Assembly (NCBI GenBank): GCA_021849615.1
Contig: JAJZSQ010000001.1
Span: forward strand, 31,357 to 95,356
Length of the DNA stretch: 64,000 bases
Direction of reading: 5' to 3'
Source: Pseudomonadota bacterium
GTDB taxonomy: Bacteria > Pseudomonadota > Gammaproteobacteria > Steroidobacterales > Steroidobacteraceae
The first letter of the stretch is position 1; every line of letters begins with the position of its first letter. The notes below the pieces were generated by a model. The model saw only the letters and a program-made list of their open reading frames with translations. It had not been told where the DNA came from and searched no databases. A program made the translations under genes and the position numbers. Positions 1-64,000 of this stretch are shown piece after piece.

Positions 1-1
1 T

Positions 2-130
2 CGCAACGTATGCCTCATCGGCTATTACACCTCGATGAGCGGCGTTGCGCAGCTCGGCTACGTGGGATACCAGCCCTCTGCGACCTTCAAGGGGCCGCCG
101 CCCGAAGTTCTGGCCCTGCTCGGCGTGTGA
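2..130 (+). CDS. C-terminal 42 codons of a gene truncated by the window edge, product unassigned
   Basis: Frame 2 is open from base 2 to TGA at 128-130: RNVCLIGYYTSMSGVAQLGYVGYQPSATFKGPPPEVLALLGV. Absent from the ORF track because it has no start. Confidence 0.5.
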   Translation, partial: RNVCLIGYYTSMSGVAQLGYVGYQPSATFKGPPPEVLALLGV

Positions 131-234
131 GGCGCTCTGCTCGCCGCAAGGCGGCTTCGGCGGCCTGCTTGCTTCTTGCCGCCCGCTCTTCTATCTTATA
201 TAAGACGTATGGGTTAAATATCAGAGGGGGGGTC

Positions 235-2562
235 ATGATATTTCGTCGTACTGGAATGCTGCTTCTCGCAGCATTGCTTCTTTCATCGCCGAGCTTTGCG
301 GCATCGCCAACCTCGGACGCGACTGTGCAGAAATCCAGCGGGGCCACGCTCGCTGAAATCGTAGTAACCGCCGAGAAACGTCACCAGTCACTGCTGGAAG
401 TTCCAGCTGCCCTCAGCGTCGTCACCGGTTCGGCGCTGCGGACCGCGGGGATCGATAGTGCCGAAAGTCTGCAGCAGCTCGTGCCGACGCTGACTTTCGA
501 GCGCGGCTCAACCAATTCCAACGCTACATTGGCGATCCGCGGCATTGGTACCCAATCATTCTCGCCGGCGGCCCAGCCGAGCGTTGCGGTCGTCATCGAT
601 GGCGTAGTCATGGGACGGCCGGGAATGGCTTTTGGTGCCTTCACTGACGTTAATCGCGTGGAAGTTCTCAATGGTCCCCAGGGCACCCTCTACGGAATGA
701 ACGCCACAGCCGGCGTGCTCAATGTCGTGACGCCAGATCCCACACGCCATTTTGAGGGACATGCGAGCGTTTCATGGTACGAAGGGCATGAATACCATGC
801 GAACTTGAATCTCTCCGGCCCTCTCAACGATCACATCGGGTACCAGGTCTCGGCCATCTACCAGGATTTCCCCGGGAACATCTATAACGTCTACAATCAT
901 CAGCAGACGAATGGATATCGTCGGCAGGGCATTCGCGGGAAGATCGTCGACGATGTCAGCAATGTATTGAAGGTGACCCTTGAGGGTAATTACTATCACT
1001 CGGACGATCATTGCTGCGCGGACGTGCTCGGCGCCTATATCCCGAACTCTGCGTGGACGAATGTTTTCCTGCCGGAGCTGCAGCCATCAGTTCCGGGGCC
1101 AAAGTCTCTCAACATCAACAACGACACGATTCCGAGCCAGATCAACACCAACGCCGGTGTTTCAGCTACGGTCGAGTGGAATCTGGGCAAGGACACATTG
1201 ACGTCAATCTCTGCTTTCCAGCGCTGGTACAACTTCCAGGGCCGAGATGGCGACTTCCATGCAGGCTGCTGCAGTTACGTCAATCCGCTCGACATCAAAA
1301 TGCACGATCGCGGCGGACTGGACTTCAAACAGTACAGCGAGGAGATCCGTCTTGCATCTCCTGTCAACCAGTTTGCCAGCTATACGGTCGGTGCATTCAT
1401 CTGGCACTCCGATGAGCAGGACTATTTCAGTCGCCATGTTGAGCAATGCACTGCCTCAACGCTGCCTGCCGATGCGACTGGCTTTCAGCCTTGCGCGGTC
1501 GGCATGAGTACGTATCTAAACACGACCGGAACAGCCCATTTTGATACTCGAAACGACAGCCAGGCACTGTTTGGCCAGACGACGATTCATCTGACTAAAC
1601 GTCTCAGCCTTATCGCCGGTGGACGCTACACTCACGATTACGTCGCTTACACATTCAATCGCGCGGATTCTCCGGCCACTGGGCCCGGCATCGCCCCCGG
1701 TTATACGGGAACGGGCAATACAGCGAACAATGGCTGGTCCGCGAAGGGCGGGGTCAAATACGATATCACGCCGAACTCCGTTGCTTACGCCACATACAGT
1801 CGCGGTTGGCTGGGTCCGGCCTACAATGTCTTTTTCAATATGTCGGCATTGAACGCGGCTCCGGTCGCTCCGGAGACTGCCAATGACTTCGAGCTCGGGC
1901 TGAAGAATCAGTTCTTTGACCACACGCTGGTCGTCAATCTTGCGGCATGGTACGAGACATTCAACAATTTCCAGGCAAACAGCTTCGTAGTCACCAATGG
2001 CTCCGTGACGACGAGCCTGACCAACGCGGGTACTGTACGTTCCACCGGCGTTTCGGCCGACTTTGACTGGCAGCCAACCCGCAGGTTCTCCGTCTCTGGC
2101 GGCTACTCCTACGACAAAGCTTACATCGTGTCGTATACCTGCGCCGGGCAAGTGGGCGCGGCGCTGACCAGTTGCCGAGATTCGCATCAAGGGGAGATGT
2201 TCCCCTTTGCGCCGAAGAACAAGCTCACCATCATGCCGAGCTGGTTGTTGCCGCTGCACGACGTCTCGTACACGGCACGACTTAACTTGACATACTCGTA
2301 CACCAGTCGCACGAACTTTGACATCGATCCGAATCCGATGGCGCAGCAGCCGGCGTACTCGCTGCTCGGCGCGTCCTTGGTCTTCGGGTTCCATCATGGC
2401 AAATACCATCTGAGCTTGATCGGACGCAACCTGACGAACCAGTTCTATACTGTCTTCATCACGCCGACTGGAAATGGAATTTCTCCGGGCTCGTACCAGC
2501 GCTTGCAGGTGCCCCGCGACGCCTTCCGCTACTGGGGAGTGAAATTTTCGACTAATTTCTGA
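235..2562 (+). CDS. TonB-dependent outer membrane receptor
   Basis: Signal peptide MIFRRTGMLLLAALLLSSPSFA; plug LAEIVVTAEKRHQSLLEVPAALSVVTG; GPQGTLYGMNATAGVLNVVT; C-terminal beta-barrel ending in an aromatic strand (YWGVKFSTNF). ATG 235 preferred over the ORF-track start at 10. Confidence 0.95.
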   Translation: MIFRRTGMLLLAALLLSSPSFAASPTSDATVQKSSGATLAEIVVTAEKRHQSLLEVPAALSVVTGSALRTAGIDSAESLQQLVPTLTFERGSTNSNATLAIRGIGTQSFSPAAQPSVAVVIDGVVMGRPGMAFGAFTDVNRVEVLNGPQGTLYGMNATAGVLNVVTPDPTRHFEGHASVSWYEGHEYHANLNLSGPLNDHIGYQVSAIYQDFPGNIYNVYNHQQTNGYRRQGIRGKIVDDVSNVLKVTLEGNYYHSDDHCCADVLGAYIPNSAWTNVFLPELQPSVPGPKSLNINNDTIPSQINTNAGVSATVEWNLGKDTLTSISAFQRWYNFQGRDGDFHAGCCSYVNPLDIKMHDRGGLDFKQYSEEIRLASPVNQFASYTVGAFIWHSDEQDYFSRHVEQCTASTLPADATGFQPCAVGMSTYLNTTGTAHFDTRNDSQALFGQTTIHLTKRLSLIAGGRYTHDYVAYTFNRADSPATGPGIAPGYTGTGNTANNGWSAKGGVKYDITPNSVAYATYSRGWLGPAYNVFFNMSALNAAPVAPETANDFELGLKNQFFDHTLVVNLAAWYETFNNFQANSFVVTNGSVTTSLTNAGTVRSTGVSADFDWQPTRRFSVSGGYSYDKAYIVSYTCAGQVGAALTSCRDSHQGEMFPFAPKNKLTIMPSWLLPLHDVSYTARLNLTYSYTSRTNFDIDPNPMAQQPAYSLLGASLVFGFHHGKYHLSLIGRNLTNQFYTVFITPTGNGISPGSYQRLQVPRDAFRYWGVKFSTNF

Positions 2563-2571
2563 CCCGTTGAT

Positions 2572-2609
2572 GGCTGCCGGCGCAGAGCAATGAGCGCCGG
2601 CAGCCCTTT
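2572..2609 (+). terminator. Probable intrinsic terminator after the TonB-dependent receptor
   Basis: Perfect 12-bp inverted repeat GGCTGCCGGCGC / GCGCCGGCAGCC with 10-nt loop, followed by CTTTG (short T tract). Confidence 0.6.
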
Positions 2610-2780
2610 GCGCGCCGCCCAGATTTCCACTTAAATTGCAGGCGTTCCGAATAGGTTGCGCTGCCATCCGGCGCTCGCCGGCTGTGCCATCGCGCAATCG
2701 CTCCTCCGCGCAGTGACCGGGGGACGCACGGCTGTGTGCTACCATCGCTCCCCTCAATCTGGCCGGGGGGCGGGAAGTAG

Positions 2781-4970
2781 ATGAAAACCATAATTCGCGT
2801 CGCGTTTCTGCCGTTGCTGCTCGCTGCCTGCTCGAGTTCGCACGCAACTCACCCGGTGTCTCTGCACTACCCGCATGCGCGACGGGATAAGACCGTCGAT
2901 GTTTATTTTGGAACGCGCGTGTCGGCTCCCTATCAGTGGATGGAGAACATGAAGAGCCCGGCGCTGCATCGCTGGGTGCAGGCCGAGAACCGGCTGACGA
3001 ATGCCTATCTCGCCAAAATCCCGGTGCGCGGATGGATCAAGCAGCGGCTGACGCAGCTGGCCAATTTCGCCAAAGAGACGACGCCAGTACAGGTTGCCGG
3101 GTCCCGGATCTTTTTCCGGCGCAACTCCGGCCTGCAGAATCAGTCGGTCCTGTACGTACAGGATTCGCCGTCTGCGAAGCCGCGGGTGCTCATCGACCCG
3201 AACAAGCTTTCACCGAATGGTTCAATTGCGCTGGCGGATTTCGAGCCATCGCCGGACGGGAAGTATCTCGCCTACGCCTTGTCCAAAGGCGGCTCGGACT
3301 GGGAAACGGTTCACGTCATGGATGTGGCTACAGGCAAGACCCTGCCGGACGCGGTGCGGTGGGTAAAGTTCTCGAATATCGCCTGGACGAACGGCGATAA
3401 CGGCTTCTTCTACTCACGCTACCCGAAGCCACCAAAGAATGACCGGATCAATGACGCGGTCGTAAATCAGGCGCTATATTTTCACTTGCTCGGCACGCCC
3501 CAGCGCGAGGACAAGCTCATCTACCGACGGCCGGATCTGCCGCGGTGGATCATCGAGGGTCAGGTGAGTGAGAACGGGCGCTACTTGTTCGTGACGCTCG
3601 TGAATGGTACCTCGACGCACAATGAGCTTTACGTCGCGAATCTTGGCAATCCCCGTCGTCCAAATGTGACGGCCCACCTGCGGCCTCTTTACACGAAGAA
3701 CGATGCCGAATACGCCTTCGTCGGTATCGTTGGACGTACTGTCTATCTGCAGACAACTCTGGATGCGCCGCGGGGGCGCATCGTAGCGGCGAATCTGAGC
3801 ACGCCGGCCGCGGTTCACTGGCGAACCGTGGTGCCGCAAGGCAAAGGGGTCATCCAGGGAGCGGCGCTGTCTGCCGGGCACCTGGCGGTCGATGCGCAGA
3901 TTGTAGCGACCAGCCGACTGCGCCTATATGACCTGAATGGGAAGAAGCTACGCGGGGTGCCACTGCCGACGCTCGGCACGGTCACCTCGGTGTCGGCGCG
4001 GATGGATTCGCCGGCGATTTATTATGGTTTCACGTCATTTCTGTACCCGGAGCGCATCTATCGCTATGAGGTGCGCAGTGGCAGCGAATCCACGGTGTTC
4101 AAGCCGAAACTGAACTTCGACGCTGCACCTTATGAAGTCCGCCAAGTCTTTTATCATTCGAAAGACGGGGCCCAGGTGCCGATGTTCATCGTTTCCGCGC
4201 GTGGCGTTAAACTCGATGGACACAATCCCACGATCCTTTATGGGTACGGTGGGTTCGACATCACCATCACGCCGTATTTCAATCCCATGCTGGCAGTCTG
4301 GCTGGAACTCGGCGGCGTCTATGCCGTTCCCAATCTGCGCGGGGGTGGCGTCTATGGACAGAAGTGGCACCGAGCCGGCATGTTGGGCAACAAGCAGAAC
4401 GTGTTCAATGATTTCGCCTGGGCGGCGAAGTATCTGATCAAGAACGGCTACACCTCTTCGGCGCGCCTGGGCATCCAGGGCTATTCGAACGGCGGACTGT
4501 TGACGGGTGCGTCCATTACGCAACGGCCTAAGCTGTTCGGCGCGGCGTACATCGGGCACGGTGTGCTCGATATGCTTCGCTATCAGGACTTCTCCGGCGG
4601 TGCGCTCTGGGCGCCCGAATATGGCTTATCCAGCAATCCCAAAGCGTTCAAGTGGCTGTACGCCTACTCACCGCTGCAGAATGTGAAGCAGGGCACTTGT
4701 TATCCCCCAACGTTGATCACGACCTCGTGGGATGACGACCGGGTGGTGCCGATGCACGAATTCAAATTCACGGCTGCGATGCAGCATGCGCAGGCCTGTG
4801 CCAACCCGATTCTGCTGCACACGACCGGTGCGACCAGCCACATCTATATGCCGCTCGACAAGCAGATCGCTCAATCGGCAGACGTCTGGGGATTCGAGGC
4901 CTACAATCTCGGCATCAAGCAGGTGCCTGCGGCCCTGCTCAAATCCGCGGCTCCGTCGGCGACGCACTGA
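2781..4970 (+). CDS. Prolyl oligopeptidase family serine peptidase (S9A), predicted lipoprotein
   Basis: Lipobox LLLAACSS; propeller domain DWETVHVMDVATGK; catalytic GYSNGGLL, WDDDRV, TGATSHIY. Confidence 0.92.
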   Translation: MKTIIRVAFLPLLLAACSSSHATHPVSLHYPHARRDKTVDVYFGTRVSAPYQWMENMKSPALHRWVQAENRLTNAYLAKIPVRGWIKQRLTQLANFAKETTPVQVAGSRIFFRRNSGLQNQSVLYVQDSPSAKPRVLIDPNKLSPNGSIALADFEPSPDGKYLAYALSKGGSDWETVHVMDVATGKTLPDAVRWVKFSNIAWTNGDNGFFYSRYPKPPKNDRINDAVVNQALYFHLLGTPQREDKLIYRRPDLPRWIIEGQVSENGRYLFVTLVNGTSTHNELYVANLGNPRRPNVTAHLRPLYTKNDAEYAFVGIVGRTVYLQTTLDAPRGRIVAANLSTPAAVHWRTVVPQGKGVIQGAALSAGHLAVDAQIVATSRLRLYDLNGKKLRGVPLPTLGTVTSVSARMDSPAIYYGFTSFLYPERIYRYEVRSGSESTVFKPKLNFDAAPYEVRQVFYHSKDGAQVPMFIVSARGVKLDGHNPTILYGYGGFDITITPYFNPMLAVWLELGGVYAVPNLRGGGVYGQKWHRAGMLGNKQNVFNDFAWAAKYLIKNGYTSSARLGIQGYSNGGLLTGASITQRPKLFGAAYIGHGVLDMLRYQDFSGGALWAPEYGLSSNPKAFKWLYAYSPLQNVKQGTCYPPTLITTSWDDDRVVPMHEFKFTAAMQHAQACANPILLHTTGATSHIYMPLDKQIAQSADVWGFEAYNLGIKQVPAALLKSAAPSATH

Positions 4971-5124
4971 ATTGCGCCCCATCCGCTCGTGCCGTACCGC
5001 TCCCGGTGTCTTGCCGGTGGCGGTACGGCGCAGAGGGTGCGGCACAGAGCGTTTGACGAAAATTATCGACCGATGGGACGTGAGCGACCGTTCGCGACTC
5101 CATCCATCAGTTTGAGGTGCACTC

Positions 5125-6762
5125 ATGGCAGGCCCCGCAAAACTCAGGCGCGATGCAGGATTGATCGGTCTTCTGTATGCCAGTCTCGGCAGTATTATTG
5201 GCTCGGGATGGCTGTTCGGTGCGTTGCACGCTGCGACGCAGGCCGGGCCGCGTAGTGTGTGGTCCTGGATTATCGGTGCGGTTTCGATCCTCTTCCTGGC
5301 ATTCGTGTTTGCCGAACTCGCCACAATGTTCCCGAATTCCGGCGCCCTCGTGCACATGACTCACGTCAGTCACGGCGACTTCGTCGGAAAGATCTGGACC
5401 TGGATTCTATTTCTGGCATTCGTGTCCATACCGCCAGTCGAGGTCAGTGCAGTACTGACTTATGCCAACAATTACCTGCCGGGACTCATTAACCCGCATT
5501 CCGGTCTGATGACCAGCCGCGGCATAGCAATCGCGGCGTTCTTGCTGGCTGTAACCGTGGCGCTGAATTTTCTTGCTGTTCGTTGGGTCATTGCCATCAA
5601 CAGCATCGCCACCTGGTGGAAGGTGATCATTCCTATAGCCACCATTGGCGTTTTGATGGCGTACTCGTTTCATCCGCACAACATGGTTTCTCATGTCCAC
5701 AGCACGCCGGTGAGCGGTGTGTTCACCGCGGTTGCGACGGCCGGCATCATCTTCAGCTTCTTTGGATTCCAGCAAGCCATTGCGCTGGCCGGTGAAACGC
5801 GAAACCCCAGTCGATATGTGCCCATCGCGCTCATTATCTCCGTCGTGATCGGCATGCTGATCTACGTCGGGCTGCAGGTGTCATTCATCACGGCGCTGCG
5901 GCCCCAGGATATGAGTGCCGGGTGGGGACACCTGCATTTTTCAGGCATGTTTGGCCCCCTGGCGGCGATTGCAGTGACCGTGGGCGCAGTGTGGTGGGCC
6001 GTGCTGCTATACGTTGATGCACTCATCTCGCCACTCGGAACGGCGTTCATCTATATTGCCGCAAGTCCGCGCATCATCATGGCGGCCGGCGAGATGGGCA
6101 ATGCGCCTCAACAGGTGACGCACCTGAATCGACACGGCGTGCCCTGGGTGGGGTTGGTGGTCACCTACATCGTCGGGGTGATGTTCTTCTTTCCGTTCCC
6201 GTCCTGGCAGAAGCTGGTGTCGGCGGTCTCGCTGATCACGGTGCTGTCGTACAGCATCGGTCCGGTCATTCTCCTGAGACTGCGCGCCGCGCTGCCGGAT
6301 GCGCCGCGCCCTTTTCGCCTCAAGGCAGCCGGAGTGCTCGCACCGATTGCTTTCATCGCATCGAACTGGATCATCTACTGGACCGGCTACACGGTCGCTA
6401 AGTGGATGTTCAGCGCGGTCTTCGCCTACATCATTGCGTACCTGGTGTGGTTCTTCCTGATCCGCCGCAGGCCTGCGAGCAAGCTTGGTTGGCAACAGGC
6501 GTGGTGGACGATCCCGTATCTGGGCGGCATGTGGCTGGTGAGCGACCTGGGTCCGAGCGGAGTCATGGGAGGACGCGGAGTGATCGGATTTTTCACCGGA
6601 ATGTGGATCATTGCGGGATTCAGTCTCGTCGTGCTGTGGCTCGCATTGCGCTCGGGCCAGAGCCCCGTTGAAGCGCAACATTGTGCGGATCGGGTCAAGA
6701 CGCTGGGTTCGAGCGGGGTGGATTCGCGCGCGCTCGCCGAGGATGTGGAGCCTGCGCCGTGA
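5125..6762 (+). CDS. APC-superfamily amino acid permease
   Basis: N-terminal GSIIGSGWLFG, about 12 hydrophobic helices, GFQQAIALAGETRNPSRYVPIALI. Confidence 0.9.
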   Translation: MAGPAKLRRDAGLIGLLYASLGSIIGSGWLFGALHAATQAGPRSVWSWIIGAVSILFLAFVFAELATMFPNSGALVHMTHVSHGDFVGKIWTWILFLAFVSIPPVEVSAVLTYANNYLPGLINPHSGLMTSRGIAIAAFLLAVTVALNFLAVRWVIAINSIATWWKVIIPIATIGVLMAYSFHPHNMVSHVHSTPVSGVFTAVATAGIIFSFFGFQQAIALAGETRNPSRYVPIALIISVVIGMLIYVGLQVSFITALRPQDMSAGWGHLHFSGMFGPLAAIAVTVGAVWWAVLLYVDALISPLGTAFIYIAASPRIIMAAGEMGNAPQQVTHLNRHGVPWVGLVVTYIVGVMFFFPFPSWQKLVSAVSLITVLSYSIGPVILLRLRAALPDAPRPFRLKAAGVLAPIAFIASNWIIYWTGYTVAKWMFSAVFAYIIAYLVWFFLIRRRPASKLGWQQAWWTIPYLGGMWLVSDLGPSGVMGGRGVIGFFTGMWIIAGFSLVVLWLALRSGQSPVEAQHCADRVKTLGSSGVDSRALAEDVEPAP

Positions 6763-6924
6763 ATTTGTGATAGATGGGACCAGTCGAGGCAGAGGCGCGC
6801 TCGTAACTCCGCGCCATGATCGGTTGAGGCCTGCGGGTTGACGTGGGGAGTTATCCGGCATGAGATCCGGGCAATCGCCGCCGGCGCGAGTGACGCTTGG
6901 TGCCGTGGGCGAAGGAGGCCTCCC

Positions 6925-7788
6925 GTGAATTCGATTCTCAATGCGGCGGCCGGCGGACCGCTTGCGCTCGGCGGCGAACTCTCTATTCATCGCCTCGGAT
7001 TCGGGGCGATGCGCATCACTGGACCGGGCGTGTGGGGCCACCCGCCAGACATTTCATTAGCCGTACGACTGCTGCGCAGGGCGGTGCATCTCGGAGTCAA
7101 TTTCATCGATACGGCTGATGCCTATGGTCCGGAGGTCAGTGAGAATCTCCTGGCCCGCGCGTTGTATCCCTATCCGGCGGATCTGGTCATCGCCACTAAA
7201 GGGGGCTTGGTCCGCCCCGGCCCCGGGGAGTGGGTGCGCGACGGTCGACCGGTGCACCTGCGCGGGGCGTGCGAGGCGAGTCTCAAGCGGCTAAGGCGCG
7301 AGCGCATCGATTTGTATCAGCTGCACGCACTGGATCCCGCCGTGCCCCTGGAGGAATCCGTCGGTGAACTCGGGCGACTGCGCGCCGAGGGGAAGGTGCG
7401 TCATATCGGTGTCTCCAATGTGACCCTCGAGGAGTTGCGTCGCTGCGAGCGCGTGGTCCCGGTGGTTGCGGTGCAGAATCGCTTCAACATTCGGGACCGC
7501 CACGGTGATGACGTCCTCGAGCATTGTGCTGCGCGTGGCACGGCGTTCCTGCCCTGGGCACCCCTGGGTTCGGGTCGGCATGCCGGTGGCGGAGAGGTCC
7601 CTGCGGCATTGGCGCATCTCGCCGAGCGTCGGGGGATTTCCGCCGCACAGGCCGCGATTGCGTGGCTGCTGCAGCGGGCATCCGTCGTGGTGCCGATTCC
7701 GGGGACCGCCTCCATGGGGCACTTGGAGGAGAACATCGCCGCAGCAGGCATTGTGTTGACCGCGGAGGAACTCCGGAGCATCGGCTGA
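6925..7788 (+). CDS. Aldo/keto reductase
   Basis: GVNFIDTADAYGPEVSE, TKGG, RIDLYQLHALD, GKVRHIGVSN, VPIPGT. GTG 6925 preceded by GGAGG. Confidence 0.92.
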   Translation: MNSILNAAAGGPLALGGELSIHRLGFGAMRITGPGVWGHPPDISLAVRLLRRAVHLGVNFIDTADAYGPEVSENLLARALYPYPADLVIATKGGLVRPGPGEWVRDGRPVHLRGACEASLKRLRRERIDLYQLHALDPAVPLEESVGELGRLRAEGKVRHIGVSNVTLEELRRCERVVPVVAVQNRFNIRDRHGDDVLEHCAARGTAFLPWAPLGSGRHAGGGEVPAALAHLAERRGISAAQAAIAWLLQRASVVVPIPGTASMGHLEENIAAAGIVLTAEELRSIG

Positions 7789-7987
7789 TCATGCGGGCCG
7801 GTGTCCTGCGCGACCCGTGAGGCACGCCTTTTTGTACCCGCCTAGGTAGTTTCTCTGATGCGCCGTCTTTCGGACCGTAGGAAAGTTCGCCTCGTGTGGT
7901 GATCGCCTGGGTGCAGCGCCTGATCTCGGGTGCGCGCAACATGCTGGGCGAAGCGGGCTGCAATCCTTTTCGATTTGGGAGAGACTC

Positions 7988-8698
7988 ATGGCAGTACATC
8001 CCTTCAAGCGCGCACTGCAAAGTGCCGCACTCGCCGCGTGCGTCCTCGGAGCAGTCCAGAGCGCTGCCGTGGCGCAGGTGAGCATCGGTGTGGGTGTCGC
8101 CGTGCCGGGCATGCGGATCGGGATCAATGTACCGGCCTATCCGTATCTGGTGCCGGTGCCTGGTTATCCCGTCTATTACGCCCCGGATCTCGACGTCAAT
8201 TTGTTCTTCTACGACGGCTACTACTGGACGTTCGCGGATGATGCGTGGTATTCGAGCACCTGGTACAACGGTCCGTGGTATCTGGTGCCTCCGGAGCGTG
8301 TGCCGGATTTCATTCTGCGGGTTCCGGTCGGCTTCTATCGACGTCCGCCGCCATTCTTCCTGCATTGGAGTCGCAATGAGCCGCCGCGCTGGGCACAGCA
8401 TTGGGGCCCGCGCTGGCAGCACAGCCGCCCTGACTGGGATCGATGGAACCGACGCGCGCCGCCGCCCCGTGCACCGCTGCCGCGCTATCAGCGCAGCTAC
8501 CCACAACAGCGCTACCCGGGGCCGGGCGAGCAGCGGACCCTGGAGAATCGCTATTACCGCTTCCCGCAGCATCCCGGGCCGCAGGGCCGTGAACGTCCCC
8601 GCCCGCAGCCGCGCTATCAGCAGCAGCGCCCGAACCCCCAACAGCAGCAGCGCGAGCGGGAGCGTCAGCCTCGACGAGGTGAACATCCGCCCGTCTGA
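7988..8698 (+). CDS. Secreted Tyr/Trp/Pro-rich hypothetical protein with Pro/Gln/Arg-rich tail
   Basis: Signal peptide then YPVYYAPDLDVNLFFYDGYYWTFADDAWYSSTWYNGPW; low-complexity C-terminus. Confidence 0.7.
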   Translation: MAVHPFKRALQSAALAACVLGAVQSAAVAQVSIGVGVAVPGMRIGINVPAYPYLVPVPGYPVYYAPDLDVNLFFYDGYYWTFADDAWYSSTWYNGPWYLVPPERVPDFILRVPVGFYRRPPPFFLHWSRNEPPRWAQHWGPRWQHSRPDWDRWNRRAPPPRAPLPRYQRSYPQQRYPGPGEQRTLENRYYRFPQHPGPQGRERPRPQPRYQQQRPNPQQQQRERERQPRRGEHPPV

Positions 8699-8724
8699 CG
8701 GTACGCCGTGAACACGCAACTCGA

Positions 8725-11040
8725 TTGAGCAGATCTCCCGCCACTGCCGTGCTGCGCGCGATTGCGGACCAGCCGTTTACGCTGCTGGGCGTCGTGCTTG
8801 TTGCCCTGGCTGCGGCGGGCGTGGCCGCGGCAGTCGGCGACCTCGCGCTGAGCCGGATTGTCCTTGGGGCCGTAACGAGCGTCGTCATCGCCGTCACCGC
8901 TTATCACACCGCTCGGGGCCTTCTGCGTGGGGACATCGGCGTCGATCTCATCGCGCTGCTGGCGATGCTCGGAGCGTTACTGCTCAGGCAGTACCTGGCC
9001 GGCGCGATCATCGCGGCCATGCTGGCAAGCGGGGTGACGCTCGAGCAGTACGCCACGGCGCGCGCACGGCGCGAACTGAGCAGTCTGGTCAGCCGTGCGC
9101 CGCGCATCGCGCATCGAGGAAGCGGCGACGCTTACGCCGATGTTGCGGTTCAGGACGTAACGGTAGGGGACGTCCTGCTGGTCAAATCAGGCGAGGTCGT
9201 TCCTGTCGACGGTCTCGTCGGTCCACAGGGCGCGGTCGTCGACGAGTCCTCGCTCACCGGGGAGTCACGGCCGGTCAAGATCGCCGCCGGTGCGCCAGTG
9301 CGCAGCGGCGCGAGCAACGCCGGCGGTCCGTTCGAACTGCGGGTGACGGCTGCGGTGGCCGACAGCACGTACGCCGCAATCGTTCGACTGGTGCAGGCGG
9401 CCGAGACCTCCAAGGCCCCCGTGGCACGACTCGCGGATCGATACGCGCTGGCCTTTCTCGCGGCGACCCTGGCCGTGTCCGCGGCGGCATGGTGGGTGTC
9501 CGGGGACGCGCAGCGCGCGCTGGCCGTGCTGGTGGTCGCGACGCCCTGTCCGCTGATTCTCGCCGTGCCCGCGGCCATCATGGCCGGGGTGTCCCGTGCG
9601 GCTCGCATGGGCATCATCATGAAGGGCGGCGCGCCCCTGGAGGGCTTGGCGCGCACCGAGGTCGTTCTACTCGACAAGACCGGCACGGTGACAGCGGCCC
9701 GTCCCGCAGTAGTTGCCGTGGACACGACTGGGGAGCTCTCGGTCGATGAGCTCCTGCGCCATGCCGCAGCCCTCGAACAGATGTCGGTTCATCCCTTCGC
9801 CCCGGCGATTCTGGAGGCGGCGCGCGCCCGCCAGCTGACGCTGGATTTCCCGGGCGAGGTCCACGAGCAGATGGGATTTGGCATCAGTGGAACTGTTGCC
9901 GGACGCCGCGTCGCCGTCGGGCAGTACGAATACGTGACGCCCGGTGTCGATCGTACTGAAGCCGTTCGATCGATCGAGCTTCGGGCGGCGGCGGATGGAT
10001 CCTCGTGCGTCTTCGTTGCCATCGACGGCGCGCTCGCCGGCGCCATGCTTCTGCAAGATCACATCCGGCCCGAGGCGCCCCGAGTCCTGCGCACGCTGCG
10101 CCAGAGCGGTGTGCGACGGATTCACCTCGTCACCGGAGACCATCCCGATGTGGCGGAGCTCGTCGGCGATGCGCTCGGCATCGATCGGGTGTTCGCCGAG
10201 CGCGCGCCAGACGAAAAAGTCGAAGTCGTCCGTACGGCTCGCCGCGAGGGCATCACGACGATGGTCGGGGACGGGATCAACGACGCGCCTGCTCTGGCCC
10301 TGGCCGATGTCGGCATTGCCATGGGCGCCAGAGGAGCCACCGCGGCCTCCGAGGCGGCCGACATCGTTCTCACCTCGGACCGCTTTGAAGACGTCGCGCG
10401 CGCGCTGAGCATCGCGCGCCGCACGCGAAACATTGCGCTGCAGAGCGTCTGGACGGGCATGGGCCTGTCCGTTGTGGCGATGGGGTTCGCCGCGGCAGGC
10501 TTCCTTCCGCCGATCGCCGGGGCGTTGCTGCAAGAAGTCATCGATGTCCTGGTGATTCTGAATGCACTGCGGGCGCTCGGCGGTCGCTTGCCGGGCGCGG
10601 CGGTGAGTCCCGAGGCGGCCCAGCTGGCCCGGGCGCTCGACAAGACCCACCAGTCGCTGCGCCCGCGCGTCAGCGAACTCGCCGAGCTGGCGGTGCGTCT
10701 CGATGCGCTGCCCCCAGTGGAAGCGCGGGCACAGCTGCAGCGGACGGCGCAGATGCTCGAGGAAGAGTTGCTGCCCCACGAGAACCACGAACAGCAGACG
10801 GTGTATCCCATCCTCGAGAGCCTGCTCGCTGGGGAGAACCCGACCGGCCCGCTGATCCACACCCACGGTGAAATCCGTCGGTTGAGTCGATTGTTTGCGC
10901 GGCGGGTCGCACAGCTGCCGTCGACCGGTCCCTCGCCGGAGGATCTGCGCGACATGCACCGGCTGCTGTACGGCTTGCATGCCATCCTCAGTCTTCACTT
11001 CGCGCAGGAGGACGAGCTCTATAGCCTGCTGACCGCGTGA
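8725..11040 (+). CDS. Heavy-metal P1B-type ATPase (P1B-5-like TPCPL motif) fused to a C-terminal hemerythrin-like domain
   Basis: DKTGTVT, GDGINDAPALALADVGIAMG, TM motif TPCPLILAVPAAI, QEVIDVLVILNALR, then HENHEQQTVYP...HTHGEIRRL...LHAILSLHFAQEDELYSLL. Start codon uncertain (TTG at 8725). Confidence 0.93.
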   Translation: MSRSPATAVLRAIADQPFTLLGVVLVALAAAGVAAAVGDLALSRIVLGAVTSVVIAVTAYHTARGLLRGDIGVDLIALLAMLGALLLRQYLAGAIIAAMLASGVTLEQYATARARRELSSLVSRAPRIAHRGSGDAYADVAVQDVTVGDVLLVKSGEVVPVDGLVGPQGAVVDESSLTGESRPVKIAAGAPVRSGASNAGGPFELRVTAAVADSTYAAIVRLVQAAETSKAPVARLADRYALAFLAATLAVSAAAWWVSGDAQRALAVLVVATPCPLILAVPAAIMAGVSRAARMGIIMKGGAPLEGLARTEVVLLDKTGTVTAARPAVVAVDTTGELSVDELLRHAAALEQMSVHPFAPAILEAARARQLTLDFPGEVHEQMGFGISGTVAGRRVAVGQYEYVTPGVDRTEAVRSIELRAAADGSSCVFVAIDGALAGAMLLQDHIRPEAPRVLRTLRQSGVRRIHLVTGDHPDVAELVGDALGIDRVFAERAPDEKVEVVRTARREGITTMVGDGINDAPALALADVGIAMGARGATAASEAADIVLTSDRFEDVARALSIARRTRNIALQSVWTGMGLSVVAMGFAAAGFLPPIAGALLQEVIDVLVILNALRALGGRLPGAAVSPEAAQLARALDKTHQSLRPRVSELAELAVRLDALPPVEARAQLQRTAQMLEEELLPHENHEQQTVYPILESLLAGENPTGPLIHTHGEIRRLSRLFARRVAQLPSTGPSPEDLRDMHRLLYGLHAILSLHFAQEDELYSLLTA

Positions 11041-11139
11041 GTCACCCGCGCATGCCATTCGCGAAACGGCATACGCACAAACGCTGCTTACGACCTGCGC
11101 GCTGCGGACTTATCGTCTCCTGCAGAGAGCGCAGCACCG

Positions 11140-12390
11140 ATGGACACCCCCGCAGAGCCCGCCGACACGACGGCGCAGCCCAAGGCGCCGCGTTGGCGGC
11201 TGAGTTCGCGGCGGCGCTGGGTCTGGGTCGCGATCGTGGCCGTGCTGCTGATCGCGATGGCGATCGGTCTGTGGCGATCGTTCCGGCCCAACGAGCGCAT
11301 CACGTACGTCACCGCGCAGGTGACCCGCGGCGCCGTCGAGCCTTACGTCACTGCCAGCGGCAGCGTCAACCCGGTCGTGACCATTCAGGTCGGCACCTAC
11401 GTTTCCGGGGTCATCCAGGGTCTGTATTGCGATTACAACACACGGGTGAAAGCCGGTCAGCTCTGCGCGCGCATCGACCCGCGGCCCTACCAGGTCGTCG
11501 TCGACCAGGACCGCGCCGCGCTGATCGCGGCCCGGGCACAGCTCGTCAAGGATGAAGCGAACCTCACGTACGCCCGGGCGGCGTCTGAGCGGCAGTCGCG
11601 TCTGCTCACCGATCACCTGACTTCGCAGGATGCCGCGGACGCGGCACGCAGCACCTACCAGCAGGTGAGCGCTCAGGTCAATCTGGATCGAGCGACCATC
11701 GGCCAGCGTGAGGCGAGTCTGCGAGCTGCGGAGGTCAATCTCGGCTACACGCGGATTACCTCGCCGGTTGACGGCATCGTGGTCACTCGAAACATCACCC
11801 AGGGACAGACGGTTGCTGCCAGCTTTCAGACGCCGACCCTCTTTCTCATCGCGACCGATCTGACGCAGATGCAGGTGGATGCGAACGTCAGCGAATCGGA
11901 TATCGGCCAGATCAAGGCCGGGGACACGGCCACGTTCACCGTGGAGGCATTCCCGTCAAATCTCTTTCGCGGCCGCGTCACCCAGGTGCGCCAGTCTCCG
12001 CAGACGATCCAGAATGTCGTGACCTACGACGTGGTGGTGAGCGCGCCGAATCCGCAGCTGCTCCTGAAGCCCGGGATGACCGCCGACGTGCGGATCGTGA
12101 CGGCGGATGTTCGCGATGCGCTGCGCGTGCCGGTGGAAGCGCTGCGCTATTGGCCGGCCTCGGTGCCGAAGCCGAACCAGAATCAGTCGGAGACTCAGAC
12201 CGTCTGGACGCTGAGCGACGGGAGTCCGGTCGCCGTACGGGTGGGCGCGGGTCTCTCCGATGATGTCTACGCGCAGATCATCTCCGGTGCGCTGCGGCCC
12301 GGAGAGCCGGTGATCATCGGGGAGCGATCGGGCAACGGCACCGCACCCTCATCTGCAGCGGCCCCGCGGCGCCGCTCGCCCTTCCTGTAA
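11140..12390 (+). CDS. macA: MacA-like periplasmic adaptor (HlyD/RND family)
   Basis: N-terminal TM, VTASGSVNPVVTIQVGTYVSGVI, long coiled coil, TRITSPVDGIVVTRNITQGQTV; adjacent to macB. Confidence 0.88.
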   Translation: MDTPAEPADTTAQPKAPRWRLSSRRRWVWVAIVAVLLIAMAIGLWRSFRPNERITYVTAQVTRGAVEPYVTASGSVNPVVTIQVGTYVSGVIQGLYCDYNTRVKAGQLCARIDPRPYQVVVDQDRAALIAARAQLVKDEANLTYARAASERQSRLLTDHLTSQDAADAARSTYQQVSAQVNLDRATIGQREASLRAAEVNLGYTRITSPVDGIVVTRNITQGQTVAASFQTPTLFLIATDLTQMQVDANVSESDIGQIKAGDTATFTVEAFPSNLFRGRVTQVRQSPQTIQNVVTYDVVVSAPNPQLLLKPGMTADVRIVTADVRDALRVPVEALRYWPASVPKPNQNQSETQTVWTLSDGSPVAVRVGAGLSDDVYAQIISGALRPGEPVIIGERSGNGTAPSSAAAPRRRSPFL

Positions 12391-12407
12391 TACTGCGGCC
12401 GACGCCG

Positions 12408-14486
12408 GTGAACAGTCCAGTCATCGAGACTCGGGATCTGCAGCGGGTGTATCGCTCCGGAGACCTCGAAGTCGTCGCCCTCGCGGGCGTCAGTCTGACC
12501 CTCGAGCGCGGCGAGTTGGTGGCGATCATGGGCGCCTCCGGATCGGGCAAGTCGACGCTTATGGCCGTGCTCGGCTGTCTGGATCGGCCCACCGGCGGGG
12601 AATATCGGCTCGAAGGTGCAGATGTCGCCGCCCTCGGTGAGAGTGCCCTGGCGCGCGTGCGCAGCGAGCGGCTGGGATTTGTATTCCAGAGCTTCAATCT
12701 CCTGGCGCGCACCAGCGCCCTCGACAATGTGGCGCTGCCGCTCTACTACGATCCGCGGGGTGGTGCGAGCGCGGCGCAGCGCTCACTGCGCGCTCGAGCC
12801 GCGCTCGCCCAGGTCGGACTCGCTGGCCGCGAACGCAACACGCCGGCGCAGTTGTCCGGCGGAGAACAGCAGCGAGTGGCCATCGCACGGGCGTTGATCA
12901 ATGCACCGGCCGTCGTGCTGGCCGATGAGCCCACCGGTAACCTCGATACGCGCAGTTCCCATGAGGTCATGGGGATTCTGGTGCGCCTCAATCGCGAACA
13001 GCACGTGACGGTCGTCGTGGTGACCCATGAGGCGGACATCGCGGCTTACGCGGACCGGGTGATCACGATGCGAGACGGCCGCATCGTGTCCGATGAGCGG
13101 CGCAATCCCCCCCCCGCCCCGCCGCCGTCCCCGCCGCCGGGGACCGCGCCGACGGCCGTGCCCCGTCGCAGTACGCTGCCGTTTGCCCGCATGATCCTCA
13201 GCAGCGCGCGGCAGGCCATCGTCCGCAACAAGATGCGCTCCGGGTTGACCACACTCGGGGTGCTGATCGGTGTCGCCGCGCTCATCGCCATGATGGCGGT
13301 CGGGATGGGTGCCAATCGGGCGGTCGGGGAGCTGATTCAGAGCCTCGGCACGAATATGCTCATCGTGCTGCCGGGGGCGACCACCGCCGGAGGGGTGCGC
13401 GCGGGTTTCGGTAGTGCCTCGACCCTGACGGTGGCCGATGCGGACGCAGTGCGCCGCGACGATGCCGCCGTGGCCAAGGTGGGCTACATCATCCGCCAGA
13501 GCGCTCAAGTGCAGTATCGCAATCAGAACTGGAGCACGCTCGTGCTCGGTACCAGCGCCAATTATGCCGAGATCACCAATTGGCACATCGCGAGCGGCCG
13601 GGCGTTCGACGCCGCGGATGTCGATGCTGCGGCACTGGTGGCGGACATCGGGCAGACCGTCGTTCACGAGCTGTTCCAGCCGTACGAGAATCCCGTCGGC
13701 GCGACCATTCTCATCAAGGGCGTGCCGATCAAAGTCATCGGCGTCTACCAGGCGAAAGGTCAGTCGCCCATGGGCCAGGATCAGGACGATCTGATCGTCA
13801 TCCCGTTCACCACGGCCGAACGGCGAGTGCTCGGGGTCGCCGCACCGATTCAATCGCAGGCGCAGAACGCCGGAACGACCTATCTCGCGCCGCCGAACCC
13901 GTTCGCGGTACAGCCGCGCCTGACCGGGTACGTGAACGCTATTTTCGTGCAGGCAGCAAGCGCATCCCAGGTCCAACGTGCCATGGACGAGGTGAGTGCC
14001 ACGCTGCGCCGACGCCATAACATTCGTCGGGGGGACACGGATGACTTCAGCGTGCGCAACCTCAGTCAGATTGCGACCGCGGCGCAGGGCAGCAGCCGGG
14101 TGATGGCACTCCTGCTGGCGACCGTTGCATCGATTTCACTGCTGGTCGGCGGCATCGGCATCATGAACATCCTGCTCGTATCGGTCACCGAGCGCACGCG
14201 CGAGATCGGTCTGCGCATGGCGCTTGGCGCTCGGCGTGCCCACGTCATGCTGCAGTTCCTCGCCGAGGCGGTGTTTCTGAGCGCGGCGGGCGGTACGGCC
14301 GGGATTGTGCTCGGGATCGGCACCTCGGAGCTGGTCGCCGTGATTGCGGGCTGGCCGATCGAACAGTCGCTCACCGCCGTGCTCGGCGGATTCCTGTTTT
14401 CGGCTATCGTCGGGGTGTTTTTCGGTTACTACCCGGCGCGCAAGGCCGCGGCGCTGAACCCGATCGAGGCGCTCCGCTACGAATGA
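12408..14486 (+). CDS. macB: MacB-like ABC transporter ATPase/permease
   Basis: Walker A GASGSGKST, signature LSGGEQQRVAIARAL, VVLADEPTGNLD, C-terminal FtsX-like TM domain. Confidence 0.93.
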   Translation: MNSPVIETRDLQRVYRSGDLEVVALAGVSLTLERGELVAIMGASGSGKSTLMAVLGCLDRPTGGEYRLEGADVAALGESALARVRSERLGFVFQSFNLLARTSALDNVALPLYYDPRGGASAAQRSLRARAALAQVGLAGRERNTPAQLSGGEQQRVAIARALINAPAVVLADEPTGNLDTRSSHEVMGILVRLNREQHVTVVVVTHEADIAAYADRVITMRDGRIVSDERRNPPPAPPPSPPPGTAPTAVPRRSTLPFARMILSSARQAIVRNKMRSGLTTLGVLIGVAALIAMMAVGMGANRAVGELIQSLGTNMLIVLPGATTAGGVRAGFGSASTLTVADADAVRRDDAAVAKVGYIIRQSAQVQYRNQNWSTLVLGTSANYAEITNWHIASGRAFDAADVDAAALVADIGQTVVHELFQPYENPVGATILIKGVPIKVIGVYQAKGQSPMGQDQDDLIVIPFTTAERRVLGVAAPIQSQAQNAGTTYLAPPNPFAVQPRLTGYVNAIFVQAASASQVQRAMDEVSATLRRRHNIRRGDTDDFSVRNLSQIATAAQGSSRVMALLLATVASISLLVGGIGIMNILLVSVTERTREIGLRMALGARRAHVMLQFLAEAVFLSAAGGTAGIVLGIGTSELVAVIAGWPIEQSLTAVLGGFLFSAIVGVFFGYYPARKAAALNPIEALRYE

Positions 14487-14510
14487 GCGTGCCGAGGGCC
14501 CGTGCGGTGC

Positions 14511-15317
14511 TCAGCGGCCGAGCGTCATGGAGAAGGAGAGCAGGCCGCCGCCCGGCAGCGGCGAGAACGCGATCCGCTGGCTCGGGACGCGGTTCAGGCC
14601 CATGAACGCATCGGTGAAGAACTCGGCGCAGAAGTTGCCGAGCGCCATTCCGAACAGCGTGTCCGAGGGATAGTGCCAGCCACCCTCGATGCGCGCCCAG
14701 GCCGTGGCGAAGGTCAGTCCGTGCAAACCCGCATCGAGCGCGACGCGCACGCCGTGCGTGAGCGGAATCTGGCGCAGGTTGATCATCGCAAGCCGCGTGT
14801 ACACGGCGGACGCCGTCGTGTGATTGGATGGGAAGCTGTGATCGTTGGCACGATTCGGCCGCTCTCGGTGCACCATGCGGCTGATCAGTGTATTGGATTC
14901 GATCGCGGTGGTTGCGGCGACGAGGTTGACCAGATAGCCCTTGGCCTTGTCTTCGAGCCACGTCTCGCCGAACGGCCCGCTGGGGGCAAGCAGCAGCGCG
15001 GCGATGTCGACGCCGACCGAGGCGCTGCGCAGCCGGTAACTCCAGCGGGTCGCATTGGCCTCGGAGCCGAAGATCGGGTTATGGGTGCGTCCCCAGCGGG
15101 AGATGCGCTGATCGAAGTGGCCCACCTGCAGCACCGCGGCGCCGGCGAGCGGTCCCCACACCCACGGGTCAGAGGCGGTCGTAGCCGCGGCGCGGCGCAC
15201 TCGCGCCCAGCCCGGGCGTACCGTCACGTTCTGTCCCCAGCGCGCAGTGTCCGGCAGCGTCGCGCAGCCGCCGAGCGCGAGTGCGGCCAGCAGCGCGAGC
15301 GCCCGGAGCCGGCACAT
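14511..15317 (-). CDS. PAP2-family phosphatase, predicted lipoprotein
   Basis: Lipobox ALGGC; RMVHRERPN, SFPSNHT, ARIEGGWHYPSD. Confidence 0.82.
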   Translation of the reverse strand: MCRLRALALLAALALGGCATLPDTARWGQNVTVRPGWARVRRAAATTASDPWVWGPLAGAAVLQVGHFDQRISRWGRTHNPIFGSEANATRWSYRLRSASVGVDIAALLLAPSGPFGETWLEDKAKGYLVNLVAATTAIESNTLISRMVHRERPNRANDHSFPSNHTTASAVYTRLAMINLRQIPLTHGVRVALDAGLHGLTFATAWARIEGGWHYPSDTLFGMALGNFCAEFFTDAFMGLNRVPSQRIAFSPLPGGGLLSFSMTLGR

Positions 15318-16169
15318 TCAGAAGCTCTTGTAGAAGCCGACGGACACGCCGCGCGGCAGGATTTCGACCAGCAGGGGGACCTTGCGCTGGGATGCCCAAT
15401 AGCCAAAGGCCGTCCCGAGCAGCCAGCCGGCGAGCACGTCGGACTGCCAGTGACCCTGGCTCTTCATGCGGCCATAAGCATCGTAGACCGGCAGCAGCTC
15501 GGCGGCCCAGATCCAGGGATAGCGGTGGCGGTAGTGCAGAATGAAAGGGGTGACGAAACTGGCCTGCAGCGTGACTTCGCCGCTCGGGAAGCTCTGATCG
15601 GTGCCCCGGAAAAACGCGTTAGGACCCTGGTTCTGGTAGGGGCGTGCGCGGCGGAACGTGTATTTCAACGCGTCTGCCGCGAAGCCCGCGAACACCGACG
15701 CGTCGGCGGATTGCCAGAACACGTGGCCGAGTCCCTTGTGATTGCCGAAAAACAGCGCGCCGGCCGCTTCGGCGGCAACGGTGCCGAATTCCAGGCCCAA
15801 TTGGTTCGACCGGGAGAAAATCCCGTTGTTGTCCTGCGGCTTGAGTTTGTAATCGATGCCGAAGGGCCCGTGACTGCTGCCTTCGTGGATGCGCATGGCG
15901 GCGAGGAACGCGACGGCGCCGGCCGTCGGCAGCACCCAGCGCTTGCGCCACCAGGCGCGAGCGCCCAGATGCATCTTCTTGCCGGTCGCCGGGCTCGATG
16001 TCACCGTCGTGGTGCTCGAGTGTGCGGATCGGTTCCGGGGCGCGCCGCCGGCCACGGCTCGCACCGGCGCGCACAACTGCAGCATGACCAGTGGCACCGC
16101 CGGCAGCAGCTTGCGCAACGCCGTGTTCCGTGTGGTGATCGCGGTTTCCGCTCCGACGGCTGCGTTCAT
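15318..16169 (-). CDS. PAP2-family protein with atypical PSGE motif
   Basis: KYTFRRARPYQNQG, SFPSGEVTLQASFV, YGRMKSQGHWQSDVLAGWLLG. Confidence 0.8.
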   Translation of the reverse strand: MNAAVGAETAITTRNTALRKLLPAVPLVMLQLCAPVRAVAGGAPRNRSAHSSTTTVTSSPATGKKMHLGARAWWRKRWVLPTAGAVAFLAAMRIHEGSSHGPFGIDYKLKPQDNNGIFSRSNQLGLEFGTVAAEAAGALFFGNHKGLGHVFWQSADASVFAGFAADALKYTFRRARPYQNQGPNAFFRGTDQSFPSGEVTLQASFVTPFILHYRHRYPWIWAAELLPVYDAYGRMKSQGHWQSDVLAGWLLGTAFGYWASQRKVPLLVEILPRGVSVGFYKSF

Positions 16170-16465
16170 AAGGCCCCCAGATCACGCGCTGCGATTGACC
16201 CGGTTCGCACGGCCCCGAGGGGTCATGCGCCGAACTTCAGGTCCGGATGTGCTGAACCGGCATCGACGGGCGTCGTAGACCGCGGGATGCCCCACGGCGC
16301 GGTACCCGACGACGCTTAGAAGGCGAGCGGGGCGGATGGTTCCCCCTGGAACGCGTGCTCACGTCGCACCGCGCCGGTGTGTCGCAAAATCATCACATCT
16401 GCTCGACGGCCGCCGCGGGTGTGGCACGCATTGTCCTGCGGCGCGCCGCTGGTAAGCTGGCGGGC

Positions 16466-17101
16466 ATGCACACCGCTTCGCCACCGGGCTTCGATGACGC
16501 GCAGCAGCGCTGGAATGAACGGTTCTCACAGCCGGGCTACCTGTTCGGGCGCGAGCCCAATGCCTTCCTGGTCCAGCAGAGCGCACGGCTGGCGCCGCGC
16601 TCGCGTGTCCTGTGCGTGGCCGACGGAGAGGGCCGCAACAGCACGTGGCTCGCCGCACGCGGTCACGAGGTGACCGCATTCGATCTGTCCCCGGTCGCGG
16701 TGCAAAAGGCGCAGGCCCTGGCCGCCGAGCAGGGCGTTCCGGTCGAGTATCTCATCGCGGGTGCCGACACCTGGACGTGGACGGAAGCGAAGTATGACGC
16801 GGTCGCGGCGATCTTCATCCAGTTTGCCGCGCCCGCGCTGCGCACCGCGCTGTTCGCGGGGATGTGGCAGACCCTCAAGTCCGGTGGACTGCTGTTGATT
16901 CAAGGCTACACGCCGAAGCAGCTGCAGTACCGGACAGGTGGACCTGGGCAGCTCGATCATCTGTATACGGCGGATCTGCTGCGTGAACTGCTGCCCGAGG
17001 CGCAGTGGCTCGAGCTGCGCGAGCACGATGCGGTGCTCGGTGAAGGCAGTGCCCATCGGGGTCCTTCTGCGCTCATCGATGCGGTGGCGCGCAAGCCGTA
17101 G
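16466..17101 (+). CDS. Class I SAM-dependent methyltransferase
   Basis: RVLCVADGEGRNSTWLAARGHEVTAFDLSPVAVQKAQALA. ATG 16466 preferred over ORF-track start. Confidence 0.88.
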   Translation: MHTASPPGFDDAQQRWNERFSQPGYLFGREPNAFLVQQSARLAPRSRVLCVADGEGRNSTWLAARGHEVTAFDLSPVAVQKAQALAAEQGVPVEYLIAGADTWTWTEAKYDAVAAIFIQFAAPALRTALFAGMWQTLKSGGLLLIQGYTPKQLQYRTGGPGQLDHLYTADLLRELLPEAQWLELREHDAVLGEGSAHRGPSALIDAVARKP

Positions 17102-17141
17102 TTCCGAGCCGAACGAGCGGCATTACAGGAGAGTCACCCGC

Positions 17142-18323
17142 GTGAATACTCGACCCTTGCCCCGGGACGCCTGGCTGCTGTGCTTCTCCGCATTCAGCGC
17201 CGATCTCGGCTATCAGGGCGTTACGGCGCTCTTTCCGCTGTACCTGGTGTTCCAGCTGCACGCATCGCTCTATGCGTACGGAGTCGTCACCGCAATTGCC
17301 TTCGGCGGCGGCGCTTTCGTCGGCTATCTCGGTGGACTGGCCGGAGATCGCTTCGACCGCAAGGCGGTGGCGGTGGCGGGCAATGTGCTGATTCCGCTGA
17401 TGGCGCTCGCGGGGCTTGCCCACTCGCTCGACCTGTCAGCGCTGCTGTACGTGCTGGGCTGGTGGGCGCGGTACTTCCGCAGCCCGCCGCGCCGGGCGCT
17501 GCTGGTGAGCGCGACGCCGCCGCAGGAACGCTCGCGCGCCTTCGGCACGCTCCACGCGCTCGACATCGGCGGCGGGATGCTCTCGGCGCTGCTGGCGCTC
17601 GGGGCGCTGTGGATGAAGATCCCGATCGCGACGATGATGCTCTGGGCGGTCGTGCCGCTGCTCGCCTCCACGGTGCTGCTGCTGCTCGTGCGCCGCGAGG
17701 AGGTGTATGGGCAACAGACTCCCGGCGCGCCGAGTGCCCATGCCCGTGTGCCGCGCCAGACGGTGCTGCTGGCGCTGCTGGTGTCCGCCACGTTGTACGG
17801 CTTCAGCTTCTACAACCTGGGCTTTCCGATCGTCACGGCCACCGCCGAGCATGCCGCGGCACGCTACGAGTGGGGTGTGCTCGCCTATGTGGTCTATCTC
17901 GGGGTCTCGGCGCTCAGCGGCTACGTGCTCGGCACGCGACGCACCTCCTCGGGCCGCGCCGTGTGGCTGTTCGGCTATCTGCCCTCGGCGCTCGGATCCG
18001 GTCTGATCGGCCTCACTGTGGCATGGCATCTGCAGCCGGCGGCAATCTATCTCGCCGTCGCGGTGCTGGGGTTCGGCATGGGGGCGGTGGAGACCTTTGA
18101 GCCGACGCTGGTGTCCTCGCTCGTCAGCCACACGCGCCTCGGGCGCGGCATGGGCTTCCTGTCGGTCTCGCGTGCCCTCGGGCAGTTCCTCTCGAACCTG
18201 GTCATGGGGCTGTTGTTCGTGTTCGGGCCCGCGGTGCCGTATGCCTATGCATTCGCCTCCGCGCTGCTGGCCGCGCTGGTCTTTGGCAGCGTCGAGCTCC
18301 TCGCACGGCGCCCCGCGGCGTAG
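17142..18323 (+). CDS. MFS transporter
   Basis: About 12 TM helices; GGLAGDRFDRKAVAVAGN; GTG 17142 start. Confidence 0.85.
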   Translation: MNTRPLPRDAWLLCFSAFSADLGYQGVTALFPLYLVFQLHASLYAYGVVTAIAFGGGAFVGYLGGLAGDRFDRKAVAVAGNVLIPLMALAGLAHSLDLSALLYVLGWWARYFRSPPRRALLVSATPPQERSRAFGTLHALDIGGGMLSALLALGALWMKIPIATMMLWAVVPLLASTVLLLLVRREEVYGQQTPGAPSAHARVPRQTVLLALLVSATLYGFSFYNLGFPIVTATAEHAAARYEWGVLAYVVYLGVSALSGYVLGTRRTSSGRAVWLFGYLPSALGSGLIGLTVAWHLQPAAIYLAVAVLGFGMGAVETFEPTLVSSLVSHTRLGRGMGFLSVSRALGQFLSNLVMGLLFVFGPAVPYAYAFASALLAALVFGSVELLARRPAA

Positions 18324-18335
18324 CGGGCCGCAAGC

Positions 18336-18367
18336 AAAAAAAAAGAAGACCCCGCGCGGGCGGGGTC
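18336..18367 (-). terminator. Intrinsic terminator read on the minus strand
   Basis: 8-bp stem GACCCCGC/GCGGGGTC, 4-nt loop; A9 on the + strand at 18336-18344 gives a T9 run on the minus strand. Confidence 0.8.
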
Positions 18368-18800
18368 GGTCGCTTGCTTGCATCGAGTCGTGCTTCTTTA
18401 TTTTTCTAACGTGGCACGGTACGGCATACGTCTGTGTTCGCAGCGTGCCCGTGCTTTCTCGGAATTTCCTTACTGTCGCTTGTTCTTCCCCCCGTGGACC
18501 CTCGGGCGGTCCGCAGTGAGCAAATACCAGCAAACCCTGTGCCAGGGAGTCCTTCAATGCCGGTCCAATGACATATCGGCACTGTATCGGCGCCCGAATG
18601 TGACGTAATGTCCACTTACGTGAAATGATTTCCCATATTCTTTGCGCGATGATTCGCCCCGGAGGGGTACGCGGCGCCCGGAATTGGCTCGATTGTAAGA
18701 AAAATCGACTTTTTCTCGGCGCCTCAGTGCCCCAAAAGACTGCTGTGTTGTCGTTAAGTCAATGAGTTTAAAGGCTATTTTTATATAGCTTGAGGTGTAA

Positions 18801-21188
18801 ATGAAATCGACGGGCAACTTCAGGACGGTGCCCGGCGTGTTGCGCCTGCTCTGGACGGCTTTTCTGGCGACATTCGCCGCCCGGGCCCTAGCGGCCGACG
18901 CGGTTCTGCCCTGTCCGCCGCAGCTGCGCACCGCAGTGCACTTCTGGATCCGCGTCTATACGCAGATCGACACGAATGAAGGGTTCCTGCACGACCCGAA
19001 CCATCTCGGGGTCGTCTATGCGACCGTGCGCTTTGCGCCGGGCAGTCCGCCTGCGCAGCGCCAGCGCATCGTCGATCGCCAGCGCGACCGCATCGCCGCG
19101 CAGCTGCGCAGCATCGCCGCCGGCGTTCGGCCGCTCACGCCCGAGGAGCGGCGCCTTCGGGCGTTGTGGGGGCCGCACCCCAGTCCCTCGCTGCTGCGCG
19201 AGGCGGCCGGCGAGATCCGCTTCCAGCTCGGCCAGTCGAACCGCTTCGAAGCCGGGTTGATCCGCTCGGGCGCCTGGCAGCATGCGATTGCCCGGGCGCT
19301 CGCGGCGCACGGCTTGCCGCCGCAGCTGGCCGCGCTGCCGCTGGTGGAGTCCGCCTACAATCCGCGCGCGTATTCAAAGGATGGCGCGGCCGGCCTGTGG
19401 CAGTTCATGCCCGGCACGGCCGAGCGCTTCCTGCATATCGACGCCGCGCTCGATCAGCGCTTCGATCCGTTCAGCGCCACCGTAGCGGCCGCGCAGCTGC
19501 TGTCGTACAACTACCGCATTCTCGGCACGTGGCCGCTCGCGATCACCGCCTATAACCAGGGCGTCGCCGGCATGCTGCGTGCCGTGCACGTGGAGGGCAC
19601 CCGCGATCTGGGCATCATCGTGCGGCGCTATCACACGGCGATGTTCGGGTTCGCCTCGCGCAATTTCTACGCATCGTTCCTGGCCGCGCTATACGTCGAT
19701 CAGCACGCGCAGCGCTACTTCGGGTCGCTGCGACGGCTTCCGGAGGAGCACTTCCAGGAGCTGACCCTTCCGGGCTACGTCTCCGTGGATGCGATCGAGC
19801 GGGCTGCGGACGTCGGCGCGGCCCGGTTGCGCGAGCTGAATCCGGGCCTGCGCCCCCCCGTGTGGGGCGGCGAACTCGACGTGCCGAAGGGGTACCGGCT
19901 GCGTCTGCCGGCCGCCGGTGTGCACTGGACCGTTGCAGCACTGCGGGCGCGTCTGGGCGCGCAGGCGATCCTGGCTGCGCAATTGCGCCCGCCGGTGTAC
20001 CGCGTGCAGCCGGGCGATACGCTCTCGGGCATTGCGGCGCGTTACCACATCGACATGTGGGCCCTCGCGCGCTTCAACGGCATGCCGGTCGGCGGCATGT
20101 TGCGGATCGGGGAGCAGCTGCGATTGCCAGGCGCCTCGCGGCCGCCCGCGCAGGTGGTGGCCCAGGCAGCGCCCGTGAGCGCCTCTCCCGGGGCGCGCAC
20201 GGCGCTCTATCGGGTGCGTCCGGGCGATACCCTGACCGGAATCGCGGCTCGGTACGGCATCAGCCCGGCCGCATTGGCGCAGCGCAACGGGATTGGGCTC
20301 ACTACCCTGCTGCACGTCGGTGAGCCGCTGCGCCTGGCGACCCCGGTGCCCTCGAGCGCGCCTGCCGCAAGCGGCGCGCTCGCCGCGGTTTACCGAGTCC
20401 GCGCCGGCGATACGCTCAGCGCGATTGCGGCCCATTACGGCCTCAGTCCGCGCGCATTGGCGCAGCGCAACGGCATTGCCGTGAATGCGCTCCTGCGGGT
20501 CGGCGAGCCGCTGCAGCTGCCGGGCCGCGCCCCGAGCGCCACTGTGCTGGCCTCGAATGTCACGGCTGGACATGCGCCGTTGCCGGCGGCGGCTTCGCCG
20601 GTGGCTGCCGGTAAGGCCTTGGCGGTCGCCCAGGCCGTCACGCACGCCGCGCCGGCGGCGCCGGCGGCGGACCCGCAGCCGGTCTCGGCGCGCCAGGCCA
20701 AGGCCATCGGGCCGATGCTCGGGCCCGAAGCCGATCCGGCGCGCAGCGTGGATCCGGCCAACTACCGGGTGGCCGCGAACGGCACGATCCGCGTGGCGCC
20801 GGCGGAGTCGCTCGGCTACTACGCGCAGTGGCTCGGCGTCAGCGCCATGGACCTGCGTCGTTTGAATCACCTGACCTTTCATCAGCCGGTGCGCATCGGG
20901 GAGCGCATCCGACTCGATTTTCATTCTGTGACGCCCCAGGAATTTACGGCCCGGCGCCTCGCCTACCATCAGGCGCTGGAACAGAGCTACTTTGCCCGCT
21001 ACCGGATCGATGGAACGCGCAAGTACGTCACGCGCAGCGGCGACTCACTGTGGACGCTGACGCGCCGCTTCAGCGATCTGCCAGCGTGGTTGCTGCGCCA
21101 GTACAATCCGCACACGGACTTTTTCACCTTGCACCCCGGAACCCCGCTGGTGATTCCGCGCATCGTGCCGGCCGGTGCCGCCGGCTGA
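18801..21188 (+). CDS. mltD: MltD-like lytic transglycosylase with multiple LysM modules
   Basis: PLVESAYNPRAYSKDGAAGLWQFMPGTAERF; three canonical LysM units YRVxxGDTLxxIAxxY plus two divergent ones. Confidence 0.93.
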   Translation: MKSTGNFRTVPGVLRLLWTAFLATFAARALAADAVLPCPPQLRTAVHFWIRVYTQIDTNEGFLHDPNHLGVVYATVRFAPGSPPAQRQRIVDRQRDRIAAQLRSIAAGVRPLTPEERRLRALWGPHPSPSLLREAAGEIRFQLGQSNRFEAGLIRSGAWQHAIARALAAHGLPPQLAALPLVESAYNPRAYSKDGAAGLWQFMPGTAERFLHIDAALDQRFDPFSATVAAAQLLSYNYRILGTWPLAITAYNQGVAGMLRAVHVEGTRDLGIIVRRYHTAMFGFASRNFYASFLAALYVDQHAQRYFGSLRRLPEEHFQELTLPGYVSVDAIERAADVGAARLRELNPGLRPPVWGGELDVPKGYRLRLPAAGVHWTVAALRARLGAQAILAAQLRPPVYRVQPGDTLSGIAARYHIDMWALARFNGMPVGGMLRIGEQLRLPGASRPPAQVVAQAAPVSASPGARTALYRVRPGDTLTGIAARYGISPAALAQRNGIGLTTLLHVGEPLRLATPVPSSAPAASGALAAVYRVRAGDTLSAIAAHYGLSPRALAQRNGIAVNALLRVGEPLQLPGRAPSATVLASNVTAGHAPLPAAASPVAAGKALAVAQAVTHAAPAAPAADPQPVSARQAKAIGPMLGPEADPARSVDPANYRVAANGTIRVAPAESLGYYAQWLGVSAMDLRRLNHLTFHQPVRIGERIRLDFHSVTPQEFTARRLAYHQALEQSYFARYRIDGTRKYVTRSGDSLWTLTRRFSDLPAWLLRQYNPHTDFFTLHPGTPLVIPRIVPAGAAG

Positions 21189-21228
21189 GCGCACCTGCCC
21201 GATTCGAGCGATGTCTATAATGTCTGCC

Positions 21229-21765
21229 ATGCGCCTGCCCAAAATCACCCTGACACTCTCGCTGCTTGTCGCCGCCGCAGCGCATGCCGCACCGACTCCG
21301 CGGGCCGGGCGAGTGCCGCTGCTCGCCGATCCGCACCTGCCGCACGTGCAGTACGTGCTGGTGAAGAAGTCCGCCCGGCGCCTGTACCTGATGAACGGTG
21401 ATCAGGTGGTGCGCTCCTTTCGCATCCATCTCGGCCTGATGCCCAATGGACCGAAAGAGCGCTCCGGGGACTACCGCACGCCGGTCGGCTGGTACCACCT
21501 GGTGCGGCGCGACCCGCGCAGCGAGTTCTTCCTGTCGATCCAGATCTCCTATCCGAACCGGGCCGATCGGGCCCGCGCGCGTGCGCATCATTGGCAGCCG
21601 GGCGGGGAGATCATGATCCACGGCCTGCCGAACCACCTGCACAGTTCGCTCTCGTACTACCTGCACAGCGACTGGACCGATGGCTGCATCGCGCTGTCGG
21701 ATGCCAACATGATGCAGATCTGGATGATGACGCGTGACGGCATGCCGATCGACATCCAGCCCTGA
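21229..21765 (+). CDS. L,D-transpeptidase family (YkuD) protein
   Basis: Signal peptide MRLPKITLTLSLLVAAAAHAA; VKKSARRLYLM, HGLPN..., DWTDGCIALSDANM. Confidence 0.87.
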   Translation: MRLPKITLTLSLLVAAAAHAAPTPRAGRVPLLADPHLPHVQYVLVKKSARRLYLMNGDQVVRSFRIHLGLMPNGPKERSGDYRTPVGWYHLVRRDPRSEFFLSIQISYPNRADRARARAHHWQPGGEIMIHGLPNHLHSSLSYYLHSDWTDGCIALSDANMMQIWMMTRDGMPIDIQP

Positions 21766-21783
21766 GGCGGCGCGCGGTACCTG

Positions 21784-23169
21784 ATGGAAAATCACGACTC
21801 CGAACCGGAATTCATCGAAGCGCGCGTCCACCCTCGCGGCAGTCTCGAGAACCTCTCACAGGACGAAATCGCCAAGTTGCTCGATTCCGGGCAGGGCGGC
21901 CTTTACTCCCTGTTCCGCAAGTGCGCCCTGGCGGTGCTCAACAGCGGCGCCGATACGGACAACGCCAAGGAAATCTTCGACCGCTTCCGCGACTTCGACA
22001 TTCGCATCATGCGTCAGCCCTGGGGCGTGCGCCTCGAGATGCATCACGCGCCCGCGGCCGCATTCGTCGACGGGCAGATGATCCGTGGCATCAAGGAGCA
22101 TCTGTTCGCGGTGCTGCGCGACGTGGTGTTCACCTCGAACGAGATCGTGGCTTCCGGCCGCTTCGATCTGGAGGATTCTGCCTCGATCACCAACGCGGTG
22201 TTCCACATCCTGCGCAATGCGCAGCTGCTCGAGTGCCGCATGCATCCGAACCTGGTGGTTTGCTGGGGCGGGCATTCCATCGGCTCTGAGGAGTACAAAT
22301 ACTCCAAGCGCGTCGGCTACGAACTCGGTCTACGCGGGCTCGATGTGTGCACGGGCTGCGGGCCGGGCGCCATGAAAGGACCGATGAAGGGTGCGACCAT
22401 CGGACATGCGAAGCAGCGGATCGCGCACGGGCGTTATATCGGCATCACCGAGCCCGGCATCATCGCTGCGGAGCCGCCCAATCCGATCGTCAATCACCTC
22501 GTGATCATGCCGGACATCGAGAAGCGCCTCGAGGCCTTCGTGCGCTTCGCGCACGGCATCGTCGTGTTTCCGGGCGGGGCTGGAACGCTCGAGGAAATCC
22601 TCTATCTGCTCGGCATCCTGCTCGATCCGCCCAACCGCGAGCAGCCCTTTCCGGTGGTGCTCACCGGGCCGCGCACGAGCGCGGCGTATTTCGAGCATAT
22701 CCGCCATTTCATCCGTGGCACGCTCGGTGAGGCGGCGCTCGAGCGGCTGAAGATCATCATTGACGATCCTGCCGAAGTCGGCCGGCACATGGTGCGCGGC
22801 ATCCAGTCGGTGCGGGATTATCGCCACCGCATGAAGGACTCGTACAACTTCAACTGGCTGCTCTCGGTTCCGCCCCGGTTTCAGCACCCCTTCGCCGTGA
22901 CCCACGAGTCGATGCGCGCACTCGCGCTCGGCCGCGATCAGCCCGTGCATGAGCTCGCCGCCAATCTGCGCCGCGCGTTCTCCGGGATCGTCACCGGCAA
23001 CGTCAAGGAACACGGTATCCATGCGATCGAGCAGTTCGGCCCGTACGAACTCGCCGGCGACCGGCACATCATGCAGTTGCTGGATGAGCTGCTGGCGGCG
23101 TTCGTCGAGCAGGGCCGTATGAAGCTGCCGGGCAGCGTCTATCGTCCCGTGTACCGCCTGGTGGCCTAG
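21784..23169 (+). CDS. ppnN: Nucleosidase PpnN/YgdH (LOG family)
   Basis: Start resembles E. coli YgdH; CTGCGPGAMKGPMKGATIGHAKQR and VVFPGGAGTLEEILYLLGIL. Confidence 0.92.
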   Translation: MENHDSEPEFIEARVHPRGSLENLSQDEIAKLLDSGQGGLYSLFRKCALAVLNSGADTDNAKEIFDRFRDFDIRIMRQPWGVRLEMHHAPAAAFVDGQMIRGIKEHLFAVLRDVVFTSNEIVASGRFDLEDSASITNAVFHILRNAQLLECRMHPNLVVCWGGHSIGSEEYKYSKRVGYELGLRGLDVCTGCGPGAMKGPMKGATIGHAKQRIAHGRYIGITEPGIIAAEPPNPIVNHLVIMPDIEKRLEAFVRFAHGIVVFPGGAGTLEEILYLLGILLDPPNREQPFPVVLTGPRTSAAYFEHIRHFIRGTLGEAALERLKIIIDDPAEVGRHMVRGIQSVRDYRHRMKDSYNFNWLLSVPPRFQHPFAVTHESMRALALGRDQPVHELAANLRRAFSGIVTGNVKEHGIHAIEQFGPYELAGDRHIMQLLDELLAAFVEQGRMKLPGSVYRPVYRLVA

Positions 23170-23345
23170 CCGGGCTCGAATCCGCGCACCATTGCGCGGG
23201 CTGTACGTGACATAATGAGGCGCAATGTTGCATAACGCCGCCGCCGCGGCTCGTCGTGCGCTGCCAGAGAGAATGCTTGTGAACCAGTACCTGCGCACGG
23301 AACGCCCGGACCGTACCCTGAGGACTCGTTGTCCGAGGTGCGTCC

Positions 23346-23621
23346 ATGAGTTCATCGTTCAGGGAGCGCAGCGTTCCGCCCCGCGCTCCAGAGAAGACCG
23401 GCGGCAGCGCTGGCGCGACCGGCACGCCCTCGGCGCCGTTTCCGAGCTGGCTCGACCGCGTGCAGAATGTCCGGGCGCGTCACGATGCGATTACCCGCAA
23501 CCTCAATACCTGGTCGAACTACAAGAACTGGGCCGAGCGGGTGCGCACCGCGTGGAGCGAGGAGGCGCCTGCAGCCGAGGACGCGCCGCCGTTCACCGAT
23601 CCCACGCTGCCGAATCACTGA
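23346..23621 (+). CDS. Small hypothetical protein (91 aa)
   Basis: PSWLDRVQNVRARHDAITRNLNTWSNYKNWAERVRTAWSEE; ends just before the next small ORF. Confidence 0.5.
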   Translation: MSSSFRERSVPPRAPEKTGGSAGATGTPSAPFPSWLDRVQNVRARHDAITRNLNTWSNYKNWAERVRTAWSEEAPAAEDAPPFTDPTLPNH

Positions 23622-23637
23622 GCGCAGGAAAACGCTG

Positions 23638-23790
23638 ATGGAACGCCTCCTGCTCCTGTGGGACGAGATCGATGACCTCACTGGCGCCGTACGCCATCTC
23701 GCGCGCGCGGCGCTCGAGGAGGTCCGTGCATTCCCGCCCCCGCCCGCCTGGGGCACGCGCATCGGTCAGTGGCTGCGCCTGCCGGCCTGA
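23638..23790 (+). CDS. Small hypothetical protein (50 aa)
   Basis: MERLLLLWDEIDDLTGAVRHLARAALEEVRAFPPPPAWGTRIGQWLRLPA; preceded by AGGAAA at 23626. Confidence 0.45.
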   Translation: MERLLLLWDEIDDLTGAVRHLARAALEEVRAFPPPPAWGTRIGQWLRLPA

Positions 23791-23859
23791 GTTCGAGCGG
23801 CCGGGCGAGCCCCTGAGCGGCTTTCGCCGCGGCAGTTCGCCGCAGCCGGCCGGTGCCGA

Positions 23860-23887
23860 TTGAAAATCGGCGGATCGCGCCCACAAT
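23860..23887 (+). promoter_or_regulatory. Candidate sigma-32 heat-shock promoter of htpG
   Basis: TTGAAA - 14 nt - CCCACAAT immediately upstream of htpG. Confidence 0.5.
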
Positions 23888-23918
23888 GCTCCGCTCCGGA
23901 ATGAATCAGGAGCGGACC

Positions 23919-25835
23919 GTGACGAGCCCAGAGACCCCTTCGAGCCCAGCTTCCGACCGACAGACGCACGGCTTTCAGGCCGAGGTGCGTGAGCTGCTGA
24001 AGCTCATGATCCACTCCCTGTATAGCCACAGGGAGATCTTCCTGCGCGAGCTGATCTCGAACGCCTCCGACGCCAATGACCGACTGCGGTTCGCGGCCAT
24101 CAGCGCCCCGGCGCTGCTCGAGAGCGATCCGGAGCTGGCGATCCGCATCGAGGCCGATCCGACCGCCGGAACGGTCACGATCACCGACAATGGCATCGGC
24201 ATGACGCGCGAGGAGGCCGTCGCCAATCTCGGGACCATCGCCCGTTCGGGGACCTCGGAGTTCTTCCGCTCGCTCTCGGGCGATCAGCAAAAGGACGCGC
24301 AGTTGATCGGACAGTTTGGCGTGGGGTTCTACTCCGCGTTCATCGTCGCTGATCGGGTCGAAGTGCTCTCGCGTCGCGCCGGGCAGCCGGCGGCGGACGG
24401 CGTGCGCTGGGAGTCGCGCGCCGACGGGGAGTTCTCCGTCGAGTCGGTGACCCGCGAGGCGCGCGGCACGGCCGTGAAGCTGTACCTGAAGCCAGAAGCG
24501 AAGGAGTTCGCCGATCCGTTCCGGCTGCGCGCACTGATCCGCCGCTACTCGGACCACATCGCCTTCCCGGTGCGCATGCCCAAGGAGGGCGAAGCGTCGC
24601 TCGAGGAGGAGACGGTCAACCAGGCCACGGCCCTGTGGGTGCGCCCGCGCGCGGAGATCAGCGACGAGGAATACCGCCAGTTCTACCAGCACCTGGCGCA
24701 CGATTTCACCGATCCGCTCGCCTGGAGCCACAACCGGGTCGAGGGCAAGCGCGAGTACACCAGTCTGCTGTTCATCCCCGGCCGCGCGCCGTTCGACCTG
24801 TGGCAGCGCGACGCGGTGCACGGGCTGAAACTGTACGTACGGCGCGTGTTCATCATGGATGACGCCGAGCAGTTCCTCCCGCAGTACCTGCGCTTCGTCA
24901 AGGGCGTGGTGGATTCGAGTGATCTGCCGCTGAACGTCTCGCGCGAGCTGCTGCAGCGCGAGCCGGAAGTCGACGCTATTCGCGCTAGTCTGACGAAGCG
25001 CGTGCTCGACATGCTCGCGAAGCTCGCGGCGGACGAGCCGGGCAAATACGTCGAGTTCTGGAAGGAATTCGGCGCGGTTCTGAAGGAGGGAATCGGCCAG
25101 GACGTCACGAACCGCGCCACGCTGCTGCCGCTGCTGCGCTTTGCCAGTACGCACGAGTCCGCCGATGAGCCGCAGGTGAGTCTGGCGCAGTACGTGGCGC
25201 GGATGAAGGCCGGTCAGGAGCGCATTTATTTCGTCACCGCCGAGAGCGTCGCGGCGGCCCGGCGCAGCCCCTACATCGAGCGGCTCACCGAGCGCGGCAT
25301 CGAGGTGCTGCTGCTCGGGGAGCGGATCGACGAGTGGATGATGGGTCAGCTTGAGCAGTTCGAGGATAAGCGCTTCAAGGATGCCTCGCGCGGCGAGCTC
25401 GAGCTCGGCCCGCTGGAAAGCGAAACGGAACGGCACGAGCGCGATACGGCGCTGAAGGAGAGCAAAGGGCTGCTGAAGCGGATCAAGGATGCCGTCGGGG
25501 AACGCGTGACCGAGGTGCGCCTCAGCACACGCCTGAAGGACTCCCCCGCCTGCCTGGTGCGCGCCGAGCACGAACTCGGCGCGAGCATGCGCAAGATCCT
25601 CGCCGCAGCCGGGCAGAAGGTGCCGGACAGCACCCCGGCACTGGAACTCAATGCCCAGCACCCGCTGGTGAAATATCTCGACGGGCTGACGGACACCGGG
25701 CGGTTCGAGGCGCTCTCGCTGTTGCTCTACGAGCAGGCCGAATTGGCTGAAGGCGGCGAACTCAGCAATCCGGCGGATTTCGTGCAGCGCCTGAACCGCC
25801 TGCTGGTGGAACTGGCTGCGGCGCACACCGCGTGA
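23919..25835 (+). CDS. htpG: HSP90-family chaperone HtpG
   Basis: GFQAEVRELLKLMIHSLYSHREIFLRELISNASDANDRLRF, GTIARSGTSEF, IGQFGVGFYSAFIVAD. GTG 23919 with AGGAG at 23908; ATG 23901 is an alternative. Confidence 0.96.
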   Translation: MTSPETPSSPASDRQTHGFQAEVRELLKLMIHSLYSHREIFLRELISNASDANDRLRFAAISAPALLESDPELAIRIEADPTAGTVTITDNGIGMTREEAVANLGTIARSGTSEFFRSLSGDQQKDAQLIGQFGVGFYSAFIVADRVEVLSRRAGQPAADGVRWESRADGEFSVESVTREARGTAVKLYLKPEAKEFADPFRLRALIRRYSDHIAFPVRMPKEGEASLEEETVNQATALWVRPRAEISDEEYRQFYQHLAHDFTDPLAWSHNRVEGKREYTSLLFIPGRAPFDLWQRDAVHGLKLYVRRVFIMDDAEQFLPQYLRFVKGVVDSSDLPLNVSRELLQREPEVDAIRASLTKRVLDMLAKLAADEPGKYVEFWKEFGAVLKEGIGQDVTNRATLLPLLRFASTHESADEPQVSLAQYVARMKAGQERIYFVTAESVAAARRSPYIERLTERGIEVLLLGERIDEWMMGQLEQFEDKRFKDASRGELELGPLESETERHERDTALKESKGLLKRIKDAVGERVTEVRLSTRLKDSPACLVRAEHELGASMRKILAAAGQKVPDSTPALELNAQHPLVKYLDGLTDTGRFEALSLLLYEQAELAEGGELSNPADFVQRLNRLLVELAAAHTA

Positions 25836-26500
25836 GGCCTCCGCGTGCCGAGCGACTCGTGATCCCCGGCCCGGCGGGGGATCTCGAGGCCGTTGTGGAG
25901 ACGCCGCTCAGCGAGGCGCCGGCACCGCCGGCGCCGGCGGCCTTCGGGGTGGTGTGCCATCCCCATCCGCTCTACGGCGGGACGCTCGACAATAAAGTCG
26001 TCTACACCCTGGCCCGAGCCTTCCAAGAGTGTGGTGCGCCCGTAGTGCGTTTCAATTTTCGCGGTGTTGGATCGAGTGCGGGGCGCTACGACGAGGGTCG
26101 GGGGGAGACCGAGGATGCGCTCGCGGCGATCGCTTACGGCCGCGCGCGCTGGCCGGGGTCGGCGCTGTGGCTGGCCGGCTTTTCCTTCGGAGCGGCCGTC
26201 GCGGTGCGCGCCGCGGCGCATGCCGCGCCGGCGCGGATGGTGCTAGTGGCGCCCGGGGTGACCCGGGTGGCGATGCAGGGCGTGCCCTCGCCGCAGTGTC
26301 CTTGGATGCTGATCCAGGGCGATGCCGATGAGGTCATCGAGCCGCAGGACGTGCTCGAGTGGGCAGCGCGCCAATCCCCGGCGCCGCGGCTCAGCACCTT
26401 CTCAGGGGCGGGGCATTTCTTTCATGGACGGCTGCACGAGTTGCGCCAGGAGGTCGTGCAGTTCATGAGTATGGCCGCTCAGGCCGCGACCGGCGCCTGA
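25832..26500 (+). CDS. Alpha/beta hydrolase
   Basis: CHPHPLYGGTLDNKVVYTLARAF, RFNFRGVGSSAGRYDEG, GFSFGA, QGDADEVI, GAGHFFHG. Confidence 0.88.
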   Translation: MRPPRAERLVIPGPAGDLEAVVETPLSEAPAPPAPAAFGVVCHPHPLYGGTLDNKVVYTLARAFQECGAPVVRFNFRGVGSSAGRYDEGRGETEDALAAIAYGRARWPGSALWLAGFSFGAAVAVRAAAHAAPARMVLVAPGVTRVAMQGVPSPQCPWMLIQGDADEVIEPQDVLEWAARQSPAPRLSTFSGAGHFFHGRLHELRQEVVQFMSMAAQAATGA

Positions 26501-26513
26501 TCGCCGGGAAATG

Positions 26514-26540
26514 AACGGGGTTCGCTCCGCGAACCCCGTT
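26514..26540 (-). terminator. Hairpin between convergent hydrolase and HU genes, possibly bidirectional terminator
   Basis: Perfect 11-bp inverted repeat AACGGGGTTCG / CGAACCCCGTT, 5-nt loop; only short T stretches. Confidence 0.5.
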
Positions 26541-26561
26541 GAACCTTACGGCTCAGCGCGA

Positions 26562-26876
26562 TCAGGAATTGACCATCGCCTTGAGGTTCTTCAGCGGCAT
26601 CACGCGGACCTTCTTGCTGGCCGGCTTTGCCTTGAACATCATCTTCTCGCCCGTGAAGGGGTTGACGCCTTCGCGTGCCTTCGTGGCCGGCTTTTTCACG
26701 ACCTTCATCTTCAGCAGACCCGGCATGGTGAACAGGCCGTTGCTGCGCAGGCTCTTCTTGATCACGCCGTTCAGCGAATCGAACACGCTGCCGACCTGCT
26801 TGCGCGAGAGCCCCGTGTCTTTGGAAATTTGAGTCAGGACTTCCGACTTGGTCGGAGCGCTACCCTTTTTCGCCAT
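26562..26876 (-). CDS. HU-family DNA-binding protein
   Basis: MAKKGSAPTKSEVLTQISKDTGLSRKQVGSVFDSLNGVIKKSL...VNPFTGEKMMFKAKPASKKVR. Confidence 0.9.
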   Translation of the reverse strand: MAKKGSAPTKSEVLTQISKDTGLSRKQVGSVFDSLNGVIKKSLRSNGLFTMPGLLKMKVVKKPATKAREGVNPFTGEKMMFKAKPASKKVRVMPLKNLKAMVNS

Positions 26877-27048
26877 ATTGCGCCACTCCTCGAATAAATG
26901 AATGTGCGTGCTGTTGTGCAGCGACGCAAAGCTAAGAATCGCCGCGGAAAATAGCACATAAGCGCACCTGCGCAACTGGTTTTTTTGCGTACGCGAGTGC
27001 TGAAACGGCTTTTTTCAAAGGGTTTTGCGTCGCACGCGGTTCGGCGGG

Positions 27049-27402
27049 TCAGAATTTGGCGACGAGTTGCGCCGCCGCGGCCGCCGCGCCCCGGATCAAA
27101 ACCTCTTTGTCACGACTTTTCGGGCCGCGCAGCAGCGAAACGTGCGTCTTAGGCACGCCAAGTGCATGCGCGAGAACGCGTACGAGTCGATCGTTGGCGG
27201 CGCCGTCGATGGGTGGTGCGCTGACCCGCACGAGAAGTCTGCCGTCGCGCCACCCGTCGATGCCCTCACGCGAAGAACGCGGCTGAATCCGAATGTGCAG
27301 CACACAATCGGCCCCGCGAATTTCCAACCCGTTCCGGGCCTTGGCGGCGCTGGTTGATGTATCGCGCATGGCGCGGTTCAGTTTCCCTGCATGCGCCAGC
27401 AC
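27049..27402 (-). CDS. DUF167/YggU family protein
   Basis: LHIRIQPRSSREGIDG...LLVRVSAPPIDGAANDRLVRVLA; DUF167-type core. Start may be at an internal Met. Confidence 0.8.
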   Translation of the reverse strand: MLAHAGKLNRAMRDTSTSAAKARNGLEIRGADCVLHIRIQPRSSREGIDGWRDGRLLVRVSAPPIDGAANDRLVRVLAHALGVPKTHVSLLRGPKSRDKEVLIRGAAAAAAQLVAKF

Positions 27403-27415
27403 GCGGCGCGGCGCC

Positions 27416-27946
27416 TCAGGTGCGCAGCAGGATCAGCAGCGCCTGGATCAGAATGCACACCCACAGCGGTGACAGATCGATACCGGCGATCGCCGGAATG
27501 AGCCGGCGGAACGGCCGCAGCACCGGTTCGCACAGCGTGGCGAGCAGGGACTGCAGGGGCGAGTAGCCGCCGGGCGCGACCAGGCTGAGCAGCGCATAGA
27601 GGATGATGGCGTAAAAATACGTCCACAGCCCCATGCGCGCGATGTCGAGCGCAACCGCGTGCACCCAGAACCAGGGGCCCACGCGCATGATCCCCTCGAA
27701 GGCGAACGTCGCGGCGACCTGCAGCACGGCGAGCAGGACGACCGCCACCACGGAGGCCGTATCGACCTTGCCCATCGGCGGCAGGACGCGCCGCAACGGC
27801 ATGATCAGCGGATTGGTCAGGCGGACGATCGCCTGGCAGATCGGGTTGCGGAAGTCCGCGCGCGTCAGCTGCAGCAGCAGCCGTGCCAGCACGACGAACA
27901 AGGCCAGTTCGAGCAGGGTTTCAATGATGTAGATGAGGGCGCTCAT
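27416..27946 (-). CDS. YggT family integral membrane protein
   Basis: Two YggT-type hydrophobic repeats, ...NPICQAIVRLTNPLIMPLRRVLPP... and ...ATLCEPVLRPFRRLIPAIAGIDLSPL. Confidence 0.88.
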   Translation of the reverse strand: MSALIYIIETLLELALFVVLARLLLQLTRADFRNPICQAIVRLTNPLIMPLRRVLPPMGKVDTASVVAVVLLAVLQVAATFAFEGIMRVGPWFWVHAVALDIARMGLWTYFYAIILYALLSLVAPGGYSPLQSLLATLCEPVLRPFRRLIPAIAGIDLSPLWVCILIQALLILLRT

Positions 27947-27966
27947 GTCGGCTTCCGCGGGGCCGC

Positions 27967-28794
27967 TCAGGCGGCCCCATACTGATCGGCCAGTTCCCGG
28001 CTGCGCTGCGCCGCGGCTGCAACCGCGCGCGCGACGATCTGATCCAGGCCCGCAGCGGCGAAGGTGCGCAGTGCCGCTTCGGTGGTTCCGCCCTTGGAGG
28101 TGACCTCGGCGCGCAGCTGCGCGAGCTCGCCGGTGCCGCTGCGGGCGAGCTCGCCGGCGCCGTGCAGCGTCGCCACGCTCAACGCGCGCGCCGCCTGCGC
28201 GCTCAGTCCGAGCGCCGTGCCCGCGGCGGCCATCAGCTCGGCCAGCAGGAAGAAGTAGGCCGGCCCGCTGCCGGAGAGCGCGGTAACCACATCGAGCGCC
28301 TCTTCGGATTCGACCCGGACCACTTCGCCCACCGAACGCAGGACCTGCTCGGCGAGCTGTGCGTGCGATGCCGCAATGCCCTCGGGAACGTACAGTCCCG
28401 TCACGCCCGCCCCGAGCAGCGCCGGCCGGTTGGGCATGGCGCGCACGATGGGCACTTCGGGCCCGCACCACTGCCGCAGGGCCGCGACGCGGATGCCGGC
28501 GGCAACCGAGAGCACCAGCGGGCGTGTGCGCGCGAACTCGGCCGCGAGCGGCCGCAGCACTTCGTTCACGTTCTGCGGCTTCACCGCCACCACGATCACC
28601 TTGGCCGTGCGCACGGCGGCAGCATTGTCGGCCGTGGCTGCGACGGCGAATTCGCGCTCGAGAGCCGCGCGCGCCGCCGCGTCGTGCTCGCCCACGGCGA
28701 GCCGCTCGGGGCGCAGGCCCTGGCGCAGCAGCCCGCCGATCAGGGCGCGGCCCATGTTGCCGCCGCCGAGTATCGCCAGATCGAGGTGATTCAT
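27967..28794 (-). CDS. proC: Pyrroline-5-carboxylate reductase
   Basis: LAILGGGNMGRALIGGLL, VVAVKPQNV, ALSGSGPAYFFLLAELMAAAG, EVTSKGGTTEAAL. Confidence 0.95.
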   Translation of the reverse strand: MNHLDLAILGGGNMGRALIGGLLRQGLRPERLAVGEHDAAARAALEREFAVAATADNAAAVRTAKVIVVAVKPQNVNEVLRPLAAEFARTRPLVLSVAAGIRVAALRQWCGPEVPIVRAMPNRPALLGAGVTGLYVPEGIAASHAQLAEQVLRSVGEVVRVESEEALDVVTALSGSGPAYFFLLAELMAAAGTALGLSAQAARALSVATLHGAGELARSGTGELAQLRAEVTSKGGTTEAALRTFAAAGLDQIVARAVAAAAQRSRELADQYGAA

Positions 28795-28837
28795 AGGCCG
28801 AGGATTGTAGCGGCTGGCGCGCACCGCCGTGCTGCGT

Positions 28838-29542
28838 TCATGCGCGCGGCGGTCGCTCGCCGAACAGCGCGGTGCCGACGCGCACGAGGGTGGAGCCCTC
28901 GAGGATGGCGTTCGGAAAGTCCGAGCTCATGCCCATCGAGAGCGTATCGAGCGCTGCGCCCGCGGCATTCAGCCCGTCACGCAACTGGCGCAGCTGCGCA
29001 AACCAGGCGCGCTGGGCTTGCGGGTCGGTCTCGGGCGGCGGAATGCACATCAGTCCGCGCAGCCGCAGCCGCGCGAGCGCCGCGACCGCGGCGGCGAGCG
29101 CGGGGAGCTCCGCGGGCGTCACGCCGGCCTTGCTGCGCTCGCCGGCGAGATTGACCTGGAGGCATACGTTCAGCGGCGGGGCATGCACGGGGCGCTGCTG
29201 CGCAAGCCGCTCGGCAATATGCAGTCGATCGATCCCGTGCACCCACTGAAACCGTTCGGCGATCGGGCGGGTTTTGTTCGCCTGCAGCCGGCCGATGAAG
29301 TGCCAGGTGAGCGGCAGGTCCTGAAGCGCCTCGAGCTTGGCGAGCGCTTCGTTCAGGTAGCTCTCGCCGAAGTCCGTGAGCCCCGCGGCGAACGCGGCGC
29401 GCACCGCCTCGGCGGGCTGGGCCTTGGACACGGCCAGAAGTGTGATGTCGGACACATTTCGCCCGGCGCTCGCCGCGGCAGCGGCGATCTCGGCGCGCAC
29501 GACTCGTACGCGCTCGGGCAAATTCTGCGAAGCCCTTATCAT
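28838..29542 (-). CDS. YggS family PLP-binding protein
   Basis: LLAVSKAQPAEAVRAAFAAGLTDFGESYLNEAL, WHFIGRLQANKTR, LSMGMSSDFPNAILEGSTLVRVGTALFG. Confidence 0.94.
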   Translation of the reverse strand: MIRASQNLPERVRVVRAEIAAAAASAGRNVSDITLLAVSKAQPAEAVRAAFAAGLTDFGESYLNEALAKLEALQDLPLTWHFIGRLQANKTRPIAERFQWVHGIDRLHIAERLAQQRPVHAPPLNVCLQVNLAGERSKAGVTPAELPALAAAVAALARLRLRGLMCIPPPETDPQAQRAWFAQLRQLRDGLNAAGAALDTLSMGMSSDFPNAILEGSTLVRVGTALFGERPPRA

Positions 29543-29624
29543 ATGGATGACCGAACCCCTCCGTTATACTGCAACGACCGGTCCGGCGCAGGCAGCGCCC
29601 CACCCGACTTCGATCGGAGACCCG

Positions 29625-30662
29625 ATGGTCGATATCGCGCAACTGCTGGCCTTCGCCGTCAAGAACAACGCCTCCGACCTGCACCTGTCGGCCGGGGTAC
29701 CGCCCATGATCCGCGTCGACGGCGACATGAAGCGGATCAATATGCCACCGCTGGCGCACAAGGAAGTGCACAGCATGGTGTATGACATCATGAACGACAA
29801 GCAGAGGAAGGCATTCGAGGAGTTCTTCGAGACCGATTTTTCCTTCGAGATCCCGAAGTTGGCGCGCTTTCGCGTCAACGCCTTCAACCAGAACCGCGGC
29901 GCCGGCGCCGTCTTCCGCACGATTCCCTCGAACATCCTCTCGCTCGATGACCTGAACGCGCCGAAGATCTTTCGCGACCTGTGCATGCTGCCGCGCGGAC
30001 TGGTTCTGGTCACGGGTCCCACCGGCTCGGGCAAATCGACCACGCTCGCCGGCATGGTCAATCACTGCAACGACAACCGACCCGATCACATCATCACCAT
30101 CGAAGACCCCATCGAATTCGTGCACGAATCGAAGCGCTGCCTGGTGAATCAGCGCGAAGTGCACCGCGACACGCTCGGCTTCAGCGAAGCGCTGCGTTCG
30201 GCACTGCGCGAAGACCCCGACGTGGTGCTGGTCGGAGAAATGCGCGACCTGGAGACGATCCGGCTGGCGCTGACCGCCGCCGAAACCGGCCACCTGGTGT
30301 TCGGCACGCTGCACACCAGCTCGGCGGCCAAGACCATCGACCGCATCGTTGACGTGTTCCCGGCCGCCGAGAAGGACATGGTCCGCTCGATGCTCTCGGA
30401 GTCGCTGCGCGCAGTCATCTCCCAGACGCTGCTGAAGCGCATGGGCGGCGGCCGGGTGGCGGCCCACGAAATCATGATCGGCACCCCTGCGATCCGCAAC
30501 CTGATCCGCGAAGGCAAGATCGCGCAGATGTACTCGGCGATCCAGACCGGCCAGGCCTCGGGTATGCAGACGCTCGATCAGTGTCTGGCGGAACTGCTCG
30601 CCAAGGGCCAGGTGAGCAAGGAAGAGGCCCGCTTCAAGGCCCAGAACAAGGACAGCCTGTGA
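29625..30662 (+). CDS. pilT: Type IV pilus retraction ATPase PilT
   Basis: NNASDLHLSAG, GPTGSGKSTTLAGM, LVGEMRDLET, AIRNLIREGKIAQMYSAIQTG. Confidence 0.96.
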   Translation: MVDIAQLLAFAVKNNASDLHLSAGVPPMIRVDGDMKRINMPPLAHKEVHSMVYDIMNDKQRKAFEEFFETDFSFEIPKLARFRVNAFNQNRGAGAVFRTIPSNILSLDDLNAPKIFRDLCMLPRGLVLVTGPTGSGKSTTLAGMVNHCNDNRPDHIITIEDPIEFVHESKRCLVNQREVHRDTLGFSEALRSALREDPDVVLVGEMRDLETIRLALTAAETGHLVFGTLHTSSAAKTIDRIVDVFPAAEKDMVRSMLSESLRAVISQTLLKRMGGGRVAAHEIMIGTPAIRNLIREGKIAQMYSAIQTGQASGMQTLDQCLAELLAKGQVSKEEARFKAQNKDSL

Positions 30663-30707
30663 GACCGCCCCGAGCGCAGCAGCCGTGAACCGAAAGGGTG
30701 CTTCCTG

Positions 30708-31865
30708 ATGCCCATGGACCGCGATCAAGCCATCAAGCTGATTCATGATCTGCTGCGGCGCATGGTCGAGCGCAAAGCCTCGGACCTGTTCCTCACGGCG
30801 GGCTTCCCACCGGCGCTGAAGATCGACGGCGAGGTACGCCCGCAGAGCGAACGGGTGCTCACCGCCGAGCAGTCCGCCACCCTGGTGCGCTCGCTGATGA
30901 ACGACCGTCAAACGCGCGAGTTCGACGCCACCAAGGAGAGCAATTTCGCGATCGGACCGCCGGGCATCGGGCGCTTTCGCGTCAGCGCATTCATGCAGCA
31001 GAGCGCCGCCGGCTGCGTCATCCGCATGATCAATGCCGAGATTCCGAGTTTCGAGGATCTGGACCTGCCGCCGATCCTGAAGGAGCTCTCGCTCTCCAAG
31101 CGCGGTCTGGTGGTGGTGGTCGGCGGCACCGGCTCGGGCAAGTCGACGACGCTCGCAGCCATGATCGGCTACCGCAACGAGAAAACCCGCGGGCACATCG
31201 TCACCGTGGAGGATCCGGTCGAGTTCATTCACCAGCACAAGGGCTGCGTCATTACGCACCGCGACGTCGGCGTCGATACCGAGTCCTGGCAGATCGCGCT
31301 GAAGAACGTGCTGCGCCAGGCGCCGGACGTCATCTACATCGGCGAGATCCGCGACCGTGAAACGATGGAGTATGCTGTGCAGTTCGCCGAAACCGGCCAC
31401 CTGGTGTTCTCGACCCTGCACGCGAACAACGCCAACCAGGCCCTCGACCGCATCATCAATTTCTTCCCCGACGAACGGCGCGAGCAGCTGCTGATGGATC
31501 TGTCGCTGAACATCCGCGCCTTCGTCTCCCAGCGCTTGGTGGCGCGCGAGAGCGGTTCGGGCCGCATTGCCGCGATGGAGATCATGCTCAACTCGCCGCT
31601 GATCCAGGACCTGATCTTCAAGGGCGAGGTGGTCAAGATCCGCGACGTGATGGCACGCTCGAATCGCCTCGGCATGAAGACTTTCGATCAGTCGCTGTTT
31701 GAGCTGTACGAGGCCGGGTTCATCTCCTACGAAGATGCGCTGCGCAACGCCGACTCGAAGAACGAGCTGCGACTGCGGGTGAAGCTCGAGAGTCACCGTG
31801 ATGCCCCGTCGCTCGAGGAGGGGAGCCTCGCGATCATGGACGAACAGGAGGATCGGCCCTCATGA
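30708..31865 (+). CDS. pilU: PilT-dependent retraction ATPase PilU
   Basis: RKASDLFLTAGFPP, GGTGSGKSTTLA, IYIGEIRDRETM, LHANNANQALDRIINFFP. Confidence 0.92.
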   Translation: MPMDRDQAIKLIHDLLRRMVERKASDLFLTAGFPPALKIDGEVRPQSERVLTAEQSATLVRSLMNDRQTREFDATKESNFAIGPPGIGRFRVSAFMQQSAAGCVIRMINAEIPSFEDLDLPPILKELSLSKRGLVVVVGGTGSGKSTTLAAMIGYRNEKTRGHIVTVEDPVEFIHQHKGCVITHRDVGVDTESWQIALKNVLRQAPDVIYIGEIRDRETMEYAVQFAETGHLVFSTLHANNANQALDRIINFFPDERREQLLMDLSLNIRAFVSQRLVARESGSGRIAAMEIMLNSPLIQDLIFKGEVVKIRDVMARSNRLGMKTFDQSLFELYEAGFISYEDALRNADSKNELRLRVKLESHRDAPSLEEGSLAIMDEQEDRPS

Positions 31866-32989
31866 GCGCGCCGCCCGGTGCTGAGCCGCTCGAGCCCGCG
31901 GCCGAGCCGCGCGCCGATGAGGCGGCGCTGCAGATCAACACCAAGCCGCTGTTCAAGCTGATGGTCGAGCGGCGCGCGTCCGATCTGTTCTTTACCAGCA
32001 ACGCACCGATCAAGATCAAGATCGAAGGGCAGATCTACCCGATCAACAAGCAGGTGCTCAGCCCGGCAATGGTGCGCCAGGCGGCGCTCGCGTTGATGAC
32101 CCCCGAGCAGCGCGAGGAATTCGCGCGCGAGCTCGAGCTTGATTTCGCTATTTCCGAGCCCGGTCTCGGCCGCTTCCGCGTCAACGTGTTCATGCAGCGG
32201 GGCTCCCCTGCGGTGGTGCTGCGCTACATCACCGCGGAGATGCCGCGCTTCGAGACGCTGGGGTTGCCGGAGGCGGTGGCGGAGCTCGCCCAGCACAAGC
32301 GCGGCCTGGTGCTGGTGGTGGGCGCAGCCGGCTCGGGAAAATCCACGACGCTCGCGTCCATGATCAACCTGCGCAATGAGACGGCCTCGGACCACATTCT
32401 CACCATCGAGGATCCGGTCGAGTTCCTGCATGCCAACAAGCGCTCGATCGTCAATCAGCGCGAGGTGGGCAGTGATACGAAATCGTTCGCGCGCGCGCTG
32501 CGCGGTGCGCTGCGCGCCGCCCCGGACGTGATCCTGGTCGGGGAGATCCGCGATCGCGACAGCATGGAGGCGGCGATCCACCTCGCGGGCACCGGCCATC
32601 TGGTGCTCGCCACGCTGCATGCGAACAACTGTGCGCAGACGCTCGATCGCATCATCAACATGTTTCCGCCCGAGCAGCATGGGCAGATCTTCCTCGATCT
32701 GTCGCAGTACCTGCGCGGCATCCTTGCGCAGCGCCTGGTGATGGGCAAGGACGGGCATCGGGTCGCTGCGGTCGAAGTCATGATCAATACCCCGCACATT
32801 GCGGACCTGATCAACAAGGGTGACGTGGTGGGCGTGAAGGAGGCGATTGCGGCCAGCGCCGAGCAGGGCATCCGCAGCTTCGACGCTGCGCTGCACGAGC
32901 TGTACAAGCAGGGGCGGGTCGAGCTTGCCCACGCCCTCGCCAACGCCGATTCGCGCGCCAATCTCGAGGCGAAGATCAACTTCGGCTGA
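31862..32989 (+). CDS. Third PilT/PilU-family ATPase, PilU-like paralogue
   Basis: RRASDLFFTSNAPIKIKIEG, Walker A GAAGSGKSTTLA, LVGEIRDRDSM, LHANNCAQTLDRIINMFP; ATG overlaps pilU stop (ATGA). Confidence 0.93.
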   Translation: MSAPPGAEPLEPAAEPRADEAALQINTKPLFKLMVERRASDLFFTSNAPIKIKIEGQIYPINKQVLSPAMVRQAALALMTPEQREEFARELELDFAISEPGLGRFRVNVFMQRGSPAVVLRYITAEMPRFETLGLPEAVAELAQHKRGLVLVVGAAGSGKSTTLASMINLRNETASDHILTIEDPVEFLHANKRSIVNQREVGSDTKSFARALRGALRAAPDVILVGEIRDRDSMEAAIHLAGTGHLVLATLHANNCAQTLDRIINMFPPEQHGQIFLDLSQYLRGILAQRLVMGKDGHRVAAVEVMINTPHIADLINKGDVVGVKEAIAASAEQGIRSFDAALHELYKQGRVELAHALANADSRANLEAKINFG

Positions 32990-33102
32990 CGCGCCGCTGT
33001 GCACGGACGGGCGCTAAACGCCTCGGGGGATCCCTTGGGGGGGATCGACCCCGGCGGCTCATGGCGCCGCGCTGCGGGATGTCCGCCCTCGAGAGGGTCT
33101 GG

Positions 33103-33971
33103 TCAGAACACCTGCAGCGCGTCGAAGACCGGTCCGTCGACGCACACCCGCTTCATCGCATCCCCATCGGCAGTGCGCACCCGGACCGTGCAGCCGGCGC
33201 AGCCGCCGACGCCGCATGCCATGAATTCCTCGAGCGACACCTGACAGGGCACCGCATAGCGGCGGGCGAGCTGGGCGGCAGCCGCCAGCATCGGGGTCGG
33301 CCCGCAGGCGAACAGTTCCACCTCGGCGAGCGCGGCAGAGGACAGTGAGCCGAGCCATTCCCCGGCGAGTTCGGTGACGTAGCCCTCGAAGCAGCCCGGG
33401 AATCCTGCCCGGCTCGCGAGCCGGCTCGGAATGTCCCATTCCTCGAGCAGCGGCATGCTGGCGATGGTGCCGGCCGGCATCCCCGGCACCACCAGCGTCG
33501 AGGGTCGCGGATGGAACGGGAAGGGAATCTCTGAGCCCATCAGCACGAGCGGCAACCATGGCTCGCCGCTCTCGCGCAGGCGCTCGGCGAGGAAGATCAT
33601 CGGCGGAATGCCCACGCCCCCGCCGATGAGCACGGTTCGCGGCCGTTCCCGGTGCGCCGTGAACGGCCGGCCGATCGGTCCGATGATGCTGACGGTCTCG
33701 CCGGGTTTGCGCCCCGCCAGAGCACGCAGGCCGGGGCCGACGATCTTGTAGAGCACGTCGATCCAGCCGGCCTCGGGGTCGGCACGCATGATCGACAGCG
33801 GCCGGCGCATCGGGATCGACGGGTCGCAGGTCAGGTGCACGAAGCTGCCCGGTTCGGCCAGCCGGGCACAGGCCGGCGCCTCCAGGCGCAGCACGAACTG
33901 TTCGCCCTCGAACGCGCTCTGGCGCACGATCCGTGCATCTTCCAGGCGCAGCGTGCCGCGGTCGGCGTGAC

Positions 33972-33975
<4 letters not shown>
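33103..33975 (-). CDS. PyrK-like dihydroorotate dehydrogenase electron-transfer subunit / FNR-family iron-sulfur flavoprotein
   Basis: RPLSIMRADPEAGWIDVLYKIVGPGLRAL, LIGGGVGIPPM, ACGPTPML, FMACGVGGCAGCTVRV...KRVCVDGPVFDA. Confidence 0.82.
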
Positions 33976-34928
<953 letters not shown>

Positions 34929-34998
34929 GCGCCCTCCGGGACGTGGTCGCGCTGCGGCTTCATCCGCGATCGCCCGCAGGCGGGCGACAGTGTGAGGT

Positions 34999-35448
34999 TC
35001 ATGGCAGTTCTTCTCCAGGCTCTCCGGACAGCCAGCGCTCGAGGATGACCGCCGCCGCGGCGCTGTCGATGTGTTCGCGGCGCACCCGCCGCCGCTCGCC
35101 ACGCGCGCGCCGTTCCTTCAGCGCCTCACCGGCCTCCAGGGAGGAGAAGCGCTCATCGATCAGGCTCACGGGCAGCGCGAATCTGCGCTTGAGCTCTTCG
35201 GCGAAGCGTCGCGCGTGTGGCAGCAGCGCGCCGGCGGTGCCGTCGGCATTATACGGGGCGCCGACCACCGCACGGTCGGGATTGAACGCGCGCATCTCAC
35301 GGCCGATCGAGTCCCAGTCCGGGGTGCCGTCGCGCGCCGCTGCCGCGCGCCGCGGCGCGGCGCGGCCGGTGAGGGTATCCCCGGTGGCCATGCCGATGCG
35401 TCTGAATCCGAAGTCGAAGGCGAGGACGCGCAGGATCGGTTCAGGCAT
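34999..35448 (-). CDS. ruvX: Putative pre-16S rRNA nuclease YqgF/RuvX
   Basis: VLAFDFGFRRIGMATGD, VVGAPYNADGT, LIDERFSSLEA, HIDSAAAAVILERWL. Confidence 0.92.
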   Translation of the reverse strand: MPEPILRVLAFDFGFRRIGMATGDTLTGRAAPRRAAAARDGTPDWDSIGREMRAFNPDRAVVGAPYNADGTAGALLPHARRFAEELKRRFALPVSLIDERFSSLEAGEALKERRARGERRRVRREHIDSAAAAVILERWLSGEPGEELP

Positions 35449-36106
35449 GTCCGGCGGTCGGGCTGAGCTGACCGACGCTGATGCCGAGCAGGTCCCAGGC
35501 TCCGCTCCAGCGCTGCTCGAACGGCAGTTCGAACACCACGCGGGCATCGACCGGCACCGACAGCCATGCGTTCTGCAGGATCTCGCGCTCGAGCTGCCCG
35601 GAGTCCCAGCCCGCATAGCCGAGGGCGATGAAGGCGTCCTCGGGACCTTCGCCCCGGGCCATCGCCGCCAGCACGTCGCGCGAAGTGGTCACCTGGATGG
35701 TCTCGGACACCCGATGGGTGTGGTCCCAGTGCCCACCCGGACGGTGCAGCACGAAGCCGCGGTCGGTGTGCACCGGACCGCCGCGCAGCACGGGCTGCTC
35801 GGCGACCCGCTCGCTCGCGGCCGTCAGCTGCATCTGCGAGAACACGTCCGCGAGGTGCATCGGCAGGGGCTTGTTCAACACGATCCCGAGCGCGCTGCGA
35901 TCCGTGTGCTCGCAGATGAGCACCACGGTCTGGGAGAAGTTCGGATCGGCCAGCGAGGGCATGGCGATCAGCAGGTGATTGGTGAGGTTGGCGAAACCGC
36001 GGGTCTCGTCTTGTACGCTGCGGCGCGCACCCTCGGCTGCGCTGGGCCGTCCCGCCTCGACCTCGGGCGCGCCGTCGCCGCCCGGCTTGCTGCTTTGCTC
36101 GCTCAT
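35441..36106 (-). CDS. YqgE/AlgH family protein
   Basis: NHLLIAMPSLADPNFSQTVVLICEHTDRSALGIVLNKPL, RGGPVHTDRGFVLH, GYAGWDSGQLEREI. Confidence 0.93.
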   Translation of the reverse strand: MSEQSSKPGGDGAPEVEAGRPSAAEGARRSVQDETRGFANLTNHLLIAMPSLADPNFSQTVVLICEHTDRSALGIVLNKPLPMHLADVFSQMQLTAASERVAEQPVLRGGPVHTDRGFVLHRPGGHWDHTHRVSETIQVTTSRDVLAAMARGEGPEDAFIALGYAGWDSGQLEREILQNAWLSVPVDARVVFELPFEQRWSGAWDLLGISVGQLSPTAGHA

Positions 36107-36137
36107 GTCTTCAGTATGGGGACGGCAGGCGCGCGGC

Positions 36138-37007
36138 TCAAGGCATGCGCACCGAACCGCGCATCCGGCCGCCCTCGAACTGCCACTCGTAGGTGAAGCG
36201 CAGCATACGGTAGCGCTGTGCGAGGTTCGGCGGGAACGGTTCGAAGGGGCTCGCCAGGCGCAAAATCGCGAGCGCCGCCTGATCGAGCGCCGGGTCGCCG
36301 CTCGAGCGGCGGATCACCGCGCGGACCAGCCGACCATCGGCGTCGATGGCAACCTCGATCACGGGGTTGGCGTGTGCGGTCTCGCGCGCGGCCACGGGGA
36401 AGTTCAGCGTGCCGATCCGCTCGACCTTGCGGCGCCAGGCCACCAGGTAGGGCGCCACGATCGCCGAGCGCGTATCGGGACTGACCCACAGCGCGCGCTT
36501 CGGGCCGTTGAGGCGCACTGGCCCCCCGGCGCTCGCCCCGAGCGCACCATCGGCGCCTGCGGCACGCGTGCCGGCGAACGATCCGGGTGCGCTGCTCACG
36601 CGGTAGGTGACGCGAGTGCTCCAGGCCGTCGTGGTCAGCACCCGTTCGGCTCCGCCCTGCGCCGGGCGGCCCGGCGGGGCCGAACGGTGCCGGCCGCCCG
36701 TGGCACGTGCCGGCACCCCGAGGCGCCGTGCCGGGGTGTTCGGCTGCACGTCGTGGCGGGTGTTGCCCGAACCGAGTTGTGTGCGTTGCGCGAGGTAGGC
36801 CGCCTTGGGGTTGTGCGCGGCGCTCGGCAGCTGGTCCGAGACCAGCAGCACGCGCAATCCGGGCGCACCGCGTCCTGCGGCGAGCGGGCTGTTGAACGTC
36901 ACCCCGAGAATGAGCAGCCCGTGCAGCAGCGCTGCCAGGAACAGCATCGCCATCAGCCGCTCGCGCGGGGTGCGGGCGGCTTGGGCCGAAGCGCTCTGCA
37001 GGCTCAT
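36138..37007 (-). CDS. Energy transducer TonB family protein
   Basis: Single N-terminal TM helix; C-terminal VIEVAIDADGRLVRAVIRRSSGDPALDQAALAILRLASPFEPFPP. Confidence 0.82.
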   Translation of the reverse strand: MSLQSASAQAARTPRERLMAMLFLAALLHGLLILGVTFNSPLAAGRGAPGLRVLLVSDQLPSAAHNPKAAYLAQRTQLGSGNTRHDVQPNTPARRLGVPARATGGRHRSAPPGRPAQGGAERVLTTTAWSTRVTYRVSSAPGSFAGTRAAGADGALGASAGGPVRLNGPKRALWVSPDTRSAIVAPYLVAWRRKVERIGTLNFPVAARETAHANPVIEVAIDADGRLVRAVIRRSSGDPALDQAALAILRLASPFEPFPPNLAQRYRMLRFTYEWQFEGGRMRGSVRMP

Positions 37008-37017
37008 CGGCGCACGG

Positions 37018-37980
37018 TCAGCGCCCGGGGCGCGCCAGGCGCTGCTCGATCGCCGCCATCAGCCGTCCACCGATGTCGATCGGGTGTTTCTTTTCGATTT
37101 CGCGGATGCCCGTCGGGCTGGTCACGTTGATCTCCGTGACGAACCCGCCGATCACATCGAGACCGACGAACAGCATGCCGGCGGCCGAGAGTGCCGGGCC
37201 GATCTCACCGGCGAGCCACCGCTCCCGCTCGCTGAGCTCGCGGACCTCGGCACGGGCACCGGCGGCGAGGTTACCGCGGTTGTCGTGCGGCAGCGGGATG
37301 CGCGCGAGCGCATAGGGCAGCGGCTGACCGTCGATCAGCAGCACGCGGGTGTCCCCGCCGGTGGTGATCTCCGGGAGGTAGCGTTGCGCGATTGCGAAGC
37401 GCTGACCGTAATCGGTGAGCGTCTCGAACACCACGTTGCGGTTCTTGTCTTGCGCCTCAAGCACGAAAATCGAGCGCCCGCCCATGCCGTGCAGCGGTTT
37501 GCAGACGATCTTGCCGTGTTCGGCGAGGAAGGCCGCCATGTCGGCCATGTCGCGGGTGATCAGGGTCGGGGCGCAGCACTGCGGGAACCAGGCGGTGTAG
37601 ACCTTCTCGTTCATGTCGCGCAGCCCGCGCGGGCGGTTCACCACCAGCGCCCCCTGCAGCTCGGCCCGCTCGAGGATATAGGTCGTGTAGATGTATTCGG
37701 TATCGAACGGCGGGTCCTTGCGCATCAGGATGCACTCGAGGTCCCCGAGGCGCATCGTCTGCGGTTCGCCGAGCTCGAACCAGCGCGCCGGGTCCGCCGC
37801 GACTCGCAGTGCGCGCACCCGGCCCCAGGCGATGCCATCGCGCAGCCACACGTCGCGCTGTTCCATGTAGAGCAGGGACCAGCCGCGCGCCTGGGCGGCG
37901 AGCAGCATGGCGAGCGTCGAGTCCTTGGCATAGTGAATGGCGTGTATCGGATCCATGAGCACGCCGAGACGGATGGACAT
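37018..37980 (-). CDS. gshB: Glutathione synthase
   Basis: LGVLMDPIHAIHYAKDSTLAMLLAAQARGW, MRKDPPFDTEYIYTTYIL, GGDTRVLLIDGQPLPYALARIP, GLDVIGGFVTEINVTSPTGIREI. Confidence 0.96.
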   Translation of the reverse strand: MSIRLGVLMDPIHAIHYAKDSTLAMLLAAQARGWSLLYMEQRDVWLRDGIAWGRVRALRVAADPARWFELGEPQTMRLGDLECILMRKDPPFDTEYIYTTYILERAELQGALVVNRPRGLRDMNEKVYTAWFPQCCAPTLITRDMADMAAFLAEHGKIVCKPLHGMGGRSIFVLEAQDKNRNVVFETLTDYGQRFAIAQRYLPEITTGGDTRVLLIDGQPLPYALARIPLPHDNRGNLAAGARAEVRELSERERWLAGEIGPALSAAGMLFVGLDVIGGFVTEINVTSPTGIREIEKKHPIDIGGRLMAAIEQRLARPGR

Positions 37981-38224
37981 AGCGGAATGATGCCAGCAGC
38001 GGCCCCGGCTGTCCGGGCTGGCTGCGGGGTGCGCACCGCTCGGCCGGAACCGTGATGCAAGCGGCATGGCCAGGCCCAAGCCAATATGTTAAAAGAAAAC
38101 CTGCGTGAGTTCTCGGGGCCCGCAGCGCCCATGGCGCCGCTTCGGGCAATGCGTGTACGCTCGGGACTCGAGGCGGCAACCGCCATCGGGGCGGCCGTTC
38201 GAGCCTCACCATATAAGGAGTTGC

Positions 38225-38623
38225 GTGGCCGTGAACGCCAGCAACGCGAAACTCCAGGGCCTGAAGGTTCTGGTGATCGACGACAGCAAAACCATCCGCC
38301 GCACGGCGGAGACGCTTCTTGCCAAAGAGGGCTGTGAGGTCTACACGGCCATCGACGGTTTCGACGCGCTGTCGAAAATCGCCGACCATCAGCCGGACAT
38401 CGTGTTCGTCGACATCATGATGCCCCGGCTCGACGGCTATCAGACCTGTTCGCTCATCAAGCACAACAAGGTCTTCCGCGCCATCCCGGTGATCATGCTG
38501 TCCTCGAAGGACGGCCTGTTCGACCGTGCCCGCGGGCGGATCGTGGGCTCCGAGCACTATCTGACCAAGCCCTTCACCAAAGATGAGCTGTTGAGCGCGA
38601 TCGAGACGCATATCGGGAGATGA
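38225..38623 (+). CDS. pilG: Twitching-motility response regulator PilG
   Basis: LKVLVIDDSKTIRRTAETLLAKEGCEV, VDIMMPRLDGYQTC, MLSSKDGLFDRARGRIVGSEHYLTKPF; GTG start after AAGGAG. Confidence 0.94.
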   Translation: MAVNASNAKLQGLKVLVIDDSKTIRRTAETLLAKEGCEVYTAIDGFDALSKIADHQPDIVFVDIMMPRLDGYQTCSLIKHNKVFRAIPVIMLSSKDGLFDRARGRIVGSEHYLTKPFTKDELLSAIETHIGR

Positions 38624-38994
38624 CGGCCATGGCGCTGATTCTCATCGTCGACGATTCGCCGACGGAAGTGCACGTGATGCAGTCGGCGCTCGAGAAGCAC
38701 GGCTTTCGCACCGCTGCGGCCGGCGACGGCGCCGAGGGCGTGCGGCTCGCCCGGGAGATGAGCCCGGATCTGATTTTCATGGACATCGTGATGCCGGGCA
38801 TGAACGGCTATCAGGCGACCCGGGCGCTGGTGAACGATCCGCGCACCCGGCAGATCCCGATCATCATGGTGACCTCCAAGGGACAGGAGACGGACCGGAT
38901 CTGGGGGCTGCGCCAGGGCGCGGTCGATTACATGGTCAAGCCCGTCTCGCCCGACCAGCTGATCGCCAAGGCCCGCCTGGCGCTCGCGAGTTGA
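38620..38994 (+). CDS. pilH: Response regulator PilH
   Basis: LILIVDDSPTEVHVMQSALEKHGF, MDIVMPGMNGYQATR, MVTSKGQETDRIWGLRQGAVDYMVKPV. Confidence 0.93.
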   Translation: MTAMALILIVDDSPTEVHVMQSALEKHGFRTAAAGDGAEGVRLAREMSPDLIFMDIVMPGMNGYQATRALVNDPRTRQIPIIMVTSKGQETDRIWGLRQGAVDYMVKPVSPDQLIAKARLALAS

Positions 38995-39055
38995 CCCCGA
39001 CCCATGCCGTACCTTTGTGTTTACCCGCACCCCGACGCACGGGCCGAGTGTCCCC

Positions 39056-39619
39056 ATGACTGAGACGGTGCCGCTGCAGTCCCTGCGAGACCGGCCGTTC
39101 GAGCTGCTGAGCGAGCTCGAGCGGCGTGCCCGCGCCGTCTCGGCGCAACCCGGCCAGGAGGGCGCCGCCGAGCGCGAGTGGGTCGGCGTCGCGCTGCGCA
39201 TGGCCGGGGATCTGTACCTGGTGGCCCGCGAGGAGACCCGCGAGGTGCTCGGCGTGCCGGCCGGCATGACCCGCGTGCCGGGCGCGAAGCCCTGGATCAA
39301 GGGACTCGCGAACGTGCGTGGGCAGCTGCTGCCGATCATCGATCTGCGCCAGTTTCTCGGCAGCGGCGCCACGCCGATCGGCCGCAATACTCGCGTCGTG
39401 GCGGTGAACCACCGCGACATTCCCGCCGGGCTGCTCGTCGATGAGGTGCTCGGCTTTCGCCGCTTCGCCGAAGGGGAGTTCAGCGGCGAGGCGCCGCCGA
39501 CCATGGCGCGCTGCGAGCGCTACCTCGCCGGGGCTTTCCGGCGCGCCAGTGAGCAATGGCCGGTGCTCAGCCTGCGAGCGCTGCTCGAGAGTGCGGCGTT
39601 CGCGGAGGCGGCGGCATGA
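39056..39619 (+). CDS. pilI: CheW-like protein PilI
   Basis: WVGVALRMAGDLYLVAREETREVLGVP, WIKGLANVRGQLLPIIDLRQFLG; position between pilH and pilJ. Confidence 0.9.
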   Translation: MTETVPLQSLRDRPFELLSELERRARAVSAQPGQEGAAEREWVGVALRMAGDLYLVAREETREVLGVPAGMTRVPGAKPWIKGLANVRGQLLPIIDLRQFLGSGATPIGRNTRVVAVNHRDIPAGLLVDEVLGFRRFAEGEFSGEAPPTMARCERYLAGAFRRASEQWPVLSLRALLESAAFAEAAA

Positions 39620-40971
39620 GCCCGCAGCAGGGACTGGCCGCCCAGTCGCGGCTGCTCACCACGGTGCTCGCCGCAGGCGCCGGCCTGATGCTGCTCGCCG
39701 CGGCGGTGGCGTACTTCGCCGCCGGCAGCGGCGCTCCGGCCATCGCGCGCTTCGGGCCGCTCGCGCTGGCGCTGATCGCGGCCGCGTTGCTCGGTGCCGG
39801 CATCGTGCTCGCCGGACGCATCGAGAAGACGGTCCAGGACCAACGCTTCGCCGCCGAGACCCAGCGCAAGGAAAATGACCGCAACCAGCAGGCCATCCTG
39901 CGCCTGCTCGATGAGCTCTCGAGTCTCGCCGACGGCGATCTCACCGTGCAGGCGACCGTGACCGAGGAGATCACCGGGGCGATCGCCGATTCGATCAACT
40001 ACGCGGTCGATGCGCTGCGCGGCCTGGTGACGACCATCAATCATTCGTCCATCCAGCTCGACAGCGCCACGCGCCAGACCCAGGCGCTCTCGCAGCACTT
40101 GGCCAAGGCGAGCAGCGCGCAGTCGAAGCAGATCGCCTCGGCCACCGAGTCCGCCTCGGGCATGGCGAACTCCGTGGCAGAAGTGTCGGGCAACGCCGAG
40201 CGGGCATCCGACGTGGCGCGCCACTCGGTGGAGATCGCCCACAAGGGCGGCGATGCGGTGCGTCGCACCATCGATGGCATGAACACCATCCGCGAGACCA
40301 TTCAGGAGACTTCCAAGCGGATCAAACGCCTCGGGGAGAGTTCGCAGGAGATCGGCAACATCGTCGAGCTCATCAACGACATTGCCGAGCAGACCAACAT
40401 CCTGGCCCTGAACGCCTCGATTCAGGCGTCGATGGCCGGGGAGGCCGGCCGTGGCTTCGCGGTGGTGGCCGATGAGGTTCAGCGGCTCGCCGAGCGTGCC
40501 GCCAACGCCACGAAGCAGATCGAGGTGCTGGTGCGCACCATTCAGACCGATACCAACGAAGCGGTGGTCTCGATGGAGCGCAGCACCACCGATGTGGTCG
40601 GCGGGGCGTTGCTCGCGGAGAACGCCGGCGCCGCGCTCGATGAGATCGAACAGGTCTCCAACCAGATCGCGAGCCTCGTGCAGAATATCTCCGGCAGCGC
40701 GCGCGCCCAGGCGAGCGGCGCGCAGAACATCGCGCGCAACATGCAGGTGCTGCGCGAGATCAGCGTGCAGACCGCCGAGTCCACCAATGCCACCTCGGCG
40801 GCCATCGCCCAGCTGGCGGAACTGTCGGCGGGCCTGCGCCGCGCGGCGGCGGGCTTCCGCCTGCCCGGCGGTGCACACCCGGGTGCCACCGGCGCGTACA
40901 AGCGCCCCGAGGGGATCGCCGCGACCGGCCGCCCCGCCGCCACCCCCGTCACCGCCGCGGGCGGTCACTGA
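39616..40971 (+). CDS. pilJ: PilJ-type methyl-accepting chemotaxis protein, short form
   Basis: INDIAEQTNILALNASIQASMAGEAGRGFAVVADEVQRLAERA; two closely spaced TM helices at the N-terminus. Confidence 0.88.
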   Translation: MSPQQGLAAQSRLLTTVLAAGAGLMLLAAAVAYFAAGSGAPAIARFGPLALALIAAALLGAGIVLAGRIEKTVQDQRFAAETQRKENDRNQQAILRLLDELSSLADGDLTVQATVTEEITGAIADSINYAVDALRGLVTTINHSSIQLDSATRQTQALSQHLAKASSAQSKQIASATESASGMANSVAEVSGNAERASDVARHSVEIAHKGGDAVRRTIDGMNTIRETIQETSKRIKRLGESSQEIGNIVELINDIAEQTNILALNASIQASMAGEAGRGFAVVADEVQRLAERAANATKQIEVLVRTIQTDTNEAVVSMERSTTDVVGGALLAENAGAALDEIEQVSNQIASLVQNISGSARAQASGAQNIARNMQVLREISVQTAESTNATSAAIAQLAELSAGLRRAAAGFRLPGGAHPGATGAYKRPEGIAATGRPAATPVTAAGGH

Positions 40972-40993
40972 GTCTACTGTCCGGAGCCGCTGG

Positions 40994-43900
40994 ATGTCGG
41001 AAGTCGCCTCGCAGACGCTCGAGCTGGTCGGGCACGAACTCGCCCACACGCTGGGAGAGGCGCGCGCCGCCATCGAAAGCTATCTCGAACAGCCGGACAA
41101 CGTCACGCTGCTCGAGCGCTGCAAGCACGAATTGCACCAGGCACAGGGCGTGCTGCGCGTGCTGGAGATCTACGGCGCGGCGCTGCTCGCCGAGGAAATG
41201 GAGTTGGTGGCGGACTACCTGCTCGCCACCTACGATGAACGCAAAGGTCAGGCCGAGAGCCTCGATGCGCTGCTGCGCGCGCTGGTACAGCTGCCCGGGT
41301 ACCTCGAGCGGGTGATTGCCGGCGGGCGCGACATCGCGCTCGTGCTGCTGCCGCTGCTGAACGACCTGCGGGCCGTGCGTGGCAGCGCGCTGCTCTCCGA
41401 AGGCACGCTGCTGGTGCTGAACCTGAAGTCGGACAAGCAGGCCCAGCCGCAGACCCCCGTCCCGGGGGAGCCCACGTTGAACGTCGAGCAGTGGGCCCGA
41501 CGGCTGCGCACGCAGTTCCAGGCAGGACTCATCGGCTGGATCCGCGGTGAGCGCCTCGAGCAGAACCTCGCCACCCTCGCCTCGGTCGCCGAGAAGCTCG
41601 AGCGTTCCGCCACGCGTCAGCCGGTGTTCCAGCTCTGGTGGGTGGTCGGTGCAGTCATCGAGGCGCTGCGCGACGGCGGTCTCGAAGGCGGGGTGTCGGT
41701 CAAACGCCTGCTCGGGCTCGCCGATCGCGAGATCCGCCGCCTCTACGAGCTCGGCGAACCACGGTACTGCCAGAGCCCGCCGGTCGACCTGTTGAACAAC
41801 CTGCTCTATTACGTCGGCCGCTCCGCCAACAGCGGTTCGCGCGTCGCGGCGGTGCGCGCCTCGTTCCGCCTGAGCGAGCTGCTGCCGGTGGACGAGAGCA
41901 TCGAGCAGGAGCGCGAGAGTCTCTCGGCGCCGAATATCAAATTGATGCAGACCGTGGCGGTCGCGATCCGCGAGGATCTGGCCAAGGTCAAGGAAGTCCT
42001 CGAGCAGTTCGGCCGGCGCGGCGGCAGCGATGGCGAGGAGCTGCGGACCCAGGTCGCGCTGTTGCGCAAAATCGGCGATACGCTCGGTGTGCTGGGGCTC
42101 GGCGCGCAGCGCGCCGCGGTGCAGACGCAGACCGATCGTCTGGAGCGCATTCTCGGCGGTGCCGAGTCGCTCGCAGAAGGCGTGCTCGTGGAAGTCGCCG
42201 CCGCACTGATCGCGGTCGAAGACCGGTTGGATGACAACCTGGTCGGCATGATCCTGCCCGTAGGCGGCGCCGAGCGCGACGCGCCGGAGGGCGACCGGGA
42301 GTTCCAGCAGGTGCAGTCCGCGGTCCTGCGCGAGTGCATCCAGAACCTCGCCTGGATCAAGGAAGCCGTCACGCAGAGCATCGGCGGCTCGCCCGACCCG
42401 GCGGCGCTCGACAGCTGGCAGGGGCTGATCACGGGATTGAAGGCCGCGCTGCTGATGCTCGGCAAGGCGCGCGCGGTGGAGGTCGTCGAGGGCATCGCCA
42501 CGCAGCTGCGCCGCATCATGCGCCCGGGCGCGACCCCGGTGCCGCCGGGCTGGCTCGATCGCCTGGCCGATGCGATCGTCAGCATCGAGTACTACATGGA
42601 GACGCTGCAGGCCGGGCGCAGCGACCCGTGGTACATGCTCGACAACGCCCAGTCGTGCCTGCAGTACCTGGAGCGCGCGCCGCAGGCGTTGCCGAATGCG
42701 CCCATCGAGCCGTCCGCCTTTGCCAAGACGGTGCTCATGACGCCGGGCGGGGAGACCCAGGCGGGCGCCACCATTCCGGATGTCCCGCTGGCGCCACCGC
42801 CGCCCGTCGCGTTCTCCGCAGCCTCGACTGCAAAGCTGGCAGCGCTCGCCGAAAGCGCCAGCCCGGAGCTGATCAAGCTGTTCGTCGAGGAGGCACGCGA
42901 GGAGTTGGCGCGCATCCGCCGCCACTTCCCGCTGTGGGACCAGAACCCGCTCGATCGGGATTCGCTCGAGATCGTGCGGCGCGGGTTTCATACCCTCAAG
43001 GGCAGCGGACGCATGGTCGGGGCGCGCGAACTCGGTGAGCTCGCCTGGTCCGTCGAGAGTCTGCTCAACCGGCTGCTCGACAACACTCTGACGCGCAGCC
43101 CCGAGATCCTGGAGGAGCTGCGCGAGGCGATTGCCGCGCTGCCGCAGCTGATCGAACATCTCGAGACCGGCCGCCCGGTGGCGAGCGATGTCGCGGGCAT
43201 CACCGCCGCCGCGCACGCCATGGCCGCGGGCCGCGAGAGCGAGCCGGCGGCGCCGGCTCCGGCCGAGATGGTGCCGGGCGAAGCGCAGGCGGCCGAGGTC
43301 GCGCCGGTGGCCGCAGCCGGCATGGACGAGGCGCTGCGGGAGATCTACGCCCGCGAAACCGAAACGCACGTGGCCACGATCCGCGCCTACCTCAAGAGCG
43401 AGGCGCAGGCGCCCGAGCCGCACGCGCTGCCCGAGGAGGTCTATCGGGCCTGTCACACGCTTGCGGGCAGTTCCAAGGCGGCGCAGGCGCGGCACGGCGT
43501 GCGGCTCGCCGAGCCGCTCGATCACTGGATCCGGCGCGCCTTCACCAGCGGCGCCGGCCTGGGTAGCGCAGATCTGACGTTGCTCGCCGATTGCATGGGC
43601 GCAATGGAGACGGTGGCCGAACATCTCGAGGAGCCCACCGGCTACTTCGCCAGCCACCTGCTGCTGATCGAGCGGCTCGGCGAGGCCGAACACGCGCTCG
43701 ATGAGCGCATCGCAGCCGCCGAGCCGGCGCAGGAAGACGCCGCTGCTGCGGCCCCTGAGGCCGTGGCGCCGACCGAAGTGCTCGCGCCGACCCCGCCGGT
43801 GGAGCCGGCCGCCGATTACGATCCGGAAGTCGCCGCCGTGTTCACCGAGGAGGCGCTGGAGCTCATCGAGGGGTCCGAGCGCGCGCTCGGGGACTGGCGT

Positions 43901-46486
43901 ACCGCACCCGCCGATGCGCAGCGCGCGTTTGCGCTGAAACGCGCGCTGCACACGCTCAAGGGCGGGGCGCGCATGGCCGGCATCATGACCATGGGCGACC
44001 TGTCGCACGAGCTCGAGACGCTCGTCGGCCAGGCCGAGAGCGGCGCGCTGAGCGCCGGCGAAGCCGTGTTCGAACTCATCCAGGCCAGTCTCGATGAGCT
44101 CGCCGGTATGCGCGAAGCGGTGGTCAACGGACAGGCCGTGCCGGCGGCACAGGCCATGATCGCGCGGATCCGCGCCCTGACGCAGCCGCAGAGCGCGGCG
44201 AGCGCCGCCGCGGCGCCGCCCACCGCCCCGCAGGCGCAGCCCCCTGGGCCCGAGGCGTCCGACGCGGCGCGGATCGAGCCCGAGATATTCCCGCCGGAGG
44301 CGCCCGAGGCCGCGGCACCTGAGGATCTCGGCGCACACGAGCCGCCGGTGCTGGCGCCGGCCGGCCCCGAGGCGCTGCCGCCGATGGCATTCGAGGCGCC
44401 GGCCGCCGAGCCGGACGTCGGCGCCGAGCGCTTCGCGCCGGCTGAACTCGATCCGGAGACAGTCCCGGTGCTGCAGCCGGCGCACCCGCAGGCGCCGGAG
44501 GACCTCGCCGAGGATGCGCTGCCGCCGGCGGCCGAGACGCTCGGTGCGCCCGAAGCGGACGCCGCGCCGCTCGCCGCGGCGCCGCCGGTGCCTCCGGGGC
44601 GCGAACCCGTCGCGCCTGCCGAGCGTCAGGAAATGGCGCGCGTCGATGCCGAGCTGCTCGACAAGCTGCTCAACGTCGCGGGCGAGGCGAGCATCGCGCG
44701 CTCGCGGCTCGACCAGCAGATCAGCTCCATCGATTTCAACCTCGGGGAGCTGTCGCGCACGGTGACGCGTCTGAAGGAGCAGCTGCGCAGCCTGGAGATC
44801 GAGACCGAGGCGCAGATCCTGCACCGGCATGAACCGGACAGCGGTCACCGCGGTGATTTCGATCCGCTCGAGCTCGACCGCTATTCCTCCATCCAGCAGT
44901 TCTCGCGGGCGTTGGCGGAGACCGCCAACGACGTGGCCAGCCTGCAGCAGCTGCTGGAGAACCTGACGAAGGATGCGCACACCCTGCTGCAGCAGCAGGC
45001 GCGCACCATGACGGAGCTGCAGAACGGGCTGATGCGCACGCGCATGGTGTCGTTTCAGCAGCACGTGCAGCGTCTCTCGCGCATCGTGCGCCAGGCGGCC
45101 GCCGACACCGGCAAGCGCGCCGAGCTGATCGTCGAGGGCGCTTCCGGGGAACTCGATCGGCAGGTGCTCGAGCGCATGCTGCCGCCGTTCGAACACCTGC
45201 TGCGCAACGCCGTGGTGCACGGCATCGAGGTGCCCGAGGAGCGACTGCGCCGCGGCAAGCCGCCGGTGGGTCGCATCGAGCTGCAGCTGCGCCGCGAAGG
45301 GGCCCAGGTCGTGGTGCGCCTGGCCGATGATGGCGCCGGGATGAACCTGCAGGCGATCCGCGCCAAGGGACTTGCGCTCGGGCTGATTCCGTCCGCCGGG
45401 GTGAGCGACGAGGAAGCGCTGCAACTGATCCTGGAGCCCGGTTTCTCGACCGCGGGCAGCGTGACGCAGCAGGCCGGCCGCGGTGTCGGCATGGATGTCG
45501 TTGCCACCGAGATCAAACGCCTCGGCGGCGCGCTGCACATGCAAACGCAGCCGGGTGAGGGCAGTGAATTCACCATCCGCCTGCCGTTCACGCTCGCGAT
45601 CAGTCATGCGCTGATCGCGCGGGCCGGCGATGAACTCTATGCGCTGCCGCTGCCGACCGTCGAAGGGGTGCTGCGCCTGCCGCTCGAGCAGGTCAACCAA
45701 TATCTCGCCGCGGAGTCTGCGCCGTTCGAGTACGGCGGGCAGCGCTACCGGTTCCAGCATCTGGCCGTGTTCATCGGCCTGCCGCCCTCGCCGCTGCCGA
45801 GCGAGGACGCCACGGTACCGGTGGTACTGGTGCGCGCCGGGGAGCACTCCACGGCGATCGTGGCCGATGAGCTGCTCGGCAACCGCGAGATCGTGGTCAA
45901 GTCGGTCGGACCGCAGATCGCCGGCATTCGCGGCATCTCCGGGGCGACCATTCTCGGCGACGGCCGGATCGTCATCATTCTCGACATCGGCGCGCTGGTG
46001 CGCGCCGAGTGGCGCGGCCGCGGTCTGGCGCCGGCCGAGCGCGACCCGGCCGACCGGCGCATCCTCGCGATGGTGGTGGACGATTCGATCACGGTCCGGC
46101 GGGTGACGCAGCGGCTGCTCGAGCGCAACGGCATGCGGGTGCTGACGGCCCGGGATGGCATGGACGCGGTCGCACTGCTGCAGGATCAGGTGCCTGACAT
46201 CATACTGCTCGACATTGAGATGCCGCGCATGGACGGCTACGAGGTCGCCGCACATGTGCGCAACGACCCGCGGCTGCGCGCGGTGCCGATCATCATGATC
46301 ACCTCGCGGGTCGGAGAGAAGCACCGTGCGCGGGCGATCGAGTTCGGCGTCGACGATTACCTCGGCAAGCCGTACCAGGAGACCGAACTGCTCGAGGCCA
46401 TCGCTCCGCTGGTCGAGCGCGCCCGTGGAACGCTGCACGGCGATGATTTCGGTGCGGCCGACTCGGCTGCGGCGCAAGGCGAGTGA
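40994..46486 (+). CDS. chpA: Multidomain CheA-type hybrid histidine kinase ChpA/PilL
   Basis: Three readable Hpt motifs (FHTLKGSGRM, CHTLAGSSKA, LHTLKGGARM), kinase HLLRNAVVHGIE / GRGVGMDVV, CheW-like region, C-terminal receiver MVVDDSITVRR...LLDIEMPRMDGYEV. Confidence 0.95.
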   Translation: MSEVASQTLELVGHELAHTLGEARAAIESYLEQPDNVTLLERCKHELHQAQGVLRVLEIYGAALLAEEMELVADYLLATYDERKGQAESLDALLRALVQLPGYLERVIAGGRDIALVLLPLLNDLRAVRGSALLSEGTLLVLNLKSDKQAQPQTPVPGEPTLNVEQWARRLRTQFQAGLIGWIRGERLEQNLATLASVAEKLERSATRQPVFQLWWVVGAVIEALRDGGLEGGVSVKRLLGLADREIRRLYELGEPRYCQSPPVDLLNNLLYYVGRSANSGSRVAAVRASFRLSELLPVDESIEQERESLSAPNIKLMQTVAVAIREDLAKVKEVLEQFGRRGGSDGEELRTQVALLRKIGDTLGVLGLGAQRAAVQTQTDRLERILGGAESLAEGVLVEVAAALIAVEDRLDDNLVGMILPVGGAERDAPEGDREFQQVQSAVLRECIQNLAWIKEAVTQSIGGSPDPAALDSWQGLITGLKAALLMLGKARAVEVVEGIATQLRRIMRPGATPVPPGWLDRLADAIVSIEYYMETLQAGRSDPWYMLDNAQSCLQYLERAPQALPNAPIEPSAFAKTVLMTPGGETQAGATIPDVPLAPPPPVAFSAASTAKLAALAESASPELIKLFVEEAREELARIRRHFPLWDQNPLDRDSLEIVRRGFHTLKGSGRMVGARELGELAWSVESLLNRLLDNTLTRSPEILEELREAIAALPQLIEHLETGRPVASDVAGITAAAHAMAAGRESEPAAPAPAEMVPGEAQAAEVAPVAAAGMDEALREIYARETETHVATIRAYLKSEAQAPEPHALPEEVYRACHTLAGSSKAAQARHGVRLAEPLDHWIRRAFTSGAGLGSADLTLLADCMGAMETVAEHLEEPTGYFASHLLLIERLGEAEHALDERIAAAEPAQEDAAAAAPEAVAPTEVLAPTPPVEPAADYDPEVAAVFTEEALELIEGSERALGDWRTAPADAQRAFALKRALHTLKGGARMAGIMTMGDLSHELETLVGQAESGALSAGEAVFELIQASLDELAGMREAVVNGQAVPAAQAMIARIRALTQPQSAASAAAAPPTAPQAQPPGPEASDAARIEPEIFPPEAPEAAAPEDLGAHEPPVLAPAGPEALPPMAFEAPAAEPDVGAERFAPAELDPETVPVLQPAHPQAPEDLAEDALPPAAETLGAPEADAAPLAAAPPVPPGREPVAPAERQEMARVDAELLDKLLNVAGEASIARSRLDQQISSIDFNLGELSRTVTRLKEQLRSLEIETEAQILHRHEPDSGHRGDFDPLELDRYSSIQQFSRALAETANDVASLQQLLENLTKDAHTLLQQQARTMTELQNGLMRTRMVSFQQHVQRLSRIVRQAAADTGKRAELIVEGASGELDRQVLERMLPPFEHLLRNAVVHGIEVPEERLRRGKPPVGRIELQLRREGAQVVVRLADDGAGMNLQAIRAKGLALGLIPSAGVSDEEALQLILEPGFSTAGSVTQQAGRGVGMDVVATEIKRLGGALHMQTQPGEGSEFTIRLPFTLAISHALIARAGDELYALPLPTVEGVLRLPLEQVNQYLAAESAPFEYGGQRYRFQHLAVFIGLPPSPLPSEDATVPVVLVRAGEHSTAIVADELLGNREIVVKSVGPQIAGIRGISGATILGDGRIVIILDIGALVRAEWRGRGLAPAERDPADRRILAMVVDDSITVRRVTQRLLERNGMRVLTARDGMDAVALLQDQVPDIILLDIEMPRMDGYEVAAHVRNDPRLRAVPIIMITSRVGEKHRARAIEFGVDDYLGKPYQETELLEAIAPLVERARGTLHGDDFGAADSAAAQGE

Positions 46487-46496
46487 CGGGGGAACG

Positions 46497-46961
46497 ATGG
46501 CCGAGCGGGTCCAGGAAATCTACAGTCTGCTCATTCCGCTCGCGGAAGGTCGGCTGATCGTGCCGCGCGCCTGTGTTGCGGAAGTGGCCGGATTGCCGGT
46601 TCCTTCGGAGATGACCGGTGCGCCGCCGTGGTACATCGGCACGGTGCCGTGGAACGGCCGTCCGGTGCCGCTGGTCTCCTTCGAGGGGGTCTGCGGGCGG
46701 AGCATTCCTCCGGGCTCCGGGCGCTCGCGCATGGTGGTCTTCGTGGGCCTCGGGACGCGCCTGGCGCACTTCGCCATCGTCTCGCAGGGGTTCCCGCAGC
46801 TGGTACGGTTGAGCTCGGATGTGATCCGGCCGGGCAGTGCGACGTTTCCGGAGCGCGCCCCGGTGCTCTGCCAGCTGCGCATGGCCAACGAGACGCCGCT
46901 GGTGCCGGATCTGGAGCGCCTCGAGGCGCTGATAGCAGACGAGACGCGCTTCGCGGCCTGA
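46497..46961 (+). CDS. chpC: CheW-like protein ChpC
   Basis: IYSLLIPLAEGRLIVPRACVAEV, WYIGTVPWNGRPVPLVSFEG; immediately downstream of chpA. Confidence 0.87.
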   Translation: MAERVQEIYSLLIPLAEGRLIVPRACVAEVAGLPVPSEMTGAPPWYIGTVPWNGRPVPLVSFEGVCGRSIPPGSGRSRMVVFVGLGTRLAHFAIVSQGFPQLVRLSSDVIRPGSATFPERAPVLCQLRMANETPLVPDLERLEALIADETRFAA

Positions 46962-47066
46962 GCCGGCGTAGCGAGCGTAGACGCGGGCGGGGCTTGAGAA
47001 ACGCCTCAAGGTCCGGCCCGATCGGCCGATATTGATTGAGAGGAGTCGAATCAATCGCCCCGCCTA

Positions 47067-48434
47067 GTGGGGGTCTCGCTGGCCATCGGCTGGGATGCCG
47101 TGCAGCCTCGAACGCATCCCAGTGCAGGACTGGTCCCCGGCGCCCGTGTGAACTTCTCGGCTTTACCCGACTTTGTGGCCATTGGCGGTCTGGTCGCCGT
47201 CTTCTGGACGCTGTTGCGCCGTACCCGCCAGAGCCGCCTGAATTTCTGGCTGGTCGGCTGGGTGCTGCTACTGGTGCACATCATCGCGTTGTTCGTGGCC
47301 GCGAACACCGCCGGCAGCGCCGATGGCGCCTACTCCGTTGCGGTCGCGATGCTGGTGGTGATCGCCAACATTTTCATGTGGGCGAGCGGGGAGCAGCTCG
47401 AGATCCGCGCCCGAACCCTCTCGATCGCGGTGTTCAGCGCCGTACCCGATGCGGTACTGCTGAGCTGCGTGCAGTACGGCGTCACGGCCCCCTGGATGTA
47501 CGCGGCAACGACCGTCGCCGGGACCGGTTCGATGCTGTGGATGATGCGGGCCTGGCGCAGCGCGAACGGCCAGCCGACCTTGCGCTGGCGGACCTCGCTG
47601 GTGCTCAGCGTCTATGCCGTGCAGGGCGCGCTGCTCGCCTTCGGTCATCCCAACGAGGCGCTGACCTGGATGCTCACCTGGCATTACCTGGCGGTCGCGG
47701 CACTCTACCGGATGACCGCTCCGCGTGCTTCGGCCAGCGTGCGCTTCACGATGATCAGCTTCATTGCCTGGGCGTTCGTGTTTCCGGCCGCGGATCTGAT
47801 GGCGGTGCTCTGGCCGCACGCGCACGTCGATGCCGAGGTCTGGAACCTGCCGAAGTTCCTGGTCGCCACCGGCATGACCTTCACGTTGCTCGAGGAGCAG
47901 CTCTCGAAGGCCGAGTACGCCTCACTGCATGATGCACTCACCGGGTTGCCCAACCGGCGCCTGCTGGTGCGTCGCCTGCACGAGGCCATGGCGCGGGCGA
48001 GGGCCGCAGGCACCGAACTGGCGTTGGTGGTCATCGATCTCGATGGGTTCAAGGAGATCAACGACACGTTCGGGCACGCGGTGGGCGATGAGGTGCTGCA
48101 GTGGGCAGCGGGACAGTTTCGGGCGCGGCTCGGGACGCACGACGTGCTGGCGCGGCTCGGCGGCGATGAGTTCGCCGCCGTGCTCGCCGAACTGGGGGGC
48201 CGGGACGCCGCCGAGCGGATTGCCGCGGATCTGCGCAGCGCACTGGCCGATGGCCTGGTGGTCCGAGGGCGCCAGCTCGTGATCGGTGCCAGCGTCGGCT
48301 TCTCGATCTATCCGGCCGACGGTGATGATGCTGATCGGCTCTACGCGTCGGCCGACCACGCGATGTACGAGCGCAAGCGCTACCGGCAGGACGCGGATGG
48401 GCCGGGCGCGCTCGAAGTGCGCCTCGGGGCCTGA
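47067..48434 (+). CDS. Membrane-anchored diguanylate cyclase (GGDEF)
   Basis: Multi-TM N-terminal half; DALTGLPNRRLL, LVVIDLDGFKEINDTFGHAVGDEVL, LARLGGDEFA. Start uncertain (GTG 47067 or later). Confidence 0.9.
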   Translation: MGVSLAIGWDAVQPRTHPSAGLVPGARVNFSALPDFVAIGGLVAVFWTLLRRTRQSRLNFWLVGWVLLLVHIIALFVAANTAGSADGAYSVAVAMLVVIANIFMWASGEQLEIRARTLSIAVFSAVPDAVLLSCVQYGVTAPWMYAATTVAGTGSMLWMMRAWRSANGQPTLRWRTSLVLSVYAVQGALLAFGHPNEALTWMLTWHYLAVAALYRMTAPRASASVRFTMISFIAWAFVFPAADLMAVLWPHAHVDAEVWNLPKFLVATGMTFTLLEEQLSKAEYASLHDALTGLPNRRLLVRRLHEAMARARAAGTELALVVIDLDGFKEINDTFGHAVGDEVLQWAAGQFRARLGTHDVLARLGGDEFAAVLAELGGRDAAERIAADLRSALADGLVVRGRQLVIGASVGFSIYPADGDDADRLYASADHAMYERKRYRQDADGPGALEVRLGA

Positions 48435-48444
48435 GGCGAAACGT

Positions 48445-49206
48445 TTACGCCAGGGTCGCGAGCACGGGGGCGTGCAGCCGTCCGTTGCTGGCCAGCACCG
48501 AGGTGGTTTCCAGGGTGACCTCCCCGCCGGCGAGATCGGTGAACGTGCCGCCCGCCTCGCGCACGATCACCACCAGCGCGGCAATATCCAGGATGTTCAC
48601 GTCGGACTCGATCACCACCTCGAGCGCGCCCCGGGCGAGCAGGTGGTAGTGCACGAAGTCCCCGTAGCCGCGGATGCGGTTGACCTGGCCGATCAGCGCG
48701 CCGAGTCTCGCCCACTGCGCCGAGCGGGCGAGCGTCTTCAGATTGCCCGTCGAGACGATGCTGGCGGCGAGCTCGGCGGTCTGGCTGACGCGGATGGGAC
48801 GGTCATTCAGGTACGCCCCGCCGCCGCGCTCAGCCCAGGCGATTTCGCCATACGCCGGTGCGCTCGAGACGCCAAGGACCAGCTGCCCTGCGCGCAGCAG
48901 TGCGATCTGAGTCGAAAAGAACGGGCACTGCCGCACGAATGACTTGGTCCCGTCGATCGGATCGACCAGCCACACGCTCTCGGCGCCCAGATCGTGCTGA
49001 CCGGTCTCCTCACCGTAGAAGCCGTAGTCGGGGAAGCGCTCAGCGAGTAGGGTGCGGATGGTCTGCTCGGCGCGCACGTCCGCTTCGGTCACGGGCGTCT
49101 GGTCCGCCTTGGTGCGCACCTCGAGGTTGTGCTGGTAATAGCCGCGGATCACTTCGGCGGCGGCGCGGGCCGCCTCGAGGGCGGCTTGAAGTTCGGCTGA
49201 GGGCAT
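48445..49206 (-). CDS. Inositol-monophosphatase family protein, histidinol-phosphatase-like
   Basis: KADQTPVTEADVRAE, GEETG, WLVDPIDGTKSFVRQCPFFSTQIAL, ESDVNILDIAALVVIVREAGG. Confidence 0.88.
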   Translation of the reverse strand: MPSAELQAALEAARAAAEVIRGYYQHNLEVRTKADQTPVTEADVRAEQTIRTLLAERFPDYGFYGEETGQHDLGAESVWLVDPIDGTKSFVRQCPFFSTQIALLRAGQLVLGVSSAPAYGEIAWAERGGGAYLNDRPIRVSQTAELAASIVSTGNLKTLARSAQWARLGALIGQVNRIRGYGDFVHYHLLARGALEVVIESDVNILDIAALVVIVREAGGTFTDLAGGEVTLETTSVLASNGRLHAPVLATLA

Positions 49207-49297
49207 GAGGCTCGGTCGCGTGGGGGGCCGTCAAATTGCCGTCCCGGGACGCGCCTGTCAATCGCGCGCTCTGGCACAATGCGCCGCGAGGCGAACC

Positions 49298-49846
49298 ATG
49301 GGCAATCGACTGAGCAAAATCTACACGCGCACCGGGGATGAGGGCACCACCGGGCTCGGCGACGGGACACGGGTGCCCAAGGACAGCGCGCGGGTCGAGG
49401 CCTTCGGCACGGTCGATGAGCTCAACAGCGCGCTCGGCGTGCTGCTCGCCGTACCGGGCCTGCCGGCGGCGGTCCTCGAGTGTCTGACCGAGGTGCAGCA
49501 CCAGCTGTTCGATCTCGGCGGCGAGCTGTGCATCCCGGGACACACGGTCCTCGGAGCCGAACAGGTCGAGGGCCTGGAGCGGACGCTCGATGCGTTCAAC
49601 GAGGTGCTGCCACCGCTGAAGGAGTTCATCCTGCCGGGCGGCGGCGCGGCGGCGGCCGCCTGTCACCTCGCTCGCACCGTGGCCCGGCGTGCAGAGCGGC
49701 GGGTCTGGACGCTGGCGGCCGCCGAGCCGGTCAATCCGCACGCGCTGCACTACTTGAACCGGCTGTCGGACCTGCTGTTCGTGCTGGCCCGGGTGCTCGC
49801 GCGGCACGAGCGGGGCAGCGAGGTGCTCTGGCGGCATTCGCGCTGA
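49298..49846 (+). CDS. PduO-type cob(I)alamin adenosyltransferase
   Basis: KIYTRTGDEGTTGLGDGTRVPKDSARVEAFGTVDELNSALG, LPGGG, LNRLSDLLFVLAR. Confidence 0.93.
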   Translation: MGNRLSKIYTRTGDEGTTGLGDGTRVPKDSARVEAFGTVDELNSALGVLLAVPGLPAAVLECLTEVQHQLFDLGGELCIPGHTVLGAEQVEGLERTLDAFNEVLPPLKEFILPGGGAAAAACHLARTVARRAERRVWTLAAAEPVNPHALHYLNRLSDLLFVLARVLARHERGSEVLWRHSR

Positions 49847-49917
49847 GGCGCGCCACCCGCACTGCAACTTTCGGTGCGCCGGCGTGTTCTGGGGGGCATC
49901 CTGGACCGGAGACGCCC

Positions 49918-50610
49918 ATGAACCGCACGCCGTACGCCGCACTAGCCGGCCTGTTCCTTGGACTCACCGCGCTCGCAGTGCTGCCAGGCTTGGCGCACGC
50001 CGGGGATCGCACGACGGTCACGCGCACCTACCCCTGGCACTCCGATCGACTCGCCCTCGAAGTGCCTGCCGACGTGCAGTACCACCCGGCGGCCACCTGG
50101 AGCCTGACGATCAGTGCGCCGGAGCAGACACTGCGCGAGCTCGTCGTCGAGGATGGGCGGATCAAGTCCAGGGTGCATGCCTGCTTTTCGCTGATCCCGT
50201 TCTGCATGCACTTCGGGACGGACATCGAGCACACCGTGCACGTGAGCATCAGTGGGCCGGCGCTGCGGGTGATTCGAGTCGACGGTACGGCCGACCTCGA
50301 GCTCGATCAGGTGCACCAGGACCGTCTCGCGCTGCAAATCGACGGCAGTGGGAAAGTCCAGGGCAGCGGTGCGGTTCAGGTGCTTGCCGTGACCATCGAC
50401 GGTGCCGGCACCGTGCACCTGGGGCACCTGAGCGAGCAGCGCGCCCGCGTGCACATCAACGGCAGCGGCACGGTCTCGATCGCACCCACCGACAGCGTCT
50501 CGGTGAACATTGCCGGGGCGGGAACCGTACGCCTGCACTCCAATCCGGCGCACGTCACGAGCCACATCTACGGCGCCGGCGAGTTGACTCGCGTGCCCGC
50601 CACCGGTTGA
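49918..50610 (+). CDS. Secreted GIN-domain (DUF2807) protein
   Basis: Signal peptide; repeats IDGSGKVQGSG, IDGAGTVHLG, INGSGTVSI, IAGAGTVRL, IYGAGELTR. Confidence 0.8.
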   Translation: MNRTPYAALAGLFLGLTALAVLPGLAHAGDRTTVTRTYPWHSDRLALEVPADVQYHPAATWSLTISAPEQTLRELVVEDGRIKSRVHACFSLIPFCMHFGTDIEHTVHVSISGPALRVIRVDGTADLELDQVHQDRLALQIDGSGKVQGSGAVQVLAVTIDGAGTVHLGHLSEQRARVHINGSGTVSIAPTDSVSVNIAGAGTVRLHSNPAHVTSHIYGAGELTRVPATG

Positions 50611-50646
50611 GGATCCGCGGCCCGCGCGGCCGCCGAGGTTGGGGCG

Positions 50647-50684
50647 GCCGGGTCGCGGCGCACACGAGCGGCCCGGCTCTTTTT
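50647..50684 (+). terminator. Intrinsic terminator of the DUF2807 gene
   Basis: 9-bp stem GCCGGGTCG/CGGCCCGGC with one G-U pair, then TCTTTTT. Confidence 0.65.
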
Positions 50685-50710
50685 CCCCGGCAGCCGCGCC
50701 CCTGAGCCGC

Positions 50711-51289
50711 TCAGGCGTCCAGCTGCCGCTCGAGGCGCGTGCGCGAGAACAGGCCGCGCACGACGGTGCCGCCCTGTGCGGCGCGCTCTAATACGACGAT
50801 ATGCGTGATTGCGCGATGTGCTCTGAAGTGCGCGGCGATGTCCGCCACGCTGGCCGTGCGCACCGCCTCCCATTCCAGCATCGGCACCTGCTCCCAGGGC
50901 GTCATGATGTGGCCGACTTGGATCTCATCGTGACGCGTGAAGCTCGAGTTGTTGAGAAACTGCAGCGGCCGCTCGCCCTGGATGTCGTAGGAGGTGATCA
51001 GGCCGATGACCTTCTCGCCCCGCGCGACGAGCAGCGCCCGCACGCCGGCCACCATCATGTCGCGCAGCGCCTCGTCGATCAGCCGTTCGGCCGTCACGAG
51101 GACCGGGGTCTGGGCGGCGAAGTCGGTCATGACGAGCGCTGCCGGATCGGTCGGAGCGACCCGGTGGGCGTGCGGCGGCGCGGGGCGTCGCGGGGCATCA
51201 CTCGTGGCGAAGGTGCTCTCAGCGGGATGCAGTTCCCCCGGCCGGGCGAGCAGCGCGTGTTCGGCGCCTTCCGATTCTGAATCAAACAT
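50711..51289 (-). CDS. CBS-domain protein
   Basis: DMMVAGVRALLVARGEKVIGLITSYDIQG and FRAHRAITHIVVLERAAQGGTVVRGLFSRTRLERQL. Confidence 0.85.
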   Translation of the reverse strand: MFDSESEGAEHALLARPGELHPAESTFATSDAPRRPAPPHAHRVAPTDPAALVMTDFAAQTPVLVTAERLIDEALRDMMVAGVRALLVARGEKVIGLITSYDIQGERPLQFLNNSSFTRHDEIQVGHIMTPWEQVPMLEWEAVRTASVADIAAHFRAHRAITHIVVLERAAQGGTVVRGLFSRTRLERQLDA

Positions 51290-51483
51290 CGATGTTGTCC
51301 TCCGTCGCGCCCGCGTGCGACAGCGTCGAGACCGCTCGGCCTACGGGCGCCGAAGCATTCTGCGCCGACGAAGGAGACAGGCGCGTCCCCCAAGCGAGAG
51401 ACACCCTGCCGCGCTGCGGGCGCCGCCAGAGAGGTTTGACCGGCGCGGCGCGGAGAGTTCCGGGTCCGGGCTCGCGGCGGCGC

Positions 51484-51521
51484 GCAAAAAAAACAGGGCC
51501 GCGTGATGACTCACGCGGCCC
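51484..51521 (-). terminator. Strong intrinsic terminator, minus strand
   Basis: Perfect 13-bp stem CAGGGCCGCGTGA/TCACGCGGCCCTG, 4-nt loop, then T8 on the minus strand (A8 at 51484-51491). Confidence 0.92.
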
Positions 51522-51699
51522 TGTCTCCCCCCTCGACCTGTGCCCAGCGGGTCTACCCGCGCAATCCCCTGCTCGAAGCGCTCACCGGCGTCGGTCCGTG
51601 GTGTTCTTGTCCCGGCGCTGTTGCACTGATGGTATCTCGCCCGAGCCTTGCGTCAAGCACTTTGCACCTGCCGTTGCTCCTGTGCAACGAATCGGGGGC

Positions 51700-52281
51700 T
51701 CAGGCGAGGCGGCCGGCGAGCGTCGCGCGCCAGCGCGCCCAGTCGAATGCCGGTCCAGGGTCGGTTTTGCGGCCAGGCGCGATGTCGCTGTGTCCGGTGA
51801 TGTGCTGCGTCGACAGCGAGGGATAGGCCGCCAGCAGCCCGCTCACGAGCGCCGCGAGGCTCTCGTACTGCGCCTCGGTGTACGGCGTGTGGTCCGTCCC
51901 CTCGAGCTCGATGCCGATCGAGAAGTCGTTGCAGGCTTCACGGCCGCGATACTGCGAGCGGCCGGCATGCCAGGCGCGCCGGGCGAATCCGACGTACTGG
52001 CGCAGGCAGCCGTCCCGTCGCACCAGCACGTGCGCCGAGACCCGCAGGTGCGCCACATCGAGCAGCGCGGCGGGCGCATCGGCCGGGATGTTGCCCGTGA
52101 ACAGCCGGTCGATCCAGGGTCCGCCGAACTCCCCGGGCGGCAGGCTGATGCCGTGAATGACGATCAGTTCCGGCCGCACGCCCGGCGGGCGCGCATCGCA
52201 GTGCGGCGAGAGTACCTGCGCCACGCCGATGAGCAGGCCGGTAGCGGTATCGATCGGAAGGGCGCGGGGGAAGCTGCTCAC
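51700..52281 (-). CDS. ampD: 1,6-anhydro-N-acetylmuramyl-L-alanine amidase AmpD
   Basis: LIVIHGISLPPGEFGG, VSAHVLVRRDGCLRQYV, RAWHAGRSQYRGREACNDFSIGIELEG, ITGHSDIAPGRKTDPGPAFDW. Confidence 0.95.
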   Translation of the reverse strand: MSSFPRALPIDTATGLLIGVAQVLSPHCDARPPGVRPELIVIHGISLPPGEFGGPWIDRLFTGNIPADAPAALLDVAHLRVSAHVLVRRDGCLRQYVGFARRAWHAGRSQYRGREACNDFSIGIELEGTDHTPYTEAQYESLAALVSGLLAAYPSLSTQHITGHSDIAPGRKTDPGPAFDWARWRATLAGRLA

Positions 52282-52357
52282 TGCGTTCGGACGGGCGCGC
52301 GGCGCCGCGGCGGGGGTCGCATCCCGCCTTCGCGCCCGATCATGCCACAATCACGGC

Positions 52358-53713
52358 ATGAGAACCGACAATGCCGCTTACGTCGAGCGCGATCTCGCGC
52401 ACGTCTGGCACCCGTGTACGCAGATGAAGGATCACGAGCGCGTGCCGCTCATTCCGGTGCGTCGCGGCGAGGGCGCCTGGCTCGAGGACTACGAGGGCAA
52501 GCGCTATCTGGATGCGATCAGTTCCTGGTGGGTGAACCTGTTCGGTCACGCCAACCCGCGCATCAATGCCGCGGTGCGTGCGCAACTGGAGTGCCTCGAA
52601 CAGGTGATCCTCGCCGGTTTCACCCACGAGCCGGTCATCCGCCTCTCCGAGGCGCTCGCCGCGGCCGCTCCGCCCGGGCTGACGCGCTGTTTCTACGCCG
52701 ACAACGGCTCCTCGGCGGTCGAAGTCGCGGTGAAGATGAGCTTTCACTATTGGCGCAATCTCGGCCGTGGACACAAGCGCCGATTCATCACGCTCTCGGG
52801 CAGCTATCACGGCGAGACACTCGGCGCGCTCGCCGTGGGCAACGTCGAGCTGTACAAGGACATCTACCAGCCGTTGCTGATGGACGTCATCACCGTTCCC
52901 TCGCCCGACTGCTACGAGCGCGAGCAGGGGGAGAGCTGGGCGGAGCACTCGCGGCGCAAGTTCGAGCACATGGAGGCGGCGCTCGAGCGGCACGCGCATG
53001 AGTGCGCCGCGGTGATCCTCGAGCCGCTGGTGCAGTGCGCCGGCGGGATGCGCATGTACGACCCGGTGTACCTGCAGCTGCTGCGCGCGGCCTGCGACCG
53101 GCATGAGGTGCTGCTGATCGCCGATGAGATCGCGGTCGGTTTCGGGCGCACCGGCACGCTGTTCGCCTGCGAGCAGGCCGGCATCCGTCCGGATCTGATG
53201 TGTCTCTCGAAGGGACTCACCGCCGGCTACCTACCGCTCTCGGCGGTGCTCGCCACCGAACCGATCTACGCGGCGTTCTACGACGAATACACCAAGCTCA
53301 ACGCCTTTCTGCACTCCCACAGCTTCACCGGCAACCCCCTCGCCTGCACCGCCGCGCTCGCGTGCCTGGAGATCTTCAAGACCGACGATGTGATCACCCG
53401 CAACCGTGCCTTGAGCGCGCACCTCGGGGAGCGGGCGCGCTCTCTGGAGGTGCATCCGCACGTCGCCGAGGTGCGTCAGCACGGCATGATCGTCGCCGCA
53501 GAATTGGTGCGCGAGAAGTCCACGCGCGAGCCGTATCCCTGGCAGGAACGGCGCGGGCTGACCATTTATCGCCACGCGCTCGAGCGCGGCGTGCTGCTGC
53601 GGCCGGTCGGCAACGTCGTGTACTTCATGCCGCCCTACGTGGTCACCCCGGAGGAAATCGACCTGATGGTCGAGGTGGCCCGCGAAGGGATCGAGCGGGC
53701 GACGTGCGACTGA
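52358..53713 (+). CDS. bioA: Adenosylmethionine-8-amino-7-oxononanoate aminotransferase
   Basis: VWHPCTQMKDHE, DAISSWWVNLFGHANPRIN, GSYHGETLGALAVGN, LLIADEIAVGFGRTG, SKGLTAGYLPLSAVL. Confidence 0.96.
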   Translation: MRTDNAAYVERDLAHVWHPCTQMKDHERVPLIPVRRGEGAWLEDYEGKRYLDAISSWWVNLFGHANPRINAAVRAQLECLEQVILAGFTHEPVIRLSEALAAAAPPGLTRCFYADNGSSAVEVAVKMSFHYWRNLGRGHKRRFITLSGSYHGETLGALAVGNVELYKDIYQPLLMDVITVPSPDCYEREQGESWAEHSRRKFEHMEAALERHAHECAAVILEPLVQCAGGMRMYDPVYLQLLRAACDRHEVLLIADEIAVGFGRTGTLFACEQAGIRPDLMCLSKGLTAGYLPLSAVLATEPIYAAFYDEYTKLNAFLHSHSFTGNPLACTAALACLEIFKTDDVITRNRALSAHLGERARSLEVHPHVAEVRQHGMIVAAELVREKSTREPYPWQERRGLTIYRHALERGVLLRPVGNVVYFMPPYVVTPEEIDLMVEVAREGIERATCD

Positions 53714-54435
53714 CGCGCATCCACGTGGCCGCACCGCTGCAGGCGGGCGGTGCCTGCACCGTGCGCGGCGATACGGCCAATCATCTTGCCCGCGTGCTGC
53801 GCCTCGGGGTGGGCGATGTCCTCGAGGTGTTCGACGGCGAGTGCGGGGAGTACAGCGGGCGCATCGAGGCGATGCGCAAGGGCGAGGTGCACGTCGCGCT
53901 CGGGCCGCGGAACGAGGGCCGCACCGAGTCTCCGCTGCGGCTCACGCTCGCGCAGGGGATCTCGCGCGGCGAGCGCATGGACTGGGTCGTCCAGAAGGCC
54001 GTCGAGCTCGGCGTGACTCGTATCGTGCCGGTGCTGACCGAGCGCAGCGTAGTGCGCCTCGATGCCGAACAGGCGCGCAGCAAACAGCGCCATTGGCACG
54101 GCATCGCGGTGTCGGCCTGTGAACAGAGCGGGCGCAGCCGCCTGCCGCACATCGATCTGCCACAGCCGCTGCTAACCTTCTTCGCGGCGCTCGGCACCGG
54201 GTCGCTGCGCGTGCTGGCGAGCCCGCAGGCGCACGCCGGGGTCGGTGAGCTGCCGTCGGCCGCCGGTGACGTGCTGGTCCTGATCGGACCGGAGGGCGGG
54301 CTGGCCGCCGCGGAATCGCAAGCGGCGCTCGAGCACGGCTTTCACGCCGTGCGGCTCGGTCCGCGCGTGCTGCGCACCGAGACGGCGGCCGTGGCGCTGC
54401 TGGCGCTGCTGCAGCAGCGCTTCGGGGATCTCTAG
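53704..54435 (+). CDS. rsmE: 16S rRNA m3U1498 methyltransferase RsmE
   Basis: HLARVLRLGVGDVLEVFDG, KAVELGVTRIVPVLTERSV, VLIGPEGGL, LGPRVLRTETAA. Confidence 0.94.
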   Translation: MRLTRIHVAAPLQAGGACTVRGDTANHLARVLRLGVGDVLEVFDGECGEYSGRIEAMRKGEVHVALGPRNEGRTESPLRLTLAQGISRGERMDWVVQKAVELGVTRIVPVLTERSVVRLDAEQARSKQRHWHGIAVSACEQSGRSRLPHIDLPQPLLTFFAALGTGSLRVLASPQAHAGVGELPSAAGDVLVLIGPEGGLAAAESQAALEHGFHAVRLGPRVLRTETAAVALLALLQQRFGDL

Positions 54436-54442
54436 CGCGGCG

Positions 54443-55129
54443 CTAAGGCTGCAGTCGGGTGACGCTCCAGGGGCCGGCCGCGAACGATTCACCCGCCGCC
54501 GTGAGCGGTCGCCTCCACTCCAGACGGTCGTGAATGCGCGCCGGACCCTCGATCCACAGCTCCACGGATTCGGCCCACAGGTGGTATCCGCCCCAGTGCG
54601 AGGGGCGCGGGATGGGTCCGCCAAAGGGTGGCTCGCTGCCCTGAGCATTCGGCACCGGCGCGCCGAAGCGCTCGGCCGCCGCGGCGAGCGCTCGCTCGAG
54701 TGCCGAGCGCGATTGGACCGGCGCGCTCTGCTCGCTCGCCCAGGCGCCGAGGCGGCTCTGCCAGGGCCGCGAGGCGAAATACGCATCGCTGTCGGCCGCC
54801 GGTGCGCGCACCACCGGGCCCTCGATGCGCACCTGACGGTGCAGCGCGTCCCAGTGAAACACCGCCGCGGCCCGACCGGTGGCCGCGAGTTCCCGGCCCT
54901 TGCGCGAGGCGTAATTGGTGTAGAAGGCGATGTACCCCGGCTCGGCGGCGACCCCCTTGCACAGCACCACGCGCGCCGACGGCCGGCCGTCGGCATCGCA
55001 GGTGGCGAGCACCATCGCATTCGGGTTCGGTTGCGTGGCCGCACTGCGGGCTTCCTCGAGCCAGCGCTCGAGGAGCGCGAGCGGCTCGGCCGGCGGGGTG
55101 CCGGCGGACAATTCGGTCTGCGTGGACAT
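54443..55129 (-). CDS. pdxH: Pyridoxamine 5'-phosphate oxidase
   Basis: [80 protein letters not shown]. Confidence 0.95.
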
Positions 55130-55248
55130 GCCCGGCATGGTACGGGAAAGCATCGCGGCGCGGCAGGCGTGAAATTCGACTTGCGGTGCCGCCGCCGGCC
55201 CGATACAAAGAAACGGCCACGTACCGTACAGTGATCGGACCGCTCCGT

Positions 55249-56373
55249 ATGACCCGCGACGATGTGACCCTGGATGATTTGCGCCGCCGACTCACCGAGC
55301 TCGACCGGCAATTCATCCGACTCGCCGCCGAGCGCAAGGCACTCAGCGCCGAGGTTGCGCGCGTCAAGCGGGCCACCGGCCACCCGACGCGCGATTACGG
55401 CCGCGAGCGCGAGGTGCTCATGGGCGCGCGCACCGCGGCCGCCGAGCTCGGTGTCTCCCCGGCGCTCGCCGAGGAGCTGCTGCGCCTGCTGATTCGTGCC
55501 TCGCTCACCACGCAGGAGCAGGCGAGCGTCGCGGCGCAGGGCGCCGGCTCGGGCCGCCGGGCGCTGGTCATCGGTGGCGGCGGCAAGATGGGCCGCTGGT
55601 TCGTGCAGTTCCTCACCTCGCAGGGGTTCGCCGTGGAGGCGGCCGACCCGGCCGGGACGGTGGTCGGGGTGCCTGCGGTGGCGGATTGGCGCGCCAGTGA
55701 CCTGACGCACGACTGCATCGTGCTCGCCACGCCGCTCGCGGCGACCGATGCGATCCTGCGTGACCTCGCGCTGCGCCGTCCCGCCGGACTCATCTTCGAC
55801 GTCGGCTCGCTGAAGTCCCCACTGCGCGCGGGGTTGCAGGCGCTGAAGTCGCACGGTTGCCGCGTCACCTCGGTGCACCCGATGTTCGGGCCGGACACCG
55901 AACTGCTCTCCGGGCGACACGTCATTTTCGTCGACCTCGGTCACGCCGAGGCGCTCGCCTCGGCGCGCGCGCTGTTCGCCCCGACCATGGCCGAACAGGT
56001 GGTGATGAGCCTCGATGATCATGATCGGCTGATCGCCTACGTGCTCGGCCTGTCGCATGCGCTGAACATCGCGTTTTTCACCGCACTCGCCGAGAGCGGC
56101 GAGGCTGCGCCGAAGCTCGCGCGGCTCTCGAGCACCACGTTCGATGCGCAGCTCGACGTCGCTGCCTGTGTCGCCGAGGAAAGTCCGGAGCTGTACTACG
56201 AGATTCAAAGTCTGAACGATTACGGCGCTGAGTCGCTCGAGGCGCTGGTGCAGTCCGTCGAGCGCATCCGCACGGCCGTGCTGTCGCGCGACCACGACAC
56301 GTTCGTGGCCCTGATGCGCCAGGGTCAGGAGTACCTGCAGGACCGGCGCAGCGTTGCCGAGCGGCGAGCCTAG
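55249..56373 (+). CDS. tyrA: Bifunctional chorismate mutase / prephenate dehydrogenase (T-protein)
   Basis: N-terminal AroQ-type [34 protein letters not shown]; then [27 protein letters not shown]. Confidence 0.88.
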
Positions 56374-56386
56374 AGACGGGACCGGA

Positions 56387-56980
56387 ATGAACCAGATGCA
56401 CTCGGGGCAGGGCATGGGCGGCGACATCATCGATGCGGACGGATTTCGCGCCAACGTCGGGATCGTGCTGATGCGCCGCGATGGCGATGTGTTTCTCGGC
56501 CGGCGTGCCGGCGGCAAGGGCTGGCAGTTCCCGCAGGGCGGCATCCGCACTGGGGAGAGCGTCGAGGAGGCGCTCTACCGCGAGCTGCACGAGGAAATCG
56601 GCCTTGCGGCCGAGGACGTGGAGCTGCTCGGGCACACCGCGCGCTGGCTGCGTTACCGGCTGCCGCCGCGGTACGTGCGGCGCAACCGCCATCCGGTGTG
56701 TATCGGGCAGAAGCAGCGCTGGTGTCTGCTGCGCCTGCGCCGGGAGGTTGAGACGTTCGACTTCCGCAGCACCACGGAGCCGGAGTTCGACGAGTGGCGG
56801 TGGGCGGATTTCTGGGAGCCGGCGCGCGAGGTGATCTACTTCAAGCGCAAGGTCTACCGGCGCGCCCTCACGGAGCTCGCGCCGCTCGCCTTTCCCACCG
56901 GACAGCCGGCACTGCCCGACTGGTGGGACGAGCTGACGGGTCGGACCCGCCGCGACGCGCAGGTGCGTGCGGGTGAATAG
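56387..56980 (+). CDS. rppH: RNA pyrophosphohydrolase RppH (Nudix)
   Basis: GFRANVGIVLMRRDGDVFLGRRAGGKGWQFPQGGIRTGESVEEALYRELHEEIGL. Confidence 0.95.
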   Translation: MNQMHSGQGMGGDIIDADGFRANVGIVLMRRDGDVFLGRRAGGKGWQFPQGGIRTGESVEEALYRELHEEIGLAAEDVELLGHTARWLRYRLPPRYVRRNRHPVCIGQKQRWCLLRLRREVETFDFRSTTEPEFDEWRWADFWEPAREVIYFKRKVYRRALTELAPLAFPTGQPALPDWWDELTGRTRRDAQVRAGE

Positions 56981-57689
56981 CCCGCAGCCGATGGCGCCGC
57001 CGGGGCGTCCCTGGCGCAGCCGCGGGATGCGGATCGGGCTCGCCCTAGGGGCGCTGCTCGTGCTGTATCTGGCGTTTGAGCTCGGCCGCTACAGTGCCGG
57101 CTACAGCATCCTGGCGGCGGTCCACGAGCACGCAGTCCTTGCGGCGGACATCGAGCGGCTGCAGCACACGCAGCGGACCTTGGAGGCACGCGTGGCGGAA
57201 CTGCAGACCTTCAATGCCGGCCATGCCCATGCCGAAGAGGTGGTGACGCACACCATTGCGCAGCTGCAGGCCCAGATCGCCCGGCAGCGCGAGAAGCTCG
57301 CGTTCTACCGCGGGGTGCTCGCCTCCGGTGCCCCGGCGATCGGGGTGCGCGTCGGGGAGGTGCAGCTGTCCCCGGGCAAGCGGCCGTTGCATTTCCGGGC
57401 GGACCTCTCGCTGCTGCGCAGCGATCGCCCGGATGGCGAGGTCGCTGGGACGGTGAGCTTGAGCGTCGCGGGCAGCGGGCCGGGCGGCTCGACGGTGAAC
57501 CATCAGGCGCTCACGGGCCATGCGGCCGACCTGCGCTACCGCTTCCGCTACTACCAGGAATTCAAGCCGACGCTGGTGCTGCCGCCGGGCTTCAAGCCCG
57601 AGCGTCTGACGGTGACGGTACGTTCGAGCCGATCGAACATCGCGCCGCTGGTGCAGACCTACCCCTGGAGCGCCATCTCGGTACCGTGA
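56967..57689 (+). CDS. Single-TM coiled-coil hypothetical membrane protein
   Basis: N-terminal TM LALGALLVLYLAFELG, heptad-rich IERLQHTQRTLEARVAELQ; beta-rich C-terminus. Confidence 0.7.
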   Translation: MRVNSPQPMAPPGRPWRSRGMRIGLALGALLVLYLAFELGRYSAGYSILAAVHEHAVLAADIERLQHTQRTLEARVAELQTFNAGHAHAEEVVTHTIAQLQAQIARQREKLAFYRGVLASGAPAIGVRVGEVQLSPGKRPLHFRADLSLLRSDRPDGEVAGTVSLSVAGSGPGGSTVNHQALTGHAADLRYRFRYYQEFKPTLVLPPGFKPERLTVTVRSSRSNIAPLVQTYPWSAISVP

Positions 57690-57744
57690 GGACGGCATAC
57701 GCCGGATCTTTGACCTGGACGCGCGCTGCTCCTAGACTTTGCAT

Positions 57745-58098
57745 ATGAATACCACCGACGCCACTTCCGATGCTGCTTTGCTCTTCACCGACGCGGCTGC
57801 GCGCAAGGTCGGAGACCTGATCCGCGGCGAGGGCAACCCGAACCTGATGCTGCGCGTGTTCGTGCAGGGCGGCGGCTGCTCGGGCCTGCAGTACGGCTTC
57901 GAGTTCGATGAGCAGGTTCAGGACGGGGATACCTGCATCGAGAATCAGGGTGTGAAGCTGCTCGTCGACCCGATGAGCGTGCAGTACCTGATGGGCGCAG
58001 AGATCGACTATCGCGAAGGTCTCGAGGGCGCGCAGTTCGTCATTCGCAACCCCAACGCCACGACCACCTGCGGCTGCGGCTCCTCGTTCGCCGCCTGA
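57745..58098 (+). CDS. erpA: Iron-sulfur cluster insertion protein ErpA
   Basis: [50 protein letters not shown]. Confidence 0.94.
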
Positions 58099-58114
58099 GC
58101 TGGCGCCCAGCCGC

Positions 58115-59671
58115 GTGCGACGACCGGCCGCCCCCCGCGCAACCCGTACGCCTCGCCGCGCCGCACGATCCCGCCCCGATGTGCTGGCGGCGGTGGATCT
58201 GGGCTCGAACAGCTTCCACATGGTCGTGGCGCGCTATTCGCACGGCCAGCTCGTCATCATCGACCGGCTGCGCGAAATGGTGCGGCTCGCCTCCGGTGTC
58301 GAGGAGAACGGCGAGATTGATCCGGCGGTCGCCGAACGGGCGATTTCCTGCCTGCAGCGGTTCGGGCAGCGCCTGCGGGCCATGCGCGCCGGCAGCGTGC
58401 GGGCCGTCGGCACCAGCGCGTTGCGCCTGGCCCACCGCAAACACTGGTTTCTCTCCCGCGCCCGCGCAGCGCTCGGGCATCCCATCGAGATCATCTCCGG
58501 CCGCGAAGAGGCCCGTCTGATCTATGCCGGCGTTGCGGCCAACCTGCCGCGTCTGCCGGGGCGGCGCCTGATCATCGACATCGGCGGCGGCAGCACCGAG
58601 ATGATCATCGGCGAGGGGCTCCGCCCGCTCGAACTGGAGAGTCTGCGAGTCGGCTGCGTGGTGGTGAGCGAGCGGTTCTTCGGCGACGGCAAGATTTCCG
58701 CCAAGCGCATGGCGGCGGCCCGACTCGCCGCGCGGGCGCAGCTCGCGCCGCTGCGCAGCGCGTTCCGCCGGCGCGGCTGGCAGTACTGCGCGGGCAGTTC
58801 AGGCACCGTGCGGGCCATCGGCGAGGCGCTGCGCGAGCTGGTGCCCGGCGCTGCGCTCATCACGGCCCGGGGACTCGAGCGGCTGGTCGCATCGGTGGTC
58901 GCCGCCGGCCACGTCCGTGCCCTGGAGTTCGCGGCGGTGACCGACGATCGCCGCCCCGTGTTTCCCGGGGGTCTGGCCATCCTCGCCGAAGTGTTCGCAG
59001 TCCTCGGGTTGAAGGAGATGCGCATCGCTGACGGTGCACTGCGTGAGGGCTTGCTCTACGACATGATCGGGCGCAATACGGAAGAAGATGCCCGCGAGCG
59101 CACCGTGCGCAGCATGCAGCTGCGCTATCACGTCGATATCGAGCAGGCCGAGCGCGTCGCGGCGACGGCGCTGAAATTTTTGGGCACGGCGAGTGCGGGC
59201 TGGAAACTCCGTGAGCTGCCGAGTGCGCAGCTCGCGCTGAAGTGGGCGGCGCGGCTGCATGAGATCGGCCTAGACGTGGCGCACAGCGGCTATCACCGCC
59301 ACGGCGCGTACCTGCTCGAGAACGCGGACATGCCGGGGTTTTCCCGCGGTGAGCAGAGTCTGCTCGCCCGTCTGGTCGGTGCGCACCGGCGCAAACTCCT
59401 GGCCGAGGGACTGGCTGAACTCGTGCCGCCCTGGGATCGCGATACGCTCTACCTGATCGTGCTGCTGCGGCTCGCGGTACTGCTGCACCGCGGACGGGAG
59501 CCCGGCGCACTACCGCCGATCCGCCTCGGCGCCGGCCCGAAGTCGCTGCAGCTGGCGTTTCCGGCTCGCTGGCTCGCGGCCCACCCGCTCACCGCAGCGG
59601 ATCTGTACCAGGAGGTGCAATACCTGCGTGCCGCCGGCGTGCGCCTGCGCCTCGTCGCCGGACCGCGCTGA
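58115..59671 (+). CDS. ppx: Ppx/GppA family exopolyphosphatase
   Basis: VDLGSNSFHMVVAR, ISGREEARLIYAGV, IIDIGGGSTEMIIGEG; C-terminal HD-like region. Confidence 0.94.
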   Translation: MRRPAAPRATRTPRRAARSRPDVLAAVDLGSNSFHMVVARYSHGQLVIIDRLREMVRLASGVEENGEIDPAVAERAISCLQRFGQRLRAMRAGSVRAVGTSALRLAHRKHWFLSRARAALGHPIEIISGREEARLIYAGVAANLPRLPGRRLIIDIGGGSTEMIIGEGLRPLELESLRVGCVVVSERFFGDGKISAKRMAAARLAARAQLAPLRSAFRRRGWQYCAGSSGTVRAIGEALRELVPGAALITARGLERLVASVVAAGHVRALEFAAVTDDRRPVFPGGLAILAEVFAVLGLKEMRIADGALREGLLYDMIGRNTEEDARERTVRSMQLRYHVDIEQAERVAATALKFLGTASAGWKLRELPSAQLALKWAARLHEIGLDVAHSGYHRHGAYLLENADMPGFSRGEQSLLARLVGAHRRKLLAEGLAELVPPWDRDTLYLIVLLRLAVLLHRGREPGALPPIRLGAGPKSLQLAFPARWLAAHPLTAADLYQEVQYLRAAGVRLRLVAGPR

Positions 59672-59674
59672 GCG

Positions 59675-61762
59675 TCAGGACCCGGAGGCGCCGAAGAGCG
59701 TTCCGGCGGCGTTGCGCGCCAGGAGTTCGCCCTGCAGGCTGATGCGCGGTGACTCGGTGCCGCTGACCCGTTCGTAGCAGCCGTCCGGCCGCAGTCGCCA
59801 AGCCTGTGCAGTGTCGGCGAGCGCGAGTGAGAGATCATCGAGAATGCGTTGGCGGTGCGAAGGCCGTTCGATCGGAAACGCCACCTCGATGCGGTGGAAG
59901 AAATTGCGCTCCATCCAGTCCGCGCTCGACAGGTACATCTCGCTCGTACCGCCGTTCTCGAAGTAGAACACGCGCGAGTGCTCGAGAAAGCGCCCGACGA
60001 TGGAGCGCACCTCGATGTTTTCCGATACGCCGGCCACGCCGGGTCGCAGCGCGCAAACGCCGCGCACGATCAGCTCGATGCGCACACCGGCGCGCGAGGC
60101 GCGGTAGAGCGCCTCGATGGTCTGCTGCTCGACCAGCGCATTCATCTTGGCGATGATCCGGGCTGGCTTGCCGGCGCGCGCATGCTCCGCCTCGCGTTCG
60201 ATCTTGGCGATCATCGCCTCGTGCAGGCCGAACGGGGACTGCACCAGACAGTTCAGGCGCGGGGTGCGCGTCAGGCTGGTGAGCTCGAGGAACAGTTCGT
60301 GCACGTCCTGGCCCACCTCGTCGCGGCAGGTGAACAGTCCGTAGTCGGTGTACTGGCGGGCGGTGCGCGGGTGATAGTTGCCGGTGCCGAGGTGGCAGTA
60401 GCGGCGGATGCCGCCGGGTTCGCGCCGCACCACCAGGGCGAGCTTGGCGTGCGTCTTGTAGCCGACCACCCCGTACATCACGTGCGCGCCGGCTTCCTGC
60501 AGCCGGTTCGACAGTTCGATGTTGGCCTCTTCGTCGAAGCGGGCTCGCAGCTCGATGATGACCGTGACGTCCTTGCCGGCGTTGGCTGCGGACACCAGCG
60601 CATCGACGATCGGGGAGTCGCTGCCGGTGCGGTAGAGCGTCTGCTTGATCGCGAGCACCTGTGGATCGGCGGCCGCCTGGCGCAAAAAATCCATCACCGG
60701 GGCGAAGCTCTGGTACGGATGGTGCAGCAGCAGGTCCTTCTGGCCGATCGCGGCGAACAGGTCCGCACCGCCGGCGAGCCGCCGCGGCAAGCCGGGTGTG
60801 AACGCCGGGTATTTCAGGTCCGGGCGCGGCACCAGGTCGTAGGCCGCCGAGAGGCGATTGAGATTGACCGGACCGGGCATGCGGTAGGTGTCGAGCTCCC
60901 CGAGCGCAAACTGACGCTGCAGGAACTGCACGATGTCGTGCGGGCAGTCGCTCGAGGTCTCCAGCCGCACCGCCGCGCCGTAGCGCCGGTGCGCGAGTTC
61001 CCCTTCGAGCGCGCGGCGCAGGTCATCGATCTCCTCCTCATCGACGAACAGGTCGCTGTTGCGCGTGAGGCGGAACTGGTAGCAGCCGAGCACGCGGATG
61101 CCGGCGAACAGCCGTTGCACGAATGCCTGCACGATGCCGGTGAGCAGCACCAGCAGACGCTGCGAACCCTCGGCGGGGACCGGCACGACGCGCGGCAGCG
61201 AACGGGGCGCCTGTACGATCGCCAGTTCGCTGTCGCGGCCGAACGCATCGCGTCCCTCCAGCCGGACGATGAAATTCAGACTCTTGTTCTGGATCCGGGG
61301 GAAGGGGCGGGCGGGGTCGAGGCCGAGCGGACTGAGCACCGGCTCGACCTCATGCTCGAAATAGCGCCCGAGCCACTCGTGCGCCGCCGCCGTCCAGTCG
61401 CTGTGCGAGAGCAGCAGGATGTCCTGGTCCGCAAGCCCTGGCAGCAGCATCTCGTTGAGGCAGCGGTACTGTGCGGCGACCAGGCGCTCGGCGCGGGTGT
61501 GGATCGCATCGAGCACTTCCTCGATCGAAAGACCGTCGGCCGTGGCCAGTCCTGAGCCGAGCTCCTGCAACTGCTTCAGCCCCGCCACCCGGATCTCGAA
61601 GAATTCATCGAGATTGCCCGAGGCGATGCATAGGAAGCGCAGCCGCTCGAGCAGCGGCACCGATTCGTCGCAGGCCTGGGCGAGCACCCTTTGGTTGAAC
61701 TCCAGCAGCGACAGCTCGCGGTTGATGTACAGCTGCGGCGACTTCAGATCCTGAGCGTCCAT
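59675..61762 (-). CDS. ppk1: Polyphosphate kinase Ppk1
   Basis: YINRELSLLEFNQRVLAQA, LFRVRVAG-like EIRVAGLKQL, MYGVVGYKTHAKLALVVRRE, CHLGTGNYHPRTARQYTDYGLFT. Start 61762 or 61798. Confidence 0.95.
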   Translation of the reverse strand: MDAQDLKSPQLYINRELSLLEFNQRVLAQACDESVPLLERLRFLCIASGNLDEFFEIRVAGLKQLQELGSGLATADGLSIEEVLDAIHTRAERLVAAQYRCLNEMLLPGLADQDILLLSHSDWTAAAHEWLGRYFEHEVEPVLSPLGLDPARPFPRIQNKSLNFIVRLEGRDAFGRDSELAIVQAPRSLPRVVPVPAEGSQRLLVLLTGIVQAFVQRLFAGIRVLGCYQFRLTRNSDLFVDEEEIDDLRRALEGELAHRRYGAAVRLETSSDCPHDIVQFLQRQFALGELDTYRMPGPVNLNRLSAAYDLVPRPDLKYPAFTPGLPRRLAGGADLFAAIGQKDLLLHHPYQSFAPVMDFLRQAAADPQVLAIKQTLYRTGSDSPIVDALVSAANAGKDVTVIIELRARFDEEANIELSNRLQEAGAHVMYGVVGYKTHAKLALVVRREPGGIRRYCHLGTGNYHPRTARQYTDYGLFTCRDEVGQDVHELFLELTSLTRTPRLNCLVQSPFGLHEAMIAKIEREAEHARAGKPARIIAKMNALVEQQTIEALYRASRAGVRIELIVRGVCALRPGVAGVSENIEVRSIVGRFLEHSRVFYFENGGTSEMYLSSADWMERNFFHRIEVAFPIERPSHRQRILDDLSLALADTAQAWRLRPDGCYERVSGTESPRISLQGELLARNAAGTLFGASGS

Positions 61763-61906
61763 GGCCTGAAGTAAACCAGAGTTCGACGTCAGGCGCATGC
61801 CCGTCCCCCGCGGTATTCGGCTCGATTCCAGCCGCCACGCCGGTTCGCATACACTTGGCGCTGCGGCCGAGCGGGCCCGCGCGACCTGGACAGCCTGAAA
61901 ACGCCC

Positions 61907-63112
61907 ATGACTCCCGATGAACAGTTGCCCGAACTCGAACGCGGCGCCCAGGAGGTGCTGCTCGCGGCCGACCTGACCCGCAAGCTGCGGCGCGGCGTGC
62001 CGCTGCGCGTCAAGGCGGGGTTCGACCCGACCGCCCCGGATCTGCATCTCGGGCACACCGTGCTGCTGAACAAGATGCGCCAGTTCCAGCAGTTTGGCCA
62101 CGAGGTGATCTTCCTGATCGGGGATTTCACCGGGCTGATCGGCGACCCGACCGGCCGCAACCAGACTCGCCCGCCGCTCACCCCCGAGGAAGTGCAGGCG
62201 AACGCCCGCACGTACGAGCAGCAGGTGTTCAAGATCCTCGACCCCGAGCGCACCCGGGTCGAATTCAACTCGCGGTGGCTCTCGAGCCTCTCGGCGGCCG
62301 ATTTCGTGCGGCTGACCGCCCAGTACACCGTGGCGCGCATGCTCGAGCGCGACGATTTCGCCAAGCGTTACAAGAGCGGCCAGCCGATCGCGATCCACGA
62401 GTTCCTCTATCCGCTCGCTCAGGGATACGACTCGGTGGCGTTGCGCGCCGATGTCGAGCTCGGCGGGACCGACCAGAAGTTCAACCTGTTGGTGGGTCGT
62501 CAACTGCAGAGCGCTTACGGCCAGGAGCCGCAGGTCGTGCTCACCGTGCCGCTCCTCGAGGGCACCGACGGCGTCAACAAGATGTCGAAATCCCTCGGGA
62601 ATTACATTGGAATCGCCGAGCCGCCTGCGGACATGTTCGGCAAGGTCATGTCGATTTCAGATGGCCTGATGTGGCGTTATTACGAGTTGTTGTCGTTTCG
62701 GCCGCTGGCTGAAGTGAGCGCGCTGCGCCAAGCGGTGGCTGACGGGCGCAACCCGCGCGACGTCAAGCTCGAGCTTGCGCAAGAGTTGGTGGCGCGCTTC
62801 CACGGTGCCGGCGCCGCCGAGCAGGCGCAGCGTGAATTCCTGCTGCGCGTCAGCGAACGGGCGGTGCCCGCCAACCTCACGCCCCAGGTGTTGAGCGTGC
62901 CCGCTGAGGGCATTCGTCTGCCCAACCTGCTGAAAATCGCCGGGTTGGTGGCCAGCACCTCCGAGGCGACCCGAAAAATAGGCGAGGGCGCGGTGCGCAT
63001 CGATGGCGAACGCGTCACCGACCGCGGCTTGACGCTGAAAGCCGGTACGGACGCGGTGGTGCAGCTCGGCTCGAAGCGCTTTGCCCGGATCAAGCTCGAG
63101 CTTGCCGGCTGA
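61907..63112 (+). CDS. tyrS: Tyrosyl-tRNA synthetase
   Basis: [57 protein letters not shown]-terminal S4 domain. Confidence 0.97.
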
Positions 63113-63268
63113 ATCGGGCCATGTTGCGGCGCATACCGGGCCTCTCCGGGTGCGCCACGCAGCCCAAAATGCCGGCTCGGCCGATGCTTAACTGATTGAT
63201 CGCAAAGATTTTTGTGAGTTTCTGGCTGACGTCGCGAAGCGGCTTGGGCACGAAATGATTGCAATGCG

Positions 63269-63296
63269 TTGACAAGCCCTCAATCAGGGCTATACT
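63269..63296 (+). promoter_or_regulatory. rrn promoter P1
   Basis: TTGACA - 16 nt - TATACT followed by GCGCGCCCC discriminator. Confidence 0.85.
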
Positions 63297-63369
63297 GCGC
63301 GCCCCTTGCAACGGAAGGCCACGCGCCAAACGCTGCGAAGGGCGCCGCGGGAAACGGCGAAAAAGAAGG

Positions 63370-63397
63370 TTGACGGGCGCGAAACGATGGATATACT
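63370..63397 (+). promoter_or_regulatory. rrn promoter P2
   Basis: TTGACG - 16 nt - TATACT followed by GCCCGCCCC discriminator. Confidence 0.8.
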
Positions 63398-63474
63398 GCC
63401 CGCCCCTTCGAGAGCGAAGGCGCTAGCGAAAGCGAAGCGATTCACTCGAAACGCTGTGTGCCAGCCGCACAGCC

Positions 63475-63515
63475 GATGTTTAAAAGTTTGGCAGGTAATT
63501 TGTGTGGGGACTCGT
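63475..63515 (+). promoter_or_regulatory. rRNA leader antitermination region (boxA/boxC-like)
   Basis: GATGTTTAAAAGTTTGGCAGGTAATTTGTGTGGGGACTCG parallels E. coli rrn leader TGCTCTTTAACAATTTATCAGACAATCTGTGTGGGCACTCG. Confidence 0.65.
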
Positions 63516-63615
63516 GTCAAAGAGCCTTTGGCGCTAAGACCGAGTGACCAAAATGTCCAGCAGTAACTGGAGCCATTTTGGATTTACTCTGACTTTGTTG
63601 ATTCTCGATATCTTC

Positions 63616-64000
<385 letters not shown>

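Follow-up and report, generated by a model that had tools for sequence, protein, structure and literature searches.

The gap between ampD and a CBS-domain gene in the window (the whole 64,000-nucleotide stretch analyzed) probably contains a small-RNA (sRNA) gene that stands alone, with a sigma-70 promoter and an intrinsic terminator of its own. It would have had a single origin within a sub-clade of one genus, would be controlled by a transcription factor and would act in trans. The predicted RNA is ~137 nt long (51486–51622, minus strand, as delimited by the promoter and terminator positions), and homologues are found in 22 of the 58 genus genomes. It very probably represents a previously undescribed regulatory RNA and a lineage-restricted new sRNA family. 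The architecture, its conservation, a single gain and base-pair covariation can all be read from the sequences. The putative regulator-binding palindrome, the covarying inner stem and the nearly invariant G-rich candidate contact segment are new here.

Architecture of the locus and fold of the predicted RNA

The gap (51290–51699) is flanked by two minus-strand genes, ampD (stop codon 51702–51700) and the CBS-domain gene (51289–50711). The sequence-only reading had placed the element between these genes, and domain searches confirm both, with matches to Amidase_2 (E 4.4e-30) and PF00571, respectively. The RNA gene of the window is separated from an adenosyltransferase-like gene, the direct follower of ampD in most non-carriers, by the CBS-domain gene and a DUF2807 (head GIN) gene (49205–51289). 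A 16S rRNA gene starts near the end of the window (63615–64000) and is truncated by the contig end, the last base of the window being base 95,356 of the 95,356-base contig; rRNA operons are the usual break point of metagenome-assembled genomes (MAGs).

The homologues were aligned from the palindrome to the T tract as 22 distinct genes, comprising clade A (n = 17) and clade B (n = 5; L037, L045, L047, L053 and L013). The promoter is a sigma-70-like minus-strand pair, TTGACG (−35 element, 51651–51656) and TACCAT (−10 element, 51629–51634), separated by 16 nt. Both elements lie where the sequence-only reading had put them, and the pair is the sole promoter-like site in the 1.5 kb between 50900 and 52400 (shuffled sequences gave 0.0 ± 0.1). 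TTGAC is present in 22 of 22 homologues, the −10 element is identical in 17 of 17 clade-A genes and takes the form TATNAT in clade B, and the promoter layout has a fixed spacing across the 22 homologues. The sequence GCAACA (51619–51624, minus strand), which spans the predicted start (~51622), repeats a half-site of the upstream palindrome; it is invariant in the 17 clade-A genes, always 4 nt past the −10 element.

The palindrome CGTTGC-N6-GCAACG (51672–51689, minus strand; core GTTGC-N6-GCAAC at 51688–51673) is centered at 51680.5, approximately −58.5 from the predicted start. Its GTTGC and GCAAC halves are 100% identical in the 17 clade-A genes, while the 6-bp center is random (0.33); the distance to the −35 element is fixed at 16 bp in clade A and is 13–14 bp in clade B, where some copies have mismatched halves. 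Since the halves are fixed and the center is random, a dimeric DNA-binding protein fits the palindrome better than an RNA hairpin, and the palindrome looks like a regulator site, newly recognized here. For an activator, for example one of the CRP family or of the NarL/GacA type, such a position would be suitable; a repressor would also fit, given that GCAACA is invariant at the start of the clade-A genes.

CGTTGC-N6-GCAACG occurs 96 times in the 58 genus genomes, the sRNA sites being counted in, versus 40 times for the reversed control. Several copies adjoin genes reading as TonB-dependent receptors or FecR (L149–L175; sites near position 1501 in most). The excess possibly reflects a regulon shared with the sRNA and is suggestive only. 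Another site, GTTGCGCATGCGCAAC (L118:1501-1516; a similar one is present in L163), lies ahead of a gene reading as a LacI-family regulator, past a glycosidase-like gene. Because its center is symmetrical, this is probably the regulator's own operator, separate from the sRNA palindrome.

The transcript would end at an intrinsic terminator (51486–51523, minus strand), CAGGGCCGCGTGA-GTCA-TCACGCGGCCCTG followed by T8, in which 51523–51511 pair with 51506–51494 to form a 13-bp stem with a GTCA loop, and the T8 run occupies 51493–51486. A perfect 13-bp hairpin with T8 about 180 nt past the ampD stop had been described; all of these elements are present, the measured distance being 177 nt. A simple terminator scan of the region left the hairpin at 51523–51486 unflagged, probably because an A-U/G-U extension of the stem consumes part of the T run. 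The T run, from which the long U tail of an Hfq-dependent sRNA would come, is T8 in the window but weak (CTTTAT) in five clade-A genes (L039–L041, L044 and L046).

The coordinates of the ~139-nt RNA earlier predicted from the promoter and terminator are right, and this RNA folds at −65.3 kcal/mol, a value that beats 200 of 200 shuffles (z −3.9), mostly via the terminator. The compact inner hairpin proposed at 51547–51560 (minus strand; GCGGGTCTACCCGC, GCGGG-TAGA-CCCGC in the window) fared less evenly: the sequence is there and the equivalent helix covaries in relatives, with the stem predicted in L034 and L040, but in the window's own minimum-energy fold the hairpin is outcompeted. Between it and the terminator lies the G-rich segment GGGCACAGGTCGAGGGG (51529–51545, minus strand; GGCACRGGUCGAGGGGG), a nearly invariant candidate contact site (identity 0.91 in clade A), which is mostly unpaired in the consensus structure.

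This consensus structure was obtained with RNAalifold from the 17 clade-A RNAs and contains 21 pairs. Standard pairs occupy 98.6% of the alignment cells at these positions; when the partners are slid by 1–3 columns, pairing falls to 26–43%. The covariation score was reached by 0 of 500 shuffles, and its support rests on four pairs that change on both sides, namely two of the three pairs of helix 3 (the inner hairpin) and two of the 13 terminator pairs. In the terminator, 99.5% of the cells are paired and nine of the 13 pairs never vary, which suggests conservation of the sequence beyond what termination by itself should require.

Conservation, distribution and origin

The sequence-only reading had made its candidate sRNA depend on conservation of the gap in related genomes, and the comparison supports the candidate. 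The promoter, the 3′ part and the terminator are kept in 22 of the 58 genus genomes; the spacer, the 5′ half and the ampD flank are not. When the gap was searched in 60 relatives, 14 further species of the genus gave long matches, and outside the genus none was convincing. A scan for AmpD in named genomes gave 80 loci, mostly MAGs labelled Proteobacteria, Gammaproteobacteria or Steroidobacteraceae. The terminator motif lies within ~230 nt of the ampD stop in 18 of them (L031–L047 and L053), and all 18 have the promoter.

The alignment of the 22 genes consists of near-identical blocks amid drifted DNA. Upstream of the RNA, the mean pairwise identity in clade A (n = 17) is 1.00 for each palindrome half, 0.33 for the palindrome center, 0.91 for the −35 element, 0.48 for the spacer and 1.00 for the −10 element. 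Within the RNA it is 1.00 for GCAACA at the start, 0.40 for the 5′ half, 0.70 for the inner hairpin, 0.91 for the G-rich segment and 0.89 for the terminator; the ampD 3′ flank gives 0.34. These figures are inflated by descent among close species, so the argument rests on the contrast between blocks and not on absolute values. Clade B has the same promoter layout, G tract and terminator with a wholly different 5′ and middle part, in which a GGACAC...GTGTCC-type hairpin is conserved, with AATAAA or a similar sequence behind it. To judge by the alignment, this clade reads as a 5′ domain replacement in an sRNA with constant promoter and terminator.

The covariance model R1 matches in 22 of the 58 genus genomes, with the gene directly past ampD. 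In a 296-genome sample of the order, a convincing score was obtained in 13 genomes, all of them genus members, and outside the genus this sample gave six marginal matches only (20.6–26 bits). Four of these marginal matches (L134–L137) were read and have the look of chance matches; L135 is a terminator-like hairpin with no relation to the RNA. Where the model also matches the opposite strand of the same loci, it picks up the terminator palindrome in reverse.

In the AmpD tree, all 22 carrier rows fall into one clade of 23, which fits one gain and one loss. The lone non-carrier of this clade is L054, where the ampD stop overlaps the start of another gene (TAATGA); the loss thus goes with a local rearrangement. 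Most other species inspected have an empty site, with ampD followed directly by a convergent cob(I)alamin adenosyltransferase gene, named from reading the sequence and not from a domain search. Masked bases are present within ampD of L205.

Nature of the element and competing explanations

The unit beside ampD has the marks of an intergenic sRNA gene, namely its own promoter, an intrinsic terminator and no conserved reading frame. A small-protein gene was rejected on the evidence of the 22 homologues, across which no open reading frame is conserved, the longest ones being short, unrelated or absent. Rfam covariance models gave no match in the window gap at gathering scores and none on the minus strand at E ≤ 5; this agrees with the earlier remark that no 6S, SRP, RNase P or tmRNA signature is recognizable. 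Searches of the open literature for ampD with sRNA found nothing relevant, and those for Steroidobacter with small RNA found no sRNA study of this group.

In all carriers the hairpin comes directly after ampD and on its strand, and some read-through into it is likely. It could therefore be merely the ampD terminator, marking the 3′ end of the ampD transcript, with an incidental promoter match. This explanation is unlikely: the −35 element, the −10 element and the palindrome are kept at fixed spacing while the spacer and the flank drift, the upstream palindrome has no T tract, and species without the unit manage without it past ampD. An ampD 3′ end alone thus leaves the conserved promoter and palindrome unexplained. 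Alternatively, the transcript could serve the CBS-domain gene as its leader or attenuator, with transcription from the promoter either stopped or let through. The CBS-domain gene is near the unit in L001–L009, and in the window and L002–L009 it lies downstream on the same strand. However, it was not found near the unit in L010–L015, where the unit is intact (in L010 the sequence past the terminator reads as the end of the convergent adenosyltransferase gene), so the sRNA gene is independent of it. Moreover, no alternative anti-terminator fold was seen, and the leader explanation, very unlikely on these grounds, was rejected because the linkage is not conserved.

Two further explanations concern what the RNA would bind. 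In the first, the RNA would sequester CsrA/RsmA (RsmY/RsmZ/CsrB type) and be driven through the palindrome by a GacA-like response regulator; a CsrA-sponge role had been guessed at in the sequence-only reading. CsrA is encoded in the genome (PF02599, two matches), the 18-bp upstream palindrome and the length of ~140 nt recall RsmY/RsmZ, and most clade-A genes retain GGGGAUUG or AGAGGAUUG. However, ANGGA is mostly absent. Sequestration needs several unpaired GGA motifs (PMC2375449). The window RNA has four GGA versus 3.8 expected, so the caution that the count is not clearly above chance was justified; with 1–4 GGA per RNA versus 3.1–4.7 expected, nearly all of the 22 homologues are at or below chance, and the guess is extremely improbable. 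As a decoy, the RNA could mimic a ribosome-binding region with its G-rich segment and titrate a C-rich sRNA or pair with the 16S rRNA end. The Xanthomonas sRNA sX13 would bind sequences of the type seen in the conserved GUCGAGGGGG, but the decoy role is drawn from analogy only and is highly improbable. It also seems decidedly unlikely that such a decoy, directed at a C-rich sRNA or the 16S rRNA end, goes together with a regulator shared with the TonB-receptor genes; if true, nutrient uptake and the RNA would be coupled by a single factor through the GTTGC-N6-GCAAC sites near these genes.

Proposed mode of action and relation to known RNAs

The preferred reading remains a trans-acting sRNA encoded by a stand-alone gene that has a sigma-70 promoter and an intrinsic terminator of its own. 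Among Steroidobacteraceae-like Gammaproteobacteria, a sub-clade of a single genus would have gained this gene once and kept it directly downstream of ampD. A dimeric transcription factor would bind GTTGC-N6-GCAAC at about −58.5 and control the ~137-nt transcript, whose 3′ end may be protected by the very stable terminator. The RNA would act in trans, probably by base pairing through the G-rich segment (GGCACRGGUCGAGGGGG) that separates the inner hairpin from the terminator, although contact sites of sRNAs are not usually G-rich. We infer that the gene is transcribed, that a factor controls it and that its RNA acts by base pairing with the help of Hfq, which is encoded in the genome (PF17209 above the cut-off). 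Two Hfq matches of equal score are present in one MAG (G000:C108:321-506 and G000:C218:10830-11015), reflecting either gene duplication or repetition of a contig end. A narrow complement search with CCCCCTCGACCYGTG (one mismatch, seven genomes) found no shared target; it gave 0–2 further matches per genome besides the gene itself, at loci without homology.

The nearest analogue in kind is sX13. This 115-nt RNA always follows polA, in a gap of 437 bp and with flanks that vary, and uses C-rich loops to repress mRNAs that contain GGGG motifs (PMC3771888). Both RNAs belong to Gammaproteobacteria and lie in a gap of ~0.4 kb, always past the same housekeeping gene (polA for sX13, ampD here), and both are conserved between varying flanks. 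In contrast to sX13, the ampD-side RNA has a G-rich segment and no C-rich loops; no sequence relation between the two is shown, and Rfam gave no match.

For RsmX, RsmY and RsmZ of Pseudomonas, the GacA site TGTAAG-N6-CTTACA differs from GTTGC-N6-GCAAC here. These RNAs are similar in length and likewise have their own promoter and terminator and a palindrome upstream of the promoter, but carry the multiple unpaired GGA motifs that are absent here (PMC2375449). RgsA of Pseudomonas (~120 nt) also has a conserved upstream regulatory sequence and does not effectively sequester RsmA (PMC2375449); it differs in that regulatory sequence and in genome position, the comparison for homology being the Rfam scan only. 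6S RNA is in a similar size range, but the fold predicted here has no long end-joining helix with a central bubble, nor was there an Rfam match.

Until its target or regulator comes to light, the discovery is solid but of an ordinary kind. The predicted regulatory-RNA gene is well delimited and belongs to a lineage represented here almost exclusively by MAGs, with a candidate regulatory site and a candidate contact segment ready at hand. The birth of this sRNA gene falls at one point of the tree, and the empty site is still visible in sister species. The near-invariant terminator stem, set against the turned-over 5′ half, makes the family a useful case for the constraints on sRNA 3′ ends.
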